A DNA stretch of 25,394 bases from the IMG/VR virus record IMGVR_UViG_2162886007_000031, positions 1-25,394 of that record. One strand, given 5' to 3'. Shown one piece after another: positions 1 through 25,394 of the stretch. The position numbers were made by a program, and so were the translations under genes. The notes beneath the pieces were generated by a model. The model saw nothing but the letters and a program-made list of their open reading frames with translations. It had not been told where the DNA came from and searched no databases. The stretch's first letter is position 1; every line of letters begins with the position of its first letter. This DNA comes from a virus.

Positions 1-524
1 ACGGCAGCCTGCGTTGCCTGATCGGTGAAGCGGTCGCCGGTCTGGAGGCTCTGCATCTTATCAGCCAGAACCTTGGTGAACTCCGCAGGCGGCATCCGCT
101 TGTAGGTGTCCATGTCCTGCATCGTTTCCGTGCCGAAGTCATGGACAGCCTTGTTCGCCCCGTAGAAGATCGCGCCTGCCTCATAGGAGGTTGGGCCGAA
201 GATCGTTGAGAACGCGCCGTTGCTCGCCTTAATCTCATCCCCGGCCTTGCGGCTCATCTGATCTACCGCGCCGCGCAGGAACTCCTCCTGCTGTCGCCGC
301 TGGATGTGCGGTTCCATGATGCGCCCGAAGAACTCTCCGAGGCCCGCGCCGCTAGGGCCGGGGGTAGTGATTTCGCCACCGACCACCCCGCCAACGCTGT
401 CACCGCCAACCACTTGTGCCCCTGCCGATGCACCCGATGAGGTGGCACGGGATTGGGCAGGGGCAGCGGTTGCAGACGCGAAGGTCTGCCGCCCGCCTTG
501 GCGGGTTTCAAATCCTGATACCAT
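1..524 (-). CDS. gp15-like internal virion protein (partial, N-terminal part)
   Basis: The gene starts at an ATG at 524 with AAGGA about 6 nt upstream and runs open to the left window edge, giving 174 N-terminal residues of a longer protein. In T7, gp15 forms part of the inner core of the virion and the ejected trans-envelope channel with gp14 and gp16. The first 60 residues are rich in Gly, Ala, Ser and Thr and look disordered. A helical, charged region follows with YEAGAIFYGANKAVHDFG and then DMDTYKRMPPAEF, a pattern I associate with gp15-type proteins of this phage group. It follows the gp14-like gene by 12 nt, the order seen in T7. The C-terminal part is outside the window, so a gp16-like or fused identity cannot be excluded. 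Confidence 0.75.
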   Translation of the reverse strand, partial: MVSGFETRQGGRQTFASATAAPAQSRATSSGASAGAQVVGGDSVGGVVGGEITTPGPSGAGLGEFFGRIMEPHIQRRQQEEFLRGAVDQMSRKAGDEIKASNGAFSTIFGPTSYEAGAIFYGANKAVHDFGTETMQDMDTYKRMPPAEFTKVLADKMQSLQTGDRFTDQATQAA

Positions 525-536
525 ATTGATCCTTAG

Positions 537-1289
537 TTATTTCGTTTTGGGGCCGGTCATCCTAGCGCTAGACCAGTAGTGACCGCCTGCGGCCCGCGTC
601 TCTTTGAAGCTGCTGAACCCCATATTGGCGGCGGACGACAGGGAGCTACTAGCCCCCGCAAAGTCTCCGTTAGATGCCGCTATGTCCGCCTCCCGCAAGC
701 TGATGACCGCAGCGCCAGCCTTGGGGCCACCAAAGTAGGTGGCGGCAGCGGCGATGCCCAGCGTAGCAAGGTTGCCCAGCGTCGAGGGTTTCTTGTGATC
801 GACATACTGTTTGAAGTCGAGGTTGGCTGCATAGACGTTGTTGTCGATGCTGGCGACGGCATCTTTGAGGACGCTGCCTGCCTGCGCCGATGCTGATACG
901 CTGTCGGATCGGACAGCACGACTAGCGTTTTCCTCTCGCATAGCGTTAGCCAGTTGTACCGTCTCATTGAAAACGTCAACGGACGATCCGCCCATACCAG
1001 CAGCAGCCGCCATTGCCGCATGTGCCCCTGCCTCCTCAGCAGCAGCGATGCGGCTCTGGAAAGTCCCAGCAGCGGCAGCATCAAGGTTCCGGCCTATGTT
1101 CTCGTTAATTGCATTGATGTTATCACCAGCGGCATCCAATCGCCGTTTAGTGCCAAGAGCCGCAGAGAACTGCTGTAGAGCAGTCTCCGCCCCGCGCCGC
1201 TCATTACCGGATTTCTGAGTGATCCGGGCAGCGTCAATCTTGGCCTGCTCGACAATGTGGATGGCCCCGGCGTATAGCAGTTGACCCAT
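537..1289 (-). CDS. gp14-like internal virion protein
   Basis: This encodes 250 residues, against about 196 in T7 gp14. T7 gp14 is an internal core protein that is ejected first and inserts into the outer membrane of the host. The N-terminus (MGQLLYAGAIHIVEQAK) is short and apolar. It is followed by long Ala-rich helices, for example around residues 70-110, and a hydrophobic Ala/Gly stretch near residues 175-195 (LATLGIAAAATYFGGPKAG) that could insert into a membrane. The start codon shares its A with the stop of the tail tube B gene (TAATG at 1291-1287), so translation is probably coupled. The assignment comes mainly from position between gp12-like and gp15-like genes plus composition; sequence identity to T7 gp14 appears low. 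Confidence 0.75.
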   Translation of the reverse strand: MGQLLYAGAIHIVEQAKIDAARITQKSGNERRGAETALQQFSAALGTKRRLDAAGDNINAINENIGRNLDAAAAGTFQSRIAAAEEAGAHAAMAAAAGMGGSSVDVFNETVQLANAMREENASRAVRSDSVSASAQAGSVLKDAVASIDNNVYAANLDFKQYVDHKKPSTLGNLATLGIAAAATYFGGPKAGAAVISLREADIAASNGDFAGASSSLSSAANMGFSSFKETRAAGGHYWSSARMTGPKTK

Positions 1290-3865
1290 TAGGTAACGCG
1301 CCTTGTGTTATTGAAATATTGCCCAACCCAGCCAATCGCCGTTACCGTTAGAGGTAGCCACTTCTTGCTGCGGATGGTGTAGGAGCACTCCCGTACCTCC
1401 CCGCCGATGGTGGCTTTGAGGTTGGTGGCTACCACCGGCTGCCTTCCGATAAGGTTGGCCTCTTGGCCGAGGATGCGTCCGATGAAGTCCAGCACCGTGG
1501 CGGTTGTGCCAAAGCGTGTCACGTCCACAGACAGGCCTCCGGTATCCGCAACGCTGATGTCCACGGAACCCAGTGTCGTGCGGCCTGTGAGGATCGCCCT
1601 GCCGTTCCGGTCTGTGGTGAACGGATTGGTGGGGGTGACATATGCGGGGCAGTTGATGCCTACCCAGCTATTACCGAGGTCTGCCGGGTAGTTGGCTAGG
1701 AACGCCGCTAGGTTCGTCAGCGCCTCGCCCATAAAGCGGAACTCGCTGTTACCGCCCACGACCACGCAGGCACGATCAGCAAAGTCACTGGTGCCGCTGA
1801 TGAAGCCAGACGAGGGAGGGGACGTGACTGAGGACACAGGACGCAGGCTGTCCGCATAGGGGTAGCCTGACAGGGTGCTCTCGCGCACGAACCGCTCGAC
1901 GGCGAACCAAATCTTGGTGGCCCCAGCCGGGTCCTTACCCGTCCTGAGGAGATAGACTAGGATGCCGCCCTTATATTTGCTGATGCCGACGATGGAGCCG
2001 ACAGCAGGGTCCCAGTCCCAGCGTGACCAACTATCCGTAATGCGCTCGGAGCCATTGGCCTTGTCGAGGTAGCTGTAGGTATAGAGGCTGTTGCGCTGTG
2101 TGGCAGTCCGCAGAAGCACCACGTTAGGGGCCGTCATGGCGACAATCTCAACGGGGGTGCCTTGGATGTAGGTGTCCAGCCCTTCGGACGTGTCGTAGCT
2201 CTCCGGGCTTTCCGCGACGATGCCAGGTTGTACCTGATGGAGGCCCGTAATCTCGCGGCCTGCCTCGCCGCTATGGCGGGCGTAGAACACGTAGTTGCCG
2301 CTGGCCTTGGGGGCCGCGTCCACTGCATCCTCAAACGCGGTGCCGGTCATGATGCTGAACCCATTGGGGACAACGGGCTGACGGCCACTGATGATGTACT
2401 GGTTCTTCTCGCCATAGAGGACGAGGTTGCGATCATAGATCGTTGAGTACCGGATCGTGTCATCCTCAGCACCAAGGGCGTAACCCTCGCAAGGGTCCGT
2501 GTCGATGATGGTGGTGACGCTCTTGCGGAACCAGTTAAGGTAGTCCCCGTTGCGGGACATGAGGATGGTGCCGCCAGCACCGATCACGAGCCGATCCTGA
2601 AATAGGCCGAGGTAGGTGATCTTCTTGCCGAACAGTTCGGGCAGCGGACAGGAGAGGTCGTCGCCTACCTCGTTGACGGCAAATCCCGGCACCTCCAGCC
2701 CGGTGAGGGTGGACAGCGCCGCAGCGGTAGAGGCCAAGTAGAGGGTCCCGTCAATCACGGTGCCCATGATGAACACCTTGTCAGGCTGCATGACCTTACC
2801 GGCACACTCCCGCCAGACCACTTCGGTAATGCCGGTGCTCACCTTGTCCTTTGGCTCAGCGCGTAGGTAGATGGCTTCTGCGCCGTCAGCCTTGGGCGCG
2901 ATGCGGACTATCTTGCCAACCCAGTGGATTGTCGAGACAAGATCGACTGCCTTAAGTTCGTTGCCAACAGCGTGGATGAGAGTACCGTCGCCACCATCAT
3001 CCCCAGCAATCTCACTGAACGCTGAGTTAAAGACAGTTACGGTTCCTCCGGTGTAGCTCACACCAGTGACGCCCTGTGCTACTAGGTCTTCCGCGAGTTT
3101 CTGCGCGATGTTCTCAGGGGTGATGTCCGCCGCCGCCGTACCGATCCATTTGGTGACTTCGCCGTTGTAGGCGTTAACCCGGTCATTGACCTTCTTTTGA
3201 TACTCTGCGTCGGAGGCCAGAAGGTCCGAGGTGTTTAGCAGGTTTGGGTAGCTGGAGCTTACAGTCTTGTAGCTGGCCGTCACCTTGCTACCGTCGGGTC
3301 GCGTCAGGATCAGCTTGAACGTGCGGCTGTAAGCACCTCCCCGGACCCAGCCGACATACTTCTGCTGGTTGTCCGTAGCTGCCCAAGGGCTGCTCGCCGT
3401 GAAGGTGGGGGTGATTATGTTACCAGCTAGGTAGATGAACCGACCAACGTTGACGCCTGCGGATACGCCGCCCGCAATAAGCTCGTTGAGAGTCGCATCG
3501 CCCGTATTGTAAACAATAGGCACAAAGGTGTTGGTGGCAGGGCTGTTGCAGAAAGCGAAGCCGGGTTTGCCCACGGCGAAGTAATCCGGCGCGGAGCGGT
3601 AAATCAGGTCGTATTCCACGCCCTCTACCTTGAAGGGCAGGGTCTTGTGGTTGGCCGTATCGGAGATAAGGGAGGGGTAAAGGACATTGGCTATAGGCAG
3701 AACAGTCTCGCTCTGCATAACGGAACCGTGCCTGCGGGCCAAGCCGCGCACAGGATCGCTCACCATGTTGATCTGGGCGGTGTGTTGACCGGATCGCCGG
3801 TCCTGCGGAACCTGCTCAGATACCCCTCGCACGACGCTCTCATAGGAGCCTGCGATCTTAGTCAT
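1289..3865 (-). CDS. Tail tubular protein B (gp12-like nozzle protein)
   Basis: This 858-residue protein matches the family of T7 gp12 (794 aa), which forms the nozzle of the short tail below the gp11 ring. The N-terminus carries the family signature GVSEQVPQDRRSGQHTAQIN followed by DPVRGLARRHG (residues about 14-46). This is the stretch of gp12-type proteins with the pattern GVSQQ.P..R..GQ and GL..R. The rest is the long beta-rich body expected for a nozzle. It overlaps the gp11-like stop by one base (TAATG at 3867-3863) and is coupled in the same way to the gp14-like gene after it. Length, position and N-terminal signature agree, so the call is firm. Confidence 0.95.
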   Translation of the reverse strand: MTKIAGSYESVVRGVSEQVPQDRRSGQHTAQINMVSDPVRGLARRHGSVMQSETVLPIANVLYPSLISDTANHKTLPFKVEGVEYDLIYRSAPDYFAVGKPGFAFCNSPATNTFVPIVYNTGDATLNELIAGGVSAGVNVGRFIYLAGNIITPTFTASSPWAATDNQQKYVGWVRGGAYSRTFKLILTRPDGSKVTASYKTVSSSYPNLLNTSDLLASDAEYQKKVNDRVNAYNGEVTKWIGTAAADITPENIAQKLAEDLVAQGVTGVSYTGGTVTVFNSAFSEIAGDDGGDGTLIHAVGNELKAVDLVSTIHWVGKIVRIAPKADGAEAIYLRAEPKDKVSTGITEVVWRECAGKVMQPDKVFIMGTVIDGTLYLASTAAALSTLTGLEVPGFAVNEVGDDLSCPLPELFGKKITYLGLFQDRLVIGAGGTILMSRNGDYLNWFRKSVTTIIDTDPCEGYALGAEDDTIRYSTIYDRNLVLYGEKNQYIISGRQPVVPNGFSIMTGTAFEDAVDAAPKASGNYVFYARHSGEAGREITGLHQVQPGIVAESPESYDTSEGLDTYIQGTPVEIVAMTAPNVVLLRTATQRNSLYTYSYLDKANGSERITDSWSRWDWDPAVGSIVGISKYKGGILVYLLRTGKDPAGATKIWFAVERFVRESTLSGYPYADSLRPVSSVTSPPSSGFISGTSDFADRACVVVGGNSEFRFMGEALTNLAAFLANYPADLGNSWVGINCPAYVTPTNPFTTDRNGRAILTGRTTLGSVDISVADTGGLSVDVTRFGTTATVLDFIGRILGQEANLIGRQPVVATNLKATIGGEVRECSYTIRSKKWLPLTVTAIGWVGQYFNNTRRVT

Positions 3866-4458
3866 TACTGGATGATACCGTAGTTGTTGAACGGCACGGC
3901 GGCGTAGCCAACAGAGCGGCGGCGCAGCAGGTTGCTGTTCTGGTTGCGGATATGGTCCGCCATCAGGGTGGTGTAGGCGTCCGTGTAGGACAGCTTGAGG
4001 GCGGCGTATTTAGCCGGGTCGCCGTCATAAGCCTTGGAGAAGTCCATCTGGGCCGCGAAGGACACAAGGTTCTGCGCAGGCGCGGGAAGGTCTTCAAAGG
4101 GGACAAGGCGGACTAGCCAGCATCGTACCGGCGACGTGAACACATACTTGTCCACGGAGGCGGCAGCGAACGGGTTGTAGAGCCTACGGCCCCGCTGGAC
4201 GAACGCCTGAGATTCATCTTGAGGGTCCACCCGAAGCGTGTCCGTGGGCACGTAGATCGTGCCGGTGCCGTCAGGGGAGAGGGTGACAAGTTCCTTGTTG
4301 AACCACCACGATTTGGACTGCTCACGGACACCCGCTTGGTTCAGCAGGCGCTGCCCCGTTGCAGCCATGGGATGCCCAGTGGACAGGTCGTTGATAGGGC
4401 TTTCGCCAAGGGAGGCCAGCATGTCGTTGACGACATCCAGCTTCGACAAAAAGGTCAT
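3865..4458 (-). CDS. Tail tubular protein A (gp11-like gatekeeper)
   Basis: This 197-residue protein matches T7 gp11 (196 aa) in length. Gp11 forms the 12-fold adaptor ring between portal and nozzle. The N-terminus (FLSKLDVVNDMLASLGESPI) is the helical motif typical of these proteins. It is followed by a conserved WWFN at about residues 51-54 and the IYVPTDTLRVDP strand. It is the first gene after the terminator that follows the capsid gene, the same order as in T7 (10 - T-phi - 11 - 12). The ATG at 4458 has only a weak GGAT ribosome-binding sequence 5-9 nt upstream. The stop overlaps the tail tube B start. Confidence 0.95.
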   Translation of the reverse strand: MTFLSKLDVVNDMLASLGESPINDLSTGHPMAATGQRLLNQAGVREQSKSWWFNKELVTLSPDGTGTIYVPTDTLRVDPQDESQAFVQRGRRLYNPFAAASVDKYVFTSPVRCWLVRLVPFEDLPAPAQNLVSFAAQMDFSKAYDGDPAKYAALKLSYTDAYTTLMADHIRNQNSNLLRRRSVGYAAVPFNNYGIIQ

Positions 4459-4474
4459 CTATGATCCAAACGCG

Positions 4475-4510
4475 AAAAGCCCCGCCTCTCCAGTTAAGGA
4501 AGGGCGGGGC
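4475..4510 (-). terminator. Rho-independent terminator after the capsid gene (T-phi position)
   Basis: On the minus strand, GCCCCGCC (4510-4503) pairs perfectly with GGCGGGGC (4486-4479), with further pairing inside the loop region, and TTTT follows at 4478-4475. It lies 21 nt after the capsid stop and 17 nt before the gp11-like start. T7 has its single major late terminator, T-phi, at the same place, so partial readthrough into the tail genes is expected. Confidence 0.93.
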
Positions 4511-4530
4511 CATTGGGTTAGCCGTAAGGC

Positions 4531-5547
4531 TTAGGGGAGGTAGATCGCACCGGCATATTCAGCGCGGTCAACCGTCACGCCGTAGGCGCAGTGGCTGTCA
4601 ACGAAGTGGGTCTTGTACATATCGCTCCACCACAGCTTATGCTCCAGCGGGATCGTCTCACCGGCCAGCAGCGCCTTGGCCGAGAGGGCCACAGCCAGCA
4701 GCTTGGTGAAGTCGCCGTCATAGGCATTGCCGTTGTCCGCGTTGGACAGGTGGTGTCCGCTGATGACGCCCGAAGGCAGGTTGTTGGTGGACACGACCGG
4801 GCAGCCGAACGCCTTGAAGATCGGGACGCCTTCCATGCGGGTACCGCTGGCGGTAACGTAGGTGCCGTTGATGATCTGCTCTGCGTCCTGCAAGGCGTAG
4901 AACTGCTGCGGGCGGAAGGCGACCATGATGTCATCTTCCGAGGGAACCACGTCCTTGGCCTCAAAAAGGACGCACAGGTCGCGGATCGCCGCGTACAGCT
5001 TCGCCGGATCGGTGGCATCGCCGGATGCGCTCAGCGTGATCTTGGAACCGCCCTTGAAGCCAGCGGGCTTGTCGGCCACGTTGGAATAGGCGCTGTCGCC
5101 AAGGTTCGCCGCCTTCGCTGCCTGAATGAAGTAGGACTGGTCGATGAACTTCGCCATGGCGCGGCCATCTTCCACGCCCAGTTCGGTACGGGCATCGTAA
5201 GAGGTCTGGAAGTCTTCCAGCATCGGGATAGCGTGGCGCTGGAGGATAACCGTGTCGACGGTCAGCGTGTTCTTGCCAACGTCGTTCTTGGTCGCCGGAG
5301 GCGCCTCACCAACCACCAGCTTCTGCACGGTGCTCTCACCGAAGCCGAACGAGCCGATCTTGTTGGTACCGCGAACGCTGCGAACCGGGATGAAGCCGTG
5401 CAGCTTCGACTTGCGTTCAATCGTGTGTTCAACTGCCGCGCCGTATTCGGTAACTGCGGTGGCGTTGATGTCGCCCGTCTGGTCAAGCTGGCCGGGACGG
5501 GTAATCTGTGCGACGGGGATGTTACCCGCGTCATCAAACAAAGGCAT
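4531..5547 (-). CDS. Major capsid protein (gp10-like)
   Basis: This 338-residue protein is close in length to T7 gp10A (345 aa) and forms the icosahedral shell. The N-arm region (residues about 35-80) includes EHTIERKSKLHGFIPVRSVRG and TNKIGSFGFGEST, followed by the E-loop and helix typical of HK97-fold capsids. A later GVPIFKAFGCPVVSTNNLP is characteristic of podovirus capsids. It sits between the scaffold gene and a strong terminator. The ATG at 5547 has AGGA only at about 13 nt, which is long for a gene expected to be highly expressed, but no better in-frame start is visible. No gp10B-type slippery end was recognised. Confidence 0.95.
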   Translation of the reverse strand: MPLFDDAGNIPVAQITRPGQLDQTGDINATAVTEYGAAVEHTIERKSKLHGFIPVRSVRGTNKIGSFGFGESTVQKLVVGEAPPATKNDVGKNTLTVDTVILQRHAIPMLEDFQTSYDARTELGVEDGRAMAKFIDQSYFIQAAKAANLGDSAYSNVADKPAGFKGGSKITLSASGDATDPAKLYAAIRDLCVLFEAKDVVPSEDDIMVAFRPQQFYALQDAEQIINGTYVTASGTRMEGVPIFKAFGCPVVSTNNLPSGVISGHHLSNADNGNAYDGDFTKLLAVALSAKALLAGETIPLEHKLWWSDMYKTHFVDSHCAYGVTVDRAEYAGAIYLP

Positions 5548-5566
5548 TAAGGTATTCTGTTCCTAA

Positions 5567-6355
5567 TTAGCCGCGATACGCAGCGTGACGGGCGCGGAGG
5601 TCCGCATATTCTTGTGAAGTCTCGAACTTGCGTCCCATGGACTGCCGCAGTTGCTGGACAGCTTGGGTGTATTCGCGTTTCGAGAGCGCGCCTGTGGCGG
5701 GGACAGAGCCAGCCACATCACGAAGGGGGTCCTTGGGAGTAATCACGGTACCCGGTGCGGACCTGTATGCTTGGCTCATAGCGATAGCAGCCATGCGGGC
5801 AGCAATCGGGCCGAGGTCGAACATGGCGTTGATCGCAGCCTTCTCCTCCGCAGAGGCATTGGCGACGGCCCACGTCTGGATAGCAGCCCATTGTTCCTTG
5901 CCGCCGACAGCCTTTTCACAGGCGTTGTCCGTAGCGACCTTGGTATCAGCAGCAGCCCGCGCAGCCCGTTCGTCGGCAGCCTTGGCAAGCGCAACGTGGC
6001 GCTCCCAGCCTGCGGCCTTCGGACCCAGTGCGGCAAGCTCTGCCTCGATCAGGGTGTAATCCCCGTTCATAGCGGCCTGCATCGCAGGGCTGTCCGTGCG
6101 GTAGCCCAGCTTGCCCACGAACTCCAAAGCGATGTCGAGGCCCGGATCGCCCGTAGGCTCGTAGGTCACGATTTCGATGCTGTCCCCAACGGGTGCCGGG
6201 GTAACGGGAGGAGTAACAGGGGCGGGCGGCGTCACCGGGGGCGTTACAGGCGGGGTGGCCTCAACGGCAGCGGCGACGGCAGGCGCAACAACGGGCGCTG
6301 CGGCAACAGGTGCCACAACGGTTTCGGCGGCGGGTGCCACCGTTTCAACTGTCAT
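5567..6355 (-). CDS. Capsid assembly scaffolding protein (gp9-like)
   Basis: This encodes 262 residues with position and composition of a T7 gp9-type scaffold, which guides procapsid assembly and is released on packaging. The first 60 residues are almost only Ala, Val, Pro, Thr and Glu, with repeated PPVTPP units, and are surely disordered. The middle (IEIVTYEPTGDPGLDIALEF) matches the conserved acidic segment that I know from scaffolds of this group. A helical Ala/Glu-rich region and a basic C-terminus (SKREYTQAVQQLRQSMGRKF, then DLRARHAAYRG) follow, as expected for capsid binding. Its start overlaps the portal stop as ATGA (6355-6352). Confidence 0.92.
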   Translation of the reverse strand: MTVETVAPAAETVVAPVAAAPVVAPAVAAAVEATPPVTPPVTPPAPVTPPVTPAPVGDSIEIVTYEPTGDPGLDIALEFVGKLGYRTDSPAMQAAMNGDYTLIEAELAALGPKAAGWERHVALAKAADERAARAAADTKVATDNACEKAVGGKEQWAAIQTWAVANASAEEKAAINAMFDLGPIAARMAAIAMSQAYRSAPGTVITPKDPLRDVAGSVPATGALSKREYTQAVQQLRQSMGRKFETSQEYADLRARHAAYRG

Positions 6356-7866
6356 TCGGTAGGTCGTCCTTGTCTAGCACTGGCGTCGAGGGCAGACTGG
6401 GCGGCAGCGGCTTGTGTGGCCTGCTCCTGTGCGTCAGCTTGCTCCTGCGCGATCTGCTCAGGGGGTTTGATATACTTGGCGGTGGGGATGCGCCGTGCGG
6501 TGGCGAGGTCCGCCGAAATGTTGTCCAACTGCAACCGGGCCAGCAACTCCGGGGGAAGCCCCTGTAGTGCAGCCATGTCGCTCAACCAGAGCTTGAGGTT
6601 TTCGAGGTCCCCGTTGCGGCTCAGCGCGTCTAGGCCGGTGACAACCGTTGGTTCAAAGCTGGTGGGGCCAGTGCCGATCTTGATCTTGGCGAGGAGCCAC
6701 ACGGCGAGCGGCATCTGGAAGTCAGCAGCCATGCGGCTGTACGCGCCACCAAGGGCCGTCTCCAGTTCGTTAGCAACAAGCCGGATTTCCTCAGCGGTGA
6801 CGCGCTCTGCGTCACGGACAACATCCGATCCCAGGAGGAAGCCCTTGCCGATACGATTGACGTACTCAGCGGCCATCGACATGGTAATCTGGAGGTCTCC
6901 GGATTTACCGGACTGGACCAAGGTGATGTCGCCCTCGTTGCCGGGGATGGCTGCCCCATTCTCGCTATTCTCGAAGTCCTCAGGCTTAGTCATGCCAGCC
7001 GGGTTCACCAGCCAGCGGAACTCAGACGCTAGGATCGCGCCCTGTACCTGCGATAGGGAGAGGGCGGACAGGCCTGCGAAGTCACGGCTGTAATCCTCGA
7101 CTAGCCCGGTACCATAGTGCTGGCCGTCTGCGAGGTCCCAAGTGATAACCCGGTATGGTAGTTTATCCTCAGGCCACTTGCCGTTGAACTCCGCCGGAAG
7201 CTGGTTATTGTCCAGCCATTGGGTTAGTGTGTAGTCACCCGCCGAGTTACGCCTGATCCACTTAAAGAGCGTGACCTTGGTATCCGGGCGGTAGCGCCGT
7301 CGATCAACAGCATCCTGCACGTCATGGCCTAGCTCATCGAAGACAACTTCATCGGCTAGGATTAGCTCCAGTAGCTTGCCAGAGATTGAGCGGCGGACGA
7401 CATACTTCTTGATGCCGATGACGCGCAGGGTTTCGTCCAAACAGACAAGGACGTTGCCAGTAATGATTAGGTGCTTGATAGCTTCGTACAGCTTAGGTCG
7501 AAGGGCCAGCTTGTCCAATTGCTTGACTGCCTCCTGCTCGCCTTGGGCAAGCATATTGGCAATCTCAGCTTCTGGGGCTTTAAGCTCTTTGATCTGTGCC
7601 GCCATTTCCGGCGTTGCATCCAGACGGAAGAACGGGCGGGATGGAGCGAACTGCGCGAGCATGATCTTGTTAGCCAGATGGTTGCTCACCTGCGCACCCA
7701 CTGCCTGATAGTCGTGGGCAAGCTCTTGGCTGTTCTGATCGTAGTTATCAGGCTCACAAATCTTAGGCAGGGTGTACCTAGCGTAATTAATGCAGCGCTT
7801 TATGAAGCCCTGCCTTGCGCTGTTCAGTTGATTCCATCGGCCTCTCGCGTTACCCGCGTTAGCCAA
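6352..7866 (-). CDS. Portal protein (head-tail connector, gp8-like)
   Basis: This 504-residue protein belongs to the T7 gp8 connector family, the 12-mer ring through which DNA is packaged and ejected. The N-terminus has CINYARYTLPKICEPD and then HLANKIMLAQFAPSRPFFRL (about residues 27-85), which is diagnostic for the family. LALRPKLYEAIKHLIITGNVLV and a long helical region with VTAEEIRLVANELE follow. The start is TTG at 7866 with AAGGA 7 nt upstream. An out-of-frame ATG seven bases before it opens a four-codon mini-frame (ATG to TAA) that spans the TTG, so initiation at the two sites may compete. The stop overlaps the scaffold start. Confidence 0.95.
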   Translation of the reverse strand: MANAGNARGRWNQLNSARQGFIKRCINYARYTLPKICEPDNYDQNSQELAHDYQAVGAQVSNHLANKIMLAQFAPSRPFFRLDATPEMAAQIKELKAPEAEIANMLAQGEQEAVKQLDKLALRPKLYEAIKHLIITGNVLVCLDETLRVIGIKKYVVRRSISGKLLELILADEVVFDELGHDVQDAVDRRRYRPDTKVTLFKWIRRNSAGDYTLTQWLDNNQLPAEFNGKWPEDKLPYRVITWDLADGQHYGTGLVEDYSRDFAGLSALSLSQVQGAILASEFRWLVNPAGMTKPEDFENSENGAAIPGNEGDITLVQSGKSGDLQITMSMAAEYVNRIGKGFLLGSDVVRDAERVTAEEIRLVANELETALGGAYSRMAADFQMPLAVWLLAKIKIGTGPTSFEPTVVTGLDALSRNGDLENLKLWLSDMAALQGLPPELLARLQLDNISADLATARRIPTAKYIKPPEQIAQEQADAQEQATQAAAAQSALDASARQGRPTE

Positions 7867-7869
7867 TGC

Positions 7870-8031
7870 TCATTCCTTAATGTTGGCCCCGACCTGCTTC
7901 TTCGTCATCTGGGCGTTCTGGAGGGCCGCCCTTACCCCGTTCCACGCTTTGGGCTTGCTGGTCTGGGCGGTGGGTAGGGTCGCGGCGTTGGCCCGTATCT
8001 TGTCGGCGAGCCGCGTCATAATCTTGCCCAT
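7870..8031 (-). CDS. Small basic protein of 53 residues, unknown
   Basis: This small frame starts at ATG 8031 (MGKIMTRLADKIRANAATLP) and ends with TGA at 7872-7870, just before the portal start. Its ATG shares an A with the stop of the gp7.3-like gene (TAATG), and its last codons carry the AAGGA that serves the portal TTG, so it is tightly built into the operon. The product is basic (many Lys and Arg), probably helical, with no signal or membrane segment. I do not recognise a family. Position before the portal suggests a minor virion or assembly role, which is inference only. Confidence 0.75.
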   Translation of the reverse strand: MGKIMTRLADKIRANAATLPTAQTSKPKAWNGVRAALQNAQMTKKQVGANIKE

Positions 8032-8339
8032 TAAAGCTGGGTCCCTTTGTTTCGAGTTGGCGTGTACTTCTGGCGGACGGTGCGCCGCTTGCCAGTAGCC
8101 TCATCCACTGTCGGGGCGTCGGTGCTGGCACCTAGCTGCACGTCGATCTGGCCTTGCGGCACGGACAGCAGTTCAGCGGCCTTGTCGGATGCGACCGACT
8201 GCGCCAGCATGGTTTCCATGGAGTTCTGCGATGCTTGAGCAACAAGCCTATCGTTAGCTGCCTGCATTTCGGCAGACTTGAGTGTGGCCGCAGCGGTGAT
8301 CCGTGCAGCCTTCTTACCGCCGCCGAATAGACCGCCCAT
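8031..8339 (-). CDS. gp7.3-like tail/virion assembly protein
   Basis: This encodes 102 residues: a Gly/Lys-rich start (MGGLFGGGKKAARI), a helical Ala-rich middle, then VPQGQIDVQ and a basic tail with TGKRRTVRQKYTPTRNKG. T7 gp7.3 (99 aa, needed for tail assembly and adsorption) has the same architecture: a Gly/Lys/Ala-rich N-half, a short VDVPEKE segment, an acidic patch and a basic Arg/Lys C-terminus. The gene also sits just ahead of the portal region as in T7. The start and stop both lie in one-base TAATG overlaps with neighbours. The similarity is in layout and short motifs rather than strong identity. Confidence 0.7.
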   Translation of the reverse strand: MGGLFGGGKKAARITAAATLKSAEMQAANDRLVAQASQNSMETMLAQSVASDKAAELLSVPQGQIDVQLGASTDAPTVDEATGKRRTVRQKYTPTRNKGTQL

Positions 8340-8773
8340 TATAGTACCTTAACAAGTGATGTCGCTTCTATGGTGAAGCCCTCCCTAATGTATAAGGAGG
8401 CCAGAGCATTATCATCCCATGCCAATGCTGTACCTGCGCCAACAATAACGCAACCGGCCTCCTCTGCCTTGCGGCATAAGAATGAGGTGACACTGCCGAA
8501 GCGGCCACCTCTACTCAACCGGCACACTAGCACCTCCTCAAGGAAGGATGCTGTTGTGTATTCTGGTGTTACGACATCATAAACAACCAGATACCCGTCA
8601 ACAATGTGCGAAGTATCTCGGTTGTACACCATGCCCATGACGCAATCCATATCTACGGTATGCAGCCATGCCTTGGCGGACTTAGCCTTGGCTCTCTCTA
8701 GTGAGGAGCTTAGTGCTTGTCTTATGATGTCGTAATCTGATCTCTCTACCCTACGCTCCGATGGTCCAACCAT
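8339..8773 (-). CDS. GNAT-like acetyltransferase candidate
   Basis: This encodes 144 residues from ATG 8773; a GTG directly before it at 8776 is an alternative start. The C-terminal half looks like a GNAT acyl-CoA fold: a beta-4-like strand (DGYLVVYDVVTPEYTTASFL), a short basic and Gly-rich RLSRGGRFG at the place of the pyrophosphate loop, a helix, then ALAWDDNALASLYIREGF, close to the usual A..LY...GF motif. The substrate is unknown. The gene lies between the RNA polymerase and the portal cluster and overlaps the 57-residue gene before it by 23-26 bases. The Gly-rich loop is not a textbook Q/R-x-x-G-x-G/A, so catalytic activity is uncertain. Confidence 0.6.
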   Translation of the reverse strand: MVGPSERRVERSDYDIIRQALSSSLERAKAKSAKAWLHTVDMDCVMGMVYNRDTSHIVDGYLVVYDVVTPEYTTASFLEEVLVCRLSRGGRFGSVTSFLCRKAEEAGCVIVGAGTALAWDDNALASLYIREGFTIEATSLVKVL

Positions 8774-8924
8774 CACGCAGGACTTTCAAGACATGCTGGA
8801 TACCAAGGAGGTACCCTGCTTGTAACTCTGTACTCTTCTCGGATATGGAAGGCTTGGGCATCATCTGCTCCAACTTTTCATATTGAGATTTATGAAGCCT
8901 TGCTATTTCAGTGGGTTTATCCAT
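8751..8924 (-). CDS. Small protein of 57 residues, unknown
   Basis: The frame starts at ATG 8924 (MDKPTEIARLHKSQYEKLEQ) and stops with TAG at 8753-8751, inside the next gene. AAGGAG lies 13 nt upstream, a long spacing, but an in-frame TAG six bases upstream of the ATG excludes any earlier start. The N-half is a charged helix. The C-half (LQAGYLLGIQHVLKVLRDGW) is an amphipathic helix of a kind common in small phage proteins, without assigned function. It is the first gene after the RNA polymerase, separated by 42 bases. Confidence 0.65.
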   Translation of the reverse strand: MDKPTEIARLHKSQYEKLEQMMPKPSISEKSTELQAGYLLGIQHVLKVLRDGWTIGA

Positions 8925-8966
8925 GGGCTAATAGATGCTCCTTGTGCTATACGGTCCCAATTCAAT

Positions 8967-11471
8967 TCACGAGAAGAAGTATTGGGATTGGAGCACAGCC
9001 CTAAGGTCCAGATGCCCGCGATCTGGAGGATTGCTGAGGTCGTACTTGGTTGCAAAGTCGCTGAGCGGGTCGTTGTTCTCGTACATGGCGACGAAAACCT
9101 CGCGGATGACACGGTATAGCTTACCAGCGTCAGCGGCGTGTGTACCGTAGTCGTCATGGATCATCGCCAGCATCATACCCATTGCGGCGGCTGCCACTGT
9201 CACCAGCGCTAGATGGCTGGCGTCCATGCTGTGGATGAAGTTGGGCGCGATACCGTTGCGGTGCCGGGGCTTGTCCGGGGTGGCCGTATCGGTGTTCACC
9301 CTGATCTTGGCGTTGCCGCAGAGCTTGGTGTTGATCCGGTGGACTTCCTGCTCTTGGTAATACTGGGCTACCGGGAAGCCGGAAGGCGTCACCCAGCGGA
9401 TGCAGCCGGTCCCGTCTTTCATGATCTTCCGGCTGGCGTCCTGCAACCACACCATCGCCTCGCGGGCCTTCACCACCACGTCAGCGATGGCGTCCCAGAC
9501 GAAGTGGCTGAGGTAGCGAGCGGCATTGCCATACTCGATCTTCTCAAACTCCGGGGCCTTCCCGAACTTGAGATAGTCATCAACGATGAAGTCGGCGCAG
9601 GAGAAGCGGGTGGAGCCGTAGGGCAGGGTCATAACGCTACGCTTCACCAGCGTCCGGTTGATCCCGTGCTTGAGCCACTTGAGGCGGTAGCTATTCTCGT
9701 TGTTGATGCGGAGGATAGCCTTATCGGTTTCCTCTGTGCCATCTGGGGCCGGTGCCTCGACAGGCGCAACCTGCCGCAGCTTGTGGGCGGTAACGTCCGC
9801 CACCATCTGGTAAATGTCGTTGGGCAGCAGGGCAGGGACTAGGTTGGTTGCCTTGCCGCCCACCTCGTCACGCAGCATTGCGCTGAAGTTTTGCAGCCCG
9901 TTACAGCTTCCGTCCATGCCAACCGGGATGCGGCTAATGAAGTCATGAGGCGACTTTCTCCACGCCGCATATTCGAGTACCCACGCCAAGAACTGGAGAG
10001 GAGAGTCGGCCTCAGTCCAACCACTGTTTGCAACAGGATCATCCGCGAAAGACATAAGCTGCTGGTGGTGGTCATCAGCCCACTTAACGCGGTCATCCAA
10101 GCTCGCCTTGTCGTAGCCCCACTTGTTCGCGCCGTGAATACAGAACCAGCGTTCTGCCTCCACCGTGTCCAGTGGCTTCCCGGTCGCGAAGTGCAGGAGT
10201 GCTTTCTGCATGTCGGACCCCTGCGGCGACACACCCGTAGTCTGTGCATACAAGCGTCCACGGAAGTCCGCGAAGTAAACGAAGTAGATCGCGGGGAACT
10301 GCCTGAACTTGTCGGCCACAGTGGTCGCAGTGTAGAACCGCCCGTACTTGGTCCCCCTTAGCTTCATCTGCGTGAACCATTCGGCCTTCTGTCGTTTCCA
10401 GTGTACGAACTCCTCAGCTTGGCCGGGTGACATATCTGCGATCTTCATGTCGCCTATGAGCCAGTCCGGCTTATCAGGGGAGGGGCACTCTGCCTGAGAC
10501 AGTACCTCCTCCATGTCGAAGTGCTTGGCGACTAGCCGGATGGTGTCCAGCATATCCCCGTTGATCTTCCATGGTACCGCCTGCAAAGCGTTGATCGCCG
10601 CAAGCGGGGTGCTCATGTCGTGCTCCTCAAACTCGGACCACCCGCCATGGCTGCGTACCGCGAACGGGTGGAGCCGTCGCATTTCCTTGGTGTGGAAGCC
10701 GCCGTTGTCCACTGCCGTCCAGTCCTTCGGCGGCTCGACGCAGGGTAGGTAGTAGGGCGTCGTCTCCATGATGTGGCCCTTCACCTCGTTGATGAGGTCG
10801 AGCAGCGCGGGAGACAGGCGAACCTCCACCGTGTTACGGACTTGGCTGGCGCGGGCGGCAACTACCGTGTTCCGGTGCATTTCCAACATACCCAGCGCCT
10901 CAAGCTGATCCAACAGATACGCGCCGATCTGCTGCACCCCGCCAGCGCCCCACTCAGGGACGGGGACGCCGTGCTCCTTGGCCTGCATCTTGAACACGGT
11001 CATGCGGTGGCGCTCGCTCTTGGACATCCTGCGGCCCAAGTCGTATGTCAGGGTGTAGAACAGGTCAGGCGATGCCTCAGCAAAGAGGCTCAGCAGAAGC
11101 TCATGATAGACGGCGCGGCCAACCACGGTCATGACTGACCGGGCCGCAGCCTGCGTTATCTCTCGCCCCGGCATGGTGGACACGCTACCGTGCAGCAGGG
11201 CATTGAGGGTGTTGCGGACGGCAAGGAAGGCGACTGCCTCTGGGTCCATGGGGCCAAGTAGAACAGTATGCGCCTTGCGCCGTCCGGGTTTCTTATTCGA
11301 TACATCCTCGCGAATAATCTCAGCGAGAGGCAAAACAAAGCGGCGGTACACTGCTTGAGCGTAAGGGTTACTATTGGCCCTGCCGTCTTCTTCATTCCGG
11401 GCCATCATCCGCTCGGAGCGGGCGCGGCCAAACGCATACATTTCTTGTTCGAGTTCTACTTGGGTAAGCAA
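8967..11471 (-). CDS. Single-subunit DNA-directed RNA polymerase (T7 gp1 family)
   Basis: This 834-residue protein (T7: 883) transcribes the phage genes. Motif A is present as GMDGSCNGLQNFSAMLRD with the catalytic Asp at 520. Motif B is TLVKRSVMTLPYGS with Lys 610 and Tyr 618. Motif C is MIHDDYGTHAAD with the second catalytic Asp at 773. The C-terminus ends in YFFS, like the FAFA foot of T7. The specificity loop region lies around residues 704-735. The start is TTG at 11471 with AAGGA 5 nt upstream; no in-frame ATG precedes it. It lies directly upstream of the virion genes and downstream of DNA metabolism, the phiKMV arrangement. No promoter consensus for it could be derived by eye. Confidence 0.97.
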   Translation of the reverse strand: MLTQVELEQEMYAFGRARSERMMARNEEDGRANSNPYAQAVYRRFVLPLAEIIREDVSNKKPGRRKAHTVLLGPMDPEAVAFLAVRNTLNALLHGSVSTMPGREITQAAARSVMTVVGRAVYHELLLSLFAEASPDLFYTLTYDLGRRMSKSERHRMTVFKMQAKEHGVPVPEWGAGGVQQIGAYLLDQLEALGMLEMHRNTVVAARASQVRNTVEVRLSPALLDLINEVKGHIMETTPYYLPCVEPPKDWTAVDNGGFHTKEMRRLHPFAVRSHGGWSEFEEHDMSTPLAAINALQAVPWKINGDMLDTIRLVAKHFDMEEVLSQAECPSPDKPDWLIGDMKIADMSPGQAEEFVHWKRQKAEWFTQMKLRGTKYGRFYTATTVADKFRQFPAIYFVYFADFRGRLYAQTTGVSPQGSDMQKALLHFATGKPLDTVEAERWFCIHGANKWGYDKASLDDRVKWADDHHQQLMSFADDPVANSGWTEADSPLQFLAWVLEYAAWRKSPHDFISRIPVGMDGSCNGLQNFSAMLRDEVGGKATNLVPALLPNDIYQMVADVTAHKLRQVAPVEAPAPDGTEETDKAILRINNENSYRLKWLKHGINRTLVKRSVMTLPYGSTRFSCADFIVDDYLKFGKAPEFEKIEYGNAARYLSHFVWDAIADVVVKAREAMVWLQDASRKIMKDGTGCIRWVTPSGFPVAQYYQEQEVHRINTKLCGNAKIRVNTDTATPDKPRHRNGIAPNFIHSMDASHLALVTVAAAAMGMMLAMIHDDYGTHAADAGKLYRVIREVFVAMYENNDPLSDFATKYDLSNPPDRGHLDLRAVLQSQYFFS

Positions 11472-11483
11472 CTTAGTCCTTGG

Positions 11484-11873
11484 TTATGCTATCACGGCCC
11501 TGCCGTGGGTAAGGGTGATGTGCTTACGTGCAGCGGGCAGGTACTCCTTCCAGTAGCGGCACCATGGCCCACGAAAGCTGAGTACCCACGAGGTGCCTTC
11601 GGGAGAGGACACCTTGTGGAAGTCGCTGCGCTTGGTGATGAAGGGTACGAGGCTGGCCCGGTGCGTGACCGTGCGGCCATCCAAGAACGTCTCGAATAGC
11701 TCGCCGCGTAGTACCCAGCTAAAGCAGTTGAAGGCGTGGGTATGGAACGCTTCCCGGCTGCGGCCGTCAAATCGCAGCAGGCATATGGAGAACAGGGACT
11801 TGATCTCTACCAGCCAGTAGCCGGTGACGGTGCTCTCTGTACCGCCGTCCTTACGCTTGGTGAATAGTTTCAA
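11484..11873 (-). CDS. Cupin-like phage protein
   Basis: This encodes 129 residues that look like a single cupin barrel. HTHAFN (His 44, His 46) and DFH (His 86) are positioned like metal ligands of cupin motifs 1 and 2, and alternating hydrophobic strands fill the rest. I recall similar proteins (MKLF..., then IEIKSLFSI) as conserved unknowns near the polymerase or ligase of related phages; their function is not established. The start is TTG, whose last two bases belong to the ligase stop (TTGA at 11873-11870). No good ribosome-binding sequence is present, so translation probably depends on ligase termination. The stop is 12 nt before the RNA polymerase start. Confidence 0.8.
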   Translation of the reverse strand: MKLFTKRKDGGTESTVTGYWLVEIKSLFSICLLRFDGRSREAFHTHAFNCFSWVLRGELFETFLDGRTVTHRASLVPFITKRSDFHKVSSPEGTSWVLSFRGPWCRYWKEYLPAARKHITLTHGRAVIA

Positions 11874-12760
11874 GCGGCAATGGCATCCGGTTCGATCTTG
11901 TCCAGGCGGACGCCCTTGAAGCGCGGCTCCCGCAACAGCCCCTCGCTGCTGAGGTCCATGGCTTCCACTTCGATGATCGCGCCTTCAAACTGCTGGTGGT
12001 TCTCGCGCTGATCGTCCGTGAAGCCCGTCCCGACGCGCAGCAGCTTGTCACCGAACTGCACCACCAGCGCTCCCATTTTGCCCTCGTGCTTGCCCTTGCC
12101 GGGTTCGTAGTTGACCACCCGGAGGTCGTAGGACAGCACCCGCTTGATCTTCACGATTTCCCCGGTGGTGCCGCGCCCGCGCTCCCACAGGCCGAACGGG
12201 TCTTTCAGGATCAGCCCGTCGAAGCCGCCCATTTCCACAAGCTCATTGCAGAGCGCCTGCGGGCACCCGTAGGAGCCGGGTTCGTAGCGCGTGGCGATCG
12301 ATGCCCGTTCCGGGAGCTTTGCGTCCCTGAGGCGGTCCATGCGGGCCATATAGACCGAATAGGATTTCCCGGCCTCGAACTCCGCCGTGGTCAGCACGTC
12401 ATTGATGACGAAGTGCAGGTTGCGGCTGGGAACCAGTCGGCGGAACTCCCCGCTGATCGCGCTGAACTGGTCCTTTCCGGGCCACCACGCCTCACCGATG
12501 AGCACCAGCCCCTCATGGGTGCCGATCTGCTCTTTCAGCGCGTGGTGAAGCTCGGACGCCACCAAATCGAGCGACGGGTAAACCTCGCCGGTGCGGGACT
12601 GGCACAGGGAGGTGCCATCGTGGCCCAGCGTGATGATGCCGCAGCAGCCATCGTACTTGTGCTGGGCTTCGTAAGTGCGGGCATATTCCTCCAAGGTCTT
12701 GCGATGCGTCTTCTTGACCGCATCCATGTTGACAGCCTTCTGGATAATGTAATCAGCCAT
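11870..12760 (-). CDS. ATP-dependent DNA ligase
   Basis: From ATG 12760 this gives 296 residues. GGAG lies 7 nt upstream of that ATG, and it overlaps the previous gene by 8 bases; an earlier in-frame ATG at 12811 would overlap by 59 bases and has no such site. The protein seals nicks during replication. The nucleotidyl-accepting Lys is Lys 35 in HKYDG (motif I). Motif III-like GEAWWPG, motif IV GLILKDPFG and motif V EIVKIKRV follow. A C-terminal OB domain ends in REPRFKGVRLDK, the usual RxDK signature. It is shorter than T7 ligase (359 aa) but holds all catalytic motifs. Confidence 0.93.
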   Translation of the reverse strand: MADYIIQKAVNMDAVKKTHRKTLEEYARTYEAQHKYDGCCGIITLGHDGTSLCQSRTGEVYPSLDLVASELHHALKEQIGTHEGLVLIGEAWWPGKDQFSAISGEFRRLVPSRNLHFVINDVLTTAEFEAGKSYSVYMARMDRLRDAKLPERASIATRYEPGSYGCPQALCNELVEMGGFDGLILKDPFGLWERGRGTTGEIVKIKRVLSYDLRVVNYEPGKGKHEGKMGALVVQFGDKLLRVGTGFTDDQRENHQQFEGAIIEVEAMDLSSEGLLREPRFKGVRLDKIEPDAIAA

Positions 12761-13187
12761 TTCTTGTCTCCAGTTCGATAAGTATTGCGAGGAAATGTCG
12801 GGCCTTCTCAAGGTCAGCTATGCCGCCCTTGTCCCGCCAGCGGGTTACATACTTGACGACGCTGCCTTCAAAGAAGCCCAGCTTGTTGGCGTGGGCGTAC
12901 TCGACGGGCTGGATACCCTTGCTCCTGTAGTGGTCGCCGCCCACTTGGGTATCGAGCGGGGACTTCTCTGGGGCTTCCTTCTGTGGTTCCGGTGCGGAAA
13001 GCTCCGTGTGGCCGGTGGTGTCAGGCTCGGAGGGGAAAACGTATCGCGGCCCCTCCTCTGTCTGTACCAGCTTTCCGGTAGGTTCCTTGCTTGTGCTGCG
13101 CGGGCTTTCGCCGGGGCCGTACCCGTATTTACAATCCGGGGCTTCTTTGCACGGGCGGCAGGTGCCGCGCAGGTTGCATCCGCTCAT
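12753..13187 (-). CDS. DUF3310 protein with Cys-rich N-terminus (T7 gp1.7-related domain)
   Basis: This encodes 144 residues from ATG 13187, which overlaps the previous stop as ATGA. The C-terminal part (about residues 80-142) is a DUF3310 domain: VGGDHYRSKGIQPVEYAHAN, then VVKYVTRWRDKGGIADLEKA and a final helix. The same domain forms the C-terminus of T7 gp1.7, which has been described as a nucleotide kinase. The first 20 residues have four Cys (4, 10, 13, 19), which could bind zinc, and the middle is Pro/Glu/Ser-rich and probably disordered. Location among nucleotide and DNA genes fits a nucleotide-metabolism role, but no kinase motif is visible to me. Confidence 0.85.
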   Translation of the reverse strand: MSGCNLRGTCRPCKEAPDCKYGYGPGESPRSTSKEPTGKLVQTEEGPRYVFPSEPDTTGHTELSAPEPQKEAPEKSPLDTQVGGDHYRSKGIQPVEYAHANKLGFFEGSVVKYVTRWRDKGGIADLEKARHFLAILIELETRNG

Positions 13188-14392
13188 TCGCTGATATGGT
13201 CCAGTTGAATTGTGAAGCTGTCGTAGAGCGACAGGCGATTGTCGTTGCGAGCTACGTGGAAGCCCATCCACTGGGCAGGGACGGAGGAGTAACCCGCGAT
13301 GCCGCTGTATTCCGTGCCGCCAGCGGTGGCCCCGAAGAACGCGCCGTTCACTACCATCTGCCCAGCGTTGAAGCTGGTGACGGTGTGCTTGTCACCCATG
13401 CGGAAATAGGTGAGGTGCTTCTTCTCCTGCTCAGAGCGCTTAATCTTGTGGGCCTTCATTGCTGACTCACTGACGGCAACGCCGACGCCGTGCTCGTACA
13501 GGCAGTGCTGCCCGTAGAAATCCAGCACGGCATAGCTGCCCTCAGGGACAGTCCACCGGACATTCTCGTACCCGGCCTTGTCCGTGATAAGCTCAAGGCT
13601 CTTGTACATCGGCCAGCTAAGCTGCTGCTTACCGGGTTGGAACATGTTGAGGCCGTGGTCGTCCCAGTCGTGGTTGCCGGTGATACCCACGACATCCAGC
13701 CGGATGCCGAGGCGGGCAATCGGTTCAATCACGAACTCGAAGATACCAAGGGTCGCATCGAAGATTTGCTCTGCGGTCCCCGTGTCGGTAGCGCGGGCAC
13801 TGTTCTTGTGCTTCTTGTCGCTTTCGATGATGTCACCCAGCAGGGCGAGCACGATGCGCTCAACGCGGTAGCCGACGCTGGCCTTCTGTTCGATCTGGAA
13901 CAGGACGGACTTGCCGAACTCAAACAGGCGCTTGCGGGCAACCAGCGTGTTGTAGCCGGGGCTGAGCTTGCCAATCTGGAGGTCGGACAGCAGGACTTCC
14001 ACCGTTACCGGCTTGCCTACCTGCCCGCCGATGAAGGGTTTGAAGTCCACGGGAGGCCGTTCCGGTAGATCGGACAGCATCCGCTGTACGCTGTCGAGGA
14101 ACGCTTCCTTGTGGCCTATGGCGTCCACCAGCGCCCGATTGTCGGCGCGGAGGCGGTTGTTCTCGACCATCGCGTTACGGCTGCGGGCAACTTCCTTGGC
14201 CCGGTCGTAACCGTCGCTGAGGTCGGTATGGTCCATCTGGCTGATCCAGCGGCGCAACAACTGGTGGTTCACGTCACACCTGCCCATTGCGGTCAGGGCG
14301 CGAGCCGCCTTGCTGATGTTGCCACCAGCTTCATTCACTGCCTTGGCAATCTCCTCTTGGGAGAAGGGCCGAGGCTTAATCGGTGGTGCTAT
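13184..14392 (-). CDS. Metallophosphoesterase with N-terminal helix-turn-helix; probable ATA start
   Basis: The C-terminal domain is a calcineurin-like phosphoesterase: SDLQIGK (Asp 137), LLGDIIE (Asp 187), GNHDWDD (Asn 240, His 241) and a late MGDKHTV. The usual DxH is DxQ here. The N-terminus has a Fis-like helix-turn-helix: FSQEEIAKAVNEAGGNISKA, then ARAL and LLRRWI. The first conventional in-frame start is GTG at 14338, but it cuts that domain; the coding pattern reaches back to ATA at 14392, which has AAGAAGG 8 nt upstream. With that start the protein has 402 residues. The preceding in-frame codons are ACC and the TAG stop of endonuclease VII. The substrate may be a nucleotide or DNA end; this is not shown by the sequence. 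Confidence 0.88.
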   Translation of the reverse strand: MAPPIKPRPFSQEEIAKAVNEAGGNISKAARALTAMGRCDVNHQLLRRWISQMDHTDLSDGYDRAKEVARSRNAMVENNRLRADNRALVDAIGHKEAFLDSVQRMLSDLPERPPVDFKPFIGGQVGKPVTVEVLLSDLQIGKLSPGYNTLVARKRLFEFGKSVLFQIEQKASVGYRVERIVLALLGDIIESDKKHKNSARATDTGTAEQIFDATLGIFEFVIEPIARLGIRLDVVGITGNHDWDDHGLNMFQPGKQQLSWPMYKSLELITDKAGYENVRWTVPEGSYAVLDFYGQHCLYEHGVGVAVSESAMKAHKIKRSEQEKKHLTYFRMGDKHTVTSFNAGQMVVNGAFFGATAGGTEYSGIAGYSSVPAQWMGFHVARNDNRLSLYDSFTIQLDHISE

Positions 14393-14395
14393 GGT

Positions 14396-14785
14396 CTATG
14401 CCTTCTTCGCGGCAGCGCGCTTGGCGACTGCCTTCTTGTTACGGGCCAGCCTTTTCTCATCATCCGTCTTGTGGGTCGGGTGGATGAGGCCGGTAATGTT
14501 CGTGCTATGCTTCTGGAGGTACGCCGCAGCCCCATGCAGGAACTCAGGCAGGGACCTTACCCCGAAGCGAGCAGAGTTGTTCTCGACCTTGCCCAGCAGG
14601 GAATTGCATGAGCGATGCAGGGTGCCGCGCACAGCGCCGCTGCTGTGGCAATGGTCGAGAACAGGGTCGTTGGGAGCCTTGTCCTTAATCGGACGCTGGC
14701 AGATGCCACAGAGGTTACGCTGCTGCCCTATCTGCGCAGAGCGGATCGTCGTTACTTCCCGTGTGGTTAAGCGCCTGCCTTGCAA
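14396..14785 (-). CDS. Recombination endonuclease VII
   Basis: This 129-residue protein has the T4 endonuclease VII fold signature: CGIC (Cys 26, Cys 29), VLDHCHSSGAVRG with Asp 44, His 45 and His 47 of the beta-beta-alpha metal site, then LHRSCN (Cys 60, Asn 61). In most relatives the second zinc pair is CxxC; here it is HxxC (His 57, Cys 60). The enzyme resolves branched DNA and replaces T7 gp3 in phages of this layout. The C-terminus is a Lys/Ala-rich tail (AKRAAAKKA). The start is TTG at 14785 inside the exonuclease gene (71-base overlap), with AGAGGA 11 nt upstream and an in-frame TAA two codons before it. It is in the same frame as the metallophosphoesterase after it. Confidence 0.92.
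   Translation of the reverse strand: MQGRRLTTREVTTIRSAQIGQQRNLCGICQRPIKDKAPNDPVLDHCHSSGAVRGTLHRSCNSLLGKVENNSARFGVRSLPEFLHGAAAYLQKHSTNITGLIHPTHKTDDEKRLARNKKAVAKRAAAKKA
14401..14407 (-). promoter_or_regulatory. Ribosome-binding site of the metallophosphoesterase gene
   Basis: AAGAAGG at the end of the endonuclease VII gene lies 8 nt before an in-frame ATA at 14392-14390. The first conventional start (GTG 14338) is 62 nt away; it has a separate GAGGAG 12 nt upstream, which is a weaker arrangement because of the long spacing. Confidence 0.55.
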
Positions 14786-15809
14786 GTTTTACTCGTTCCT
14801 CTAGTCGTTGTGCAGCCGCAAGCACCTCCTGCGGCCAAGGGATGCGGCTGTGCCCCTTGTGGGTGGCAAAGTCCGATACGGACGCGGCATTATCCAACCG
14901 CATCCACATGAGAGCAGCCTGCTCCGCCAAGCGGTCAGCCCACTCGGTGAAGCCGTCGCCGCGCCGTGCGGCCCAGCGCTGCTCGCGGTGGTAGTTCTCG
15001 AAGTACAGGTCGCAGACTTGGTTGACAGCCGAAAGAATGTCAGGGCAGTCATCCAGCAAGTCATAGGCGGTCTTCTCGCCCAGCTTCTTGTAAGTCGTCT
15101 CGCTCTTGGCGTTGTAGCTACGGTACTCCGGCAAGCCGGGGCAGTTGTCCGCAGTGTCCCCCATGAGCAACTGCATGAAGAAGAACTTGAGACCGTACTG
15201 TTTGCCGCGTTCCTTGATGACAACGCCTGCCTTGATCTTCTCGATCTCTGGCCCGACGACATCATAGGCACCCGGCATGACCCGGACTAGGTTGCGCTTG
15301 AGCCAGTCGATGTGCAGACCGGGAAGCATCCGAAGGTCCTTGTCTGCGGTGGCAATGGCGATGTAGCCCGGATTGCGGCCCACAGCATAATGAGCGCAAG
15401 CAGCAATACCATCGTCGGCTTCACGGGTGGCCCAATTCTTAGTGCGGAACAGTGGCCCTTCGTAGGACATGAGCCAGTCCTGTAGGTACCCGTGGTTCTT
15501 GGGCTTTCGGCCCGTGTCCCGCTGCCCCTGATAGGGCTTGACGGTGGCAATGAGATAGCGTTCGCCCTTCTGGCAACCCTTGGCGGTGTTGTGGACAATG
15601 ATCTTGGTGGCACCAGTTGCGGCGCGGAAGGCGTCCAGCAAGTTGATGGCGTTCAAGCGGCTTTCGCCTGCGGTGGTTTCGTCGTTGCCTGCTGCGTAAT
15701 AGGCGAGGTAATCCCCGTCCACATGCAGTTCGAGGCCGGGGACAACTACCGCTGGCGGGATCATGGTAGGGGCTGCGGCAGCGGCTGCTGCGATTGCTTC
15801 CTCGTACAT
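14715..15809 (-). CDS. 5'-3' exonuclease (T7 gp6 / FEN family)
   Basis: From ATG 15809 (GAGGAG 6 nt upstream) this gives 364 residues; earlier in-frame starts would run through the terminator. T7 gp6 degrades host DNA to nucleotides and removes primers. Acidic metal-site motifs of the family are visible: HVDGDYLAYYAAG near residue 30, ATREADDGIAA, TADKDLRML and LMGDTADNCPGLP, the helix-three-turn region. The N-terminus begins with an Ala-rich segment (EEAIAAAAAAAP) that is not part of the nuclease fold. It follows a terminator and is overlapped at its 3' end by endonuclease VII. Confidence 0.93.
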   Translation of the reverse strand: MYEEAIAAAAAAAPTMIPPAVVVPGLELHVDGDYLAYYAAGNDETTAGESRLNAINLLDAFRAATGATKIIVHNTAKGCQKGERYLIATVKPYQGQRDTGRKPKNHGYLQDWLMSYEGPLFRTKNWATREADDGIAACAHYAVGRNPGYIAIATADKDLRMLPGLHIDWLKRNLVRVMPGAYDVVGPEIEKIKAGVVIKERGKQYGLKFFFMQLLMGDTADNCPGLPEYRSYNAKSETTYKKLGEKTAYDLLDDCPDILSAVNQVCDLYFENYHREQRWAARRGDGFTEWADRLAEQAALMWMRLDNAASVSDFATHKGHSRIPWPQEVLAAAQRLEERVKLARQALNHTGSNDDPLCADRAAA

Positions 15810-15825
15810 ATGCGTCTCCTCAAAT

Positions 15826-15854
15826 GAGAAAGGCCCCGCGATTAAGCAGGGCCT
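15826..15854 (-). terminator. Rho-independent terminator upstream of the exonuclease
   Basis: On the minus strand, AGGCCCTGC (15854-15846) pairs with GCGGGGCCT (15839-15831) through 9 pairs including one G-T, with a 6-base loop and TTTCTC after it. It lies 38 bases past the stop of the 85-residue gene and 17 bases before the exonuclease start. It would separate the polymerase operon from the exonuclease-ligase-RNA polymerase operon. No promoter was recognised in the 38-base gap. Confidence 0.9.
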
Positions 15855-15892
15855 CCCGTTGCGATTGCGATTACAGGTCGTGGAGTGGGCTA

Positions 15893-16150
15893 TTACGCAA
15901 CGTAGGCTGGCTGCCCCGGCTTGGGCTTCCATGACATGGCGAGCCATCCCGGTGTGGGCCGGTGGGTAACACCGGCACCGTCAATGACACGCTGCGTCCA
16001 GCCGCTCTTGCCCATGAATATGTGGCGCTCGACAGGGTTGACGATGCGGTGCTTCTTGTCACCCTCGTAGTGGTATTCAACCCACTCTTCGGAAGAACAG
16101 TCGGTAATGAACGGCGCTTCGGGTGAGCCGGGTGCTGGTGTGGGACTCAT
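15893..16150 (-). CDS. Protein of 85 residues, unknown
   Basis: The ATG at 16150 overlaps the stop of the previous gene as ATGA; an upstream in-frame ATG at 16207 lies deep inside that gene and is unlikely. After a Pro/Ser-rich start (MSPTPAPGSPEAPFITDCSS) come EEWVEYHYEGDKKHRIVNPV and a C-terminal half with many Trp, Gly and Pro (HRPTPGWLAMSWKPKPGQPA). It looks like a small beta-rich fold. I do not recognise a family. It is the last gene before a terminator, in the polymerase operon. Confidence 0.8.
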   Translation of the reverse strand: MSPTPAPGSPEAPFITDCSSEEWVEYHYEGDKKHRIVNPVERHIFMGKSGWTQRVIDGAGVTHRPTPGWLAMSWKPKPGQPAYVA

Positions 16151-16344
16151 ACAACGGCTTCCTTCACAGCCTTGGCGTGTGCCCGCTTGGCGCGGTATAG
16201 CTTCCACCGGGCCTCGCCGTAGTTTATGACGGCATCCAGAAGGCCGGATAGCGACTTAACAATGGTGAAGCCTAAGCCCAACCAGAACCCGGCGTTGATG
16301 AGTTGCAGGCTACTAATGGTGATGGTGGCGGTGTAATTATCCAT
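16147..16344 (-). CDS. Small single-span membrane protein, unknown
   Basis: This encodes 65 residues. Residues about 12-36 (SLQLINAGFWLGLGFTIVKS and the next residues) form a membrane helix. A strongly basic helix follows (ARWKLYRAKRAHAKAVKEAV), so the C-terminus should be in the cytoplasm. The start shares an A with the stop of the upstream gene (TAATG). Size and topology would suit a small holin-like protein, but the position inside the replication operon and the absence of lysis genes nearby argue against lysis. It could tether replication proteins to the membrane; that is a guess. Confidence 0.75.
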   Translation of the reverse strand: MDNYTATITISSLQLINAGFWLGLGFTIVKSLSGLLDAVINYGEARWKLYRAKRAHAKAVKEAVV

Positions 16345-17171
16345 TAGGCAGCACTCGCCAGCGGGTCTTCGTCATTGGCAGCGCGATCCGGGGTTTCCGC
16401 ACCGGGGAGGTCCGGTTCGCCACCGGCACCCAAGATCGCCGCCAGCGGGCTGTCGTTGAAGTTGACCGCCGACTTGATCTTGTTCTGCCAGTAGTTCTTG
16501 CTGGCACCCTCCTTGACGACCTTGCCGTCCTTGTCCTTCTTGTCGTCCCATTTGCCGTCGATGAACAGGCTGTCCCACATTTCCTTGCTGGAGAAGTTCC
16601 ACAGGAAGCATTTGAGCGGGGACAGGGCAGGCTCAGCGTTGATGCGCTTCTGGCCTTCCTCGCCAGTCTCCTCGTTGACGGTGACGATGTACGGCGGGCG
16701 GATGGTGAAGCCGCTTTCATCCTTGAGGTTAGCATAGGTGCGCTTGTCAGCGCCTTCGCCCTTCTCGACGTGGACGATGGTGCCGAGGAAGTCCTTGCCC
16801 AGAAGCTGGGCGAAGTGCGTGGCCTGCCCATCATAGTTGAGGCGCTTGAACAGCTTGAAGAAGTTGGCCTTCTCGTTGAGGCTCAGCGTCATGTAGATGT
16901 CCATGGTCATGGGCGTCTTAACCCCGTTGATGTCCATGGGCGGATGCTTGGGGCCGCTGAGTTCCCATGTCAGGACGACCTGATCCACGATCTTCTCTTT
17001 GCCCTGCATATCCTTGTCGATATGCTTGCCGATCTCAAGGTAGCGAACCAGCCGCAGGCGAACCAGCCCCGCTGCGGGAAGCTCCCGCTCGCCGCCACCG
17101 GAGACGGCTTCCGTCATGTTGGGGCCTTGGGCCGCTGCTGCTGCAATGGCTGCTTGTACGTCGAAGCTCAT
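16344..17171 (-). CDS. Candidate single-stranded DNA-binding protein
   Basis: From ATG 17171 (AAGGAG 6 nt upstream, just after the DNA polymerase stop) this gives 275 residues. An Ala-rich start (AAIAAAAAQGPNM) precedes strands such as GLVRLRLVRYLEIGKHIDKD and VVLTWELSGPKHPPM, with further beta-type segments and LSPLKCFLWNFSSKEMWDSL. The C-terminal 25 residues are acidic and Pro/Gly-rich (NDEDPLASAA), as in many ssDNA-binding proteins, but lack the aromatic end of T7 gp2.5. I recall proteins of this type next to the polymerase in related phages. The role is inferred from position, beta content and acidic tail; no fold match could be checked. Confidence 0.6.
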   Translation of the reverse strand: MSFDVQAAIAAAAAQGPNMTEAVSGGGERELPAAGLVRLRLVRYLEIGKHIDKDMQGKEKIVDQVVLTWELSGPKHPPMDINGVKTPMTMDIYMTLSLNEKANFFKLFKRLNYDGQATHFAQLLGKDFLGTIVHVEKGEGADKRTYANLKDESGFTIRPPYIVTVNEETGEEGQKRINAEPALSPLKCFLWNFSSKEMWDSLFIDGKWDDKKDKDGKVVKEGASKNYWQNKIKSAVNFNDSPLAAILGAGGEPDLPGAETPDRAANDEDPLASAA

Positions 17172-17181
17172 GTGTATCTCC

Positions 17182-19563
17182 TTATGCCGCAAGCTTGAGC
17201 GCTGGCTCAAAGCTGGGATGATAATTGTCGATGAAGTTCTTGCGGATGGATGCCCGCCAGATGCGGACCCTATCCTTGAAGTTGTCGGGCATGTGGGTAT
17301 GCTCCATCATGTTGGCTCCCCACTCTGTATCGGTCGGTACGGGTACCGGGACTGTCCAGTTGAAGTAGTATTCCATGAAGGTACTTGCTTCTTCCATGGC
17401 AGCATGGAGCGCTGCGGCTGCCTCAAGGGCAACATCATTGGCAGCATCCACGTAGAGCGCGTCGTGTACCTGATTGACCAGCAGGGCGAGGCCCTTCCAG
17501 TTCTTCATCTTATAGTACACGCGGATGACCAGCCACATTGCAGCCTTGGCCCACTCACCGCCGCCACCCTGCACAGGGTAGTTCTTGATTTCCGTGGGGC
17601 TAAACGATGTGGGGCGGTTGCCTGCCTTCTTGGCGATCCACTCAGGGGCCGCACTCTCGCGCCATTTGTACAGCTTCCCGTCCGGTGTGCGGTACGTGCC
17701 CACTCGCGGGTTGCAGTCCAGCCCCGGTATCTGCGGATGCTGGAAGTGGATGCCCGTTGCCTTGCTGCCTGCCTTGATGTCCTCAGTCAGCTTGGCAAAG
17801 AACTTCTCAATCTCCGGGTACCGTGCGTTCTCAGCGACGATCAGGTCATTGATAACGTCAATGGCGATCCCGGTGTTCTCGTGGATGGTGTTGGCCCCGG
17901 CACCATAGGCGCGCTGGAAGCTGAACCCCTTGGCATCTGTTCGGCGGGCGTCCCATTCCGGCAGCTTCTCCGTTTTACAGAGGCGAACCGCCTCATCATA
18001 GCTGATGTTGAAGGTTTGGCCGACACGCACACAGTGCATGTCCAGACCGTCCTGCAAATCTCGGATAAGCTGCTGGCACTTGGTAAGGATAGCTTGGATG
18101 TAAACTTCCAAGCTCTTGAAGTCAGACTGGACGATCTTGCCGTCCTTGCCAAAGCGGCTGATGAACACGCTTTTGACAACAGACTTCCCCTCCTTCGGGA
18201 TGTTCTGGAGGTTGGGGTTACTGCTGCTGAACCGCGCCGTTACCGTGCTGGTGTGGTTGAGCATGTGGTGGATGATCCCGCTGGCCTGTACCAGCGTCAG
18301 CATCCCCTTAAACTCACCCGGCTTCTTCGGGTCCTCCACGATGTAGTAGGTGCCAAGGTCCTTGGTGAGGGCGGCTACCTTGCTGAGGCTCTTGAGGAAC
18401 GGGATGTCCCTGTTGCCTAGCGCCTCGATAACCTCCGCACTGGTGGACCATACCCCCTCAGTGGCCCCAGCCCATCGGGGGCTTGGTTCCGTGATGCGGG
18501 GGAAGGTATAGGGTACGTCTTGGATGGCCCCCTTGGGCTTATCAAGGTTGGGTACCTTCACCTTCTTGGTCTTGAACTCCCCGTCGTTCTTGCCGCTCTT
18601 GTAAACGAATATGCGACCGAAATACGCCTCAAGGTCAGCCTTCGCCACCTCCACGCTCACCGTGCTACCATCCACAAGGACGTAATGTTCTTCGTCCTTC
18701 ATGGCGTACTGCATCTGCCCATCTTCGGTCAGGTGCGGTAGCCACTTCTTATACTTGACGGTGCCGCCGAAGATGATGGCGGACTTCTGCGTCCCGCTGT
18801 TCCAGTTAAAATCAAACGGGAGGTCAGCGGGCAGATGCTGGGCAAGCTCGACGCTAAGCTCAGCGATCTTCGTGGCAAGCTCATCGGCCTGCTTACGGCC
18901 AAGCTCCACGTCAATCGCCATGCCGTTGCGTTCCATTTCGATGGTGCAGAGCAAGCTGCCCATGTTCATCTGGATGGAGCGCATCTGGCCGCAGGCTTCC
19001 GCCCGATCCCGTTGGGCGAGGTAGATCAATTCGGTGTTGCCGATGTCCCCGTGCTCATCGTCGGTACCGCAGAGGTAACGCCGCAGTAGGCCGGGGTCGA
19101 TGTCGGCGGTGCAGACGCCTTCCTGCCACAGGGCCTTCACCTCATCGAACTTGAGGTTGCCGCCGTAGCGCGGGGCCATTTCGTCCATGCTCAGCATCTG
19201 GTTGGCTTGGTCCATGCCTTCCAGCAGATACTCAGCAAGCTGGATGTCCCAGACCGTGCCGCCGTTGGCGACAAAGGCCATCCATGCCTCTAGGTTGTGA
19301 GGCTCCCGCAGGGCGTAAAGGATGTCGAACTTGATGTTCGCGCCGACGAGTACAGAGGTATCCTCCAGTAGTTTTGTGAACCAATCACCGGGTAGCCCGG
19401 AGCCGTCACCAGCACCCCTTCGTCCGAAGTAGTCTCCGACAACGGGACCCCCTTCGCGGCGATAGCCCGACATGACGACGAAGTTGGCAGGGTCAAAGGG
19501 GTTAGCCTTTCGTTTGAAGCTGGTGCGGATGGTGGTTTCAATGTCCCATACGGTATAGGTCAT
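17182..19563 (-). CDS. DNA polymerase, family A with 3'-5' exonuclease
   Basis: This 793-residue protein (T7 gp5: 704) copies the genome. The exonuclease domain starts with VWDIET (Asp 7, Glu 9) and GANIKFDILYAL (Asp 80). The polymerase domain has TARFSSSNPNLQNIP, motif A QSDFKSLEVY (Asp 481), motif B RRTDAKGFSFQRAYG (Lys 545, Tyr 553) and motif C NQVHDALYVD (Asp 701). Motif A reads DFKSLEVY where T7 has DASGLELR, and motif C is HDA instead of HDE, so this is a divergent branch. Both catalytic aspartates are kept. The start overlaps the previous stop as ATGA (19563-19560). Confidence 0.96.
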   Translation of the reverse strand: MTYTVWDIETTIRTSFKRKANPFDPANFVVMSGYRREGGPVVGDYFGRRGAGDGSGLPGDWFTKLLEDTSVLVGANIKFDILYALREPHNLEAWMAFVANGGTVWDIQLAEYLLEGMDQANQMLSMDEMAPRYGGNLKFDEVKALWQEGVCTADIDPGLLRRYLCGTDDEHGDIGNTELIYLAQRDRAEACGQMRSIQMNMGSLLCTIEMERNGMAIDVELGRKQADELATKIAELSVELAQHLPADLPFDFNWNSGTQKSAIIFGGTVKYKKWLPHLTEDGQMQYAMKDEEHYVLVDGSTVSVEVAKADLEAYFGRIFVYKSGKNDGEFKTKKVKVPNLDKPKGAIQDVPYTFPRITEPSPRWAGATEGVWSTSAEVIEALGNRDIPFLKSLSKVAALTKDLGTYYIVEDPKKPGEFKGMLTLVQASGIIHHMLNHTSTVTARFSSSNPNLQNIPKEGKSVVKSVFISRFGKDGKIVQSDFKSLEVYIQAILTKCQQLIRDLQDGLDMHCVRVGQTFNISYDEAVRLCKTEKLPEWDARRTDAKGFSFQRAYGAGANTIHENTGIAIDVINDLIVAENARYPEIEKFFAKLTEDIKAGSKATGIHFQHPQIPGLDCNPRVGTYRTPDGKLYKWRESAAPEWIAKKAGNRPTSFSPTEIKNYPVQGGGGEWAKAAMWLVIRVYYKMKNWKGLALLVNQVHDALYVDAANDVALEAAAALHAAMEEASTFMEYYFNWTVPVPVPTDTEWGANMMEHTHMPDNFKDRVRIWRASIRKNFIDNYHPSFEPALKLAA

Positions 19564-19802
19564 GCGATTACCTCCATGTGTCCTACGGGATGCCGGTAGC
19601 GGCGGTCGTACTCGATGATCGCAATAGCGTCGGCCAGTCTAGCTGTGCTGTTGGCGTAACCAGAGAAGCAGATGATTGGCCCGGTGAGGTCATTCCCGCC
19701 AAGGTGCTTCCATGGAAGGTTCTTCCACCCGAACCACCCCTTATACTGGGCCTGATAGCGAAGGCCCCCGTACCTGACGCGGTATCGTCTCAGCGACGGC
19801 AC
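19560..19802 (-). CDS. Basic protein of 80 residues, unknown
   Basis: The start is GTG at 19802, with AAGAAGG 10 nt upstream, overlapping the winged-helix gene by 13 bases. The stop overlaps the DNA polymerase start. The protein is rich in Arg, Tyr and Trp in its N-half (RYRVRYGGLRYQAQYKGWFG, then WKNLPWKHLGG), followed by a short helix (STARLADAIAIIEYDRRYR). It may bind nucleic acid given its charge and its place between a DNA-binding protein and the polymerase. I do not recognise a family. Confidence 0.75.
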   Translation of the reverse strand: MPSLRRYRVRYGGLRYQAQYKGWFGWKNLPWKHLGGNDLTGPIICFSGYANSTARLADAIAIIEYDRRYRHPVGHMEVIA

Positions 19803-20050
19803 AGACCTTGTACCTTCTTGCCGGACACCGTACAGTTGATGGTGCCAAACACCCGCAGGCGCCCTTTCTTGATAAGCTCGTTGACGCGGCCTGCCACCGA
19901 TGCGGTTGGCAGGTTGAGGTGCGCGGCGATCTCAGCGCGGGTGCGGGTTAAGTCCTGTTTGAACACCGACATCACCCGTTCGTGCATGGTCGGCAGCTTG
20001 TCTTTAATGTCTGCATAAGCCTCGCGGCTCGTGCTGGTAACGTTGGTGAT
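19790..20050 (-). CDS. Winged helix-turn-helix DNA-binding protein; probable ATC start
   Basis: The core is a winged helix: TRAEIAAHLNLPTASVAGRV, NELIKKGRL, then a short wing (FGTINCTVSGKKVQ). The first conventional in-frame start, ATG 19987 (65 residues), truncates the N-terminus. The frame upstream reads TNVTSTSREAYADIKDKLPT, which I know as the usual lead-in of such phage proteins. It opens at ATC (20050-20048), which shares its A with the helicase stop as TAATC, has AGGAG exactly 7 nt upstream and gives 86 residues. Five other junctions in the window are TAATG. It may regulate phage or host transcription; its targets are unknown. Confidence 0.82.
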   Translation of the reverse strand: MTNVTSTSREAYADIKDKLPTMHERVMSVFKQDLTRTRAEIAAHLNLPTASVAGRVNELIKKGRLRVFGTINCTVSGKKVQGLCRR

Positions 20051-21345
20051 TACACTGCTCCTGTAAGCTCGTTGGGCGAATTGTACCGCCCGCGATTGCC
20101 GTCGAAGTTCGTCTCTGCCCGTAGCTGTTTGTTGCCGCCTACGCGGGCCAGCTTGTTCTTGGTCAGGCCAAGGTAACGGGTGAGGGGGAAGTCCTGATTA
20201 TACCCGATGGTGAGGATGAAGTCCGCAGCACCTTGCTTGCCGGTCTTGCTGTCCTTCAACATTCCGAGGGTAGGGTAGGCAAGGTTCTCTCCATCGGCGC
20301 TGATCTGGCTAGTAGCAAGGACAACACAATCATGCTTGACAGCGATGATCCGTGCCCACTGGTACATTGCTTCGAGAAGCTGATCGGTTCGGGTTCCGTT
20401 GTTGTTGGTGCCGCCGCCGAACTTGATGTTGTCCACCATGTCAAAGACGATGATGGCGGGCGGGGTGGTGCGGATGATGTCTTCGACTTCGTGGTTCCAA
20501 AAGTCATGAACATCGAACACCCGTATAATATCAGGTCGTCCACCAGTAACTGCGATGTAATCCTGCCCGATAGTTCCGGCTTGGGATCGCTGCACAAGGT
20601 CTTGCATCGTGGCATTGAGGGCTGACTGGTAGAGCCTCGATACAATTCGCTTACCGGGACCCTCGTTATTAAACCAGAGTATGGTTCTCTGCTGGCCGGG
20701 GAATAGCTCCTCAACCTGAGCGGCAAAGAAGGTAAGCTGATCCGTGACAAACGTTGTTTTACCTGTGTCAGGTCGGCCAGCAAGGATGCCAAAGTCTCCG
20801 GGTCGAAGAGGTCTGAGGCTGGCGTTAATTTCTGACAGTCTCCAGTGGAACCCTCTGTCATCCGCATCGTCCTGCAAAAGATCGTTGATGTCGTCCTGCA
20901 CCCAAGGTGTCTTAACCTTGCGGTCGCAGTCCATTTCAAACCGCTCAACAATGTCCCGCATTGCGGAGCCAAGGTCTATCTCCTCACCCTCGTTGAACTT
21001 CTCAACTATGGTGACGAGCTTGGAAGCGGTATCGGCAGCGACAAGGCGGGCCATAAGCCCACTCTCTAGCTCCTCAGGGACAGGCTCCTGCACCTTGGCG
21101 AGGAACGTCTTGTAAAAGGCGCGTTGCTCATCGTTGAGCTTTGGATGGGCGAAGCTGCGGAACCAGAGCCAGAAAGGCTCCTCCTCAATCGAGACGACAT
21201 CGGGAAACTCCCGAAAGAACTTGCCGAAGTCATCAAGGATAATCGCGGACTTCTCATCCAACACATGCTTGGGTACTGATCGTATTAGCTTGTCGTACTT
21301 CTCCTTGGTACGGAGAAGCCGCAGCAACGTAAGGTCAAGACTTAT
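20050..21345 (-). CDS. Replicative DNA helicase (DnaB/T7 gp4 helicase type); probable ATA start
   Basis: This 431-residue RecA-type helicase has Walker A GRPDTGKTT (about residues 190-198), Walker B IIVFDMVDN (Asp 302), then VLATSQIS and a C-terminal LTKNKLARVG arginine region. The first conventional start is TTG at 21327, with no ribosome-binding sequence at a useful distance. ATA at 21345 has AAGGAG exactly 7 nt upstream and adds six residues that continue the N-terminal helix (SLDLTLLRLLRTKEKYDKLI). It overlaps the 83-residue gene by 11 bases. Primase and helicase are separate genes, unlike the fused T7 gp4. It unwinds DNA ahead of the polymerase. Confidence 0.95.
   Translation of the reverse strand: MSLDLTLLRLLRTKEKYDKLIRSVPKHVLDEKSAIILDDFGKFFREFPDVVSIEEEPFWLWFRSFAHPKLNDEQRAFYKTFLAKVQEPVPEELESGLMARLVAADTASKLVTIVEKFNEGEEIDLGSAMRDIVERFEMDCDRKVKTPWVQDDINDLLQDDADDRGFHWRLSEINASLRPLRPGDFGILAGRPDTGKTTFVTDQLTFFAAQVEELFPGQQRTILWFNNEGPGKRIVSRLYQSALNATMQDLVQRSQAGTIGQDYIAVTGGRPDIIRVFDVHDFWNHEVEDIIRTTPPAIIVFDMVDNIKFGGGTNNNGTRTDQLLEAMYQWARIIAVKHDCVVLATSQISADGENLAYPTLGMLKDSKTGKQGAADFILTIGYNQDFPLTRYLGLTKNKLARVGGNKQLRAETNFDGNRGRYNSPNELTGAV
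20058..20062 (-). promoter_or_regulatory. Ribosome-binding site of the winged-helix gene
   Basis: AGGAG lies at the end of the helicase gene, 7 nt before the in-frame ATC at 20050-20048 and 70 nt before the first conventional in-frame start at 19987. It decides the choice of the ATC start. Confidence 0.65.
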
Positions 21346-21586
21346 CGGTTTGCTCCTTAATGGTTACGTCGCCACCCTGCTGTGGGTAGTCCTTACGGAA
21401 CTCCTCCATAAGACGTGGGGATGCAGGGCGACCGGCGGGCTTGAGTTTAAGGTACTCTGGATAGGGTATGTCAAGAACTTGCAAGACACGCCTAGCCCCT
21501 GCGACAATTCGACGGTCTGAGTTAGACAGGTAATCTACTACCGCAGGATGATACAGACGGTCTAAATCTACGTTCATGTCAGCCAC
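21335..21586 (-). CDS. Protein of 83 residues between primase and helicase, unknown
   Basis: The start is GTG at 21586, with GAGGAG 8 nt upstream, overlapping the primase by 13 bases; an ATG at 21577 in the same frame is the alternative (80 residues) but is 17 nt from that site. The protein is soluble and mostly helical: DLDRLYHPAVVDYLSNSDRR, IVAGARRVLQVLDIPYPEY, then a Pro-rich basic part (LKPAGRPASPRLMEEF). It probably interacts with the primase or helicase, since it is encoded exactly between them, but there is no motif to show this. Confidence 0.8.
   Translation of the reverse strand: MADMNVDLDRLYHPAVVDYLSNSDRRIVAGARRVLQVLDIPYPEYLKLKPAGRPASPRLMEEFRKDYPQQGGDVTIKEQTDKS
21353..21358 (-). 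promoter_or_regulatory. Ribosome-binding site of the helicase gene
   Basis: AAGGAG lies 7 nt before an in-frame ATA at 21345-21343 and 25 nt before the TTG at 21327, too far to serve the TTG. No ATG, GTG or TTG in any frame lies within 5-10 nt of it. It decides the choice of the ATA start. Confidence 0.7.
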
Positions 21587-22365
21587 TTGATTATCTCCTC
21601 TTTGCTGTAGAGCTTGGGGTCCTTGGCCGTCTTGATGCTAACAGCGTCCACGCCGTAGCTTCGCAACTTGGGGACAATCTTGCGACGCCCCTTGAGGCCC
21701 GCGCCATCAGGGTCCAGCCACACCCTTACGGGCAAGCCGGTACCGATGATGTCATTGATCTTGTCGTCGTCCAGCAGGCTGGTACCAAGGATGGACCACG
21801 CTGCTGTCACCTCAGCGACACGGGCGGCGCTTAGCATATCCTCAGTGAGGACGAGCACCGGGCCGCTACCCTGCTTGTACAGGGGCTTGTCGATGGGCGG
21901 GTTGATATACTTGGGCCGGTCCTTGTCGAACCCACGCGCCTGCCAATAGAGCAAACGCTGGCCGTCGAGTACCGGCATCACGACGCGGGACATCCTAGGG
22001 TTCCAGTAGAAGCCCAGTTGGATGATCCGCTGGTTGGACAGCCCTGCCTTGTACAGCCACACACGGGCGGGCAGGGGCCAAGATGATGGGTCGAACTCCG
22101 CAGGCATCGGGGGCCGCACGTCGAGCGCAGCGGCCTCATCCGCCTGTATCACCTTGCTGAGCCTAGCTAGGCGCTCAGCGAGACTAGGGGAGGGCTTTGG
22201 TACCCACCCGTCATCGGAGCATCTGTGACACCATGCGGTCCAGCACGTCTCTTTGTGATCGACAATGAGAGGGGTGCCGGAACCGCAATCATGGGGAACA
22301 CGCGCCCTGCCACCTAGCTGGAGGGCTTGTGCCGCCTCCAACCAAGAGGCAGGGTCTAAGGTCAT
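21574..22365 (-). CDS. DNA primase (zinc-binding and TOPRIM domains)
   Basis: This 263-residue protein is a stand-alone primase that makes RNA primers for lagging-strand synthesis. The N-terminus has a zinc site, Cys 27, Cys 41, Cys 46 and Cys 49 in PHDCGSG and CWTAWCHRC. The catalytic core has WQARGF, the TOPRIM glutamate in LVLTEDML (Glu 175) and WLDPDGAG (Asp 218, Asp 220). It corresponds to the N-terminal half of T7 gp4. The start overlaps the previous stop as ATGA (22365-22362). Confidence 0.93.
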   Translation of the reverse strand: MTLDPASWLEAAQALQLGGRARVPHDCGSGTPLIVDHKETCWTAWCHRCSDDGWVPKPSPSLAERLARLSKVIQADEAAALDVRPPMPAEFDPSSWPLPARVWLYKAGLSNQRIIQLGFYWNPRMSRVVMPVLDGQRLLYWQARGFDKDRPKYINPPIDKPLYKQGSGPVLVLTEDMLSAARVAEVTAAWSILGTSLLDDDKINDIIGTGLPVRVWLDPDGAGLKGRRKIVPKLRSYGVDAVSIKTAKDPKLYSKEEIIKWLT

Positions 22366-22553
22366 ACCCGGCCCATGGCCTCAAGGTACGCTTGCTCCTG
22401 CTGCCAGCCTTCCAAAGGCGTTGGCTTGCAGAATGGGTCGTTGCTGCCTCGCATTAGGGCGAGTGCTGTCTTGCTGGGCTTACGGGCCAGCCGCACAGGG
22501 ACACCGCCGAGAACAACGCGGCATCCACCATCATAGTAGTCCTTGGCGGACAT
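22362..22553 (-). CDS. Protein of 63 residues, unknown
   Basis: The start at ATG 22553 has a strong AGGAGG sequence about 4 nt upstream. The protein begins MSAKDYYDGGCRVVLGGVPV and continues basic (RLARKPSKTALALMR), ending in a short helix (EGWQQEQAYLEAMGRV). I do not recognise a family. It is translationally coupled to the primase and probably belongs to the replication operon. Confidence 0.8.
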   Translation of the reverse strand: MSAKDYYDGGCRVVLGGVPVRLARKPSKTALALMRGSNDPFCKPTPLEGWQQEQAYLEAMGRV

Positions 22554-22562
22554 GGGTACCTC

Positions 22563-22742
22563 CTAGCGTTTGACGGCCCGGTAGATCATCCACGGGCCAG
22601 CGAAGATCACGATGACGGCAAGAGCCAGCGCCAGCGGTGCCCAGATGGGGGCCAGCACCCACAGCCACGGCCATGCGATGACGCCGACAATCTTGAAGCC
22701 GATGAACATCAGCGCGAGGAGCGGGAGGAAGAAGGAAGCCAT
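22563..22742 (-). CDS. Two-span membrane protein (transmembrane Fragile-X-F type)
   Basis: The frame runs from ATG 22742 to TAG at 22565-22563 and gives 59 residues. Two membrane helices are clear: residues 3-20 (SFFLPLLALMFIGFKIVG) and about 24-50 (Trp-rich WPWLWVLAPIWAPL, then Ala/Leu/Val-rich), with a basic end (YRAVKR). The Trp-rich pattern IAW.W.WVLAPIW is that of small phage proteins annotated as transmembrane Fragile-X-F proteins, of unknown function. The start overlaps the previous stop (TGATG at 22744-22740). Confidence 0.8.
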   Translation of the reverse strand: MASFFLPLLALMFIGFKIVGVIAWPWLWVLAPIWAPLALALAVIVIFAGPWMIYRAVKR

Positions 22743-22888
22743 CAGTATTCGTTTTCCATTGCATCAGCGACCGCGAGGCCGACGCCCACCGGGGCAGCCA
22801 TCAGCGTGTCGAGAGGAGTAAATCGGGGATCATAGCCAGCACGGCTCAAAACTTCGTGCGACGGCTCGTATTCGTAATCGTCGGGCAT
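22742..22888 (-). CDS. Acidic protein of 48 residues, unknown
   Basis: The frame starts at ATG 22888, directly after the TAA of the previous gene, and stops in the start of the membrane protein gene. It begins MPDDYEYEPSHEVLSRAGYD, continues PRFTPLDTLMAAPVGVGLAV and ends ADAMENEY. The N-terminus is acidic and Tyr-rich. No family is recognised. Support comes from exact fit between two neighbours and protein-like composition. Confidence 0.7.
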   Translation of the reverse strand: MPDDYEYEPSHEVLSRAGYDPRFTPLDTLMAAPVGVGLAVADAMENEY

Positions 22889-23164
22889 TTAGACGCGGGC
22901 AGCCTCCGAAGGGCGCAGCGTTGCAATCTCAGCCTTGGCCGCTTCATACACAGCGCTGGCCGTGCTGACGGCCTTGTCCACCGCCTGCTTGGCAAGGGCG
23001 TGTTCCGATACCGCAGCCCACTTGACGCGGTTGGCCTGTGCCTCCGCATCAATAGCCGCGTCGGTGGCCCGATCAGCAGCAGCGACAGCGGCCTTGAGGC
23101 CCTTGATATGAACGGTGGTCGCCAGATTGATGAGGCGGCGGGTGAAGTTCAGCGTCTTGTTCAT
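22889..23164 (-). CDS. Ala-rich helical protein of 91 residues, unknown
   Basis: The start is ATG 23164 with GGAGG 5 nt upstream; a TTG four codons earlier overlaps that site and is not the start. The protein begins MNKTLNFTRRLINLATTVHI and then forms one long Ala-rich helix (for example DRATDAAIDAEAQANRVKWA), probably a coiled coil. It is the first gene after a strong terminator, so it needs its own promoter or depends on readthrough; I could not identify a promoter. Function unknown. Confidence 0.78.
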   Translation of the reverse strand: MNKTLNFTRRLINLATTVHIKGLKAAVAAADRATDAAIDAEAQANRVKWAAVSEHALAKQAVDKAVSTASAVYEAAKAEIATLRPSEAARV

Positions 23165-23178
23165 TCTTTCCTCCAATA

Positions 23179-23212
23179 GAAAAGGGGCCGCTCCGCAATG
23201 GAACAGCCCCTT
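23179..23212 (-). terminator. Rho-independent terminator in the early region
   Basis: On the minus strand a 13-pair stem is formed by 23212-23200 and 23194-23182 (AAGGGGCTGTTCC with GGAGCGGCCCCTT, including G-T pairs), with a 5-base loop and TTTTCT at its 3' side. It lies 25 bases after the stop of the 129-residue gene and 14 bases before the next start. Confidence 0.92.
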
Positions 23213-23237
23213 GGTTCAGGCCGGGTTGTAGCTGGGT

Positions 23238-23627
23238 TTATTCAGCGCTGAGTGGGTCGCTCTCGTCCGAGGTCGTGGGGATGGTCGGCTCGCGGCCATC
23301 GGCGGTACGGTTGGCGGACAGGTCGCTGACGCGGACCTTGTACACCTGCTTCTCGAAGCCTTCGCCGCTCTCGACGCCGACGACCTTGCCCACGCCATCC
23401 AGTTCGGTAATGCCGACGATGACCACGCCCGTCAGGGTGCGCTTCTTGTCGCCGCGACCGAAGATGAAGTCCACATCATCGCCTACTTCGATGTTGTTGA
23501 CGATAGCTTCCGAGGCAAGCTGCTGCTCATACTTAGCGACCAGCGCCCGCGCTGCTTCCAGCTTCTGGAGGGTGGTACGGGGTGCGCTGGTGGTGACGTC
23601 GTTCACTTTTGATTTCTTTCTTGGCAT
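23238..23627 (-). CDS. Protein of 129 residues, unknown
   Basis: The start is ATG 23627 with GGGAG 6 nt upstream. A basic N-terminus (MPRKKSKVNDV) is followed by a helix (TLQKLEAARALVAKYEQQLA), then a beta-rich part (VGDDVDFIFGRGDKKRTLTG, VVIVGITELDGVGKVVGV) that could be a small barrel, and an acidic Ser/Thr end. I have seen proteins with this helix plus barrel layout in related phages, without known function. It lies between the palindromic gap and a terminator, so it may form a short transcript of its own. Confidence 0.8.
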   Translation of the reverse strand: MPRKKSKVNDVTTSAPRTTLQKLEAARALVAKYEQQLASEAIVNNIEVGDDVDFIFGRGDKKRTLTGVVIVGITELDGVGKVVGVESGEGFEKQVYKVRVSDLSANRTADGREPTIPTTSDESDPLSAE

Positions 23628-23660
23628 TGGTAACTCCCGTCATGGTAATGCGGAGAGTGC

Positions 23661-23711
23661 GTCCGGTACGGACTATGCACCCATGGGTACCTGCACTAAG
23701 GCCCATGGGTG
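23661..23711. promoter_or_regulatory. Palindromic cluster between kinase and 129-residue gene
   Basis: The gap holds GTCCG-gta-CGGAC at 23661-23673, ACCCATGGGT at 23679-23688 and a second CCCATGGG at 23702-23709. The last two are centred 22 bp apart, about two helical turns, and flanking bases extend them into an inverted repeat (CACCCATGGG, 14-base spacer, CCCATGGGTG). This could be a dimer-binding operator, or an RNA hairpin that ends or processes the kinase transcript; it lacks a T tract. A weak TTGACT near 23716 could be a -35 box, but no convincing -10 follows. Confidence 0.4.
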
Positions 23712-23716
23712 TGAAG

Positions 23717-24400
23717 TCAATACGTGTATGTGTAGGTATATTCGTGTTCCGGTCGATCTTGGCGGCTATGGTTGCTCCGCATACCATGGTCATAGCTGAC
23801 TGGATCAGTGATAACCAAGCGGCCAAAGCGGTCCACCATGATGTTTCCGCTGTTTACGTCGAAGAAGGCGATGCCATCAAAGAACGTGCGGATTTCGTGG
23901 GCGGTAACGGTGATGGGCATTTCGATAACGGGGCTATCCCCATGCTCGATAATGTCCCGTACCATCGTTGCTTCGCAGCGGAGTTGTGTGCCTGCGGTTC
24001 CCCGGTCAAAGGGATGGCAGCGATCCAGCAGCACAACGTAGCAGCGTGTGAATTTGTCGATAGCATAGATCACGGGTACCCCGGCCTTGCCTTGGTTCGC
24101 TCGTGCCCATGCTGCGTAGGTTGCTCCGCTATCTTCCTTCTTGAGGCCTACCTTGAGGGCAAGGCCGCCACGGACGAACACTGCGGAGAAGAAGCCCGAA
24201 CCGGATAGCTCCCAGCCTTCTTCTTTCATGAAGGCGGTGATTGCCGGTAAGGCGGGATGCTCATCTACGTAGCGGTTGTTTTCAACCGTGCCGGTAGCCT
24301 CCATGATGTTGTTAATTCTACCCCCGTAGAACTCAAGATACAGTTTTCCAGACTCAATCTCATGATCGGTCGGCCCCACACCCAAAACTACTTTTGCCAT
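23717..24400 (-). CDS. Protein kinase, T7 gp0.7 type, kinase domain only
   Basis: This 227-residue protein matches the N-terminal half of T7 gp0.7, the early Ser/Thr kinase that phosphorylates host RNA polymerase, RNase III and other proteins. Shared features are the Gly-rich loop GSGFFSAVF (67-75), ALKVGLKKEDSGATY with Lys 83, a NQGKAGVPVIY segment, FFDGIAFFDVNSGNIM (Asp 181, Asn 186) and VITDPVSY (Asp 199 of the DFG position). T7 gp0.7 has about 120 more residues that shut off host transcription; these are absent. The end is an unusual EYTYTYTY. ATG 24400 has only a distant AGGA (14 nt); an in-frame ATT two codons earlier is 8 nt from it. Confidence 0.93.
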   Translation of the reverse strand: MAKVVLGVGPTDHEIESGKLYLEFYGGRINNIMEATGTVENNRYVDEHPALPAITAFMKEEGWELSGSGFFSAVFVRGGLALKVGLKKEDSGATYAAWARANQGKAGVPVIYAIDKFTRCYVVLLDRCHPFDRGTAGTQLRCEATMVRDIIEHGDSPVIEMPITVTAHEIRTFFDGIAFFDVNSGNIMVDRFGRLVITDPVSYDHGMRSNHSRQDRPEHEYTYTYTY

Positions 24401-24425
24401 GTAAATCAGTTCGATCCTAGAATTA

Positions 24426-24451
24426 AGCCGGATTACACTATTGTTCCGGCT
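24426..24451 (-). terminator. Possible hairpin before the kinase gene
   Basis: AGCCGGA (24451-24445) pairs with TCCGGCT (24432-24426) across a 12-base loop, followed by TAATTCT. The stem is short and the T run is broken, so it may be a weak terminator, an RNase III processing site as found between T7 early genes, or a translation-control hairpin. It lies 20 bases after the previous stop and 25 bases before the kinase ATG. Confidence 0.4.
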
Positions 24452-24470
24452 GGTTCAGTGCGTAACCGCC

Positions 24471-24650
24471 TTAGGCCATGCCCAAGCCAAGGCGGTACAC
24501 ATGGTCAACGTCATCAGAGAACTTGCTGAGATAACGCTTACCTTCGGGCCACACCGCAAAGCGGCAACGCCCGTCATTATATGGTTCAACCCTGCTGCAC
24601 CGTATGCCCCGTGGTGCTAAGGATTGCTGGACAGCCCTAAGATTGAACAT
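24471..24650 (-). CDS. Protein of 59 residues, unknown
   Basis: The frame runs from ATG 24650 to TAA at 24473-24471 and overlaps the previous gene by 14 bases; AAGG lies 3 nt before the ATG. The protein is basic: MFNLRAVQQSLAPRGIRCSR, then VEPYNDGRCRFAVWPEGKRY and LSKFSDDVDHVYRLGLGMA. The pattern of a helix, two short strands and a helix resembles small early proteins of podoviruses, which often act on host targets. No family is recognised. Confidence 0.75.
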   Translation of the reverse strand: MFNLRAVQQSLAPRGIRCSRVEPYNDGRCRFAVWPEGKRYLSKFSDDVDHVYRLGLGMA

Positions 24651-24810
24651 GGGCCTTAGGCCTTACCAGCCAGCGTCCGACCACTTTTACGTCGTTGTCA
24701 GTTATCGACTGTAGCAGCTTAGCTGCATGGTCAGCCTCGTCACGGACCAAGGGTACTCCCAACCATTGGTGGTTGTTCGTCCCTTGGTACACATTGATGC
24801 AATCGGGCAT
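24637..24810 (-). CDS. Protein of 57 residues, unknown
   Basis: The start is ATG 24810 with AGGAGG 5 nt upstream, 12 bases after the previous stop; the stop is TAG at 24639-24637. The product begins MPDCINVYQGTNNHQWLGVP and continues LVRDEADHAAKLLQSITDND, ending in VKVVGRWLVRPKAHVQS. It looks like a compact alpha/beta protein. Another ATG four bases upstream opens a different frame of 24 codons and is less likely. Function unknown; an early host-directed protein is possible. Confidence 0.75.
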   Translation of the reverse strand: MPDCINVYQGTNNHQWLGVPLVRDEADHAAKLLQSITDNDVKVVGRWLVRPKAHVQS

Positions 24811-24822
24811 ACATGCCTCCTC

Positions 24823-25098
24823 TTATCGTTGATGCGTTGGTTGGTCGTGGAGTACGGCGGGCGCACCCGGCATACGTGTTGGCTTGTAAAGCGGCCTCCA
24901 CTGGCAGCGATACATGATACCGTTGACCCAAGTGCGGAGGGCCTTCTCCGGACCTGCTACGTTGAGGTCACGCCTAAAGTCCCCGGCACAACCTCTGTAG
25001 TCCGTAGCCTTGCAGTGACCGTCGCTATATCTAGCTATGGTCAGTAGCCCATCCTCGAACTCCACAAGGTAGTCCTCTGTCTGGGCTAGGACGGTCAT
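24823..25098 (-). CDS. Protein of 91 residues, unknown
   Basis: The ATG at 25098 overlaps the stop of the repeat protein as ATGA, which fixes the start; a GTG five codons earlier is unlikely. The N-half has alternating strands (TVLAQTEDYLVEFEDGLLTI, ARYSDGHCKATDYRGCAGDF). The C-half is basic with Trp (ALRTWVNGIMYRCQWRPLYK) and ends in a Pro-rich tail. Three Cys are present without a clear metal pattern. No family is recognised. Coupling to the repeat protein suggests joint expression. Confidence 0.75.
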   Translation of the reverse strand: MTVLAQTEDYLVEFEDGLLTIARYSDGHCKATDYRGCAGDFRRDLNVAGPEKALRTWVNGIMYRCQWRPLYKPTRMPGAPAVLHDQPTHQR

Positions 25099-25394
25099 CC
25101 CAACTCGGACCACTGCGGTACGAGTACCCCGTTGACTGCCTTGTACGGCTTGCCTGCCACGATGACAGACTCCTCGCCCTCAAGGCCAATCTCGGCCAAG
25201 ATGCTGCGGTAGCGTCCAGCCGCATAGTCGTACCACTTGAAGAGAAGGGTGCTGCCATAGCCACCGGTCAGGGTGCTGCGATTGCCACCGGTCAGGGTGC
25301 TGCCATAGCCACCGGTCAGGGTGCTGTCGTCGCCACCGGTCAGGGTGCTGCGATTGCCACCGGTCAGGGTGCTGCGATTGCCACCGGTCAGGGT
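25095..25394 (-). CDS. Ice-nucleation-like octapeptide repeat protein (partial, C-terminal part)
   Basis: The frame is open from the right edge to TGA at 25097-25095 and gives the last 99 residues. It starts with six full 8-residue units TLTGGxxS, where xx is NR, DD or YG, and GYGSTLTGG is close to the GYGSTxTAG core of bacterial ice nucleation proteins. In those proteins such repeats stack into a flat beta-solenoid. A non-repetitive end of about 51 residues follows (LLFKWYDYAAGRYRSILAEI and on). The N-terminus and full repeat number are outside the window. It lies upstream of the early genes; its role in a phage is unknown to me. Confidence 0.85.
   Translation of the reverse strand, partial: TLTGGNRSTLTGGNRSTLTGGDDSTLTGGYGSTLTGGNRSTLTGGYGSTLLFKWYDYAAGRYRSILAEIGLEGEESVIVAGKPYKAVNGVLVPQWSELG
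25251..25394 (-). repeat. 24-bp tandem repeat, six units, coding
   Basis: Six copies of a 24-bp unit fill 25251-25394 and continue past the edge. Eighteen bases of each unit are identical; only the two codons for the variable residues differ (AAT CGC, GAC GAC or TAT GGC). Near-perfect identity at the DNA level suggests recent expansion or repeated conversion, and units may be gained or lost in culture or miscounted in assembly. Confidence 0.95.

Follow-up and report, generated by a model that had tools for sequence, protein, structure and literature searches.

We analysed a virus record of 25,394 bases, a single metagenomic contig, which we refer to throughout as the window. Its minus strand carries a DnaB-like replicative helicase gene together with a small ORF, a DNA primase gene and a DNA polymerase A gene (Table 1). 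The helicase matches PHROG 19 (E 2e-65) and the Pfam families AAA_25 and DnaB_C, the latter above cutoff, and its fold matches DnaB over the full length, N-terminal domain included (Foldseek, E 3e-18). An AlphaFold model of the protein has a mean pLDDT of 88.8, with 84 for residues 1-10. Elsewhere on the same strand, at 23212-23182, a strong terminator-like hairpin of 13 pairs is followed by a T-rich tail.

Table 1. Genes and start-region features of the window
Feature	Position	Strand	Remarks
Helicase gene, DnaB-like replicative	20050..21345	-	431 aa counted from ATA
ATA, proposed helicase start codon	21343..21345	-	104 relatives have their start codon at the homologous position
Shine-Dalgarno AAGGAG (in TTAAGGAG)	21353..21358	-	Direct reading
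TTG, first conventional in-frame codon, residue 7, disfavoured as a start	21325..21327	-	
TAA stop upstream of the helicase frame, 18 nt from ATA	21364..21366	-	
Small ORF, ORFan	21335..21586	-	83 aa from GTG 21586 or 80 aa from ATG 21577
DNA primase, ordinary ATG start	21574..22365	-	PHROG 47, E 2e-39
DNA polymerase A, ordinary ATG start, strong Shine-Dalgarno	17182..19563	-	Pfam DNA_pol_A

The start region of the helicase gene

The helicase frame is open on the minus strand from 21363 to 20050, after the TAA at 21366-21364. Between that stop and the ATA stand the codons CCA TTA AGG AGC AAA CCG and nothing else, and the frame contains no ATG, GTG or TTG from TAA 21366 until TTG 21327 at residue 7. 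Direct reading of the minus strand gives a 7-nt spacer (CAAACCG, 21352-21346) between AAGGAG and the ATA, which is followed by AGT CTT GAC CTT ACG and then by the TTG (21327-21325). The Shine-Dalgarno (SD) pairing with the 16S tail available to the ATA was calculated at -7.0 kcal/mol with an aligned spacing of 7; for TTG 21327, which lies 25 nt downstream of AAGGAG, no SD-like pairing was found at spacings of 4-11 (energy 0). An initial annotation of this DNA had proposed that the helicase starts at the ATA. Its positions for the SD, the ATA and the TTG were confirmed to the base by direct reading, and its statement that the frame lacks a properly spaced ATG, GTG or TTG also held, TTG 21327 having no usable ribosome-binding site. 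The same is true of its remark that the residues added by the ATA start continue the N-terminal helix: in the AlphaFold model the first helix comprises residues 3-10 numbered from ATA, and a start at the TTG would cut away half of it.

The small ORF overlaps its neighbours at both ends. ATG 21577 shares an ATGA with the primase stop, and the TGA at 21337-21335, 8 nt past the first base of the ATA, overlaps the helicase start. We found no match to the 83-aa ORF in Pfam, PHROG, the collected loci or phage records. The primase stop and the helicase start are separated by anything from -125 to +1733 nt, depending on the locus, so that the region between them is a hypervariable insertion slot. In loci L114-L128, whose helicases are 86-100% identical to that of L114, the flanks (about 1-1979 of each locus) are unrelated, and the switch to near-identical helicase sequence comes precisely at the start codon. 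The helicase start lies inside the primase frame in a clade with GTT at this position and in Caulobacter phages; at L114, L127 and L153 there is no overlapping primase frame that would constrain the start codon.

Start codons of related helicases and control genes

Helicases were gathered from IMG/VR, one bacterial genome contig and annotated phage records, the set being collected via the window's own family. The start codon was located as the codon before the motif S-(L/I)-(D/E)-x-T-x-L-R-L-L, with a few divergent sequences set by hand, and removal of near-duplicates left 105 distinct helicases, the window included. The relatives are phiKMV-like Autographiviridae of Caulobacter, Sphingomonas, Brevundimonas, Burkholderia and others; a scan of bacterial genome contigs yielded just one (Pararobbsia). 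A canonical codon occupies the start position in 85 of the 105 (ATG 51, TTG 20, GTG 14), and a non-canonical one in the window and 19 relatives (ATA 7, ATC 7, GTT 3, ATT 2, CTG 1). Every non-canonical codon has T as its middle base, and those other than CTG are ATG or GTG with an altered third base, the class that is discriminated against by IF3 (PMC5472188). Isolates with ATA are the Caulobacter phages Percy, KSC, BL198, ERS and DCM, and those with ATC are Lullwater, Quill_5.2 and Vibrio phage 1.204.O. Among more distant isolates (LUZ19-like, KpV41, Acinetobacter B5, Vibrio KF2, phi-2 and others) only ATG, GTG or TTG was seen.

On a maximum-likelihood tree of the 105 proteins, obtained with a quick method, the canonical or non-canonical state changes at least 12 times. 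Sister pairs with different start codons are L114 (ATA) and L115 (TTG), L127 (ATA) and L119 (TTG), L027 (ATC) and L026 (GTG), L017 (ATC) and L019 (GTG), L011 (ATT) and L057 (TTG), and L153 (ATT) and L155 (GTG); Vibrio phage 1.204.O has ATC and its relative 526E57-1 has ATG. Such sisters can have nearly identical helicases. Counter to this trend, every sampled Percy-like phage keeps ATA, down to about 71% helicase identity. The alignment at the ATA codon that the initial annotation had proposed thus supports initiation there. It had asked whether close relatives have ATG at this codon; they do not simply do so, the nearest having GTT, ATT, ATC, TTG or GTG. Its view of an AUA start as a great rarity was only partly borne out; non-canonical helicase starts recur in several other lineages.

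These data also bear on the possibility of a sequencing or assembly error, with ATG as the true codon. The window is one metagenomic contig, and its own ATA rests on that contig alone. Against an error, other assemblies and several isolates from different sequencing groups independently carry codons of this kind; errors would not repeatedly pick NTN codons preceded at 7-8 nt by an SD; and an error predicts ATG in close relatives, the nearest of which have instead the codons just listed. We regard this explanation as all but excluded.

The primase and polymerase genes of the same loci provide a control. A conventional start was found in 89 of 89 evaluable primases and in 81 of 82 evaluable polymerases; one more primase and four polymerases were flagged automatically, and these were counted as conventional, since an ATG or GTG lies a little inward of where the start was expected. 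Non-canonical starts therefore number 20/105 in the helicase against 1/171 in the controls (p 2e-8 by rows), and p is 7e-5 when the non-canonical lineages are collapsed roughly to 11, which allows only roughly for relatedness. By-row p-values are optimistic because the rows are related and the helicases were found through the window's own family. The polymerase of Lullwater (L321, around 2841) has an apparent CTG start; Quill_5.2 has ATG, and the deposited start is later. We rejected a genome-wide habit of odd starts, as the window's other large ORFs all have conventional candidates, and likewise such a habit in the relatives' genomes, where primase and polA are ordinary save for the CTG of Lullwater. 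As for a phage tRNA that would read AUA as initiator, no tRNA gene is present in the 25 kb window, which is not the whole genome.

The SDs also differ. Mean SD energy is -7.6 kcal/mol at non-canonical starts against -6.3 kcal/mol in AUG relatives (p 4e-4 by rows, 0.014 with 12 lineages), and an aligned spacing of 7 or 8 is seen in 10 of 12 non-canonical lineages but in only 6 of the 51 AUG relatives (p 3e-6). Some strong SDs, in the GTT clade and the Caulobacter phages, sit in primase codons for K-K/E-E-I, so that part of the SD strength is perhaps inherited from primase coding. Weaker mRNA structure was rejected as a compensation for the odd start: folding around the start did not distinguish non-canonical cases from the others (mean MFE -9.9 vs -10.3 kcal/mol, p 0.51).

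Evidence for translation from the start position

Conservation at the protein level sets in at the start position itself. Residue +1 is Ser in all 15 non-canonical sequences compared, encoded by six codons from both Ser boxes, and +5 Thr and +7 Leu are equally invariant (15/15 each). In the same sequences, residue -1 takes nine different identities plus a stop; upstream of the start position the relatives show no conservation, and stops are present there. In the window's clade pN/pS rises from 0.25 over codons 1-19 to 0.90 over the ten codons that precede them; in the Percy group the corresponding values are 0.09 and 1.08. Between the ATA and the TTG, L008, the nearest relative (79% identical), differs from the window in five of five codons and in none of five residues (AGT CTT GAC CTT ACG in the window, TCT CTC GAT TTG ACC in L008), and the stretch before TTG 21327 is therefore translated.

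Six other loci lack any in-frame ATG, GTG or TTG between the upstream stop and at least codon +23, namely L011 (ATT), L017, L027 and L078 (ATC), and L114 and L127 (ATA), the stretch reaching +49 in L011, +69 in L027 and +58 in both L114 and L127. In L066 (ATC) and L153 (ATT) the next downstream conventional codons are at +18 and +27, respectively, and an in-frame GTG, TTG or ATG is present 57-84 nt upstream of the start position. The GTT, CTG and Caulobacter-phage cases give less strict support because a conventional codon lies shortly downstream. In the GTT clade (L008-L010) and in L052 (CTG) this is an ATG or TTG four codons downstream that overlaps or lies near the primase stop, as ATGA or TTGA overlapping it in the GTT clade, and in the Caulobacter phages it is a TTG as third codon, two codons after the start position. 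In the window itself a TTG stands only six codons after the ATA.

This TTG is the basis of the first rival reading, in which the helicase starts at 21327, perhaps by reinitiation after TGA 21335 of the small ORF. TTG is common in the helicase family (20/105), and here it stands 7 nt past the small ORF's stop. A start just after an upstream stop can permit coupled reinitiation; re-initiation is reviewed in PMC12548453. Against this reading, the TTG has no SD at a usable spacing; Ser-Leu-Asp-x-Thr would be left untranslated, although these residues match those of L008 despite a change in every one of the five codons; the first helix would lose half its length; and L011, L027, L114 and L127 pair SD and codon in the same way but have no such start downstream. 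We rejected the TTG start because the five preceding codons are under purifying selection and it has no SD, and consider it very unlikely.

In a second rival reading, a programmed +1 frameshift at TCT TGA (21340-21335) fuses the small ORF to the helicase. The 83-aa ORF does overlap the helicase frame, and prfB- and antizyme-like +1 shifts are known to occur at stops of this kind. However, the upstream ORF is unconserved and unique to the window, and flanks differ wholly among near-identical helicases. L114 has no conserved upstream ORF, and L127 has none to shift from: no ORF with a conventional start crosses the site in either of the other two frames, which excludes a frameshift from an upstream gene at that locus. 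A frameshift would moreover leave the well-placed SD without purpose, and in the majority of relatives the homologous codon is an ordinary start. A conserved upstream ORF in the shifted frame, which would be expected of such a fusion, is thus lacking, and we rejected this explanation as virtually ruled out.

We conclude that the helicase is very likely translated from AUA 21345, with the reservation that all the evidence is comparative and that there are no N-terminus, ribosome footprint or reporter data. Start position, SD, conservation and recurrence are shown by the sequences themselves, and the window's AUA belongs to a state that recurs within this helicase family.

Proposed mechanism and its significance

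In our proposal, the strong and correctly spaced AAGGAG would position the AUA at the P site of the ribosome, to be read there by fMet-tRNA with a third-position mismatch, and the helicase would begin Met-Ser-Leu-Asp-Leu-Thr. Fewer helicase molecules per transcript than from AUG, and a yield sensitive to IF3, are the likely consequences, inferred without expression or IF3 data. Across the family the start position drifts among AUG, GUG, UUG, AUA, AUC, AUU and probably GUU, with the SD putatively compensating. By inference, new start codons probably arrive by turnover of the small genes just upstream, with junctions sometimes at the start codon; a new cassette can bring both a new SD and a new start, because the unrelated flanks of L114-L128 join the helicases right at that codon.

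Weak AUN starts have precedents, most of them cellular. The infC gene, encoding IF3, starts at AUU in E. coli, AUC in Streptomyces and AUA in S. aureus (PMC5472188, PMC13009471). Like the helicase it combines an AUN codon bearing a third-base mismatch with a strong SD, in one specific gene whose codon varies by lineage, but its product is the very factor by which the codon is read, so that the gene autoregulates. The phage helicase is not that factor, and any control would therefore run via host IF3. The sigR gene of Streptomyces starts at GTC and has been shown experimentally to be repressed by IF3 (PMC5472188). It shares with the helicase a non-canonical codon misannotated in databases and, by analogy only, a start that keeps the protein limiting; it differs in its codon, its cellular setting and its experimental demonstration. 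In S. aureus, infC, ccpN and citZ have AUA starts and cvfC1 an AUU start; AUA and AUU starts of this kind, with strong SDs, give about 10% of AUG expression in poor medium, and ccpN up to 30% in rich medium (PMC13009471). The starts of ccpN and cvfC1 resemble that of the helicase in their strong SD at conserved spacing, but these are cellular regulators with the extended SD pairing of S. aureus, and their codons are conserved rather than frequently switching. The expectation in the initial annotation that an AUA start would set low expression or need a special condition fits these published AUA and AUU starts, although this remains an inference without expression data. Among phages, T4 gene 26 has an internal AUU start; it is likewise a phage gene with an AUU initiation codon, but the start is internal, yields a shorter baseplate-gene product and is not a recurrent family state. 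T7 gene 4 has dual starts (4A/4B), both conventional, which make a primase-helicase and a helicase. There too the dosage of a phage replicative helicase is shaped at translation initiation, but in the window's phage primase and helicase are separate genes.

A remaining rival concerns why the ATA stands there and not whether it is used. It holds that the codon is a neutral by-product, cassette exchange or an overlapping primase end having left an imperfect start that is tolerated without benefit. The variable primase-helicase distance, the L114-L128 flanks that are unrelated right up to the start codon, and the starts within the primase frame of the GTT clade and Caulobacter phages all favour it. 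Against it, Percyvirus-like phages retain ATA to about 71% helicase identity, the non-canonical starts surpass those of AUG relatives in SD strength and in tightness of spacing, polymerase and primase of the same genomes lack the non-canonical pattern, and at L114, L127 and L153 the codon is free of overlapping primase constraint. We find this explanation as easy to accept as to dismiss. The recurrence of 'forbidden' codons suggests that weak translation of the helicase gene is possibly tolerated or even useful, but sequence cannot decide between a start that is selected and one merely tolerated, and we give mere tolerance an equal weighting. A bolder reading, which we consider unlikely, is that the helicase has been placed deliberately at a weak, IF3-discriminated start, such that its dosage and the onset of replication would track the initiation state of host ribosomes, the codon serving as an evolutionary dial reset by upstream cassette exchange; both IF3 control and dosage are inferred here.

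We found no report of a non-canonical start of a phage helicase in the literature searched, which is weak evidence, since most subscription journals lay outside it. Within the limits of that search, non-canonical starts as such are already known, and what is probably new is their recurrence in one phage replication gene with switching among sisters. Few genes with AUA, AUC or AUU starts are known, nearly all of them cellular, and gene finders leave such codons out. If the conserved codon is the start, the deposited helicase N-termini of several cultured phages are wrong, beginning too late with a lag of 98 codons for Percy, 28 for ERS, 9 each for KSC, BL198 and 1.204.O, and 2 each for DCM, Lullwater and Quill_5.2; the five Percy-like phages share one N-terminal sequence yet differ in annotated start. 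Separately, some deposited helicase starts fall after a conserved ATG or GTG that occupies the family's start position, by 28 codons in P-2FD (L327), 10 in Illi-1 (L328), 22 in VSW-3 (L332) and 25 in phi-2 (L334).

For the family as a whole, about a dozen switches beside sisters with ordinary codons amount to a natural experiment on start codon identity in an essential replication gene. The setting of helicase dosage at translation initiation, and the effect of host IF3 on phage replication, thereby become directly testable.
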